32,607 nucleotides of DNA from positions 1 to 32,607 of IMG/VR virus record IMGVR_UViG_3300013131_000143; one strand, written 5' to 3'. Each line of letters opens with the position of its first letter. Within the stretch, counting starts at the first letter, position 1. Positions 1-32,607 of the stretch are shown piece after piece. The notes beneath the pieces are model-generated. The model was not told where the DNA came from, made no database searches, and worked only from the letters and a program-made list of their open reading frames with translations. Made by a program: the position numbers and the translations under genes. Source of the DNA: a virus.

Positions 1-1074
1 GCTAGGAATACGCAGGGCACTGTCGCTTACTGCCCACATTAGCTCAAAATAATTGCCTATCTGCATAGATACAATAAAATTCCAAGCGGCAATTTTATAC
101 TCATTATTACCCACAACTGTCAACTGAGAAGCACTGTTAGGAATATCAGTGCCATTTTTACGAGGCCATATCCAGATACTCTTAGCTGATGCGTTAGTTG
201 ATAATACTTGTATTGAAAACTGATAGTTGTATAAGCCAGCCGCATCTGCTACTATTTGTGAACTATTTGCCAGGTGATGTCCGCTGGCAATGTCTGTGGT
301 TGTTAATGTTACTGCGTAAGGTGTTAGTGCTACGTTGGCATATTGTGTCTGCGTAGATGAAAACGAGCCGTAATACAGTCGTGGCCAAATGGTTGGGCGA
401 ACTAATAAAACACCATCAGTGACGCCTACTGCAACGGATATTTGAATATCTGGTGCTGTAGGCATCACACTGGTCATTTTACCTGCTTGATCAGGATGGG
501 CCCATAATAAGGTGCCCACTGCCCAGGTTTCTCCTACGCTACTACCAGTTGTATCTATATCGTTTACTTTGCCTAGGACTGTAGCCCTACCTATATTACC
601 TGCGGCTATGTTAGCAGTTAGCACACCTATCACATATAGCGGAGGAACTGATCCATCAGCTAACAATGGTGCAGCTTCTGGAGTATATATTTCATCAGCA
701 AACACCCCACTGAATCGCACCACAGTACCATTAACCATAGTGTTAGCAGTATTATTATAAACTTGGATATATGCTTCTAGCCCTAGCTGTAAGACTGTGC
801 CATCAGCCTGATATACTTCAACGCAGTCTTCATGCTCATTCCAAGTGAGCATACCGGGTGTTGTCGCTGTACCTGGACCTGTACTATCAAACGTTAAGCT
901 ACGGATAGGGCCCTGGTCGCCACCTGTACTAATATGATGTCCTCCAGGAACACCATTACCGATACGCAGGGTGTTAGTAGTACTGTCGTACCAGATACGG
1001 CCGTCCTCGTTAATTCGGGTCGTGCCGTCTGCGTAGTTTCGTCTTTGGGTAAAAAGGTCTTGGGTAAAGCTCAT
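1..1074 (-). CDS. Phage fibre/structural protein, C-terminus cut by the window edge
   Basis: Reading leftwards from the ATG at 1072-1074, the frame stays open to base 1, giving 358 codons with no stop, so the C-terminus lies outside the window. The N-terminus (MSFTQDLFTQRRNYADGTTR) and a following segment with NTLRIGNGVPGG resemble N-terminal modules of T4-like fibre or virion proteins. The last ~110 visible residues contain a beta-rich stretch with IWIWPRKNGTDIPNS and AAWNFIVSMQIGNYFELMW, reminiscent of the C1q/TNF-like trimeric domain of phage fibres. This is inference from pattern. It is the last gene of a run of structural genes, 4 bp after the 85-aa gene. A receptor-binding or baseplate-attached fibre role is likely but not proven. 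Confidence 0.8.
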   Translation of the reverse strand, partial: MSFTQDLFTQRRNYADGTTRINEDGRIWYDSTTNTLRIGNGVPGGHHISTGGDQGPIRSLTFDSTGPGTATTPGMLTWNEHEDCVEVYQADGTVLQLGLEAYIQVYNNTANTMVNGTVVRFSGVFADEIYTPEAAPLLADGSVPPLYVIGVLTANIAAGNIGRATVLGKVNDIDTTGSSVGETWAVGTLLWAHPDQAGKMTSVMPTAPDIQISVAVGVTDGVLLVRPTIWPRLYYGSFSSTQTQYANVALTPYAVTLTTTDIASGHHLANSSQIVADAAGLYNYQFSIQVLSTNASAKSIWIWPRKNGTDIPNSASQLTVVGNNEYKIAAWNFIVSMQIGNYFELMWAVSDSALRIPS

Positions 1075-1078
1075 GGCC

Positions 1079-1336
1079 TTACCCTTCGAAAGGTTCGTCT
1101 TCTTCCGCAGCAGTAATAACTGCTATACCTGCGTTGCGTTTAATAGCTTCAAGGTCGTCTGATCCGCTATCGTATACGTTATCAATACCTTGTGATTTTT
1201 TAAGTATTTCTATTTTTTGTTGTAAAGGTGGGACCATTACACCTAGTTCGTCACTGGTGGGTTCTTCCGGCGCATCACTACCGTCAATAACGTCAACTAG
1301 ATCTGCTAGTTTACGTAAAATTTCTGCGGCTTTCAT
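1079..1336 (-). CDS. Small conserved phage protein, probably virion-associated
   Basis: 85 aa. The N-terminus (MKAAEILRKLADLVDVIDG) should form an amphipathic helix; the middle has VMVPPLQQKIEILKKSQGID and the C-terminus is very acidic. Similar short proteins with a PPLQ.K.E.LKK motif occur among phage structural-region hypotheticals, as far as I recall. The start is an ATG with AAAGAG upstream. A late-promoter-like AATAAATA lies at 1355-1362, and the fibre gene follows 4 bp after the stop. The function is unknown. Confidence 0.75.
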   Translation of the reverse strand: MKAAEILRKLADLVDVIDGSDAPEEPTSDELGVMVPPLQQKIEILKKSQGIDNVYDSGSDDLEAIKRNAGIAVITAAEEDEPFEG

Positions 1337-1354
1337 AGTAAATTCTCTTTTAAA

Positions 1355-1362
1355 TATTTATT
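1355..1362 (-). promoter_or_regulatory. T4-type late promoter element (AATAAATA)
   Basis: Minus-strand AATAAATA 18 bases upstream of the 1336 start, overlapping the stop of the preceding gene. It fits the late -10 element consensus NATAAATA. Confidence 0.55.
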
Positions 1363-1621
1363 ATTCCCAAGGTCTTCCTTGGGCTAACACATTTCCGTCA
1401 GCTACGTTATCCACAATCACATTACCTACATACTTAGTAGGTAGCAATGATATATTTGCTGTGTTTAGTGTACGATAAAAAGGTTGTGAAACGTTAGCAT
1501 TACCCGACCATGTACCGTCTATTAGCACTGTATAGCCTTGGCGTTTAGCTTCAGCAATGGCTAGTTTGCCTTCTTGCTTGAGCTGTTTGCTAGATAATGT
1601 TGATATTCCGTTTGCTGACAT
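1361..1621 (-). CDS. Small virion-type protein
   Basis: 86 aa starting MSANGISTLSSKQLKQ. The frame is open further upstream, but the ATG at 1619-1621 is preferred because the upstream gene stops at 1641 and a late-promoter-like ACTAAATA lies at 1629-1636. The N-terminal third is helical (KQEGKLAIAEAKRQG). The rest is beta-rich and ends with LPTKYVGNVIVDN and a final GRPWE, motifs I associate with hypothetical virion proteins of T4-like cyanophages. No enzyme motif was seen. It lies between two other putative virion genes. Confidence 0.75.
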   Translation of the reverse strand: MSANGISTLSSKQLKQEGKLAIAEAKRQGYTVLIDGTWSGNANVSQPFYRTLNTANISLLPTKYVGNVIVDNVADGNVLAQGRPWE

Positions 1622-1628
1622 AATGTAG

Positions 1629-1636
1629 TATTTAGT
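1629..1636 (-). promoter_or_regulatory. Late promoter-like element (ACTAAATA)
   Basis: Minus-strand ACTAAATA ends 7 bases before the ATG at 1621. If used, it would give an almost leaderless transcript. Confidence 0.45.
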
Positions 1637-1640
1637 TAGT

Positions 1641-1919
1641 TTAATACGAACAACTAGCTTTTGCTCCAGGGAAATCTGTAACAGAAACATAGCCAGATTC
1701 GTTGACTGCTAACACTGCCAATTTGCTACAATTAACTGGTATTTTAAGTTCTATAGTTTCGCCGGCACGCAACATCGCACATTTATCTGCAGATGCTACA
1801 GGATTTTCGCCAACGGTCCAATATACCGAAGTGCTGGCATAAATTTTTACCCAACCTTTTCGAAGTTTGAGTCCTTGTGTACTACTACTGGTATTTGTTG
1901 TTATCGTGTGTGCTGACAT
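1641..1919 (-). CDS. Small beta-rich virion/decoration-type protein
   Basis: 92 aa from the ATG at 1917-1919 (MSAHTITTNTSSSTQ). An in-frame ATG ten codons upstream lies inside the terminator hairpin and is unlikely. The composition is beta-rich, with WVKIYASTSVYWTVGENP, LRAGETIELKIPVNCSKLAV and ESGYVSVTDFPG, as in small capsid- or tail-decorating proteins of T4-like phages. A late-promoter-like GCTAAATA lies only 5 bases before the ATG. It is the first gene of the structural cluster at the left of the window. Exact role unknown. Confidence 0.75.
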   Translation of the reverse strand: MSAHTITTNTSSSTQGLKLRKGWVKIYASTSVYWTVGENPVASADKCAMLRAGETIELKIPVNCSKLAVLAVNESGYVSVTDFPGAKASCSY

Positions 1920-1924
1920 ATAGA

Positions 1925-1932
1925 TATTTAGC
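1925..1932 (-). promoter_or_regulatory. Late promoter-like element (GCTAAATA)
   Basis: Minus-strand GCTAAATATCTATATG places the element 5 bases before the ATG at 1919. Nearly the same string precedes the unrelated gene starting at 21845. Confidence 0.5.
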
Positions 1933-1940
1933 GAAAAAGA

Positions 1941-1960
1941 AAGCCCCAATGTTGGGGCTT
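1941..1960 (-). terminator. Rho-independent terminator
   Basis: Perfect inverted repeat AAGCCCCAA / TTGGGGCTT around TG. On the minus strand it is followed directly by TCTTTTTCGC. It would stop transcripts of the small early genes (2000-3883) before the structural genes at 1-1919. Confidence 0.85.
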
Positions 1961-1999
1961 CAAAAAGTACTACTCAGGAGGAATTTAAATGAAAAACAA

Positions 2000-2209
2000 C
2001 TACACCTTAGCGACTGCGGCTTCAGCAATCTTATGACTAATCATGTCGGGAATGCTCAACCACGGCCACTCGAGTTCAAACGGGCAACCATTTCTGCCCC
2101 AACTCTTATGTTCAATAAAATGTTTATACAGCTTTAAATCTTCTTTGTTTGCAACATCAAACACACGCTTTGGAAAACGTTGTCTTAATCTCAATAATGT
2201 ATTACCCAT
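2000..2209 (-). CDS. Small basic protein of unknown function
   Basis: 69 aa starting MGNTLLRLRQRFPKRVFDVA. The ATG at 2207-2209 is chosen over upstream in-frame starts because GAGGAG lies 10 bases before it, within the last codons of the preceding gene. It contains NKEDLKLYKHFIEHKSWGRN and CPFELEWPWLSIPDMI; the length and basic N-terminus suggest a small cytoplasmic accessory protein. It is the last gene before the terminator at 1941-1960 and overlaps none of its neighbours by more than a few bases. Family not recognised. Confidence 0.7.
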   Translation of the reverse strand: MGNTLLRLRQRFPKRVFDVANKEDLKLYKHFIEHKSWGRNGCPFELEWPWLSIPDMISHKIAEAAVAKV

Positions 2210-2210
2210 A

Positions 2211-2633
2211 TTACGCATACTCCTCTTCATTATAAACTGGATCAGTATCAATGCCTAGTGTAACATGTTTTGCACCGTTTGTCAAGTGCTCAACAAAGGT
2301 AATAACACCATTATCGTATTCTAAGGTAAATGGATTTTTAAACTCTACAGTATGTACACCTTCTAAATACCATTCTGGGTCGTAGACATCTTCAACACGG
2401 ATACAACCTATTAGGCCAGCATCTACAGGATATTGTCTACCTTGTTCATCATAATAAACACCATCACCATACGCTGTTGATTGTACAGCAAATCTAACAC
2501 CGTTAGCAAGATTAAATTCGCCATCTAAGACTGAGTTACCTGAGGTGGCAAACATTAAATCACAGACTTGTTTCCACTGTGGGTGCATCACATAACACAA
2601 ATCACCAACATAATAACGACCTGGACGCATCAT
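2211..2633 (-). CDS. Conserved hypothetical protein (YVGDLCYV family)
   Basis: 140 aa, MMRPGRYYVGDLCYVM at the N-terminus, then VCDLMF, an acidic loop, and STAYGDGVYYDEQGRQYPVD followed by AGLIGCI. The GDLCYV and YGDG.Y...G..Y.VDAGLIG motifs recur in uncharacterised phage and bacterial proteins I have seen; no catalytic function is assigned. AAGGA lies 9 bases before the start, just after the 31-aa membrane-peptide gene. The fold appears mostly beta. It is probably early, read from the sigma70-like promoter at 3044-3072. Confidence 0.8.
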   Translation of the reverse strand: MMRPGRYYVGDLCYVMHPQWKQVCDLMFATSGNSVLDGEFNLANGVRFAVQSTAYGDGVYYDEQGRQYPVDAGLIGCIRVEDVYDPEWYLEGVHTVEFKNPFTLEYDNGVITFVEHLTNGAKHVTLGIDTDPVYNEEEYA

Positions 2634-2645
2634 AATATCTATTCC

Positions 2646-2741
2646 TTAACAATAGTAACCAAGTAAAAATCCCGCAATAAACAAACAGGCCCAACCTACT
2701 AGTTTGTCACCTAAATCAGCATCATCAAACAAGTTAAACAT
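2646..2741 (-). CDS. 31-aa single-pass membrane peptide
   Basis: ATG at 2739-2741 overlaps the stop of the upstream gene (TAATG). The peptide begins MFNLFDDADLGDKLVG, followed by a hydrophobic segment (WACLFIAGFLLGYYC) long enough for one membrane span. A strong Shine-Dalgarno AAGGAGG sits 7 bases before the start, inside the 3' end of the upstream gene, which supports real translation. The acidic N-terminus suggests it faces outward or binds a partner. Function unknown; possibly a host-membrane-directed early peptide. Confidence 0.65.
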   Translation of the reverse strand: MFNLFDDADLGDKLVGWACLFIAGFLLGYYC

Positions 2742-3010
2742 TAAGCAGCCTCCTTAGCTGTAAGTTCGTCACGCATTTGGTTAAACATGATGTACTTGGC
2801 AATATTCATATATTGACGAGCACGATTAGCTACATCTGGACTTACCCGGCCATCAGCATTGAATTCTGGGTCTAAAATTTGTTGCGCATCACTTAAGATA
2901 CCTGCAGCAAACATCAACTCTTGGCCTGGAAACGCTTGTGTTTTCACCATACGCTTAACATCAGCTTCTGACATACCGTATGCTTGTAATTCCCATTGTA
3001 AGTCTGACAT
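2741..3010 (-). CDS. Small hypothetical early protein
   Basis: 89 aa, mostly helical (MSDLQWELQAYGMSEADVKR, then VANRARQYMNIAKYIMFNQM). The start is supported by AGGAG 6-7 bases upstream. Upstream of it is a well-formed sigma70-like promoter (TTGACT, 17-bp spacer, TATAAT), so it is probably transcribed early by host polymerase together with the three genes after it. No recognisable domain. Confidence 0.8.
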   Translation of the reverse strand: MSDLQWELQAYGMSEADVKRMVKTQAFPGQELMFAAGILSDAQQILDPEFNADGRVSPDVANRARQYMNIAKYIMFNQMRDELTAKEAA

Positions 3011-3043
3011 AATTTGCTCCTGTGTTGTTAGTTTATGTATAGC

Positions 3044-3072
3044 ATTATACAGTCACTTAACCAAAAAGTCAA
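3044..3072 (-). promoter_or_regulatory. Sigma70-like early promoter
   Basis: On the minus strand, TTGACT (3067-3072), a 17-bp spacer, then TATAAT (3044-3049). The spacer begins TTTTTGGTTAA, like that of the promoter at 3914-3942. It drives the gene at 2741-3010 and those beyond; the -35 overlaps the stop region of the upstream membrane-protein gene. Confidence 0.8.
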
Positions 3073-3314
3073 CCAAAAAATGCCTTAATTATACCTGTTA
3101 ATCCAATACTTAATGAAATAAAGTTTACTAGCGTTTGTGGCTTATTCTTAGTACGTATGCTCCAAGTAAAGAACATTGTAGTACCAAAGAAGAATATTAC
3201 AATGTTCCAAGGATATACACTTGGACCGATGGCGTTCAAGCTATGGCCAGCAATGATTAGCGGAGCACCAATCCACTGTAAGACATCGTTAATACCAAGG
3301 TTTGTCTTTTTCAT
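3069..3314 (-). CDS. Small integral membrane protein
   Basis: 81 aa. Hydrophobic segments at about residues 14-30 (WIGAPLIIAGHSLNAIG), 37-52 (NIVIFFFGTTMFFTWS) and 62-79 (LVNFISLSIGLTGIIKAFF) suggest two or three membrane spans. The start overlaps the end of the upstream Cys-rich gene by 26 bp, with GGGA upstream. A holin- or accessory-type membrane role is possible, but there is no specific signature. The charged N-terminus (MKKTN) suggests N-in topology. Confidence 0.75.
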   Translation of the reverse strand: MKKTNLGINDVLQWIGAPLIIAGHSLNAIGPSVYPWNIVIFFFGTTMFFTWSIRTKNKPQTLVNFISLSIGLTGIIKAFFG

Positions 3315-3600
3315 TTAATATTTCCCAAATCATTCGTTTTTCAATTATACTACGAGCTTCTGGGTCGTCTGTGTAGTGTAACATATTGCCGTTGTTTTCT
3401 ACATCCATTTCAATAGCACTGCCCTCTTTAAAGCGTGGACATATATTAGCAAATACCATGCTATCTGCTTCGCCCCAGCGGTGGTCATCTGGTAACCATG
3501 GATTCATGTTAAGTAAACAGTCAGCATTAGTACCTTCAACAGTATAGTTACTGTATCCGTAGTCTTCTAATACGCAAAATTTACAATCATCGCATTTCAT
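3289..3600 (-). CDS. Conserved hypothetical protein with N-terminal Cys cluster
   Basis: 103 aa. Begins MKCDDCKFCVLEDYGYSNYT, i.e. a C-x2-C-x2-C cluster, with further cysteines in NADCLLNMN and NICPRF. The spacing suggests a metal-binding site (zinc or Fe-S). The DYGYSNYTVEGT stretch recurs in small phage and bacterial hypotheticals as far as I recall. It lies between two membrane-protein genes in a probable early operon behind the promoter at 3914-3942. Function unknown. Confidence 0.78.
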   Translation of the reverse strand: MKCDDCKFCVLEDYGYSNYTVEGTNADCLLNMNPWLPDDHRWGEADSMVFANICPRFKEGSAIEMDVENNGNMLHYTDDPEARSIIEKRMIWEILNEKDKPWY

Positions 3601-3613
3601 ACTCTATTAATGC

Positions 3614-3883
3614 TTAAAAGAATATTCCAAAAAAGAATGATAAAACAAGCCACATCATACGAATTGCATATTCAAATAAAGAGTATACAATAAACAACAC
3701 AACCCAAATTGCGTGTGCTATGCGCCAATTGTGTGCCCAATCGTACCAAAGGTATAAACCAAAAACTACAAAAAGGGCAAACCAGTCAATATCAAAAGAA
3801 TAGTTATTGCTAACATACGGTGGGTCTTCTTTGATAGTAATTTTAGTTGGCTTACCATCTATCCAAATACGTTTTTCGCCCAC
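3614..3883 (-). CDS. Small membrane protein
   Basis: 89 aa, GTG start at 3881-3883 with AAGGA 7 bases upstream. A ~28-residue soluble acidic/basic N-terminus (IWIDGKPTKITIKEDPPY) is followed by hydrophobic segments around residues 34-48 (WFALFVVFGLYLWYDW) and 57-88 (AIWVVLFIVYSLFEY onwards), so two or three spans. It is the first gene of the minus-strand early block and is read from the near-consensus promoter at 3914-3942. No family recognised. Confidence 0.75.
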   Translation of the reverse strand: MGEKRIWIDGKPTKITIKEDPPYVSNNYSFDIDWFALFVVFGLYLWYDWAHNWRIAHAIWVVLFIVYSLFEYAIRMMWLVLSFFFGIFF

Positions 3884-3913
3884 AGTGCAATCCTTTACTA
3901 AGTTATGTGTAAG

Positions 3914-3942
3914 ATTATACTATCAAATAACCAAAATGTCAA
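3914..3942 (-). promoter_or_regulatory. Consensus sigma70-like early promoter, leftward
   Basis: On the minus strand, TTGACA (3937-3942), a 17-bp spacer, TATAAT (3914-3919). Its -35 is only 3 bp from the -35 of the rightward promoter, so the two fire back to back. Serves the gene at 3614-3883. Confidence 0.88.
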
Positions 3943-3945
3943 CCA

Positions 3946-3974
3946 TTGACTTTTAGATTAACTGAGTATATAAT
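3946..3974 (+). promoter_or_regulatory. Sigma70-like early promoter, rightward, apparently leaderless
   Basis: TTGACT (3946-3951), 17-bp spacer, TATAAT (3969-3974). The first ATG of the array (3982) is 7 bases after the -10, about where transcription should start, so the first gene would be read from a leaderless or nearly leaderless mRNA. No Shine-Dalgarno sequence is possible there. Confidence 0.85.
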
Positions 3975-3981
3975 AGTATAA

Positions 3982-4275
3982 ATGGATATCAAAGTTAAAA
4001 AACTTGGCAAGAATAAATGGGAAATGCGCCTAGTGCCCCCTGATGATTACGATTTTATTAAGAAGCCACCTAAGTACACAGATATAAATGAAGCACGTAT
4101 AGCCGCAGAAGAGTTCAAGCAGCACGACGATACTGTCGCTCAGATCAATGAAGAGCTAGTATCTTCAGACTTTACCATGTGGAGCCGCCAGGCTTATGAT
4201 CGTTGGCACTGGTATGACAAAGATGAAATGAATAGATTTGTAACCTACTTTACACTAAAGCATAGCAAGAAATGA
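3982..4275 (+). CDS. Array protein 1: small acidic/aromatic protein of a tandem paralogue family
   Basis: 97 aa. The N-terminus (MDIKVKKLGKNKWEMRLVPP) looks like a beta hairpin, followed by an acidic helix (INEARIAAEEFKQHDDTV). The C-terminus RWHWYDKDEMNRFVTYFTLK matches the family ending in which an acidic/Ser turn precedes a helix carrying F.L. It is the first gene of a twelve-gene plus-strand chain and overlaps the next by 4 bp (ATGA). It appears to be translated leaderlessly from the promoter at 3946-3974. Function unknown. Confidence 0.8.
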   Translation: MDIKVKKLGKNKWEMRLVPPDDYDFIKKPPKYTDINEARIAAEEFKQHDDTVAQINEELVSSDFTMWSRQAYDRWHWYDKDEMNRFVTYFTLKHSKK

Positions 4276-4589
4276 CCAGCATCAGATACTACAAAGACCC
4301 AAATATAGTCAGACTTGATCGTAGATACAAGGGCTACAATCGCGGCTTTAGATATCGCGTTGACTTTGACACGCAGGGCATGGGCAAATGGGAACGTTGG
4401 CATGCTGTGACCAAATGGTGCGAGCAGACTTGGGGCAAGGAATATGAATTCCATGCTAGCGGCGTTTTTTCACGTCGCACGTGGAACGATAACTGGCGTG
4501 TAGAAACTGGCAAAAACAAGTACTATAGACACTTATATCTACGCAGTGAACAAGACCTAACAATGTTATTATTGGTGATCGAGACTTAA
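4272..4589 (+). CDS. Array protein 2 (sister of array protein 3)
   Basis: 105 aa. RLDRRYKGYNRGFRYRVDFD is followed by a Trp-rich helix (WERWHAVTKWCEQTWGKEYE) and the C-terminus YLRSEQDLTMLLLVIET. It is clearly paralogous to the next gene, with the same RYK.Y..GFRYR start and the identical LRSEQDLTMLLLVI end. The DNA of the 3' ends shares a perfect 32-bp match. It begins in an ATGA overlap with the previous gene and its stop overlaps the next start by one base (TAATG). Function unknown. Confidence 0.82.
   Translation: MTSIRYYKDPNIVRLDRRYKGYNRGFRYRVDFDTQGMGKWERWHAVTKWCEQTWGKEYEFHASGVFSRRTWNDNWRVETGKNKYYRHLYLRSEQDLTMLLLVIET
4548..4579 (+). repeat. 32-bp perfect direct repeat, copy 1
   Basis: Identical to 4823-4854. 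It encodes the C-terminal EQDLTMLLLV of array protein 2 and marks recent duplication or gene conversion between array genes 2 and 3. Confidence 0.9.
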
Positions 4590-4864
4590 TGGTAGAAAAA
4601 TTAGACGCAAGGTATAAATGGTACAGGCAAGGATTTCGTTATCGTATAGTGATCGGTGTTAGAAGTCTGTCAGCACTAAATCATTGGATAGCGATAGCAG
4701 CAAGGCTTGAAGAGACATATGGTAAAGAACGCTATCTAAACGCCAATGGATTTTTGGTATTCAACGACTACTACAGAACAGATATGCCATCTAAACGGTG
4801 TAGACAAGTTTATCTGCGTAGCGAACAAGACCTAACAATGTTATTATTGGTGATAAATCAGTGA
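4589..4864 (+). CDS. Array protein 3 (sister of array protein 2)
   Basis: 91 aa. KLDARYKWYRQGFRYRIVIG, a helix (WIAIAARLEETYGKERY), NANGFLVFNDYYRT and the terminal VYLRSEQDLTMLLLVINQ. It aligns from end to end with array protein 2 but lacks part of that protein's N-terminus and one loop. The start is coupled to the previous stop by TAATG, and the next gene starts at GTGA overlapping its stop. Function unknown; the pair is the youngest-looking duplication in the array. Confidence 0.82.
   Translation: MVEKLDARYKWYRQGFRYRIVIGVRSLSALNHWIAIAARLEETYGKERYLNANGFLVFNDYYRTDMPSKRCRQVYLRSEQDLTMLLLVINQ
4823..4854 (+). repeat. 32-bp perfect direct repeat, copy 2
   Basis: Identical to 4548-4579, at the same place within the coding sequence of array gene 3. 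Confidence 0.9.
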
Positions 4865-5139
4865 AAGCTGTGATACTAAAACATCGTGAGTGGGATAAGA
4901 TTTTTGCTCAACTTAAACAAGACTACGCCCATAGTCCTGCTACCTACTTAATCCGAGGTCGCATGAAAACAGATCTAGGTTTTACCTATCGTGAACATGT
5001 AGAGTGGAATCGAGAAGATCTTGTTCCTGGGCTAGACCACGATTGGCGAGATGAGCGTAGTCAAATACACATTGACTTTTACAGTGAAAGTGCTCGCACT
5101 TACTTTTTATTGAAGTACATGAATCGTGACGAAAGTTGA
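4861..5139 (+). CDS. Array protein 4
   Basis: 92 aa with a GTG start overlapping the previous stop (GTGA). KAVILKHREWDKIFAQLKQD leads into a charged middle and the family ending IHIDFYSESARTYFLLKYMN (beta strand, Ser/Glu turn, helix ending F.L.Y). It is the least Trp-rich member and carries many Arg and Asp residues. No known domain; assignment to the family rests on the C-terminal pattern and its place in the chain. Confidence 0.75.
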   Translation: MKAVILKHREWDKIFAQLKQDYAHSPATYLIRGRMKTDLGFTYREHVEWNREDLVPGLDHDWRDERSQIHIDFYSESARTYFLLKYMNRDES

Positions 5140-5140
5140 G

Positions 5141-5353
5141 ATGTGGCCGCCGCCAGACTGGACTGAGGTAGTTATAACTTGGACTTGGATTATGGCCAGC
5201 CACAACCACGACATCAATGAATTGTTTAAATGGCTTAATAAACAGCCGGGCGGTAATTATCATTTGTCTGGCAAGGGTGAAGAACACGATTTTGCCTTTA
5301 GATTCGAAAACCCAGCAGATGCTGTTTGGTTTAGTATGAACATACCCTCATGA
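5141..5353 (+). CDS. Array protein 5
   Basis: 70 aa from the ATG at 5141, one base after the previous stop. A GTG at 5126, overlapping the previous gene by 14 bp, is an alternative. MWPPPDWTEVVITWTWIMAS, helix INELFKWLNKQ, then HDFAFRFENPADAVWFSMNI, which fits the family ending (F.F..p.dA..F.). It is short and Trp-rich. The next gene starts in the ATGA of its stop. Function unknown. Confidence 0.75.
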   Translation: MWPPPDWTEVVITWTWIMASHNHDINELFKWLNKQPGGNYHLSGKGEEHDFAFRFENPADAVWFSMNIPS

Positions 5354-5682
5354 CAAAGATACCTAAAAATCAAATTACTCAAGTTATCATCGATGAAGAT
5401 ATTTGGCATGAAGATAACGAAGCCGAATGGTATATATTCAATCGCAACCCTAACTGGGATGATGTTGTAGGTGAGAACATGTCATGGCAATGGTACATGG
5501 AACGTGACATACGTGTACGCGAAGGATGGGCGTATGTAGTTATTCATCCTAATCATAAAGTAGAAACAGCTATGAATTGGTTAAAGGAACACTATCCCGA
5601 CTGTGCTGTTAAAACAGAATGGCAGCACATGTTAATATCAGACTCTGAAGCAGCAACTATGGTAGCACTACAATGGGCTTAG
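5350..5682 (+). CDS. Array protein 6
   Basis: 110 aa. An extended acidic N-terminus (VIIDEDIWHEDNEAEWYIFN) precedes the shared module: WAYVVIHPNHKVETAMNWLK (strand then helix), EWQHMLISDSEAATMVALQW. The last two codons before the stop, TGG GCT, carry the start of the next gene: CAATGG contains ATG at 5673. Coupled translation is likely because no good ribosome-binding site precedes the next start. Function unknown. Confidence 0.8.
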   Translation: MTKIPKNQITQVIIDEDIWHEDNEAEWYIFNRNPNWDDVVGENMSWQWYMERDIRVREGWAYVVIHPNHKVETAMNWLKEHYPDCAVKTEWQHMLISDSEAATMVALQWA

Positions 5683-5966
5683 AAGATACTGATTTAGAGC
5701 AACTGGTCTTAGATGACCTGGCTGCAGAAATGCAGCAACACATGGACAGTAAGGTTATGTATGGTCTTATGATGATGTATTGGAAACAACAAGGATGGCA
5801 TACAGTTAAGATCAGCAGATTCCAAGATAATCATCATGCTGTGGATATTACCTATTGGCTAGCTGAACAGGGTTTGGTAGACAAAGAAGATTACTATCGT
5901 GAAGGTAGCGAGTTTGTTTTTCAAGATAGCAAACATGCTACACTATTTGCCTTAAGGTGGGTATGA
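5673..5966 (+). CDS. Array protein 7
   Basis: 97 aa. An acidic N-terminal extension (LEDTDLEQLVLDDLAAEMQQ), then GWHTVKISRF, helix AVDITYWLAEQ and the ending FVFQDSKHATLFALRW. With array protein 8 it best defines the family module (GW.xVKIS ... W..EQ ... F.F..s.hAT.F.LRW). Its start lies within the conserved terminal Trp codon of gene 6 (10-bp overlap). Function unknown. Confidence 0.82.
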   Translation: MGLEDTDLEQLVLDDLAAEMQQHMDSKVMYGLMMMYWKQQGWHTVKISRFQDNHHAVDITYWLAEQGLVDKEDYYREGSEFVFQDSKHATLFALRWV

Positions 5967-6244
5967 GACCGGCACCGGCAGAGCGTCAACGATGCGAGCA
6001 GATCCTAGAAGAGCAAGGGTGGACTGTGGTTAAAATTTCTAAAAATCTCATGCGAGTAGAACCTTCGGAATATCTTAATATGGCACATTGGTGTGAACAA
6101 TATATTGGCAGTGGTCGGTTAGAACCCGGACATAATTGGCTCGATGGTCGAGATGTTTGGTACAGCTTTACATGGTACGGCTATTGGAGTTTTCATTTTA
6201 AGCATGAGCGAGATGCTACAGCGTTTACCCTGAGGTGGCAATGA
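5963..6244 (+). CDS. Array protein 8
   Basis: 93 aa from the ATG at 5963, which overlaps the previous stop as ATGA. A GTG at 5957, inside the previous gene's terminal Trp codon, is in frame and possible. QILEEQGWTVVKISKN, NMAHWCEQYIG, WYSFTWYGYWSFHFKHERDA and TAFTLRW show the complete family module, with an unusually aromatic beta strand. Function unknown. Confidence 0.8.
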   Translation: MRPAPAERQRCEQILEEQGWTVVKISKNLMRVEPSEYLNMAHWCEQYIGSGRLEPGHNWLDGRDVWYSFTWYGYWSFHFKHERDATAFTLRWQ

Positions 6245-6480
6245 GAAACTTTCAGTTTTTAGATGATCTAGGTGCGCCGTTGGCAGCCATGGTAGATAAT
6301 CCTATATGGTGGGCAGATAATATGTGTGCCATCTCTGAGTGGTTAGAGAAATATGATTGTGAACAGTCAATTTATGGTGGATTGATTATGCTACCAAGCG
6401 AAGAAGTTAAAACAATGTTTATTCTAGAGTGGATGTGGGACAGGTTATTCAAATTGGCAGAAACGCAGGTAAATCAATAG
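6241..6480 (+). CDS. Array protein 9
   Basis: 79 aa from the ATG at 6241 (ATGA overlap with the previous stop). A GTG at 6235 within the preceding Trp codon is an alternative. NFQFLDDLGAPLAAMVDN, helix AISEWLEKYDCEQ, GGLIMLPSEEVKTMFILEWM, then a short extra tail (WDRLFKLAETQVNQ) not present in its neighbours. The family ending is recognisable but with Glu in place of Arg before Trp. Function unknown. Confidence 0.75.
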   Translation: MRNFQFLDDLGAPLAAMVDNPIWWADNMCAISEWLEKYDCEQSIYGGLIMLPSEEVKTMFILEWMWDRLFKLAETQVNQ

Positions 6481-6482
6481 TT

Positions 6483-6728
6483 ATGGAACAGACTATGGCA
6501 GAACGTATTAAAGGACACTGGACAATAGAACAGTTTCTACAGCAACAATTGGTTGCGTCAGACCGTGGACCTGAACATAATGAGACGTGGATGACTGAAC
6601 GCTTACAAAAATGGTGGCCGGGCCCGTATCGTGTGGAAAAGGTAATTGACTACCAATGGCAAAGTGTTGAATATAAGATTGTGTTTAACAGCCCAGAAGA
6701 AGAAACTTGGTTTAGGTTACAGAACTGA
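6483..6728 (+). CDS. Array protein 10
   Basis: 81 aa from the ATG at 6483, two bases after the previous stop. An upstream in-frame start would overlap the previous gene by 52 bp. MEQTMAERIKGHWTIEQFLQ, a Trp-rich middle (WMTERLQKWWPGPYRVEKV) and VEYKIVFNSPEEETWFRLQ, which fits the F..p.e...F.L ending. The stop overlaps the next start (TGATG). Function unknown. Confidence 0.75.
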   Translation: MEQTMAERIKGHWTIEQFLQQQLVASDRGPEHNETWMTERLQKWWPGPYRVEKVIDYQWQSVEYKIVFNSPEEETWFRLQN

Positions 6729-6964
6729 TGAGTATATTAGACGGAGCCAACGGGCGTAGGTTTATAGCATCAGGACCGTTTGATGATGAAATGCCCTATC
6801 ACTATATTGTTATTGCTGATATCAGTTATTGGATGAAAAACGAACCAGCAATATATGAGTGGATGGACGAAAACTTACCTAGAGGTCGTCTACATCAAGA
6901 AGGTATGACTGTGGTATTAGAATCAGAAGAACAAGTAACAGCATTTATATTACGATGGGCATAA
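6728..6964 (+). CDS. Array protein 11
   Basis: 78 aa. GRRFIASGPFDDEMPYHYIV, helices ISYWMKNEPAIYEWMDENL, then GMTVVLESEEQVTAFILRW. This is a clear family member with the canonical LRW end. The terminal CGATGG carries the ATG (6955) of the next gene, as at 5673. Strongly acidic. Function unknown. Confidence 0.8.
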   Translation: MSILDGANGRRFIASGPFDDEMPYHYIVIADISYWMKNEPAIYEWMDENLPRGRLHQEGMTVVLESEEQVTAFILRWA

Positions 6965-7158
6965 AGTTTAAAAAGATATCACAAAGTGACCGTGCTTGTT
7001 TTTACGCTCTTATGGAAGATGTTGGGGCTAAAGAATACAGGGGGTTAGTAGAATGGCTCACGGTACACTGCCCTGACACTTACGAGCTTAGTAATATGCA
7101 CCTAATCATTGCTCGAGAAAACGAACTGTTTTTTGAATTGACTTTTGCAGTGGAATAA
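6955..7158 (+). CDS. Array protein 12 (last of the array)
   Basis: 67 aa. GIKFKKISQSDRACFYALME, YRGLVEWLTVHCPDTYEL, MHLIIARENELFFELTFAVE. It has the strand-helix-strand-helix order of the family, but the terminal RW is replaced by FAVE. Its start lies in the Trp codon of gene 11. The last codons hold the -35 (TTGACT, 7138-7143) of the methyltransferase promoter, which may explain the diverged end. Function unknown. Confidence 0.75.
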   Translation: MGIKFKKISQSDRACFYALMEDVGAKEYRGLVEWLTVHCPDTYELSNMHLIIARENELFFELTFAVE

Positions 7159-7166
7159 TATACACT
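7138..7166 (+). promoter_or_regulatory. Sigma70-like promoter of the methyltransferase, apparently leaderless
   Basis: TTGACT (7138-7143), 17-bp spacer, TACACT (7161-7166). The ATG at 7174 is 7 bases after the -10, the same geometry as the array promoter. The -10 is weaker (4 of 6 consensus bases). Confidence 0.55.
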
Positions 7167-7173
7167 ATCAATT

Positions 7174-8346
7174 ATGATAAACAATTTACATAAAATTTGG
7201 GGTACAGAACAGTATCATACTCATGCTATCCTACAAGGCTGGCACGAGTTTACCTGTTACGAAGCAGTAGCTGATCAATTGGCGACCTACACCAAAGCTC
7301 GTTACGATCAAACACCAGATCAAATCATGCAAGAAGTGTTTGATTTATATCGCAATATTAACATTGTGCCCATCGTTTACTACACCGAACAAGGACTCAA
7401 ACGAGAAATCCTAAACTTAGACAATACTATAGCCAACAGTGTTGAGATTATGGAAACAGCCATTGAACTTAAACGGAATCCAACTATACCTCTAGGCAAT
7501 AACCAAGGACAAAGTATTAACAGATTTTGTTTTCCTAATATGATGACTGCTGAACCCAAAGGTCGCGGCAGTAATAGTTTAAAGGATCGCTTTTATGATG
7601 ACAGAAAATTGGAACGAGCTATTCGTCTTTGTTTTGAGCACAGGGATGGTAATAATCTCGTTAGTCCTACAGCACTACGTAGAGCTTTGGAATTGGTCAC
7701 CGGTGAAAACATTCAAAACTTTAAGCCCCTTAACGCACGTGCGATTGTGGAGTACTTATGCCCAACGCTTTGGGGTAATGTCTATGATTATAGTAGCGGG
7801 TATGGTGGTCGTTTACTGGGTATTACGACCAGTAAGATGCGCTATAACTATACCGGTATCGATCCTAACACAGAAACGGTCAAATACTTAAACTACTTAA
7901 ACGACTTAATTTATGATAGTATCGGTAATAGAGGTACTATTGTTAAAAGTGTAAGTGAGGAATATAAGCCAGATGACGGTGTTGACTTAGCATTTAGCAG
8001 CCCGCCATACTTTAACTTAGAGAAGTACTCAGACGAGCCTACGCAGTGTATGAATCAATTCACCACATTAGATGATTGGTTTGATGGTTATGTAGCGCCT
8101 ACCATGAAAAACATCATTGGTAGTTTAGAGGATGATGGGTTGTTTGCTACTAACATCGCTGACTATAAAATAGGTAAGGATAAAGAATTTAAAGTAGTTG
8201 ACCGTTGGATAGAGACCGCTGAGAAGATTGGATTTAAGCATACAACAATGATCAAGATGATGTTAAACACACGCCCGGGAGTAGGCAACGATAAAACAGC
8301 AGGCCGTGAAAAGTTTGAAGGTGTTTATGTCTTCCGCAAAAAATAA
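7174..8346 (+). CDS. Orphan DNA methyltransferase (SPPY type)
   Basis: 390 aa. Likely transfers a methyl group from S-adenosylmethionine to an amino group of adenine or cytosine in DNA. SSGYGGRLLG at about residues 207-216 is the SAM-binding motif I, followed by YTGIDPNTE (motif II), and SSPPYFNLEKY at about 275-285 is catalytic motif IV. The SPPY form is common in N4-cytosine enzymes. The N-terminal ~200 residues, with a stretch PNMMTAEPKGRGSNSLKDRF, may hold target recognition. No restriction endonuclease is adjacent, so protection of phage DNA or regulation is more likely than restriction. It follows the twelve-gene array and overlaps the next gene by 20 bp. Confidence 0.85.
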   Translation: MINNLHKIWGTEQYHTHAILQGWHEFTCYEAVADQLATYTKARYDQTPDQIMQEVFDLYRNINIVPIVYYTEQGLKREILNLDNTIANSVEIMETAIELKRNPTIPLGNNQGQSINRFCFPNMMTAEPKGRGSNSLKDRFYDDRKLERAIRLCFEHRDGNNLVSPTALRRALELVTGENIQNFKPLNARAIVEYLCPTLWGNVYDYSSGYGGRLLGITTSKMRYNYTGIDPNTETVKYLNYLNDLIYDSIGNRGTIVKSVSEEYKPDDGVDLAFSSPPYFNLEKYSDEPTQCMNQFTTLDDWFDGYVAPTMKNIIGSLEDDGLFATNIADYKIGKDKEFKVVDRWIETAEKIGFKHTTMIKMMLNTRPGVGNDKTAGREKFEGVYVFRKK

Positions 8347-8620
8347 CGATTTCTACAAAGATTTGCCCAGACGTATAGATACTATCTTAGGCGATGATCA
8401 GCACTTACATAGACTTAAACAATTAGCTGATGCTCGTAATGCCTGGATGAAAGAATTTGGACAGGGACCTAAATGTTTGATTGATACTTGGTCGTTTGCT
8501 GAATGGTTGCAAAATCGCTGGGGCATAGAGTTAAAGTACAATGCTGAAAGTATGGGCCTAACTGGATATGATGTAGTAGATGAACAAAAGTACCTACTGT
8601 TTTGTATGGTGTTTCCTTAG
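8327..8620 (+). CDS. Small hypothetical protein downstream of the methyltransferase
   Basis: 97 aa from the ATG at 8327 (MSSAKNNDFYKDLPRRIDTI), with GAAGG upstream; an upstream in-frame start adds 7 residues. The middle is helical (LHRLKQLADARNAWMKEFGQ), followed by CLIDTWSFAEWLQNRWGIEL and a hydrophobic end (LLFCMVFP). The WSFAEWL segment loosely recalls the array helices (W..EWL), but the C-terminal LRW motif is absent. Its stop overlaps the stop of the convergent minus-strand metallopeptidase. Function unknown. Confidence 0.75.
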   Translation: MSSAKNNDFYKDLPRRIDTILGDDQHLHRLKQLADARNAWMKEFGQGPKCLIDTWSFAEWLQNRWGIELKYNAESMGLTGYDVVDEQKYLLFCMVFP

Positions 8621-9261
8621 TGTCGAGTAGCACGTTTTTTAGTCATAACTTTATACATACGCAAATCTTTGGCATTGTTTATTATCTTTTTATGTAATCG
8701 TTTAATCACATTGTGATCTTTACCAAATGCTCGTACATAAATTGCTATGTCTCTACTTAATCCTAACCCTAAACTGTGCTTAACTGCTATATTGTAAGAG
8801 TAAGCATCAATTTCGTCACTGTTGCCTAAATATTCTTGTTCAGCACGCAATTCTATATCTGTTACATTACTTCTGTAGGCTCTAGGCAGCATGAATCTCC
8901 GACTACGGTACTGGTATTGGTGTCGATATTCATGACTCATTGTTTCTATTAGATCTGAAGCTATTTCTTTGGCCAACTTCTCTGTAATTAGCCACTGATG
9001 ATTCTTGTCATAGTTAATTATAAAATGAAAAACAAAAGGTTTTTTGTGTTGTTCATCTAGAGATGATTCGTAGGTGCCCCCAATAGTAAAGTCACCGGGA
9101 TCTAGTAAGATATTGCTGTGCTCTAATGTCACTGAAATATCGTGCCTGCGATTAAGAAATATCCCCAGGCGCCGTACAAAACTTTTTGGTGTTATTTTTT
9201 TGTTGACAAGTTTATCCAACCATTGAACAATTAAACGATATTCAACAGTTGGATTAAACAT
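8617..9261 (-). CDS. Putative zinc metallopeptidase (HEXXH)
   Basis: 214 aa. ETMSHEYRHQYQYRSRR at about residues 106-122 contains the zinc motif HEYRH (H110, E111, H114), and GNSDEIDAYSYN (E150) is a candidate third ligand, as in gluzincin-like peptidases. A basic C-terminus (KKRATRH) and no signal peptide suggest a cytoplasmic or virion protein. The preceding gene lies directly upstream. The role is unknown; processing of a virion or host protein is possible. Sequence similarity to a named family cannot be checked here. Confidence 0.7.
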   Translation of the reverse strand: MFNPTVEYRLIVQWLDKLVNKKITPKSFVRRLGIFLNRRHDISVTLEHSNILLDPGDFTIGGTYESSLDEQHKKPFVFHFIINYDKNHQWLITEKLAKEIASDLIETMSHEYRHQYQYRSRRFMLPRAYRSNVTDIELRAEQEYLGNSDEIDAYSYNIAVKHSLGLGLSRDIAIYVRAFGKDHNVIKRLHKKIINNAKDLRMYKVMTKKRATRH

Positions 9262-9262
9262 C

Positions 9263-10321
9263 TTAACTGCCGCCTAATAAGGACGCACCAGAATTTAGGC
9301 TGTTATCTACAGGTGCGCTAGGCAATCCTTTGAAAGGATTAGCATCTGTGAATGACAGCGGGTTGATACCATTGGCAGCCATTAGTGCTTTATTTTTTCC
9401 TTCTGCTAAACTGGCTTTGATTGCCTCACCGTACTGATTTCCTGGAGGTATCATGCCTTTAAGGATTTCAGCACTTCCATCGTCACTGGCGCCAATGCTA
9501 TGTAAATTCATAGCGAACGATTTAATAGCCCCAAAGTCATTAGCTGGTGGAGTAAAACTACCACCAAGTATAGTACTAAATAGGCTATTTGCTGTCTGTG
9601 CTTGTGTAATGATAGCATCTAGCTGAGCTTCAGTTAATGGTCCGTCTCCCACGCTAGAAATAGTCAGTACTAAATCGTTATCAGGACTGTATCCGCCAAG
9701 TACATCACCACTGATGGTTATTTGTTCGCCCACAGTGTAACCTGTACCACCATTACTAACAGTAGCTGAAGAATACACTCCACCAGCAATCAAAATATTA
9801 AATGTTGCCCCAGTACCTGGGCCATCTGTAGTTCCTGTTACGCCGGTGTATTCGGCACTTTCTTGAACTGCTTCGCCGCTAGGCCCTGCTAACACACTAA
9901 CTGCTGTAATTACACTGCCGCCAGCGGCAGATAATGCGCCGCCACCCGCCAACGGGCCCAACACGTCTTGAACTGTAGGAGCTCCCCCCGGTCCGGTACC
10001 GGTACCTGTTAAACTTTTAATATCAGAATCTAAATCTCCCATTAAACCATTTAGGCTAGGAGCCATAGATTCTAAATTAGGAACTTTAGGTATCTCTAAA
10101 TTTTGAAATAAATTTACCGCTGCCGCAGGCGATTTAAATGTAGCATTCATACCTCCCAATTTGGAAGATATTTTATCCATACCAGCTTTCATGCCGCCTT
10201 GTATGTTAGAAGGGTTTACCTTGTTAGGATCCATCAAATCTTTAAGGCTTTGTATGCCACCGCCGCCAGCTGTGGGAACCGGTGCTCCTTGTGAGATTTG
10301 ACTTATAAAATCATCAGCCAT
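9263..10321 (-). CDS. Gly/Ala-rich virion-type protein with inserted beta module
   Basis: 352 aa. The N-terminus is MADDFISQISQGAPVPTAGG, followed by a low-complexity Gly/Met region and a GTGTGPGGAPTVQ linker. From about residue 155 to 225 lies a beta-rich module with EYTGVTGTTDGPGTGATFNI, GGTGYTVGEQITISG and LTISSVG, a repeat type I associate with T4-like phage structural proteins. The end, NSLNSGASLLGGS, is shared with the upstream neighbour. Its start overlaps that gene's stop (TAATG). Probably a virion component; exact role unknown. Confidence 0.7.
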   Translation of the reverse strand: MADDFISQISQGAPVPTAGGGGIQSLKDLMDPNKVNPSNIQGGMKAGMDKISSKLGGMNATFKSPAAAVNLFQNLEIPKVPNLESMAPSLNGLMGDLDSDIKSLTGTGTGPGGAPTVQDVLGPLAGGGALSAAGGSVITAVSVLAGPSGEAVQESAEYTGVTGTTDGPGTGATFNILIAGGVYSSATVSNGGTGYTVGEQITISGDVLGGYSPDNDLVLTISSVGDGPLTEAQLDAIITQAQTANSLFSTILGGSFTPPANDFGAIKSFAMNLHSIGASDDGSAEILKGMIPPGNQYGEAIKASLAEGKNKALMAANGINPLSFTDANPFKGLPSAPVDNSLNSGASLLGGS

Positions 10322-11133
10322 TAACTTCCTCCTAGTAGAGAACTAGCACCAGTGTTAACACTAGCATCTGCACCTGTGTATGATTTTACCCCAACAAATG
10401 GATTATTACCTTTTAATGTACCCATCCGATCTGCTATATTTGTTAGAGTTTGCTTATCTGTAATAGAACCTAGAACTTTATTCATCTTTGCTACCTGTGT
10501 TGGATCGTTGATATTATTTAGATCAACCCCAGCTTTGGTTAACATGCTGTTTAGATTACTAGAGTTGGCCACACGCAAACTTTGTAGTTTTTCAACAAAC
10601 GCACCAGGTTTACCAAAGCTGGCCATATTCTTAAGGTCAAAACTTCCGCTCATATTTTGTAACGTAGCAGCTACTGATTTGGGGTCTCCCAAACTTTCAA
10701 GACCCTGCGTAGTCAAACTGCTCATATTAGTAATACCATCGCCGTAATCACTAAAATTTGTATTAGCCATAAAATTTTGTGCTTGAATAACCTCTCCCGC
10801 ATCACGGATATGTGCTTTTACTCTTCCAAGAACAGTACCAAAGCTACCCATGCCGCCGCTGAATATTGAACTAGCATGTCCGCTCAGGGTAGACAACGCT
10901 GATGCAGCTGTATTTGCTTTAGTGCCCAAACTTGGGTTATCTATATACAAATTAGCCAGTCTGGTTTGTGCTGCAGAAAGATTCGGATGTACCTGCAACC
11001 CTTCACCTTTAGCCATTCCAACCATAGCAGTAAGGGTAGCAGGTGTTATAGAATTAGCCGGTGTACCAATGGCAACATATTGCCCTTCAGTTACTGAGGC
11101 CATTGCTGATGCGCTGGCTATAATATCCGACAT
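10321..11133 (-). CDS. Ala/Ser-rich virion-type protein
   Basis: 270 aa, MSDIIASASAMASVTEGQYV at the N-terminus, then an Ala/Ser/Gly-rich, mostly helical body with repeated NMSS/LTTQGLESLGDPKSVAA-type segments and no enzyme motif. It ends with ADASVNTGASSLLGGS, matching the tail of the downstream neighbour. AGGA lies 8-9 bases before the start. The two genes look like distant paralogues or share a terminal tag. A role as an internal virion or tail protein is a guess from composition and position. Confidence 0.7.
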   Translation of the reverse strand: MSDIIASASAMASVTEGQYVAIGTPANSITPATLTAMVGMAKGEGLQVHPNLSAAQTRLANLYIDNPSLGTKANTAASALSTLSGHASSIFSGGMGSFGTVLGRVKAHIRDAGEVIQAQNFMANTNFSDYGDGITNMSSLTTQGLESLGDPKSVAATLQNMSGSFDLKNMASFGKPGAFVEKLQSLRVANSSNLNSMLTKAGVDLNNINDPTQVAKMNKVLGSITDKQTLTNIADRMGTLKGNNPFVGVKSYTGADASVNTGASSLLGGS

Positions 11134-11142
11134 AATTTATTC

Positions 11143-11454
11143 CTAAGTAATAATACCACCGGCACTAGCAGGTTGTATGCCTGTTGTTGTTTGGATGTAA
11201 TGATTCCTAACTGCTTCCACTGTTTTACTACTCATCATTACATGTGCCTTGCCAAGGGTTACATTATTATTTAACTCACTTGTAAATAGACTCTGTATCA
11301 ACCCCAATCCTTGGGCACTAGGCATCACTGTGCATGGTTTGCTAACGGTATAACCATTATCAGTTTCTTCAACAATTTTGGCAACAATCTCATCACCATT
11401 GACCATTTTAAAACTTACGATTTCATCTCTTTCATAATTTAGATTTTTAAGCAT
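11143..11454 (-). CDS. Small protein, possibly Sm-like fold
   Basis: 103 aa from the ATG at 11452-11454, chosen because GAGGA lies 5 bases upstream; an upstream start adds four residues. VSFKMVNGDEIVAKIVEETD followed by GYTVSKPCTVMPS resembles the strand pattern of Sm/LSm domains (a bent beta strand with .NGDEI..KI). The tail, GKAHVMMSSKTVEAVRNHYI, would be helical. It overlaps the inactive glutaredoxin gene by 8 bp. If truly Sm-like it could bind RNA or form a ring; that is inference. Confidence 0.7.
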   Translation of the reverse strand: MLKNLNYERDEIVSFKMVNGDEIVAKIVEETDNGYTVSKPCTVMPSAQGLGLIQSLFTSELNNNVTLGKAHVMMSSKTVEAVRNHYIQTTTGIQPASAGGIIT

Positions 11455-11719
11455 TGAGTTCCTCAATTCGTTGATTAATTTCTTCTACTGTTAAATTTGT
11501 AATATCTTTAAATCCGTTGTCCCAAACTACTTGATTGTTAACATAGAACTGTGGGCACGGATAATGTCTAAGATCTCGACCTTGTGATTCTAAAAATGTA
11601 ACAGCTTCGGGGGTAGTTTCGACGTTAATTTCGTCAAAATCAATGCCTAGATCTATTAGAAATTTTCTTGCAACTGCATTTCTAACTGCTCGATCGGTGT
11701 ATAATTTTAATTTTGCCAT
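11447..11719 (-). CDS. Glutaredoxin-fold protein without the active-site cysteines
   Basis: 90 aa. KLKLYTDRAVRNAVARKFLI replaces the usual Y....CP.C, then LGIDFDEINVETTPEAVTFL, and HYPCPQFYVNNQVVWDNGFK matches the cis-Pro strand (TAPQ/TVPQ region) and the following GG/NGF turn of glutaredoxins. The only cysteine (about residue 55) sits next to the cis-Pro. AGGAG is well placed for the start. It immediately follows the active glutaredoxin and probably arose from it; it could act in binding or regulation instead of redox chemistry. Confidence 0.75.
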   Translation of the reverse strand: MAKLKLYTDRAVRNAVARKFLIDLGIDFDEINVETTPEAVTFLESQGRDLRHYPCPQFYVNNQVVWDNGFKDITNLTVEEINQRIEELNA

Positions 11720-11720
11720 G

Positions 11721-11969
11721 TTAGGCTCCTAGTTTTTCCTGTAACTCTTCATCAGTTAACTTAGCCAGTCCTTGATAACCGCCTTCCACAAATAATGATT
11801 CGCCTAGATACAGTTGTGGTGCAGTTCTGTGGCCCCGACCAATTAACCATTCTCTAGCTTCAGAATCTGTATCTATATTTACTATCTCAAACGGGATATT
11901 TTTTGTTGTTAGTAAATGTTTTGCTTTGTCACAAAACGGGCAATTATTTTTTGAATATACAGTTAGCAT
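11721..11969 (-). CDS. Glutaredoxin, reductant for ribonucleotide reductase
   Basis: 82 aa. MLTVYSKNNCPFCDKAKHLL carries the dithiol CPFC site (C10, C13); RTAPQLYLGESLFVEGGYQG holds the cis-Pro and the GG glutathione-binding turn. Length is typical of bacterial and T4-type glutaredoxins. It lies directly downstream of nrdB and nrdA, and is expected to reduce the NrdA C-terminal cysteines after each turnover. Glutaredoxins can also hold Fe-S clusters, which may matter given the Fe-S genes elsewhere in the window. Confidence 0.9.
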   Translation of the reverse strand: MLTVYSKNNCPFCDKAKHLLTTKNIPFEIVNIDTDSEAREWLIGRGHRTAPQLYLGESLFVEGGYQGLAKLTDEELQEKLGA

Positions 11970-11981
11970 AAATTATCCTTA

Positions 11982-13082
11982 TTATAGTGTTGGTAATAGA
12001 TCGTAATCGATAGCATCACTCATTACGCCAATTACGTAGTTAGTTGATTCGTTTTCTTGTAGAGCTGTTTGTTTTTTGCTGGTATCACTGTGCTTGTTAA
12101 ACCAAGGAATAGGTGTTGTTTTGGGTGCTGGATTCCAGTACTTGATACCTACTTCTTTTAGTGCGCTAACTGCTGTATAGTCAACAAAGTCCTTTAAGAT
12201 GTTAGCATTAAGGCCAATAACTGGGCCTAGTTTAAATAAGTAGTCGGCCCAGGCTTTTTCTTCACGAATAACATCTTCGTACATACGAATAACTTCAGCC
12301 TCACATTCAGCTTTGACTTCAGCAAAGCGTGGATCTTCCTTAACCACTTGATTGATCAAAAAAGCAGTCCAATCTTTGTGTAGAACTTCATCTTGTAGGA
12401 TTAGGCTAATGATATTTCCATTACCAATAAAGATCTTGTTTTCTACCATTGCTAGGCTTGTAGCAAATGATACCATAAAACGGAATGCTTCAAGTCCGTA
12501 GCTCGCATGTAATGCTAACCAAATAGCTTTGATATGATCTTTTTCGTCTACTTTTTGGCCAAGCTCTTTCTTACAGTTAATAACATGTAGCCGGTCGTAG
12601 TAGTTGCCAATAGTTGACGCCATACTAACAATCTCTTCTGTGTCATGGATTGTGTTGAACACTTCTTTGGGCACATTATAGATGTTACGGATAATATGGC
12701 TATAACTGCGTGAGTGGATGTTAGTTTCAAAGAACGTCCACCCGTACACTAAAGCCTCTAGTTCAGGTAAACTCACTACAGGAGTAAACACCTGGCTAGG
12801 GCCTCTACCCTGTAAGCTGTCCAGGGCAGTTTGGCGTAGTAGGTTACTGGTAAAAATGTGACGTACGGTGTCACTAGAATCTTTGAAATCCTGTGCGTCT
12901 TTTGTTAATGATATTTCTTCTGGTACCCAAAAGAAACCCCGGGCTGTTTGTTCAAACTTAGCAATCTTGTTATACTTAACTTCTTCAAATCGTTGTATTG
13001 TTACCGGACCTGCTGGGTCTAAAAACATCTTACGATTAAGATAGTCTGTGGCTTGCGTTAAATTGTATTGTGCTTTTGACAT
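11982..13082 (-). CDS. nrdB: Class Ia ribonucleotide reductase, small (beta) subunit
   Basis: 366 aa from the ATG at 13080-13082, chosen because AGGA lies 6-7 bases upstream, next to the nrdA stop; a longer frame upstream is basic and unlike the family. NrdB carries the diiron-tyrosyl radical. Seen: WVPEEISLTKDAQDF (first Asp ligand), FFETNIHSRSYSHIIRNIYN (Glu, His and radical Tyr), LEAFRFMVSFA and LQDEVLHKDWTAF (Glu and His ligands). Compared with E. coli and T4 (ETIHSRSY), one extra residue lies between the Glu and His (ETNIHSRSY). Length fits the family (E. coli ~376). Forms the holoenzyme with NrdA. Confidence 0.93.
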   Translation of the reverse strand: MSKAQYNLTQATDYLNRKMFLDPAGPVTIQRFEEVKYNKIAKFEQTARGFFWVPEEISLTKDAQDFKDSSDTVRHIFTSNLLRQTALDSLQGRGPSQVFTPVVSLPELEALVYGWTFFETNIHSRSYSHIIRNIYNVPKEVFNTIHDTEEIVSMASTIGNYYDRLHVINCKKELGQKVDEKDHIKAIWLALHASYGLEAFRFMVSFATSLAMVENKIFIGNGNIISLILQDEVLHKDWTAFLINQVVKEDPRFAEVKAECEAEVIRMYEDVIREEKAWADYLFKLGPVIGLNANILKDFVDYTAVSALKEVGIKYWNPAPKTTPIPWFNKHSDTSKKQTALQENESTNYVIGVMSDAIDYDLLPTL

Positions 13083-13089
13083 ATTTTTC

Positions 13090-15411
13090 CTAGAGCTTGC
13101 AGCTCTCACATTCTTCTTCAATATATTCTTCGACGGGTTGTGTCTGTGGTGCCGCTTCTTGTTCCATCTTGGCACCTTGTTTGTTAATCAAACTATAGTA
13201 GAATGTTTTAATCCCCCACATGTGTGCCTGCATTAGGTTCTTAGCAATTAGCGTAGTTGGTACTTTACGATCTGACCAGTGTGCCGGATTGTAGAATGTA
13301 TTAGTACTAATACTTTGATCTACATATGCCGCCAACACTGCGGCTGTTTTTAAGTAACCATCACAGTCTTTTTGTTCCCACATCAATTGGTAACGATTTT
13401 TCAACTTGTTGTATTCCGGTACAACTTGAATAAACGATCCCGCTTTTGATTCTTTAACTGTAATTAAACTCATAGGCATTTCAATACCGTTAGTCGAATT
13501 AATTACAACGCTTGAACTTTCAACTGGTGCTACTGCCATCAAGGTAGCATTACGAACACCATAACTACGCATATCACTACGTAGTTGTTCCCAGTCTAGT
13601 TCACGTGTTGGTGTAAAGTCTGCTAGTTCATTAACAGCTTTAGCACGATGCTCCCACGGGAAGTGTCCTTGACCGTAGCGTGTATGCTCACTATGCAGAC
13701 ATGCGCCACGTTCTTTGGCTAGTTCTACAGTTGCTTCTGTTAAGTAGAATGCCTGATGTTCCATCCATGTTTTAACTTCTTGTAGTGCGTCTGCTTCACC
13801 GTAGCGTAAGTTCTTTTTAGCATGCCAGTAAGCTAAGTTTGTAATGCCGATACCTAATGGTTGAATCTCGTCGTTACTTAATTTACTTTGAACGCTTAAG
13901 AAGTCTTGATAATCTAAGATGTTACATAAGCTACGTTGTAGGATACGGCAAGCACGGCGCATGTCTTCTGGATTACGGAACGCACCCCAATTAATTGATC
14001 CAAGGGTACATAATGCAATACGCCCATCAGCATCGTCAAGGCGCTTAAAAGGCCGAGTAGGAAGTAGAATTTCACAGCAAAGGTTACTCTGATAAATTGT
14101 ATGATACTCGGGGTCAAATGGACCCTGGTTCATAACGTTGTCGATAAACACCAAATAGATACGACCTGTATCTGTACGTTCTTTTAAGATGCCACCTTTA
14201 AATACTTCTTCTGCGCTCATAACTTTCTTACGTAAGCCAGCTTTCTTCTCATACTTAACATACAGTTCTTCAAACTTTTCTGTGTTTGAGTAAAATGCTT
14301 CGTACAAGTCAGGTACTTCATTTGGGTCAAAGAATGTAATGTTTTCTTTGTTCTTAAATCTGCGCCAGAACAACGCACTCAATACTACTCCATAGTCCAT
14401 ATGACGTACACGTGTTTCTTCCGTACCTTGATTATTTTTCAATACAATTAAGTCATCAAACTGGTGATGCCAAATTGGGTAAAACACAGTAGCCGACGCA
14501 TTGCGGATGCCGCCCTGACTACAGCTACGTAGGTCACCAAACCATTTCTTCAAAAAGGGAATCATGCCAGTGTGCATGATTTCACCGCCTCGTATAGGGC
14601 TTCCCAATGGACGTAAGCGTCCAATCTCCAACCCAATGCCGGCACGTTTGCTAGCATACTTGGCCATCATTTCTCCCGAAGCAAAGATACTATCAAGATC
14701 ATCGTCACTACGAATGAGTACACAGCTACTAAATTGTTTAGTGGGTGTTCCGAGACCAGCAAGCACAGGTGTAGCAAGAGTAAAAAGACCATCACTAGCT
14801 GCATTGTAATAATCTCTAATATATTTTAAACGTTGTGCAGGCAACTCGTTGTGGAATACTGTTGCAGCCGCTACAATATAACGTATTTGTGGTGTTTCGT
14901 AAATCTGTTTAGTAGCACGATTGCGCACTAGGTATTTTTCAATCAATTGTTCGATCGCTGCGTAGCTATATTCTTCGTCTTTGGCATGGTCAAGCATATC
15001 ATTCATGCGATTCCATTCCTCTTCAGTATACCATTCAAGCAATTCGGGGGTATAAAGACCTACATCTACATTTTTCTTAACAATTTCTAATAGATGCGGA
15101 ACTTGGTAATCACCGTAAACATCTTTACGTAGCATACTCAGTCGTTGTTTACCTGCTACATACTGATAGTTTACATGTCCAACATCTGGTTCATGCTCAA
15201 TGTCGATTAGATCTACAATAGCACGAAGTGTTAGTTCGTCAATTTCTCTTGTGCTAATACCATCGTAAAAGTGAGGTTGTGCCTTAATCTCAATCATACT
15301 CTGACTCACGTCAGCAATACCAGCACACACTTTACTAATTTGGGCTTGCCATTTACTGACGTCTAATGGGACGATGGCTCCGCTGCGTTTTTTGACTTGA
15401 ATATTGCTCAC
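13090..15411 (-). CDS. nrdA: Class Ia ribonucleotide reductase, large (alpha) subunit
   Basis: 773 aa, GTG start with GAGG upstream. It reduces ribonucleoside diphosphates to dNDPs. The N-terminal ~95 residues (IQVKKRSGAIVPLDVSKWQA) form an ATP-cone allosteric domain. Active-site signatures: KQFSSCVLIRSDDDLDSI (first redox Cys), QSNLCCEILLPT (Asn, thiyl-radical Cys and Glu), IALCTLGSINWG (second redox Cys), IKTFYYSLINKQGA (radical-transfer Tyr pair). The C-terminus EEECESCKL has the CxxC pair re-reduced by glutaredoxin. All expected residues are present and the length is normal. It starts the nrdA-nrdB-glutaredoxin operon. Confidence 0.96.
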   Translation of the reverse strand: MSNIQVKKRSGAIVPLDVSKWQAQISKVCAGIADVSQSMIEIKAQPHFYDGISTREIDELTLRAIVDLIDIEHEPDVGHVNYQYVAGKQRLSMLRKDVYGDYQVPHLLEIVKKNVDVGLYTPELLEWYTEEEWNRMNDMLDHAKDEEYSYAAIEQLIEKYLVRNRATKQIYETPQIRYIVAAATVFHNELPAQRLKYIRDYYNAASDGLFTLATPVLAGLGTPTKQFSSCVLIRSDDDLDSIFASGEMMAKYASKRAGIGLEIGRLRPLGSPIRGGEIMHTGMIPFLKKWFGDLRSCSQGGIRNASATVFYPIWHHQFDDLIVLKNNQGTEETRVRHMDYGVVLSALFWRRFKNKENITFFDPNEVPDLYEAFYSNTEKFEELYVKYEKKAGLRKKVMSAEEVFKGGILKERTDTGRIYLVFIDNVMNQGPFDPEYHTIYQSNLCCEILLPTRPFKRLDDADGRIALCTLGSINWGAFRNPEDMRRACRILQRSLCNILDYQDFLSVQSKLSNDEIQPLGIGITNLAYWHAKKNLRYGEADALQEVKTWMEHQAFYLTEATVELAKERGACLHSEHTRYGQGHFPWEHRAKAVNELADFTPTRELDWEQLRSDMRSYGVRNATLMAVAPVESSSVVINSTNGIEMPMSLITVKESKAGSFIQVVPEYNKLKNRYQLMWEQKDCDGYLKTAAVLAAYVDQSISTNTFYNPAHWSDRKVPTTLIAKNLMQAHMWGIKTFYYSLINKQGAKMEQEAAPQTQPVEEYIEEECESCKL

Positions 15412-15425
15412 TTGATTGCCTCTTA

Positions 15426-15887
15426 TTAATACTTGTCTAATTGTAAATCTTTACTTGAATATTTGTAAAGTAAATCTAATTTTTGTTCTTCGATCTGTTG
15501 TGTATTTACTATCTCAAAAGGATAGTAATTAAGAATATATTTTCCACCATCAATCCAAGCTACATTGTATCTATTTTTGTCTTTATAGTCATAATATGTA
15601 CGGAGTTCCAAATCCAATGACTTATGACTGGTAAAGTATATAGTATAAATGATTCCTAGACTTTTAGCAACATCACAATAGTAATTTTCGGCTAATAAAG
15701 TCCAAGGATCTGGCCAATTACTAGTGTCACTGGGGTCTAAATAATAGGTAACAAATGGAGCACTGCTCCAAAGTTGATTTAATTCTTGTACCGCTAAATC
15801 TAATGGAAGATCACCGAGCTTGTGCCTGAAATCTTTCCATTGAGTTAACCGATCATTAACTCTTAAATTCCAAAAATTTGGCCACAT
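15426..15887 (-). CDS. Conserved phage hypothetical protein
   Basis: 153 aa, MWPNFWNLRVNDRLTQWKDF, then LPLDLAVQELNQLWSSAP, DTSNWPDPWTLLAENYYCDV and AKSLGIIYTIYFTSHKSL. The WPdPW.LL..N.YC..A..LGi.YT pattern is one I recall from hypothetical proteins of T4-like phages. The single conserved-looking Cys and a later His could suggest a transglutaminase- or peptidase-like fold, but that is speculation. It directly follows the tail-spike gene (1 bp gap) and precedes nrdA. Confidence 0.75.
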   Translation of the reverse strand: MWPNFWNLRVNDRLTQWKDFRHKLGDLPLDLAVQELNQLWSSAPFVTYYLDPSDTSNWPDPWTLLAENYYCDVAKSLGIIYTIYFTSHKSLDLELRTYYDYKDKNRYNVAWIDGGKYILNYYPFEIVNTQQIEEQKLDLLYKYSSKDLQLDKY

Positions 15888-15888
15888 A

Positions 15889-17442
15889 TTATATAAATGA
15901 TCTTACAGTGTATTTTAAGGTTGCATCATCACCAGTACTGGTTGTACTGTAAGTTAGTGTTACGTTTGCTCCATACCCTGTGAAATCTAAAGTGACCCCT
16001 GTAGATGCTGTTTCAGAATAGTCATCTTCATAAACTGCCGAGCCGCTGGCCTGGGTTACTTTGATCGTACCAATTCTATTTGCAGTATCTCGTGTGATCC
16101 TATAATCAATTATGTTTGTAGAAGTTGAGCTAATAATTAAACTAGTATTTGCGGACGTATTGTCTAGTAATGTTTCAGTAAAACCAGCAGAATCGGCCAC
16201 TGACCCAAATGTTGTAGTTTGTGTTAGTGTACCTTGAGTTGATGATAGTGTTTCGATGGTTGGTTTAATAATAATATTCGAATATGTTCGATCAAATAAG
16301 TCGCCAACGCTATAATTATTTTGCGTATTCCACGAGATAATAGCACTGTTTGCACCTGTGCCATTCATCACTGCACCGTCACTGTTGCCGCATACGGTAA
16401 AATAGTTATAGGCCGAAACTATGCTGCTATTATCGCTACTATAAATTGCTTGTTTTGCAATATTTTGGAATTTACTAGCTGTAATTCTAACGCCACTGGG
16501 ACTCGACACATTTGCACTTGCAGTAACACCCTGATATAGATTACTCAATTGACTTTGATCTAATGTAAAGTTTGTGACATTTCCCTGTAGGTTTACTCCG
16601 TATGTGGAGTCAGCAAATCGACAACGGTTAAAAGATAAATTAGTTGCACCTCTTGCAGAATCATCTACCACTACACAGGATTTATTATTGCCCGAAGATA
16701 GCACAGTAGTTGCACCACCGACAAAATTTACTTCCTCAAAATCTACAAAATGACAGCTCTCCAACACCGCAACATCAGTGTCTGTGTCAGTTGATAATGT
16801 TAATCCTTTGATGGTAATCTCTGCAGGGGCTACACTAGATGTTGTGTTAACATCAACTCCTACATTTCCTCGACTGTCCTTAAGACGAATTACACTATCT
16901 GTACCAGATGTTTTATTAAGCACCGTTGCCTCTGCGCCATCACCTACTATAGTAGCATACGGTGGGACAAGAATATTAGAACTAATATTATACGTCCCAG
17001 CTGGAATTCTAAGAACTCTTCTGACCCCAACTGTTGAGATGTAGTTACTTGGATATATTTGATCTAATGCTCGTTGCAACGCAGTTGTATAATCACCGCT
17101 AAGAGTATCTGCAGCTGTAATAAAATCTCTTAGGCTAATTTGTTCGTCAAACTTATTTTGAAGACTTCTAGTAACAGGGGTATTTCTTGTTGGACCAGTA
17201 ACACTAGTGTATCCAGATTCTTGGCCTTTAAACGTATAGCTTTCTATAGCATTTAGTACGTCACTGTTACTAGTAAGGATTTCTGTGTTACCAATTTCGG
17301 GCGCACCTTCTGTTAGCGACCCATTACCAATCCATAGACGCTGTTCGTCTACACTCCAGCCCATTTCACCAGAAGCTAGTTGCGGTAAATTTTCTTGTAA
17401 GCCACGACGGACTTGAATTTTAGAGATCTGAATTACAGCCAT
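15889..17442 (-). CDS. Tail spike/fibre with pectate-lyase-like beta-helix
   Basis: 517 aa. The N-terminal attachment module (VIQISKIQVRRGLQENLPQL, ASGEMGWSVDEQRLWIGNG) is common in T4-like phage tail proteins. Residues ~110-180 (LRDFITAADTLSGDYTTALQ, RRVLRIPAGTYNISSNILVP, YATIVGDGAEATVLNK) match the start of the pectate-lyase-3/GH28-type right-handed beta-helix. The Asn/Ser-rich middle repeats (NNKSCVVVDDS, NLSFNRCRFADSTYGV) are helix rungs. The C-terminus (STGDDATLKYTVRSF) is beta-rich. Likely binds or cuts host surface polysaccharide. A late-promoter CATAAATA lies at 17468-17475. Confidence 0.87.
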   Translation of the reverse strand: MAVIQISKIQVRRGLQENLPQLASGEMGWSVDEQRLWIGNGSLTEGAPEIGNTEILTSNSDVLNAIESYTFKGQESGYTSVTGPTRNTPVTRSLQNKFDEQISLRDFITAADTLSGDYTTALQRALDQIYPSNYISTVGVRRVLRIPAGTYNISSNILVPPYATIVGDGAEATVLNKTSGTDSVIRLKDSRGNVGVDVNTTSSVAPAEITIKGLTLSTDTDTDVAVLESCHFVDFEEVNFVGGATTVLSSGNNKSCVVVDDSARGATNLSFNRCRFADSTYGVNLQGNVTNFTLDQSQLSNLYQGVTASANVSSPSGVRITASKFQNIAKQAIYSSDNSSIVSAYNYFTVCGNSDGAVMNGTGANSAIISWNTQNNYSVGDLFDRTYSNIIIKPTIETLSSTQGTLTQTTTFGSVADSAGFTETLLDNTSANTSLIISSTSTNIIDYRITRDTANRIGTIKVTQASGSAVYEDDYSETASTGVTLDFTGYGANVTLTYSTTSTGDDATLKYTVRSFI

Positions 17443-17467
17443 GTTCTTAACCTATGATTTATTCTTA

Positions 17468-17475
17468 TATTTATG
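17468..17475 (-). promoter_or_regulatory. T4-type late promoter element (CATAAATA)
   Basis: Minus-strand CATAAATA, 25 bases upstream of the tail-spike start, overlapping the end of the nuclease gene. Confidence 0.6.
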
Positions 17476-18169
17476 CTAGTTGGTAATACTGTTCTACTCT
17501 CTGAAGCCACTGATCTGTCCACAAATCCCAGTCTGTGCCTTCTACAGTCCAAGTTTGATACTGTACTGCCTCGTTAGGTTTAGGTGCCACGGCCATTAAG
17601 ATAACACCCTGTCTAATGTCTGTTCCGTGTGTTTCGTTATGTGCTAGTCCGTAGGCGACTAATTGGAGGAAATAGTCTTCAATCCACTCAGTTTTCTTAG
17701 GTTTATTAGTCTGTTTGTAGTCTAAAATAGCCGGTTTTGACTTGTAAATTCCGCAGGCGTCAGTAGTACCAGCATAAAGGCCGCTAACATATAAAGGAAC
17801 CTCAATTCCCCATATTTCGTCTACGTGAACAAGCCCTTCTTTAATCACTGCTTGGGCCATTTGATGTGCTTGTTGGCTGTAGGGATTAGTACCCGGAGCA
17901 TTAAGTACTCTGTTATTCTTAACATAGTCCTCTAAGTATTTGTGCATACGTGTACCACGCCCTGCAGCTTCTGTGGTAATTTCAGTGGCACGAACTTCGC
18001 CTACCGACCTACGCCAGTTAGCTAGTGCCTCACGTTTCTCTTGAGGTTTCGTGCGATCTAAAATAGTAGTAACACTAGGAACTTTACTACCATCGGGCAA
18101 ACAGTAATGTCGTTTACCGTCTATTGTTTCTCTATTAATAGGAGTGTAATTGTATCGTTGTATAAGCAT
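17471..18169 (-). CDS. RecB/Cas4-like PD-(D/E)XK nuclease
   Basis: 232 aa. Ordered motifs of the superfamily: AGRGTRMHKYLEDYV (~69-83, His76), WGIEVPLYVSGLYAGTTDAC (E123, then the Asp of GTTD at 137), AILDYKQTNKPKK (D150, K152) and EDYFLQLVAYGLAHNE (Gln169, Tyr173). Together they form the catalytic Asp...Asp-X-Lys and the QxxxY motif typical of RecB-like exonucleases. It probably degrades or processes DNA in phage recombination or host genome breakdown. It lies just downstream of the Fe-S genes. Some Cas4/AddB-type members carry an Fe-S cluster, but no Cys cluster is visible here. Confidence 0.85.
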   Translation of the reverse strand: MLIQRYNYTPINRETIDGKRHYCLPDGSKVPSVTTILDRTKPQEKREALANWRRSVGEVRATEITTEAAGRGTRMHKYLEDYVKNNRVLNAPGTNPYSQQAHQMAQAVIKEGLVHVDEIWGIEVPLYVSGLYAGTTDACGIYKSKPAILDYKQTNKPKKTEWIEDYFLQLVAYGLAHNETHGTDIRQGVILMAVAPKPNEAVQYQTWTVEGTDWDLWTDQWLQRVEQYYQLA

Positions 18170-18192
18170 ATTAATAGTATATATGCTTTAGA

Positions 18193-18513
18193 CTAGACTG
18201 TAAAGGATTCTCCGCAGCCACATTTACCAGATTCGTTGGGATTAATAAATTCAAAGCCTTCGTTTAGTCCCTTCTTTTGCCAATCTATTTGCAGACCTTG
18301 CAAGTACACCAAATCCTTTCCGCTTACAAATATACTAACACCCCAACTTTTAAATTCGTCATCCCACGAATTGCGCTCATCAACAAATTCTAACACGTAG
18401 CTCATGCCACTACAACCAGCAGTTTTGACGCCAATCTTAATGCCTATGCCCTTGCCTCTGGCTTTCAGACTAGCGCGAACTTTTTCTGCAGCTATTTCAG
18501 TTAAGGTAATCAT
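18193..18513 (-). CDS. iscA: A-type Fe-S carrier, IscA-like
   Basis: 106 aa. Receives and delivers Fe-S clusters or iron. It keeps the three ligand cysteines: [19 protein letters not shown] (~C34) and [12 protein letters not shown] (CGC at the C-terminus). The stretch SYVLEFVDE and [13 protein letters not shown] closely match bacterial IscA. It is the third gene of an iscU-erpA-iscA cluster and its ATG overlaps the erpA stop (ATGA). Length is normal for the family. The high similarity to a host-type protein suggests acquisition from a proteobacterium. Confidence 0.92.
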
Positions 18514-18839
18514 ACACCAAAACTACTACCACATCCACAGGTAGTTTGTGCATTAGGATTTTTAATTGAAAATTGGCTACCACTTAGGCTTTCTGTGTAG
18601 TCAATTTCGGCACCATTTAAGTACTGACCGCTCATACTGTCTATCAGTAGATGTACTCCGTCGAACTCTAAGTCAAAATCATCTTCATTTACATCTTCAT
18701 CAAACGTAAATCCGTACTGAAAACCACTGCATCCGCCACCTTGTACAAACATACGCAGTTTTAAGTTTGGATTGTTTTCTTCTGCTAATAATTCTTTAAC
18801 TTTATTAACAGCATTATCATTCATTTTAACTAGTTCCAT
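18510..18839 (-). CDS. erpA: A-type Fe-S carrier, ErpA-like
   Basis: 109 aa from the ATG at 18837-18839, chosen because AGGA is 7 bases upstream; starts at 18857 or 18824 are possible. Transfers Fe-S clusters to target proteins. [20 protein letters not shown] and the C-terminal [11 protein letters not shown] carry the three cysteines. [16 protein letters not shown] and [14 protein letters not shown] are near-identical to ErpA as I know it. It overlaps the iscU gene slightly upstream and iscA downstream, so the three are co-translated. Confidence 0.92.
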
Positions 18840-19209
18840 GTTTTTTCCTATAATCATCTATAGCACTTTTAATAGCATCTTCTGCTAAAACCGAACAGTG
18901 GATCTTAACTGGGGGTAAGGCAAGTTCTTCGGCAATCTCGCTATTCTTAATCTCTTGAGCTTGGTCAAGCGTTCGACCTTTAAGCCACTCAGTGACCAAA
19001 CTAGAACTAGCTATTGCACTTCCACAACCGTAGGTCTTAAATTTTGCGTCCGTAATAATACCGTTTTCTACCTTTATTTGTAGTTTCATTACATCACCGC
19101 AAGCTGGCGCACCAACCATACCTGTGCCAACTTGCGGATCTTCCTTATCCATACTCCCAACATTTCTAGGATTTTCATAATGATCTAGGACCATTTTTGA
19201 ATAGGCCAT
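18826..19209 (-). CDS. iscU: Fe-S cluster assembly scaffold IscU
   Basis: 127 aa. Scaffold on which [2Fe-2S] clusters are built from sulfur given by the desulfurase IscS. All functional residues are present: [15 protein letters not shown] (C37, D39), [18 protein letters not shown] (C62), the HscA-recognition LPPVK (98-102) and IHCSVL (H104, C105). Full length and highly similar to proteobacterial IscU throughout. No iscS, hscA/B or fdx gene is in this window, so host partners would be needed. A perfect late promoter (TATAAATA, 19244-19251) lies upstream. Confidence 0.96.
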
Positions 19210-19243
19210 ACTTATTCTCCAATAGTTGAGTACAATACTAAAC

Positions 19244-19251
19244 TATTTATA
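19244..19251 (-). promoter_or_regulatory. T4-type late promoter (TATAAATA) of the Fe-S cluster
   Basis: Exact TATAAATA on the minus strand, 34 bases upstream of the iscU ATG, with GGAG (TTGGAGAATAAG) before the start. The 60 bp between iscU and the next gene hold no other feature. Confidence 0.8.
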
Positions 19252-19269
19252 TTTGCCTGTCAAGAGTTT

Positions 19270-19659
19270 TTAGAATATATCAGAGTCGCGTTTTTTAGCC
19301 GCACGTTTAGCCATGCTAGTTACGTCGTCGACTGGATTTTGTGTAGGATCACCCTCTTCAGGGTTTGTTGTTGTAAGATTGTTAGCAGCATCTGCGCCCG
19401 TAGGGCGGAGTTCTACGTAATCTTTATTAAATGTTTTGATAAGATTTTTAACTGCCGGATTTGTCTCGTTTGCTGATACAAGAGCATCATAGTCGAATGT
19501 TTTGTCTGTGTTTAATACTAGGTTAATAACTGATTGAGTTTTAATTTTAACAGGAGTTTGGTCATTGTCGCTGTAACGGTGACGTAATAGCTCCAGAGCC
19601 GTTGTTAAATTTGACTCTGGAGTATTTTTTGGGCTGTGAATAAACTCATCAATACGCAT
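19270..19659 (-). CDS. Hypothetical protein, possibly head/structural
   Basis: 129 aa. MRIDEFIHSPKNTPESNLTT, then a helical body (ALELLRHRYSDNDQTPVKIK, QSVINLVLNTDKTFDYDALV) and a low-complexity acidic tail ending MAKRAAKKRDSDIF. The start overlaps the last base of the upstream gene. Hydrophilic tails of this kind occur in prohead core and scaffold-associated proteins, but no specific match is claimed. It lies between the Fe-S cluster and another probable structural gene. Confidence 0.72.
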   Translation of the reverse strand: MRIDEFIHSPKNTPESNLTTALELLRHRYSDNDQTPVKIKTQSVINLVLNTDKTFDYDALVSANETNPAVKNLIKTFNKDYVELRPTGADAANNLTTTNPEEGDPTQNPVDDVTSMAKRAAKKRDSDIF

Positions 19660-20339
19660 TAGCGCAATTCACGGCCTAATTCTTCGCCGCCTGTAGCTGC
19701 GTCAGTTGCTGCGAACCCATCTGTTTCTGGTTCTTCAATATCTAGGTCACTGGCAGGAGCAGGTAACTCTTCCATATCTGCTTTAAGGTTATCACCACCC
19801 AACTCCATTGGCTGTGGTGCTTGGCCAGTTAAAATACCCACCCCACTATCAACCCCCTCGCGTGCTGCCTGCAAATTCTGCATTAGTGTTTCTAATGTTG
19901 TGCCCACTGCCTGTTTAAATTGTTCAGCTTGGTCGCTGCCAACTTGATCACGAATACTATCGAGCAATTGAGGTAGCTGCTCATTTTGCATTTTGCCAAC
20001 TTTTTCAATAGTGTCTTGCACACTGTCAACCATATCTTTAGCAGCCAATAATACTTCAGCATTGCCAACTTCGCCCTCATTCAATTGGCTACGTTGCTCT
20101 TCTAACCAACGCCCAAGACCTTCCTGAACGGTTAACAACTCCATATAACGCGGATTTCGTTCAGCTGAGTGAAAATCTACGCTATGGCGAATTTTGTTTA
20201 GATTAGCATCGATTGTTTCGCTCAACCGCTGGGCTTTTTCAACAGTTAGCGTATCGTAATTAATAGTAAAGCCAAAACGACTTTCTAATACTTTGTTTAA
20301 TTGTTTTGCTGATGTCTGTGACATTTCTGAGAGTTTCAT
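19659..20339 (-). CDS. Helical acidic protein, possible prohead core/scaffold
   Basis: 226 aa, largely alpha-helical and coiled-coil-like (QTSAKQLNKVLESRFGFTIN, MVDSVQDTIEKVGKMQNEQL, QFKQAVGTTLETLMQNLQAA), with an acidic Gly/Ala tail (ELPAPASDLDIEEPETD). The composition resembles assembly or scaffold proteins of T4-like heads, but no diagnostic motif was found. AGGAAC precedes the start, and a late element CTAAATA lies at 20366-20373. Confidence 0.72.
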   Translation of the reverse strand: MKLSEMSQTSAKQLNKVLESRFGFTINYDTLTVEKAQRLSETIDANLNKIRHSVDFHSAERNPRYMELLTVQEGLGRWLEEQRSQLNEGEVGNAEVLLAAKDMVDSVQDTIEKVGKMQNEQLPQLLDSIRDQVGSDQAEQFKQAVGTTLETLMQNLQAAREGVDSGVGILTGQAPQPMELGGDNLKADMEELPAPASDLDIEEPETDGFAATDAATGGEELGRELR

Positions 20340-20352
20340 AGTTTTGTAGTTC

Positions 20353-20850
20353 CTAAACTTTAATATATTTAGTCGAGTTTATCGATTTCTTTAAATCTTG
20401 CTTGGTCTGCTCTATACGGCGCATTGTTTCGAGGTATTTATTGCTGTATAGCTCTATTCCCCATTCATCGTTTTTATCTGTTGCTTTTTTATAACGGTGG
20501 CGATATAGTGCAGCATCAAATTCTAATCTATTTAATAAATTATCCTTTTCATAGATGTCTTTAGCCAATGAGAATTGATTTTTATGCACTGCAACACAAT
20601 AAAATATAGCATCTTTTCTGGTGAAAAAATCAAAACCCTGTTGGCCATTTTCATATACACGCCAGCACTTTTCGTCAATTTTAACTACTCGGTTACAACC
20701 AACTAATACGTCCGTGCCAATTTGATAACAGAATGGTAAATTTTGATCTTGCTTAGATAACCTTTCAAGTTCTTGTTGTGTAAATCTTCGAATTTTCTCT
20801 ATATCAAATTCAAGAGATTCGTTTTTTATAGACGATTTTGCCTTGTTCAT
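20353..20850 (-). CDS. Hypothetical protein
   Basis: 165 aa, basic and helical at both ends (KIRRFTQQELERLSKQDQNL; DKNDEWGIELYSNKYLETMR). The central part has FCYQIGTDVLVGCNRVVKID and WRVYENGQQGFDFFTRKDAI, a beta-rich segment. The start overlaps the preceding gene by 41 bp, so a later start is possible, but no in-frame ATG follows soon. Family not recognised; by position it may be a structural accessory. Confidence 0.7.
   Translation of the reverse strand: MNKAKSSIKNESLEFDIEKIRRFTQQELERLSKQDQNLPFCYQIGTDVLVGCNRVVKIDEKCWRVYENGQQGFDFFTRKDAIFYCVAVHKNQFSLAKDIYEKDNLLNRLEFDAALYRHRYKKATDKNDEWGIELYSNKYLETMRRIEQTKQDLKKSINSTKYIKV
20366..20373 (-). promoter_or_regulatory. Late promoter-like element (ACTAAATA)
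   Basis: Minus-strand ACTAAATATATT, about 26 bases before the 20339 start, within the 3' end of the upstream gene. Confidence 0.5.
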
Positions 20851-21019
20851 TGATTCTAATTAGAACGTCCTTAACCGTTAGCTGATTTGCCAACACCTGT
20901 TCACGTTCAGTTAATTGATTTTTAGGCAACACCAAATTATCATCGAATCGAGATAACAGTTCGTGTTCCTCGTTAGTTATAGGTAATAATACGTTGTTAG
21001 TTAGTTCTACGATTTTCAT
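20810..21019 (-). CDS. Small hypothetical protein
   Basis: 69 aa. MKIVELTNNVLLPITNEEHE, LLSRFDDNLVLPKNQL, LTVKDVLIRINEQGKIVYKK. Alternating strand and helix; no motif of known function. A late element AATAAATA lies at 21042-21049, about 22 bases upstream. Overlaps the next gene by 41 bp. Function unknown. Confidence 0.7.
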   Translation of the reverse strand: MKIVELTNNVLLPITNEEHELLSRFDDNLVLPKNQLTEREQVLANQLTVKDVLIRINEQGKIVYKKRIS

Positions 21020-21041
21020 AAAGTTTGCCTGGTGCTAACTT

Positions 21042-21049
21042 TATTTATT
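21042..21049 (-). promoter_or_regulatory. T4-type late promoter element (AATAAATA)
   Basis: Minus-strand AATAAATA upstream of the 69-aa gene starting at 21019, overlapping the end of the coiled-coil membrane-protein gene. Confidence 0.55.
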
Positions 21050-21326
21050 TGAATAAGCCCGAGGCAAAAATTCCAATAAGAGCCGCAAGAATAATGCCAA
21101 ATACTGACATTAGGATACTGATAGTTTTGTCGCTGTGTTTAGCATCAGTAGCAGTCACAGCATTTTTAATTTCAACAAGATGCGATTCAAACTTGTCCAT
21201 ACGATTGTCCAAATTGTCCATCCGTCCTTCTAAATTTTCTAGTTTAGTTTCCAAGTTTTTGTACCTCTCGGCACAGATCTCAACGTGGGCTTCTAAGTTC
21301 TTTTTCTCAATTTCAGTGGTTGACAT
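21045..21326 (-). CDS. Coiled-coil protein with C-terminal membrane anchor
   Basis: 93 aa from the ATG at 21324-21326 (MSTTEIEKKNLEAHVEICAE), with GAGAG upstream; an upstream in-frame start adds 6 residues. Heptad-rich region at about residues 22-60 (NLETKLENLEGRMDNLDNRM) forms a coiled coil, followed by a single C-terminal transmembrane segment (ISILMSVFGIILAALIGIFA). This architecture resembles XhlA/BhlA-type phage membrane proteins that work with holins; the assignment is by architecture only. Confidence 0.75.
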   Translation of the reverse strand: MSTTEIEKKNLEAHVEICAERYKNLETKLENLEGRMDNLDNRMDKFESHLVEIKNAVTATDAKHSDKTISILMSVFGIILAALIGIFASGLFK

Positions 21327-21416
21327 ACGTCGCTCTCTCAACAAGTGCGATGCTCTTTGAATGTGCCGTAATCAGTTGCCTATTTGTGCCTTAATAAGAT
21401 GCCTAGCATCAACTAA

Positions 21417-21424
21417 TATTTATT
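21417..21424 (-). promoter_or_regulatory. T4-type late promoter element (AATAAATA)
   Basis: Minus-strand AATAAATA overlapping the stop codon of the upstream gene, about 90 bases before the coiled-coil gene. The intervening stretch (21327-21419) holds no other gene. Confidence 0.45.
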
Positions 21425-21845
21425 CAGGTTTTTGTGCTATAAAGTATATGTTTTTTTCAGGGCCGCTCGCGTAAAACAGTGGCAACGTAGGTTTTGCAGT
21501 TTCTGACAGATTTAAAATTATAGGAGTTATTTTAAAATCATCTTTAAGAGATCCGTATCGATCTATATCAGTACTAAAAATACCATCATGTTCTACAGCA
21601 AATTCAAAATTCCAAACATTGTGCATTCCAGAATAATTTATACCAAAAGAAAACTTTTGCAGGTCGCATGTGGTACATCCTAGGTATTTAAAGTCAATTA
21701 ATTGTACACGCAAACTTAAAATCTGCTGAACAGTTTCCCAATTTCTTTGCTGATTTCGTTTGAATTGGTCCGTTGGTGCAGTTACATTGGTATTAGTTAT
21801 ATCAACTAATGTAAATCCTCGATATCTATATAATAGCATATTCAT
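21420..21845 (-). CDS. Hypothetical protein, beta-rich
   Basis: 141 aa, MNMLLYRYRGFTLVDITNTN; RNQQRNWETVQQILSLRVQL; YLGCTTCDLQKFSFGINYSG; MHNVWNFEFAVEHDGIFSTD. Two cysteines (C-x2-C) in the middle, and a C-terminal LFYASGPEKNIYFIAQKPE. No recognised family. The start has no clear Shine-Dalgarno sequence, but a late element CTTAAATA ends 5 bases before it, suggesting a very short leader. The start at codon 3 is also possible. Confidence 0.72.
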   Translation of the reverse strand: MNMLLYRYRGFTLVDITNTNVTAPTDQFKRNQQRNWETVQQILSLRVQLIDFKYLGCTTCDLQKFSFGINYSGMHNVWNFEFAVEHDGIFSTDIDRYGSLKDDFKITPIILNLSETAKPTLPLFYASGPEKNIYFIAQKPE

Positions 21846-21850
21846 ACAGA

Positions 21851-21858
21851 TATTTAAG
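21851..21858 (-). promoter_or_regulatory. Late promoter-like element (CTTAAATA)
   Basis: Minus-strand CTTAAATATCTGTATG, with the ATG at 21845 five bases after the element; almost the same string as at 1917-1932. Confidence 0.45.
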
Positions 21859-21865
21859 TCAAGAA

Positions 21866-21892
21866 AAAAGGCACTATAAAAAAGTGCCTTTT
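21866..21892 (-). terminator. Rho-independent terminator
   Basis: A perfect 10-bp stem (AAAAGGCACT / AGTGCCTTTT) with a 7-base loop. On the minus strand it is followed by T's (CCTTTTTTCTTG). It ends the transcript of the 101-aa gene at 21916-22221; a second 9-bp inverted repeat (TCTAATTTA) lies at the stop, 21902-21920. Confidence 0.85.
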
Positions 21893-21915
21893 GATCTTCA
21901 ATCTAATTTATTAAA

Positions 21916-22221
21916 TTAGAATGTGTATGCTGCTACAGTTGTTGTTGCTACTGCTGCGTTGCAAATACCTTGCAATGAAGCTGTACCTGAAGTTGCAGCA
22001 GGAGCTGCACCAGAAATAGCTACACGGAAAGCATCACTAGATGGTGTACCTAAGATTTCTACTGTACCTACTGTTTCAATAGCACGAACTAGTTTTTCAA
22101 AATCGCTGTCTACAGATGTATAACCAACATGAACGTTTGTTAAACCAATTGTATACATCGCAAGGCTACGACCTGTGGTTACTACTGGTGCTGCACCGCC
22201 ATTTACACGAGTTACTGACAT
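21916..22221 (-). CDS. Small virion-type protein on its own transcript
   Basis: 101 aa, MSVTRVNGGAAPVVTTGRSL, MYTIGLTNVHVGYTSVDSDF, EKLVRAIETVGTVEILGTPS and a Gly/Ala/Thr-rich end (GTASLQGICNAAVATTTVAA). It has a strong AGGAG ribosome site, a late element (GATAAATA, 22263-22270) and a strong terminator, so it should be an abundant monocistronic late product. A small capsid or tail decoration protein is likely. The assignment is inferred from regulation and composition, not from a recognised family. Confidence 0.78.
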   Translation of the reverse strand: MSVTRVNGGAAPVVTTGRSLAMYTIGLTNVHVGYTSVDSDFEKLVRAIETVGTVEILGTPSSDAFRVAISGAAPAATSGTASLQGICNAAVATTTVAAYTF

Positions 22222-22262
22222 AATATTTCTCCTAAATTATTTTACGCTTTCGCGCATACTTT

Positions 22263-22270
22263 TATTTATC
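22263..22270 (-). promoter_or_regulatory. T4-type late promoter (GATAAATA)
   Basis: Minus-strand GATAAATA 41 bases before the 22221 start, within a 47-bp intergenic space that ends in a strong AGGAG. Confidence 0.65.
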
Positions 22271-23507
22271 ACTTTGATAAAAAATTGGTTCTAGAGAACT
22301 CTAAACGATCTACTAGTTTAACAGCGCCACCGTCGTGCCCGATCGCAACAAATCCTTCTGGTGCTGTTACTCGATACCCGTCTGCGGTTTTTTGGAACGT
22401 TCCGATGCCTTCAACTTGACGTAGTTTGTTTAAAAGCATGCCTTTAAGTTCTACCAATCGTTTATAGACAGCCAAAATTCCAACCAGACTATTACTGTTA
22501 TCGGCTATCCATTGCTCTTTAGCCTGTATTTTTGCCACACGATTCTGCGCTGCTCGACCATCAATACCACCACTTAGTTGTTCAATGCCTTTCATTTGTT
22601 CAGCTCTGTAATGTTCTATAAACTGTTTTAGAAACTGGGTTGGTTCGACACCATGTGCTCCGCCCCTTACCATTTGATTAATGAACGGTTTAACTGAGCG
22701 AGCAAATTCTTTATTAGATAAAATTATATCAAATTTCTGTTGTCCAACTTTTTCTAAAGTGTGGACAGTTGATGTTAGGTAATTTTGTATCTTGGTATTT
22801 TCGCTAGGAGTTAAACTAGCAATCCCAGTATAATCTTTATAGGTAGCATCGTCAAACCATACATCATTGGTTGCAGTAAAAGCACCAACATTGACCCCAA
22901 AACTTGCTGTCATAGAATCGATAGTGTCGCCTTCGTATGAAGTATGAAATATAATACCCAGTTTTGCTGCGGCTATTCGTTGGCCAAGGTTATTGTCTAC
23001 AGGTACAGCATAAGTGATTGTGTTGGGAGTAAACACGTAGCACAATTCATTGTTTACTTCTACAGTAGATATGTCACCTTCTGTAAACATTAAATCTCCT
23101 TGGACTACGCCGCCAATGCCTAATTTAGGCAGGTACTTTAGCGCCTGTGCTAGTTTATTAGCTAATTCAGGCTTGTCGCCGTAAAAATCTAAAATGTCTT
23201 CTTGATCTTTGCATCGTTTGGGTTGTGCTTTGGCAAACACCGATTTGGTGCCTACAAAAAATCTACCATCCTCAGGGTCAATCCCACATATAATAGCAGG
23301 ACTACCATCCCATTTAACAGTTAATTGTGTTGTAGTGCCAGTACCCTCTGCTAGCATATGACGAAGACTATCAATATAGTTAAGTGCCTCCTGAGCACCT
23401 CTATATCCGGCATTAAAAACTAAGTCCTCTAAATGTTCAAGGTGCACATTTTTACTTTCAGTGAGCAACCACTGCGGAGTTTTATTACGAATTTCAAACA
23501 GCTGCAT
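22269..23507 (-). CDS. Nucleotidyltransferase/ligase-like conserved phage protein (DUF6267-like)
   Basis: 412 aa. HLEHLEDLVFNAGYRGAQEA near the N-terminus, then LTVKWDGSPAIICGIDPEDG at about 62-81, which matches ligase motif I KxDG (K65). GGVVQGDLMFTEGDIS recalls motif III, and near the C-terminus APEGFVAIGHDGG...KLVDR recalls motifs IV and V. This suggests a covalent nucleotidyltransferase fold, i.e. an RNA- or DNA-ligase-like enzyme. I recall this as a widespread T4-like phage family of unknown role. Start overlaps the upstream gene by 14 bp. Confidence 0.75.
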   Translation of the reverse strand: MQLFEIRNKTPQWLLTESKNVHLEHLEDLVFNAGYRGAQEALNYIDSLRHMLAEGTGTTTQLTVKWDGSPAIICGIDPEDGRFFVGTKSVFAKAQPKRCKDQEDILDFYGDKPELANKLAQALKYLPKLGIGGVVQGDLMFTEGDISTVEVNNELCYVFTPNTITYAVPVDNNLGQRIAAAKLGIIFHTSYEGDTIDSMTASFGVNVGAFTATNDVWFDDATYKDYTGIASLTPSENTKIQNYLTSTVHTLEKVGQQKFDIILSNKEFARSVKPFINQMVRGGAHGVEPTQFLKQFIEHYRAEQMKGIEQLSGGIDGRAAQNRVAKIQAKEQWIADNSNSLVGILAVYKRLVELKGMLLNKLRQVEGIGTFQKTADGYRVTAPEGFVAIGHDGGAVKLVDRLEFSRTNFLSK

Positions 23508-23946
23508 TTTTTTTACCTTTGCGAGCTAGTGTTGATACTACCTGCACTGATTGGAATTCTCCAGGACGTTTCTTATCTAATCTTGCAGAATCGGCTGCTG
23601 ATACTGCTGTTGGTGGGCTAGTCGGTCCCCACTGCACCATCCAGATTTTTTTTCCTGCGTCTTTAAAATAATCAACTTTGTTAAATTTAACCTTCAATCT
23701 GGTATTAGGCTGTAATGGCCAATCACCAACAGGGGTAAATCTCATATCCGTACTGGGTGTTCTATTAGAAGACTTTGCTGGTTGATTTTGTGCCACGGTG
23801 GCTAAATCGGCTTGACTCAATGCAGCAGTAGCTTTATCTACGTTGTCTAATCCAACTAAAGATCCAACACCTGCTAGCGCACCAGCAGCGCCTCGCGCAA
23901 GTTTGTACCCTATATTGCCCTCTTTTAATATATCACTGATCTTCAT
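23494..23946 (-). CDS. Hypothetical phage protein with beta-rich domain
   Basis: 150 aa from the ATG at 23944-23946 (MKISDILKEGNIGYKLARGA), chosen because AGGAAA precedes it by 9 bases; an upstream start would add 19 residues. An Ala/Gly-rich N-terminal helix (GAAGALAGVGSLVGLDNVDK) is followed by a segment with DMRFTPVGDWPLQPNTRLKV, VDYFKDAGKKIWMVQWGPTS. A basic C-terminus (STLARKGKKNAAV). Family unknown. The short overlaps on both sides suggest co-translation with the ligase-like gene. Confidence 0.72.
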   Translation of the reverse strand: MKISDILKEGNIGYKLARGAAGALAGVGSLVGLDNVDKATAALSQADLATVAQNQPAKSSNRTPSTDMRFTPVGDWPLQPNTRLKVKFNKVDYFKDAGKKIWMVQWGPTSPPTAVSAADSARLDKKRPGEFQSVQVVSTLARKGKKNAAV

Positions 23947-24184
23947 CTTTGAATTTCCTAATACCACGAGAGAATTTTGCAGGATCTTGTCCTTTGATTG
24001 CATTAAGCAGGCGTCGTTCTAATTCACCTGCAGTCACAGCATCGTAATTTTCTCTTATATGGTTAATGAGATTAATGGCGCCATTGATAATATTATTGGC
24101 ACGAGTTTCGATGAGATTAGCCTTATCTTTATGGACTAGTAACTCATCAAGCTCTGTAAGAATGCTACGAGTGCGCTTTTGCAA
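23933..24184 (-). CDS. Small helical hypothetical protein
   Basis: 83 aa, MQKRTRSILTELDELLVHKD, NIINGAINLINHIRENYDAV, LERRLLNAIKGQDPAKFSRG; helical and basic. A late element GATAAATA lies 20 bases upstream at 24205-24212. It is the first gene of a three-gene unit with the two genes that follow. Function unknown. Confidence 0.7.
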   Translation of the reverse strand: MQKRTRSILTELDELLVHKDKANLIETRANNIINGAINLINHIRENYDAVTAGELERRLLNAIKGQDPAKFSRGIRKFKDEDQ

Positions 24185-24204
24185 AATTTAACTCCAATTT
24201 AATG

Positions 24205-24212
24205 TATTTATC
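24205..24212 (-). promoter_or_regulatory. T4-type late promoter (GATAAATA)
   Basis: Minus-strand GATAAATA in the 43-bp gap between the helicase gene and the 83-aa gene. Confidence 0.65.
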
Positions 24213-24227
24213 GAAAAATTAAAAGAG

Positions 24228-25634
24228 TTATTCTGCTTTTTTAAGCCCGGCTAACATGCTTTTAAGTTTAGTACTATTAACTTCTGCATTAATTTTAGGA
24301 GCGTCTGTAATTTCGCCAGTTTCTTTATTTACAGTACTACCAGTTTTGATACTACTTAGGATATTTGCCGCAGGGTTGCGCATGCCACCATTGGCATCAT
24401 CACTAGCGCCGCTGTCTGTGATACGCATTGTGTCAATATCGTAGTCCAAATCGATCTTTTGTCCTACCCCGGTTGAACTACGTGATTTCATACACTGAAT
24501 TTGATAGCGGCCGCGCTCACGCATAGCACGTGACGTAAAGATACCAAACACGTTGTCTGCTGTGTTAATCTTACTCAATCCGCCTGCGATGTGACTATGA
24601 TCAAATTCAATTTCTTCCACAGCACCACGATTAAGTTGCGATGCGGTCACAAATAGTACACCAAGTTCTTTTGCTAAGTTACGTAGCTCTTCTGATACAT
24701 ATTTGTCTTTGACAAATAGGTCATTTGGGCTAACTTTAGCACTAACAGGCATAACTAAATCAAGATAGTCGATCATAACAAAGTCTACCCGACGTCCTGT
24801 TTGAATTTGATATTCTTTTAAGTATGCTCTAATGTCGTTGACATTACTTTGCGCTGGCATACCTTTAATTTGATAAGTGCCAGCTTTCTTACTTACAAGA
24901 CGCACTTTCATTGTAGTAGTGTCCATGTCCTTACGGATATCCTTAGTGCCCATACCTGTAAGCATAGCATCAGTTCTTAATGCGCAAAGCTCTTCACTCA
25001 GCTCTAAACTTACATAAACACCATTTAACCCTTGTTGTAACCAACTTAAGGCAATGTTCATCATGACCAATGATTTGCCTGAGCCCGATCCACCAGCAAA
25101 GATGTTTAGTTCGCCGCGACTAAATCCGCCATACAATAACTTATCAAGTTGTGGCCACCCGGTACTTACCTGTCCGCCACTATTATAGTATTTTTCAAGA
25201 CGTGCCTTAGGGTCTAGGAAATAATCTGTGCCCATATCTTTAGTAAGACTAATCTGCACAGCATCTTTGATTAATTTTTCTACAGGATTAAAGTCGCCTT
25301 TTTCTAACATGTCTGCGGCTTTAAGAATAGCACGTTCAAGTTCTTGCTTCTTAGTAAAGCCTTCAAACTCGGTCATAAACCATTCATAATGGCTTTCGTT
25401 TAAGTCTGGCACGTGTTTAAGTTCTACGCCTGTAACTGCTTTGACTTGATCAACAGTTGGCATAGTGCGATGTTGATCTGTGTGTTCTTTGATAAAACGT
25501 GCAACTTCACGTAAACTTCTGTCAAAGTTTTCTGGATTATAAATGTTTTGGACGCGAACATATGATTGTGCATCCTGCATCATCATTTCAATAAAAAGTT
25601 TTTGTAAATCTGGCGAATAGTCTTTTGTGCTCAT
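24228..25634 (-). CDS. 41: Replicative DNA helicase, DnaB family (T4 gp41-like)
   Basis: 468 aa, close to T4 gp41 (475). Unwinds the lagging-strand template 5'->3' as a hexamer and works with the primase next door. The N-terminal ~150 residues are the helical domain; the RecA-like domain has Walker A GGSGSGKS (181-188), Walker B VDFVMIDYLDLVMP, and the sensor stretch FVTASQLNRGAVEE. FGIFTSRAMRERGRYQIQCM KSRSS fits the arginine-finger region. It lies 4 bp after the primase stop and is probably co-transcribed. The acidic tail may bind partners. Confidence 0.93.
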   Translation of the reverse strand: MSTKDYSPDLQKLFIEMMMQDAQSYVRVQNIYNPENFDRSLREVARFIKEHTDQHRTMPTVDQVKAVTGVELKHVPDLNESHYEWFMTEFEGFTKKQELERAILKAADMLEKGDFNPVEKLIKDAVQISLTKDMGTDYFLDPKARLEKYYNSGGQVSTGWPQLDKLLYGGFSRGELNIFAGGSGSGKSLVMMNIALSWLQQGLNGVYVSLELSEELCALRTDAMLTGMGTKDIRKDMDTTTMKVRLVSKKAGTYQIKGMPAQSNVNDIRAYLKEYQIQTGRRVDFVMIDYLDLVMPVSAKVSPNDLFVKDKYVSEELRNLAKELGVLFVTASQLNRGAVEEIEFDHSHIAGGLSKINTADNVFGIFTSRAMRERGRYQIQCMKSRSSTGVGQKIDLDYDIDTMRITDSGASDDANGGMRNPAANILSSIKTGSTVNKETGEITDAPKINAEVNSTKLKSMLAGLKKAE

Positions 25635-25638
25635 AATA

Positions 25639-26673
25639 TTAATTATACATTTTCTTTTTCATAAGTTCAATTTTTAATCTACTCGTTTCTCTTGCGTCCA
25701 AAATAGACTTGAGTACAAAGAGCTTGCCATATTTAACCACAGCCTCATTAATATCTTTACATGTCTCAAAAAAGACAGGAAAACTCACTGACCAACCGTA
25801 CTCAATAGCCCTGTTTACTAGTTGTGCACCTGCTCGGTCGGCATCTGGCACAACAATAACTTCTCTGCCTAAACTATCAATGATATCTGCTTGTGTTTCT
25901 GAACAGTCATTGCTCATAACACTTACCCCATCTACACTCATAGCATCAAATGGGCCTTCACAAACAATTACAAACTTAGCATCTGGCAATTGATTGTTTA
26001 AGTTGAATACTAAGTTGGGCTCGTAATTGCTGTAATACTTTGGCTTAACTCCGTCAACAAACGCACGACTTGTATAGCCAACGATCTTACCTTCCCAATA
26101 CATGGGAATAATCACACGTTGATGCAGGCTGTGATCAGTACTGTCTGTCCAGTAAAAATCATACTTAGCAGGATCAATTTTACGATTGTTAACGTAATCA
26201 ACAGCTAAATTTAGCAGGGGTGGCACATCTTGAAAGTTGTTTAAGATATGGAATGATAAGAACTGTTGAAAACTAATAGCATCAGCAGGTAGTTCACGAA
26301 CTTTAAACTCAATTTTCTCTTCTTGTTCAGCTTTAAGCTCCTCTGGAGCTACAAGTTCACGGATGCGAATTGCTTCAATCACTAGCCGTTTTACATCGTT
26401 CTCGTTGGCGCCCAACCAGCGTAAGAGTTTACGGAATTTAAATGTCAAATGCCTGCCGGGTTGATAACTGGCTTTGAAATTACAGTTGAAACACGAATAG
26501 GAGATTTTTCCATCAGCATCTACATGGACACCCCCTCTGCTTCTTGTGTCAGCAGACTCTCCGTTGTGTACGCAGCACGGCGCATTTCCTGACTGCCAAC
26601 CCGAGGGGCTAGACTTAACTTTTCTTCCAGTCTTCCAAAGGTTTACAGTAAAATCTGATACAGTTTTAATCAA
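25639..26673 (-). CDS. 61: DNA primase (T4 gp61-like)
   Basis: 344 aa with a TTG start at 26673 overlapping the stop of the homing-endonuclease gene. Makes RNA primers for lagging-strand synthesis. An N-terminal zinc-binding site CCVHNGESADTRSRGG (C33/C34, H36) plus SCFNCNFK (C61, C64), then the TOPRIM domain with FVIVCEGPFDAMSVDG and VIVVPDADRAGAQ (DxD). Length matches T4 gp61 (~342). Overlaps no helicase sequence (4-bp gap). The weak TTG start may be a consequence of the inserted endonuclease. Confidence 0.9.
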   Translation of the reverse strand: MIKTVSDFTVNLWKTGRKVKSSPSGWQSGNAPCCVHNGESADTRSRGGVHVDADGKISYSCFNCNFKASYQPGRHLTFKFRKLLRWLGANENDVKRLVIEAIRIRELVAPEELKAEQEEKIEFKVRELPADAISFQQFLSFHILNNFQDVPPLLNLAVDYVNNRKIDPAKYDFYWTDSTDHSLHQRVIIPMYWEGKIVGYTSRAFVDGVKPKYYSNYEPNLVFNLNNQLPDAKFVIVCEGPFDAMSVDGVSVMSNDCSETQADIIDSLGREVIVVPDADRAGAQLVNRAIEYGWSVSFPVFFETCKDINEAVVKYGKLFVLKSILDARETSRLKIELMKKKMYN

Positions 26674-27409
26674 TTATTTTAACCATCCATCCATCTTTAC
26701 TAGGTTTATTATATCTTATTGTATTATATAATTTAGTATAGGGCAAGTTATTATCTTTACACCATCCCCTAAAACATTTCACTTGCTCTTTATGACCATC
26801 CGGAAACGTTACTTCGTACAATTTAGACTTTTCTAACCAATTCTTTTTTGTAGTTTCGGATATTTTAGTGGTAACTTCTGGGTGTTCTTTGATATAACTT
26901 AACCACGTATCTGCTCGCTTTTTTCTGTCCTCATCAGTGAATCCACGTTGTGCCCACATAGCACGTGTTCGCTCAGCACACATTTTTTTATATGCCTCTA
27001 AATCAAAATCAGGTGAATTTAATTTTTTATCCCAAGCCTTTTTAGTTGACTCGGAGACTTTTTTTCTATGTTCTTTAGTTTTTAGTTTTGATAAATCTCG
27101 ATATTTCATTGCTTCTTTATAATTAGGACTCTTTGATGTATCACCGCCAGTACCTTCTTCATTTACAATATTTGCCCAATTTTCATCTTCTACTACATTC
27201 CATAGATTAGAATAATAGATACCTTTATCTCTAATATCATCTTTATTATTAGATTCAAAAATAACTTCAGTATCAACGTCGCCCCCATATTTTTTAAGAA
27301 TATTAACCCAACGTTTTCCTGATCCCTGGTACCAGTACGGGTCTCTTGATGTTTGTCCTAAATATTTTATTCCTGTTAATTTGTGTGTTTTTACATATAA
27401 ATAATACAT
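26666..27409 (-). CDS. GIY-YIG homing endonuclease
   Basis: 247 aa. MYYLYVKTHKLTGIKYLGQT at the N-terminus is the GIY-YIG pair in the YLYV...KYLG form seen in Seg-type phage endonucleases, followed by YQGSGKRWVNILKKYG (conserved Arg/Lys). Middle repeats with SESTKKAWDK and ISETTKKNWLEK resemble NUMOD3 DNA-binding modules. The C-terminus (VKCFRGWCKDNNLPYTKLYN) looks like a helix-turn-helix. Such genes cut intronless or empty sites and copy themselves. It sits exactly in front of the primase gene and has its own late promoter. Lysine-rich, unlike its neighbours. Confidence 0.88.
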   Translation of the reverse strand: MYYLYVKTHKLTGIKYLGQTSRDPYWYQGSGKRWVNILKKYGGDVDTEVIFESNNKDDIRDKGIYYSNLWNVVEDENWANIVNEEGTGGDTSKSPNYKEAMKYRDLSKLKTKEHRKKVSESTKKAWDKKLNSPDFDLEAYKKMCAERTRAMWAQRGFTDEDRKKRADTWLSYIKEHPEVTTKISETTKKNWLEKSKLYEVTFPDGHKEQVKCFRGWCKDNNLPYTKLYNTIRYNKPSKDGWMVKIID

Positions 27410-27435
27410 ACATTTAATGCCCTATGTTGTATTTT

Positions 27436-27443
27436 TATTTATC
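27436..27443 (-). promoter_or_regulatory. T4-type late promoter (GATAAATA) of the homing endonuclease
   Basis: Minus-strand GATAAATA 26 bases before the 27409 start. Confidence 0.6.
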
Positions 27444-27457
27444 AAAAAGACAGCATA

Positions 27458-27477
27458 CTAGTATTTTAGCATACTAG
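27458..27477 (-). terminator. Possible weak terminator and 10-bp direct repeat
   Basis: CTAGTAT / ATACTAG, 7-bp stem with a 6-base loop. On the minus strand it is followed after 9 bases by TTTTT. AGCATACTAG occurs twice (27452-27461 and 27468-27477). It would end the transcript of the gene at 27501-27842 before the endonuclease. Confidence 0.4.
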
Positions 27478-27500
27478 CAGAGAAAAATCAAGAGAATTGA

Positions 27501-27842
27501 TTAGAAAGAAGTGGTGATACTACTACGAACCCAAGTATTAGCCGCAGTACACACATACATATAACTGCCGCTGACAACTACTTGTCCTTTGACGCCCACA
27601 GCTGAACTACTAGCTGGCGCACTTTGGTTTACTAGGTTTAATCCTGTAAAGCCTAATAGATCATTTACAGTTAAGGTAACGTTACCAGTGCGCCCTGCTA
27701 CTGTCAAAACGCTGTTTGTTAGCGAATTTACATTACTCTGTATTTGAGCAAAATTTTGATTAATTGTATTAAATGCGGTGCGTAGCGGATCACCATCACC
27801 TGCTGATGGACCTGTGCCTATGTTTACGTTAGATAAAATCAT
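27501..27842 (-). CDS. Small fibre/virion-type protein
   Basis: 113 aa. ILSNVNIGTGPSAGDGDPLR, TAFNTINQNFAQIQSNVNSL then TVAGRTGNVTLTVNDLLGFT, a sequence style common in phage tail fibres and structural proteins, and the C-terminal GQVVVSGSYMYVCTAANTWV. A short predicted helical stretch precedes beta strands. It has a late element (27867-27874) and probably belongs with the next structural gene upstream. Exact location in the virion unknown. Confidence 0.78.
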   Translation of the reverse strand: MILSNVNIGTGPSAGDGDPLRTAFNTINQNFAQIQSNVNSLTNSVLTVAGRTGNVTLTVNDLLGFTGLNLVNQSAPASSSAVGVKGQVVVSGSYMYVCTAANTWVRSSITTSF

Positions 27843-27866
27843 GGAAATACCCTAGTTATTATAGAG

Positions 27867-27874
27867 TATTTATC
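27867..27874 (-). promoter_or_regulatory. T4-type late promoter (GATAAATA)
   Basis: Minus-strand GATAAATA in the 40-bp gap between the two structural genes, 24 bases before the 27842 start. Confidence 0.65.
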
Positions 27875-27882
27875 GCGATTAG

Positions 27883-28317
27883 TTAGTAAATGTTGTGTAG
27901 GACTTGTAGTTGCCCAGCAGCGCCCCAGTTGTCATCTGTGTAGGCTGGCAAGGTTAAACTACCCGAATTATAGCTGATTGTATAGTTGTAGAATTCCTGA
28001 GTCAGGTTAGCTACATTTGCTTGATCTAAAGTAACTGAAGCCAATGCTGTAGTTACATTACTAACAGTCACAGCGCCAGTCCAAACTGCTGCGTTGCCAT
28101 CGGCACTAGTTACGCTAAATGTAAATGTTTTTCCTACAATATTTGCAGGCTTTTGGTCACTGTTACGAAAATTTATAGTAATTACATTATCAATGTTGTC
28201 ATAGACTTTTACTGTTCTAGCGTACACGATTCGATTCCTTGTTGTTAAAGACAGATCTTCGTCCAAAAGTTGAACTTGGATTTTATTATCATATAAATAA
28301 CTTGAGATGGTAGGCAA
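27883..28317 (-). CDS. Beta-rich structural protein (baseplate/fibre-like)
   Basis: 144 aa, TTG start with AAGGA about 10 bases upstream. PTISSYLYDNKIQVQLLDED, YARTVKVYDNIDNVITINFR, KPANIVGKTFTFSVTSADGN are repeated beta strands resembling an Ig-like or upper-baseplate domain. The C-terminus has YNYTISYNSGSLTLPAYTDD. Late elements flank it: minus CTAAATA at 28339 and, in the opposite direction, TATAAATA at 28292. Virion role inferred from composition and position. Confidence 0.78.
   Translation of the reverse strand: MPTISSYLYDNKIQVQLLDEDLSLTTRNRIVYARTVKVYDNIDNVITINFRNSDQKPANIVGKTFTFSVTSADGNAAVWTGAVTVSNVTTALASVTLDQANVANLTQEFYNYTISYNSGSLTLPAYTDDNWGAAGQLQVLHNIY
28292..28299 (+). promoter_or_regulatory. 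T4-type late promoter (TATAAATA), plus strand
   Basis: Exact TATAAATA on the plus strand, 55 bases upstream of the 28355 ATG, inside the first codons of the minus-strand gene at 27883-28317. It is the only plus-strand match that precedes a plus-strand gene. Confidence 0.6.
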
Positions 28318-28338
28318 TTTGTCTTTATCCTTATTACG

Positions 28339-28346
28339 TATTTAGC
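28339..28346 (-). promoter_or_regulatory. Late promoter-like element (GCTAAATA)
   Basis: Minus-strand GCTAAATACG, about 21 bases before the TTG start at 28317, in a 37-bp divergent intergenic space. Confidence 0.5.
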
Positions 28347-28354
28347 AGAGCTCA

Positions 28355-28729
28355 ATGGAAGATAGTTATAAGAAATTATTAGATCAATATCCGTTTTTAA
28401 GTTACATCACCTACGGCGGAAATGAATACATTGGCGTCGTTCAAAACTCAGATGACATTATAACAACCATCTATGATTATGCTATACTTAAGTCGTTAGA
28501 ACAAAAAACTAGATTTTTAGATCTAGCAGACCAATGGTGGTGGGAAAGCAACAGGCTAGTACCAATTAATGTGTTTTTAAAACAAGATTGGATAGAATTT
28601 AGAATTTGCCTAAAAACATTCAACAGTAAAGATGTTGTAATACAACACGGCCCGCATGTTAGTCTTAAAGAAATTGCCAATAAACGATCTAAGCGTCGGT
28701 CGATAACGCTTGTTCGCAGAGTAGGTTAA
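28355..28729 (+). CDS. Conserved phage hypothetical, lone plus-strand gene
   Basis: 124 aa. MEDSYKKLLDQYPFLSYITY, GGNEYIGVVQNSDDIITTIY, FLDLADQWWWESNRLVPINV, CLKTFNSKDVVIQHGPHVSL, KRSKRRSITLVRRVG. The acidic N-terminal half, Trp-rich WWWESNR core and basic tail recall a family I have seen in T4-like phages, without known function. It is transcribed against all its neighbours, has its own late promoter at 28292, and its 3' end overlaps the end of the minus-strand DnaE-like gene by 41 bp. Nucleic-acid binding by the basic tail is possible. Confidence 0.82.
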   Translation: MEDSYKKLLDQYPFLSYITYGGNEYIGVVQNSDDIITTIYDYAILKSLEQKTRFLDLADQWWWESNRLVPINVFLKQDWIEFRICLKTFNSKDVVIQHGPHVSLKEIANKRSKRRSITLVRRVG

Positions 28730-29279
28730 GATTTACTACCACTAGTTGCGAATATGCTATTGAATGTGACTTTTTAAATGCGTACTCACCTTCAACTTTA
28801 TCCCAAACAGTAGCACTAACCTCCTTCCACGTCTTGCCAATCAAATGGCGTTTTGCTGGTCGAATCACTGCTAAGAACATAGCCAATCTAGGAATGGTAT
28901 CTACAGGTTCGGGCATTTTAAGTAATGTGTCGTAATGATTGTTTACGTGAATTAACTGCTGACATATTGCTGGATCATACAACTTAGTCCAGTCTGGCTC
29001 CTGCATTAACTCTATTAGATGAGATTCACTGCGTACCTGTTTATACAAATTTACATTAAGAAAGTCCAGTTTAACATATCCGCGAGCTTCCGCATCATTG
29101 TAGTCCAGACTGGCATATCCTGTGAATGGATCTATAGGAATATCAGTCGGGTGTACTCCTGTATTGTGTCGAATCAGTTGACCATCACGAATTATGCTAC
29201 TTGGTGTGACCTCTACTAGAGCTAGTACCTGGTCACGATCAGCAAAATCTATGTCAATATCTGAATTAAAGTTTTTCAA
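28689..29279 (-). CDS. Miniature DnaE (DNA polymerase III alpha)-like protein
   Basis: 196 aa, TTG start with AGGT 7 bases upstream. Short motifs appear in the same order as in the polymerase core of bacterial DnaE: SDIDIDFADRDQVLALV (D9, D11, like DFDxDF), RHNTGVHPTDIPID (like RNxGxHAGG), RGYVKLDFLNVN (D72, like VKFDFLGLRT), AMFLAVIRPAK (like ALVALFRPG) and YAFKKSHSIAYSQL (like FNKSHSAAYAL). All three catalytic Asp positions are kept. The PHP, most of the fingers, beta-binding and OB domains are absent. Role unknown: a reduced polymerase, a scaffold or a decoy. Comparison is from memory. Confidence 0.72.
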   Translation of the reverse strand: MKNFNSDIDIDFADRDQVLALVEVTPSSIIRDGQLIRHNTGVHPTDIPIDPFTGYASLDYNDAEARGYVKLDFLNVNLYKQVRSESHLIELMQEPDWTKLYDPAICQQLIHVNNHYDTLLKMPEPVDTIPRLAMFLAVIRPAKRHLIGKTWKEVSATVWDKVEGEYAFKKSHSIAYSQLVVVNLNLLCEQALSTDA

Positions 29280-29442
29280 TTTTCATACCTAACATTTGGT
29301 CATTGGGTTGTTTGCGCACAGTCTGTTCAATTGATTTCTCTATCTTTGCTATTTTAGTTTCTAATTTTTCTATTACACGTATTAAGTATAACACATCACT
29401 ACGCAATTGAACAAGTTCTCCAGAAATTTTAGTATCGTCCAT
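29266..29442 (-). CDS. 58-aa coiled-coil protein
   Basis: ATG at 29440-29442 overlaps the stop of the upstream zinc-finger gene (TAATG), with AGGA 5 bases before it. MDDTKISGELVQLRSDVLYL, then VIEKLETKIAKIEKSIEQTV with a clear heptad pattern over about residues 8-42. Ends before the DnaE-like start, which it overlaps by 14 bp. Likely a small oligomer or adaptor; function unknown. Confidence 0.7.
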   Translation of the reverse strand: MDDTKISGELVQLRSDVLYLIRVIEKLETKIAKIEKSIEQTVRKQPNDQMLGMKIEKL

Positions 29443-30194
29443 TACAGTCCTGCTTCCCTAAGAATCATTTTAATCCATTCAGTGTCAGCCACATAATCAC
29501 TGAATTTACGTTGCCAAAAGTCTGGATCTATCCACGGAAGCACCATTGCAATATGTTCTTCCGACAAATTCCCAAGAAATTCAACACCGCTATCACAATT
29601 AAACACAACCCAAGGACTAATGCGCCCACTGGTAATATGAAAGCAAATACGATTGCTACTACCATATCTAAAGTAGTCCTTGAAACTGGCAAGGGTTTTA
29701 ATCTCATCTGCATACTCCTGCATTTCTATTAGGGCACGTTCTAGTGCGTCTTGTACTGCTTCCTTTTTAAGGTAAGCATGTAGATACTCTAAATAAACTC
29801 TCTCATGTGTCCAATGATCAAGTTTTTTATTTTCTTTAATTACATAATCAATAAAGGCTCTAGGATTAACAGCACGTATAGCAACTATGTGGCGACCAAA
29901 TTTTACAAAAGCATTATAATAAGGGCTTTCTACAAAATCACTATAATTTTTAAGTTTGGCGCTGCCCTGTGTCATTTCGTAAAATCGCAGGTATGCTTGT
30001 AGGCCAAATTGCACGCCTACTTCTTTTTCCTGTTGCCACCGACGTTTGCTTTCGCACAGATGCGCCGCTAGGGTACTTTCCTTGCGATATTCTTTAGCAC
30101 AGTATTTGCATTTAAAACTACTTAAACTGGGCTTTAATTGACTTGTCGTCCCATCCATGCTTTCTTGCCAAGTCCTCAATATCTCTTCGATCAT
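29442..30194 (-). CDS. Zinc-finger protein of unknown function
   Basis: 250 aa. SFKCKYCAKEYRKESTLAAH at about 26-45 with the following LCESKR is a C2H2/C2HC-type zinc finger (C29, C32, H45, C47 or a nearby His). The rest is helical (QFGLQAYLRFYEMTQGSAKL, DHWTHERVYLEYLHAYLKKE) and ends in a beta/helix region (NRICFHITSGRISPWVVFNC, DFWQRKFSDYVADTEWIKMI). The start overlaps the upstream gene by 77 bp; an ATG at 30158, 12 codons in, may be the true start. Probably DNA-binding. Confidence 0.75.
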   Translation of the reverse strand: MIEEILRTWQESMDGTTSQLKPSLSSFKCKYCAKEYRKESTLAAHLCESKRRWQQEKEVGVQFGLQAYLRFYEMTQGSAKLKNYSDFVESPYYNAFVKFGRHIVAIRAVNPRAFIDYVIKENKKLDHWTHERVYLEYLHAYLKKEAVQDALERALIEMQEYADEIKTLASFKDYFRYGSSNRICFHITSGRISPWVVFNCDSGVEFLGNLSEEHIAMVLPWIDPDFWQRKFSDYVADTEWIKMILREAGL

Positions 30195-30594
30195 TTATTT
30201 CTGCCAATAGTGCGATTTCATCGTCTTTAAGTTGCGGATATATTTCTTCTAAAAACTTAACAATCTTATTGTTGCTAGTATCTTTCTTTTTAGCCGGTTG
30301 CCAATAATGATGTTGTTTGCCCATGCTCGGACTAACTGTAGTACAAGTTAGCCATTGCAATTTTGGATGCTTGTTTAAATCAAAGAAATTTTTATTTACA
30401 CGTTCATTTGTAGCCATTAGATAGTAGGCTTGAAGATCACCAGACCCTGCAACGCTAGCACCGTACCGTAGCATTAAATACGTACTAAATTTTTTTCGCT
30501 CTTCGTCAGTAAATTTATCGTAGTATGCACGATCTTTGCGATCAAATGCTGCCATTTCGTTACCAATGTAAAGTGGATCGTTATTTTGAACCAT
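30118..30594 (-). CDS. Conserved phage hypothetical protein
   Basis: 158 aa. NDPLYIGNEMAAFDRKDRAY, YDKFTDEERKKFSTYLMLRY, YYLMATNERVNKNFFDLNKH, PKLQWLTCTTVSPSMGKQHH YWQPAKK, and the helical IYPQLKDDEIALLAEINDRR. The combination loosely recalls the small clamp-loader subunit (gp62) of T4-like phages, but that is a weak match from memory and the neighbours (gp44, gp45) are not here. Probably a replication-associated protein. Confidence 0.75.
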   Translation of the reverse strand: MVQNNDPLYIGNEMAAFDRKDRAYYDKFTDEERKKFSTYLMLRYGASVAGSGDLQAYYLMATNERVNKNFFDLNKHPKLQWLTCTTVSPSMGKQHHYWQPAKKKDTSNNKIVKFLEEIYPQLKDDEIALLAEINDRRDIEDLARKHGWDDKSIKAQFK

Positions 30595-30830
30595 TATCTT
30601 CCTTTACGCAAATAATTTAAAACTTGGTCTACACTTTGTTGCATTGTTTGATATTTGCTACGAAGACTTTCGATTTCGTCTTGTTGGCGTTCAACTATAC
30701 GCAACAACCTATCAACTGCTTCTGTTTGTTCTCGTAGTTTCTTATCGTGGCTTAATAAATTAGGTCGAGGGGGTGCATTTGGATCTACCGGTTTTTTCTT
30801 CTTTGGTGCAAATTGTAATGGGTTAAACAT
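30594..30830 (-). CDS. Small coiled-coil protein
   Basis: 78 aa. MFNPLQFAPKKKKPVDPNAP PRPNLL is a disordered, basic, Pro-rich N-terminus; residues ~28-75 (LREQTEAVDRLLRIVERQQD, EIESLRSKYQTMQQSVDQVL) form a coiled coil. The stop overlaps the next start by one base. An oligomeric adaptor is likely; function unknown. Confidence 0.72.
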   Translation of the reverse strand: MFNPLQFAPKKKKPVDPNAPPRPNLLSHDKKLREQTEAVDRLLRIVERQQDEIESLRSKYQTMQQSVDQVLNYLRKGR

Positions 30831-31068
30831 CTTTATATTCCTTGCTTAATTTATATATCATTATAACATGATCTAACGCTTCTTGTAAAGTTAGATTTGT
30901 TTTAGCTGCTATTCGAATATTCTCCCAGAGCGCATCCTCTTTCATTCTCGTCACATATTCTTCTGCCCAAACATCTATTTCAGCGGTGGGCACCCATGGT
31001 GATGTGTCAATGTAAACTCCCTCATACATCATGTCATCTGTTACTACTTGATTATTTAATTTTACCAT
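30823..31068 (-). CDS. Small acidic hypothetical protein
   Basis: 81 aa, MVKLNNQVVTDDMMYEGVYI, DTSPWVPTAEIDVWAEEYVT, then TLQEALDHVIMIYKLSKEYK; helical and acidic. Short overlaps with both neighbours (8 and 7 bp) show it is part of the same operon. No known domain. Confidence 0.7.
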   Translation of the reverse strand: MVKLNNQVVTDDMMYEGVYIDTSPWVPTAEIDVWAEEYVTRMKEDALWENIRIAAKTNLTLQEALDHVIMIYKLSKEYKDV

Positions 31069-31562
31069 ATTTTGCTATAATCAACAACTTCGCTCTGGCG
31101 ACTTATATCTTTAACAAAATAAGCGCACAGTGGATGTTCACCTTCTGTAATAGGTACGGCTAACATCTGTCCAGGTTTAAGTTTAGGAAAATACCATTTA
31201 ACGTCTTGGTAAATGTCTACGATTTCAACCGGATAAAATTCTGGTTTAAAACTCTCTAACGGATTAAACGTGTATGCACTAAATCCTCGATCATTAATTG
31301 ACGCCAATGGTATAACTTCTAGATCACCAATGTCAGGTTCCCCTATTAGTATTTGCCAATCTACCGGCATCCTAATAATGTTACCGCCAATGTTTAACAC
31401 TAACGCCGGACTGTTGAATGATTCTAAAAATATTAAAGGGATAAAAAAGTAATCAGGATTCTTAGGATCACTATTATCCAAAATTGCAAAACGTAGATCA
31501 TCTACTTCGTCTGGAATCTCATTCATTTCGTATGCCGTGTTTTCCAATGTTAAAATGTACAT
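31062..31562 (-). CDS. Conserved phage hypothetical protein
   Basis: 166 aa. ILTLENTAYEMNEIPDEVDD, RFAILDNSDPKNPDYFFIPL, IFLESFNSPALVLNIGGNII, RMPVDWQILIGEPDIGDLEV, YFPKLKPGQMLAVPITEGEH. Mostly beta. Strongly patterned motifs (NSDPKNPdYffIPLiFLESF, PLCAYFVKD) suggest a well-conserved phage family, as I recall from T4-like relatives. Function unknown. Overlaps the next gene by 7 bp and the previous oxygenase gene by 13 bp. Confidence 0.8.
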   Translation of the reverse strand: MYILTLENTAYEMNEIPDEVDDLRFAILDNSDPKNPDYFFIPLIFLESFNSPALVLNIGGNIIRMPVDWQILIGEPDIGDLEVIPLASINDRGFSAYTFNPLESFKPEFYPVEIVDIYQDVKWYFPKLKPGQMLAVPITEGEHPLCAYFVKDISRQSEVVDYSKIW

Positions 31563-32056
31563 AATTGTTCCTTAATTATTCCTGAATATTTTTGTTTAAA
31601 TTGATCTAATGTCAGATTTGATTTAATAATCAATGCTAGAAAAATTCTATTAGTTTCTACTCCACTGACTGCGTGACATTGTTGAACGTCATAGCAATAC
31701 CACCGGTTAGTTTGGAATTTATAACTAGCAGTTTCTTTAATTTCGCTAAATCTAAGATTAAATGCCTCCGACATATCGGACCGGTCTTGCCTATTGTAAT
31801 CATAGAATTTAGTCTCAACATTGTTGCCACCCAGTTCAATATAAAAATTAATAGCAAGGTGCCGCAATCTATCACAATGTGGCGGCAACCAGGCAAAATT
31901 TCCCGATACGTTTCTCATAACTCCAGCAACTGTAATAATTTCTTCGTTTGGGAAATACGGAGCTAAAAATGTTGACATCTCTACATTAATGTTCTGTGCC
32001 CACTCAAAGTCATAATTAACTACATCAATTTCATAATTATGTAGTTTTTTAACCAT
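31550..32056 (-). CDS. 2-oxoglutarate/Fe(II)-dependent oxygenase-like protein
   Basis: 168 aa. The double-stranded beta-helix metal site HxD...H...R is visible: LPPHCDRLRHLAINFYIE (H60, D62), RWYCYDVQQCHAVSGVETNR (H128, R137). The layout fits the hydroxylase/dioxygenase type that needs iron and 2-oxoglutarate. Such proteins are common in T4-like phages, with mostly unknown substrates. No DNA-modification partner is adjacent. The start lies within the small gene at 32020-32154. An aspartyl/asparaginyl-hydroxylase-like fold is an alternative reading. Confidence 0.75.
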   Translation of the reverse strand: MVKKLHNYEIDVVNYDFEWAQNINVEMSTFLAPYFPNEEIITVAGVMRNVSGNFAWLPPHCDRLRHLAINFYIELGGNNVETKFYDYNRQDRSDMSEAFNLRFSEIKETASYKFQTNRWYCYDVQQCHAVSGVETNRIFLALIIKSNLTLDQFKQKYSGIIKEQLCTF

Positions 32057-32154
32057 TCTCTTGAACTGCTATTGTGTCCTAATGTTTGTGCGAATGACAA
32101 TAAATTGTCAATTATTGAGATTGGCGGTGCAGGAAGTGCAAGTTCTAAGATCAT
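32020..32154 (-). CDS. Possible 44-aa gene coupled to uvsW
   Basis: ATG at 32152-32154 overlaps the uvsW stop by 4 bp (ATGA). MILELALPAPPISIIDNLLS, FAQTLGHNSSSREWLKNYII, MKLM. The stop-start overlap is typical of coupled genes. It overlaps the start of the next gene by 37 bp in another frame. A T4-like phage often has a small gene after uvsW, but I cannot match this one. Without it, 32057-32150 would be an unexplained 94-bp gap. Confidence 0.45.
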   Translation of the reverse strand: MILELALPAPPISIIDNLLSFAQTLGHNSSSREWLKNYIIMKLM

Positions 32155-32607
32155 CGCCATTCTACTTTCTCTACCTGATATGGATAATTTGCTTCAGTGT
32201 AGAATTTTTTACGTGCTGTTAAATGGCGTTTAGCAAACTTGCAGGTTGATGTGACGTCCCAAATTTGGACGAAATCTTTGTCTTCAGCTTTACGAATGCC
32301 TCGCCCAATTGATTGTATTACCCTAACAAAACTTTTACCAGGTTCAACCAAAACCAAATTAAAAATGCGAGGGATGTTAATCCCAACTGCGGCAACACCG
32401 TACGTGGCGACAATAACTTTGTCCTCGCTTGTTGCTACATCATCGTAATGCTCTTTGCGATCATCTGCTTTAGTTCCCCCAGACACAAACACAGCGTCTT
32501 TGATTTTTTCTACTAATGCCTTACCTGGAGCAATACGATCTACCAGAATTAGAGTATTTCCTGTAACTCTAATACGTTCTACCAGTTCGGCGATATAATC
32601 TAAACGA
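32151..32607 (-). CDS. uvsW: UvsW-type RNA/DNA helicase, C-terminal part
   Basis: At least 151 codons of a gene whose N-terminal half lies beyond the right edge. The visible C-terminal RecA-like domain of a superfamily 2 helicase has LILVDRIAPGKALVEKI (motif IV), SEDKVIVATYGVAAVGINIP (motif V) and QSIGRGIRKAEDKDFVQIWD (motif VI, with the arginine finger). The C-terminus ends VEKVEWR. UvsW in T4 unwinds R-loops and branched DNA and rewinds replication forks. It precedes the small overlapping gene and the oxygenase-like gene. Confidence 0.88.
   Translation of the reverse strand, partial: RLDYIAELVERIRVTGNTLILVDRIAPGKALVEKIKDAVFVSGGTKADDRKEHYDDVATSEDKVIVATYGVAAVGINIPRIFNLVLVEPGKSFVRVIQSIGRGIRKAEDKDFVQIWDVTSTCKFAKRHLTARKKFYTEANYPYQVEKVEWR

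Follow-up and report, generated by a model that had tools for sequence, protein, structure and literature searches.

An array family of divergent, overlapping small genes in an environmental virus and in cultured jumbo phages

The window considered here (the whole 32,607-nt stretch of DNA analysed, from the 32.6-kb virus record IMGVR_UViG_3300013131_000143) carries twelve consecutive, overlapping plus-strand genes of 67-110 codons, eleven of which are, as judged from profile comparisons, ancient paralogues of one small domain; one further candidate lies outside 3982-7158. The original prediction, made from the sequence, had described all twelve as variants of a single compact domain with a common layout. 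All twelve ORFs have been confirmed at 3982-7158, and the single-domain reading is upheld by HMM and HHalign comparisons with controls and by two related structure models. The common layout holds for most members, its order having been modelled in g11 and g4; g1 does not link to the others. Below, the family is provisionally called the F-x-L-[RK]-W array family.

Successive overlaps from g1 to g12 measure 4, 1, 4, 14, 4, 10, 10, 10, 52, 1 and 10 nt (range 1-52 nt), with exactly 10 nt at four of the eleven junctions. Tryptophan makes up 5.2% of residues in the array, against 1.4% in the window's other genes. The main features are collected in Table 1.

Table 1. Genes, junctions and promoters of the array region (window coordinates)
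Feature	Position	Strand	Remarks
Divergent consensus promoter	3914..3942	-	TTGACA-17-TATAAT (12/12), for leftward small-gene operon; divergent pair kept in relatives
Array promoter, sigma-70	3946..3974	+	TTGACT-17-TATAAT; g1 ATG 7 nt past -10 box; predicted leaderless or nearly so
g1	3982..4275	+	Conserved array head gene; 20 homologues, many right after a leaderless promoter; no link to family (HHalign 1.4%)
g2	4272..4589	+	Divergent family member; HMM 4e-4, HHalign 83% (g2/g3)
g3	4589..4864	+	Close paralogue of g2; C-terminal LRSEQDLTMLLLVI common to both
g4	4861..5139	+	Divergent family member; HHalign 87%; AF2 pLDDT 70.8
g5	5126..5353	+	Family member, WPPPxW subfamily; HMM 8e-15
g6	5350..5682	+	Family member; HMM 8e-13
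g7	5673..5966	+	Family member; HMM 4e-18
g7/g8 junction	5954..5966	+	AAGGTGG (Shine-Dalgarno-like, codes Leu-Arg-Trp), then ATGA: g8 ATG at 5963, g7 TGA
g8	5957..6244	+	Family member; HMM 4e-12
g8/g9 junction	6232..6244	+	GAGGTGG, then ATGA; g9 ATG at 6241
g9	6235..6480	+	Family member, read-through version; HMM 4e-9
g10	6429..6728	+	Family member, link resting on C-terminal part; HMM 8e-7
g11	6728..6964	+	Family member, structure modelled; HMM 4e-21, AF2 mean pLDDT 89
g12	6955..7158	+	Divergent family member; HHalign 79%
Second promoter	7138..7166	+	TTGACT-17-TACACT; 7 nt before methyltransferase ATG
DNA methyltransferase-like gene	7174..8346	+	PHROGs 3.5e-6, PADLOC MTase_II 5.5e-6; adjoins arrays in relatives (L083/L084)
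Candidate 13th member	8306..8620	+	Divergent, past methyltransferase; HHalign 67%; L083 homologue inside array

Family membership and predicted fold

The family HMM (55-57 positions) was started from aligned members of the window and of two related contigs and refined by repeated searches of 5,585 distinct ORFs (196 loci), in which it collected 192 members at E<1e-3, the best reversed decoy scoring 0.037; 78 representatives are left once identity is capped at 55%. The converged HMM joins g5-g11 (5126-6964) in a single divergent family, with E-values from 8e-7 to 4e-21, and g2 also passes the 1e-3 threshold, so that the iterated profile search suggested with the original prediction links members beyond the g2/g3 pair. 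Genes g3, g4 and g12 are joined to the family solely through HHalign, in which independent subfamily profiles, including those of g2/g3 and of the 8306-8620 gene, were compared with the family profile (Table 1). Thirty control families, constructed identically from further genes of the window, reached a maximum of 11.6%, and single-pair HHalign E-values were left unused. Moreover, the orthologue group of g12 contains L083:153-383, itself a main-family member. Against the family profile g1 shows no link (HHalign 1.4%); it does not pass the HMM threshold and has been excluded.

These links do not all depend on the conserved protein end. With their own subfamily left out of training, g5-g11 members still scored 2e-14 to 7e-4; when the last 15 residues, whose likeness might stem from constraints at the DNA level, were also cut, g5, g7, g9 and g11 retained E<1e-3 and g6 reached 0.006, while g8 (0.1) and g10 (5) proved dependent on the C-terminal part. 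Furthermore, an HMM built from the members of Sinorhizobium phage Phosso alone picked up 93 of the 193 environmental members plus a single additional match.

The AlphaFold model of g11 (23 aligned sequences; pTM 0.76) and the moderate-quality model of g4 (17 aligned sequences) have the same strand-helix-strand-strand-helix order rather than unrelated folds, although the first paired strand of g11 is very short. This order may be that of a ferredoxin-like plait minus the final strand. Foldseek found no fold match for the g11 model in the PDB; the BFVD matches of this model are small, uncharacterised phage proteins (uncultured tailed phages), with identities as low as 9-21% in some cases (probability 0.84-0.99). 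Four BFVD proteins of 'uncultured Caudovirales phage' (A0A6J5LH04, A0A6J5M1U5, A0A6J5L954 and A0A6J5T3Y2), matching the same model with probability 1.00 and 28-51% identity, are probably family members, and have been neither named nor recognised as a family. With the g4 model, similar phage proteins were found, alongside weak matches to the DNA-binding domains of papillomavirus E2.

The positions conserved across the family are those of a hydrophobic core plus one basic residue, and the best conserved part is the C-terminal strand and helix. This last helix keeps a basic residue, which is K in Phosso and either R or K among environmental members. The family alignments contain neither a conserved catalytic residue set nor an invariant Cys or His, and an enzymatic role is judged unlikely, given the lack of conserved catalytic residues. 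Most of the proteins are acidic (median pI 5.4; 72% of environmental members below pI 6.5); the basic ones include g2 and g3 (pI 9.7) and 39% of the Phosso members.

Gene junctions and promoters

The commonest ending among environmental members is F-x-L-R-W-x-stop, and its Leu-Arg-Trp codons, usually YTN-AGG-TGG, contain the Shine-Dalgarno sequence of the next gene. The commonest junction reads (A/G)AGGTGG-NN-ATGA, which places the Shine-Dalgarno sequence about 5 nt before the next ATG, itself overlapping the stop codon. The coupled translation proposed earlier finds support in this arrangement and in the gene overlaps. The arginine of the Leu-Arg-Trp ending is encoded by AGG in 40 of 50 cases (80%), against 41 of 370 (11%) for the other Arg codons of the same genes (p ~5e-24). 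A terminal Trp is found at 45/45 junctions with a ten-nt overlap and at 15/45 of the others; therefore, the exact form of the environmental ending is also set by the translation start of the next gene. In Phosso the ending is F-K-L-x-(W/F) and the overlaps are mostly of 4 nt, not 10 nt; because it is kept there at mostly other junction types, the aromatic ending is a feature of the protein. A protein motif partly dictated by the ribosome-binding site of the following gene calls for caution in motif-based family building. As to single gene ends, g9 has 81 codons in the window because its usual stop (6436-6438) reads TGG; contig L082, identical in all else, has TGA at this point and a g9 of 67 codons.

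Within the first half of the window, the top three sigma-70 matches lie at 3942(-), 3946(+) and 3072(-), and the second half holds one 11/12 match, with an 18-nt spacer. The g1 orthologue shows the same promoter pattern in 13 further loci, with the ATG 6-7 nt after the -10 box, while for many other genes behind promoters of this type that distance is 20-34 nt. Across 467 kb of related contigs, where events are not independent, 77 sigma-70 matches were observed where 3.2 would be expected; for those with short spacing (ATG at 6-7 nt) the figures are 32 and 0.2, respectively. The near-consensus sigma-70 type of the promoter suggests that the array may be expressed early.

Distribution, selection and gene turnover

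Dozens of environmental virus contigs carry homologous arrays in which members have been exchanged and their order changed, and in many of them the array occupies the corresponding place beside the methyltransferase and the 8617-9261 gene. The window order is g4-g5-g6-g7-g8-g9-g10-g11-g12-methyltransferase; that of contig L084 is methyltransferase-8306 gene-g12-phosphoesterase-x-g4-g5-x-g6-g7-x-g9-g8-g10-g11, and that of L083 methyltransferase-g12-x-g11-x-g8-x-x-8306 gene-g6-x-g4-g5.

Among cultured phages, the profile search proposed earlier found members at 48 places in Phosso (469 kb), 6 in Agrobacterium phage Atu_ph07 (among them gp255 and gp258) and 3 in Pseudomonas phage PA5oct (gp209, gp210 and gp237), all annotated as hypothetical, at E<=0.01 and with a profile that partly included Phosso and Atu_ph07 members, not those of PA5oct. 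An earlier model containing no cultured-phage member gave 38, 6 and 3 places, respectively, at E<=0.05. The family profile gave none at E<=0.01 in the twelve others searched (T4, S-PM2, P-SSM2, RaK2, 121Q, BF, XaC1, SCTP-2, Vibrio 2.275, phiM9, X1 and YB07). The Phosso members form many arrays, dispersed over many loci and located near tRNA and translation genes. PA5oct gp237 has ribonucleotide reductase genes and a metallophosphoesterase nearby, gene types also present near the arrays. The three PA5oct members carry no ESI-MS/MS virion note whereas neighbouring structural genes do, although small proteins can be missed. The DnaB-type helicase of the window is closest, among cultured phages, to those of PA5oct (52%), Atu_ph07 (50%) and Phosso (48%), all jumbo phages, and has relatives on environmental contigs that reach 329 kb; the window phage may itself be jumbo-sized.

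Other searches gave little. Single members compared with phages by tblastn produced chance-level matches or Phosso and Atu_ph07 only, and no DNA similarity to phage records was found. When 84,980 cellular genomes were scanned with the g11 subfamily, a single match, at chance level, came up on a Thermoplasmata MAG contig; it is ruled out since the family HMM does not match it. A weak tblastn match in marine virus AG-345-L05 was likewise not upheld by the family HMM.

The earlier suggestion that the family diversified under selection is not supported: positive selection is rejected at the level of orthologues, which are under purifying selection. Between the window and L084, pN/pS is 0.04 for g5, 0.17 for g11, 0.26 for g9, 0.27 for g12, 0.34 for g10, 0.42 for g8, 0.45 for g4, 0.53 for g7 and 0.57 for g6, with 0.07 for nrdA, 0.17 for the methyltransferase and 0.52 for the 8617 gene as comparison. 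The constraint on g5 (96% identical) and g11 (90%) is thus about that of ribonucleotide reductase and the methyltransferase. Most array genes have dS values of 0.5-1.2 (g9, 1.7), against 1.4-1.6 for nrdA, nrdB and the methyltransferase; the lower values are compatible with recent exchange. Diversity is found from one ancient paralogue to another and in which genes have been gained, lost or reordered.

Scans of Pfam, PHROGs, NCBIfam and PADLOC and a sequence search of the PDB gave no significant family match. From the literature, tandem arrays are known in phages G and 121Q, as is a zinc-ribbon expansion of about 35 copies in Bacillus phage G (PMC7824862). There, too, one small domain has multiplied in a particular jumbo-phage lineage, but the present family has neither a conserved Cys/His set nor a Pfam match, and belongs to a different phage group. 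The 121Q-type array resembles it as a case of a jumbo phage enlarging a genome region by duplicating one small gene; however, its genes are very similar to each other, whereas members of the present family are mostly <55% identical, and 121Q itself gave no family match at E<=0.01. The papers searched gave these precedents and no description of the F-x-L-[RK]-W array family. Small-gene array expansion is a known kind of event; what is new, to the extent that the tools used here can tell, is this family with its degree of divergence and its junction design.

Possible functions

The explanation favoured, with middling confidence, sees the array as an operon expressed early, its products being small binding proteins without enzymatic activity that would act on various host or competing-virus partners, and its genes undergoing birth-and-death turnover. 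Protein binding is favoured because of the lack of a catalytic set, the small size, the acidic charge, the early-type promoter, the missing virion notes in PA5oct and the gene turnover. In a phage related to the PA5oct, Atu_ph07 and Phosso jumbo phages, a strong host-type sigma-70 promoter would give an essentially leaderless mRNA, translated serially as the 3' end of many genes (the Leu-Arg-Trp codons) supplies the Shine-Dalgarno site for a next ATG overlapping the stop. The gene set would be renewed by duplication, loss, reordering and exchange, and the products, made at the start of infection, may bind different host (or competing-virus) proteins and so redirect host functions or block defences. 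Of the host-directed early proteins originally suggested, the early part has thus gained an early-type promoter; action on the host, or as multi-target inhibitors, stays conjectural, no host factor, inhibitor, defence-system or counter-defence homologue or structural analogue having been matched. Purifying selection, with g5 and g11 near-identical across viruses, speaks against fast-changing inhibitors in an arms race, and the basic members (g2, g3 and those of Phosso) would suit nucleic-acid binding.

The main rival, an unlikely one at present, is that the members are RNA- or DNA-binding regulators with a plait-like fold, whose paralogues would recognise different sites and control phage or host expression. 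The E2 matches of the g4 model, the pI of g2 and g3, the basic residue of the last helix and the location of the Phosso arrays would all fit such regulators, but most members are acidic, g11 lacks a PDB fold match and the Shine-Dalgarno sequence accounts, at least in part, for the conserved Arg. Less probable still is a single hetero-oligomeric assembly of variable composition (e.g. a mixed-subunit lattice or packaged internal proteins) held together by the conserved C-terminal helix: the conservation of the C-terminal strand and helix agrees with it, and coupled translation would favour fixed ratios, but copy number varies from 2-3 to ~48, the Phosso members are spread over many loci and the PA5oct members lack a virion mass-spectrometry note.

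It is improbable, too, that the array is largely selfish or neutral, duplicates building up because every cassette brings along a translation signal for what lies downstream and has homologous ends, and the individual genes doing little that is distinct; cassette-like junctions, permuted order and large copy-number differences would be expected of such elements, yet the orthologues are under purifying selection, most clearly g5 and g11. Finally, convergence of unrelated small genes on a Leu-Arg-Trp ending imposed by the next gene's Shine-Dalgarno sequence and start codon draws on the AGG bias, the distribution of terminal Trp and the loss of the g10 link once the end is cut, but is largely refuted and very improbable, being rejected in its pure form for most members by the trimmed-end HMM test (g5, g7, g9 and g11), and opposed by the F-x-L-x-aromatic ending kept in Phosso mostly without such junctions and by the environmental members recovered with the Phosso-only HMM.

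A bolder form of the favoured binding-protein reading, put forward tentatively, is that of a plug-in effector repertoire, in which one binding domain would have given up to ~50 paralogues per phage, each with a different host or competitor target, while the coding of each C-terminus would serve as ribosome-binding site for the following cassette. If true, cassettes could be inserted, lost or reordered with the operon remaining intact, and junctions of this kind are a possible mechanism of modular operon growth in phages. Dozens of jumbo-phage orphan genes, ~48 of them in one cultured phage, are now gathered into one family with a predicted fold, whose function has become approachable in culturable hosts such as Sinorhizobium, Agrobacterium and Pseudomonas.

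Variation within the array

Two members of the array of twelve overlapping small genes (g1-g12) are naturally fused in related environmental contigs: at L172:7791-8237 and L174:576-1022, a single ORF of 148 codons joins the homologues of g10 and g11. The window and contig L082 are otherwise identical over the approximately 10.4 kb they have in common, and their sole difference, a single base, sets the stop codon of g9 (TGG at window 6436-6438, TGA at L082:489), which could be a true polymorphism or a consensus error.

Neighbouring and other genes

A consensus promoter also heads the leftward operon of small minus-strand genes that lies opposite the array, on its left side, in relatives (L143, L151, L154, L159, L170 and L171). 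The gene content of this operon varies among them, and several of its products are recurrent, such as MEHTMTYTFDENLVSDLHKDARG.

Other genes of the window
Feature	Position	Strand	Motif or Pfam match
Conserved array-neighbour gene	8617-9261	-	Invariant HExxH-type motif (HEYRH)
Two adjoining small genes next to ribonucleotide reductase	11447-11969	-	Second: glutaredoxin, PF00462
Three consecutive iron-sulphur cluster assembly genes	18193-19209	-	PF01521 (A-type carrier) in two genes; PF01592 (NifU_N/IscU-like scaffold) in one

Pfam gave no match for the array neighbour, whose product is probably a zinc metallopeptidase, nor for the first of the two small genes next to ribonucleotide reductase, which, beside the glutaredoxin, seems to encode another protein of the thioredoxin fold, a divergent one. 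This phage genome also carries an iron-sulphur cluster assembly trio.

Family clusters in Phosso

In the cultured Sinorhizobium jumbo phage Phosso (PV764938.1), members of the small-domain family are densely clustered at 2.9-14, 95-100, 113-118, 348-349, 369-371 and 377-378 kb, amid tRNA genes and translation-related genes. Some of the adjoining hypothetical genes, scoring below threshold, look like additional members of the family.

Follow-up and report, generated by a model that had tools for sequence, protein, structure and literature searches.

The window, that is, the whole stretch of 32,607 nucleotides of viral DNA analysed here, contains a minus-strand open reading frame for a protein of 196 amino acids. 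An earlier note, made from the letters alone, had placed this reading frame at 28689-29279, which proved exact, and had left its strand unnamed. Five segments listed there in the order of the bacterial DnaE core were all recovered in that order: DIDIDF at residues 7-12, HNTGVH at 38-43, KLDFLN at 70-75, VIRPA at 138-142 and FKKSHSIAYS at 168-177. As checks, the note had proposed a profile-profile search, a structure prediction and a survey of the Asp triad in homologues. The strand opposite the reading frame, read in the same register, contains many stops. The gene, its motifs and its neighbours are located as follows.

28689-29279, minus strand: C-terminal half (C-half) of a split minimal Pol III alpha (P0001), 196 amino acids plus stop, TTG start, phrog_11778
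29244-29261, minus strand: DIDIDF, residues 7-12, with catalytic D7 and D9, equivalent to D401 and D403 of E. coli DnaE
29157-29168, minus strand: HNTG, residues 38-41, equivalent to the E. coli H511 region (KHAGGV); H38 and G41 are invariant
29055-29072, minus strand: KLDFLN, residues 70-75, with K70 and catalytic D72, equivalent to E. coli K553 and D555
28851-28865, minus strand: IRPAK, residues 139-143, equivalent to E. coli FRPGP with R639; R140, P141 and K143 are invariant
28752-28778, minus strand: FKKSHSIAY, residues 168-176, O-helix of the fingers; H172 is equivalent to the steric gate H760 of E. coli DnaE
28355-28729, plus strand: small gene of phrog_11637, function unknown, running towards the C-half gene and sharing 41 nt with its 3′ end
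26666-27409, minus strand: homing endonuclease-like gene (phrog_314 at E 5.6e-14) that separates the primase from the C-half cluster
25639-26673, minus strand: DnaG-type primase (T4 gp61-like), a conserved downstream neighbour that belongs to the context and not to the enzyme
24228-25634, minus strand: DnaB-like replicative helicase (T4 gp41-like), likewise a conserved downstream neighbour and context

Downstream of the C-half gene and on the same strand, the window thus carries the homing endonuclease-like gene, the primase and the helicase. The annotated order in phages RaK2, Cassandra and Phosso is C-half, convergent small gene, virion or unknown protein, primase and helicase; in Atu_ph07 a helicase is annotated at the equivalent place and the gene preceding it is nameless. 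The phrog_314 gene is an extra of the window, as none is annotated at this position in the reference phages. A gene on the opposite strand occupies the place of phrog_11637 in RaK2, Cassandra, Phosso, Atu_ph07, Vibrio phage 2.275.O and the related viral contig L087; it was confirmed as phrog_11637 in L087 and is known by its place in the others. Such an opposite-strand gene is unusual, the surrounding clusters otherwise reading one way. The phrog_11637 gene is a conserved neighbour in all relatives inspected rather than a demonstrated part of the enzyme.

Elsewhere on the minus strand of the window, two A-type Fe-S carrier-like proteins (recognised by eye from a C-terminal CGCG) and one NifU-like scaffold (phrog_8429) lie adjacent to each other at 18193-19209 and constitute a small set for Fe-S cluster assembly. 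At 11447-15411, proteins resembling NrdA and NrdB, a class I ribonucleotide reductase pair, were recognised by eye, as were two glutaredoxin-like proteins that come after them. Near the contig end, a UvsW-like helicase gene is open over its C-terminal part only (32151-32492, 113 aa, GTG start). The UvsW-like helicase of L087 has 522 aa, and the copy in the window is cut by the contig end, a stop or a break.

Comparison with PHROGs assigned the C-half protein to phrog_11778 over residues 3-193 of 196 (E 4.5e-62). This family already bears the label 'DNA polymerase', as does phrog_11127, which comprises the N-terminal half (N-half) described below. Families of full-length phage DnaE matched the protein only in the surroundings of the KSH motif (phrog_405, E 2.4e-6). 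When the single C-half sequence was used as query, no match was obtained in Pfam and no DnaE match in the PDB. A 13-sequence C-half profile run against the PDB with hmmsearch also missed DnaE, and hhalign against the single E. coli sequence aligned the RP segment only. The kinship with DnaE became visible only by deeper profile-profile and structure comparison. For the former, a profile of 106 aligned non-redundant C-half relatives was compared with a DnaE profile built from the E. coli protein and 11 phage DnaE cores. The best local score was 68.8 (E 6.6e-9), against 19.1 for the reversed DnaE profile and a maximum of 24.7 for 150 column-shuffled profiles. This best local match spans the His motif, KxDFLG, the RP motif and FxKSHxxAYA, and the DxDxDF strand aligns as a second, collinear piece. 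D7, D9, H38, K70, D72, R140 and H172 of the C-half are thereby paired with D401, D403, H511, K553, D555, R639 and H760 of E. coli DnaE. In that enzyme the catalytic aspartates are D401, D403 and D555, and H760 acts as the steric gate, which discriminates dNTP from rNTP (PMC8485763). All three catalytic Asp positions claimed for the small protein are therefore present.

An AlphaFold2 model of the C-half, calculated from 56 sequences of the window and of viral contigs, reached a mean pLDDT of 94.1 and a pTM of 0.84. Foldseek placed Pol III alpha structures on top, with weak E-values of 5e-3 to 5e-2. Using VIA-align, 190 of the 196 residues were superimposed on residues 458-841 of Taq DnaE (Z 9.4, 3.9 Å) and 184 residues on 398-781 of E. 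coli DnaE (Z 8.5). The top 13 solved structures were all Pol III alpha or PolC, and the next, unrelated one among those listed had a Z of 3.8. From this placement, the chain consists of the palm and shortened fingers, and in the predicted model the three catalytic Asp residues sit in a Pol-beta-like palm.

The C-half thus shares with bacterial DnaE (E. coli; Taq 3e0d/4iqj) the palm fold, the D401/D403/D555 triad, K553, the RP motif and an F-x-K-S-H-x-x-A-Y O-helix with the steric gate H760. In contrast to bacterial DnaE, it has only 17% of the length (196/1160 residues of the E. coli protein, in agreement with the one-sixth estimated earlier) and aligns to palm and fingers only, E. coli ~397-784 with large gaps. 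Absent are the GS motif (GRGS), the PHP domain, the thumb, the central part of the fingers (E. coli ~643-742, including R709/R710), the OB fold and the clamp-binding tail. The earlier note had also suggested a mimic of the host polymerase core, and these absences bear on the idea that such a mimic is a decoy which captures host replication factors. Its resemblance to the host polymerase core would suit a decoy, but the surfaces by which DnaE contacts the beta clamp, tau and epsilon, located in the C-terminal domains and PHP, are among the missing parts. Conservation is found in the catalytic site with no separate conserved surface, and likeness to host DnaE is low, given that the single-sequence PDB search returned no DnaE. 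We assign this idea next to no probability.

The Pfam family PF07733 (DNA_pol3_alpha) had exactly one match each in Phosso, RaK2, Cassandra and Atu_ph07, and in each case this was a separate ORF of ~170 aa, the N-half, which ends just past the GS motif (...GVGRGSSVASYVLFLIGVHKVNSIKYDLDFNEFL in the consensus). Profile-profile comparison of the N-half with DnaE scored 84.9 (shuffled maximum 23.9). Its model had a pLDDT of 90.4, and only Pol III alpha and PolC stood out in the structure comparison, the best alignments to the Pol III alpha palm covering ~92 residues with Z 8.9-10.6 at 2.4-2.8 Å. The match of the N-half model ends at residue 393 of E. coli DnaE (Taq 455) and that of the C-half starts at 396-399 (Taq 458), so that the two halves tile one domain without overlap. 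This identifies the window protein as the C-terminal half of a split Pol III alpha. At 84 N-half loci the C-terminus lies 33-39 residues past the start of the GS motif, and the same split point was found in every relative. Neither a fused N+C protein nor a longer or intermediate form was present among ~245 C-half and ~84 N-half loci, and no stretch fetched around these loci contained both halves. The N-half is absent from the 32.6-kb window, which is a genome fragment. The clamp-loader gene gp44 follows the N-half gene within 1-2 kb in RaK2, in Cassandra and in L178, a relative of the window. Both halves are thus encoded among replisome genes, the C-half near primase and helicase and the N-half near gp44. 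Residues 1-70 of the N-half (e.g. L178, 2992-3200) are poorly conserved and had no recognised relative or known-fold match in the palm comparison; they are possibly a partner-binding domain.

The joint distribution of the halves was determined by tblastn. With alignments spanning 80% or more of its length, the C-half occurred in 63 phage records, nearly all of them from jumbo phages; the N-half occurred in 67. Between the 60 C-half and 60 N-half matches listed, 58 records were common. W12-3, which was listed on the C-half side only, is a 109-kb partial record. A Staphylococcus record in the N-half list was rejected as a split half since it contains a DnaE-sized ORF of 1073 aa. The N-half was found in all four phages first tested, and profile search detected both halves in the two remaining exceptions to the shared listing, Vibrio phage 2.275.O and Stenotrophomonas phage RAS14. 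Both were also present in 10 of 11 large IMG/VR viral contigs chosen for carrying either one. Among the large relatives, the three closest to the window, with a C-half ~66% identical, carry the two genes ~114-121 kb apart. Contig L221 (348701 bases, G007) gave a strong N-half match with the C-half undetected; it may be incomplete or represent a lineage in which the C-half was lost or replaced. Co-occurrence inside one phage clade is partly due to common descent.

These data also bear on the proposal that the C-half alone is a minimal nucleotidyl transferase, independent of the N-half. The Asp triad and the Pol-beta-like palm bring this proposal close to what was found, and the confident in silico fold of the chain by itself (pLDDT 94.1) together with the metal triad would agree with it. 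The part that did not stand is its self-sufficiency: the chain is half of a split enzyme and lacks the GS motif, which is needed to hold the nucleotide and sits in the separate N-half, and the co-occurrence of the two is near-perfect. Action of the C-half alone is thus highly unlikely.

Thirteen residues never varied in 190 distinct C-half sequences: D7, D9, D11, H38, G41, K70, D72, R140, P141, K143, F168, H172 and Y176. The invariance of DxDxD and RP is partly conditioned by the search patterns and the filter, while K70, D72, H38 and H172, and with D72 one member of the invariant Asp triad, are free of this condition. Twelve loci that failed the motif filter had the same active-site residues on inspection. 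Residue 170, the equivalent of DnaE K758, is variable (K/R/Q/M). Comparison of the window copy with relatives whose synonymous sites are unsaturated gave a dN/dS of ~0.05-0.1. A C-half relative at L273 2977-3555 carries one in-frame stop between VNLY and GIKTE, which is a sequencing error or marks a broken copy.

A degenerate remnant, the first explanation offered in the earlier note, would here mean that a complete DnaE was taken up from a host and is decaying. The large domain losses relative to DnaE and the in-frame stop in L273 could be read in this way. The low dN/dS and the invariant active site, found in 190 distinct sequences and hundreds of contigs, are, at the level of sequence, strong evidence against decay, and the split point is constant across relatives, among which no longer or intermediate form was found. 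A remnant is accordingly a very improbable explanation.

The expectation that T4-related phages use a family B polymerase was borne out, as such an enzyme was found in all seven C-half carriers tested (the window itself being a fragment). Full-length DnaE was not detected with PF07733 in four carriers, where the N-half was the sole match, nor with PF17657 in seven carriers, where the C-halves themselves were the only hits and remained below threshold. The presence of a family B replicase in 7/7 relatives, the absence of the thumb and the central fingers, and the fact that the lysine equivalent to K758 is not strictly kept would all be compatible with a complex of the two halves that binds DNA, dNTP or both and is not a polymerase. 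Such a complex might serve the replisome as a subunit with a regulatory or structural task, or it might transfer nucleotides to some other substrate, as in end modification or primer tagging. Against this stands the invariance of the steric-gate His and the metal triad, which points to dNTP incorporation (PMC8485763 for the His). We consider a non-polymerase complex unlikely, though deserving of some weight.

Taken together, the C-half is probably one of two chains of a catalytically competent minimal family C polymerase. In the proposed assembly, the C-half would supply the palm beta-sheet, the metal-binding residues D7, D9 and D72, K70, and the shortened fingers with H172. The N-half (~170 aa), whose gene, in the relatives inspected, neighbours that of the clamp loader and lies 15-200 kb from the C-half, would supply the N-terminal palm helices and the GRGS loop for the phosphates of the incoming nucleotide. 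The two chains would join non-covalently and thereby rebuild one Pol III active site. Since thumb, PHP, OB fold and clamp-binding tail are missing, processivity should be low, and short, distributive synthesis would be expected. The strongest objection to this two-chain polymerase is that, with most of the fingers and the whole thumb gone, what is left may be too little for a polymerase. Beside a family B replicase, short synthesis would likely serve the extension of RNA primers followed by hand-off, or gap filling. In Bacillus, DnaE extends RNA primers and then hands off to PolC (PMC5627055). By analogy with this system, and because the C-half gene lies beside primase and helicase genes, we would favour a role in extending primers that the family B enzyme then takes over.

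A split minimal Pol III alpha has been described from sequence in group 2.2 jumbo phages, which also encode a family B polymerase (Iyer et al. 2021, PMC7824862), and the window gene adds one member to this already described enzyme. Both belong to the same family, composed of an NTP-binding N-unit and a Mg- and DNA-binding C-unit encoded far apart, and share the family B polymerase in relatives and the conserved neighbours phrog_11637, primase and DnaB-like helicase. Unlike the members described by Iyer et al., the window copy is uncultured and new, and its N-half would lie outside the 32.6-kb fragment. Added here beyond the 2021 description are a controlled independent test, the exact split point, conservation over ~190 sequences, models of both halves and a count of their co-occurrence. 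Atu_ph07 gp316 has been annotated as 'DNA polymerase III alpha' (PMC6102473), and some other papers and records likewise label one half. The literature searched, outside which lay most subscription journals and all preprints, contained no experimental study of the split Pol III alpha. The 'split DNA polymerase' of phage MIJ3 (PMC6892783) was considered as the same system and rejected, as it is a family B enzyme with an intein.

Full-length phage DnaE (phrog_405; e.g. in Streptomyces, Bacillus and Pbunavirus phages) resembles the C-half in being a phage-encoded family C protein with a short match at the KSH motif. In contrast to the split enzyme, those inspected are single chains of ~970-1300 aa and, at this length, have room for the domains missing in the C-half. 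Cyanobacterial DnaE-n/DnaE-c is a further family C polymerase encoded by two genes, in which a split intein joins the halves to a full-length enzyme. The phage halves differ from it in that each is a minimal domain and no intein is present, since they extend at most a few residues beyond the break.

Whereas bacterial family C replicases are large and multi-domain, the phage halves would together constitute the smallest functional family C polymerase (~370 aa, thumbless), dedicated to primer extension or lagging-strand synthesis before the family B polymerase takes over. The natural break would then delimit the smallest catalytic unit of Pol III, and the split form may even be ancestral, a proposal made by Iyer et al. 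(PMC7824862). We put forward this wider view tentatively, as a possibility that is doubtful at present. If true, a two-piece enzyme of ~370 residues defines the minimal Pol III catalytic unit, and two unrelated types of replicase work in one replisome. With residues, split point and partner gene specified, and with both halves present in phages cultured on laboratory E. coli and P. aeruginosa, such as Escherichia phage 121Q (K-12) and Pseudomonas phage Cassandra (PAO1), the prediction of a split polymerase, which has stood since 2021, is now directly testable.
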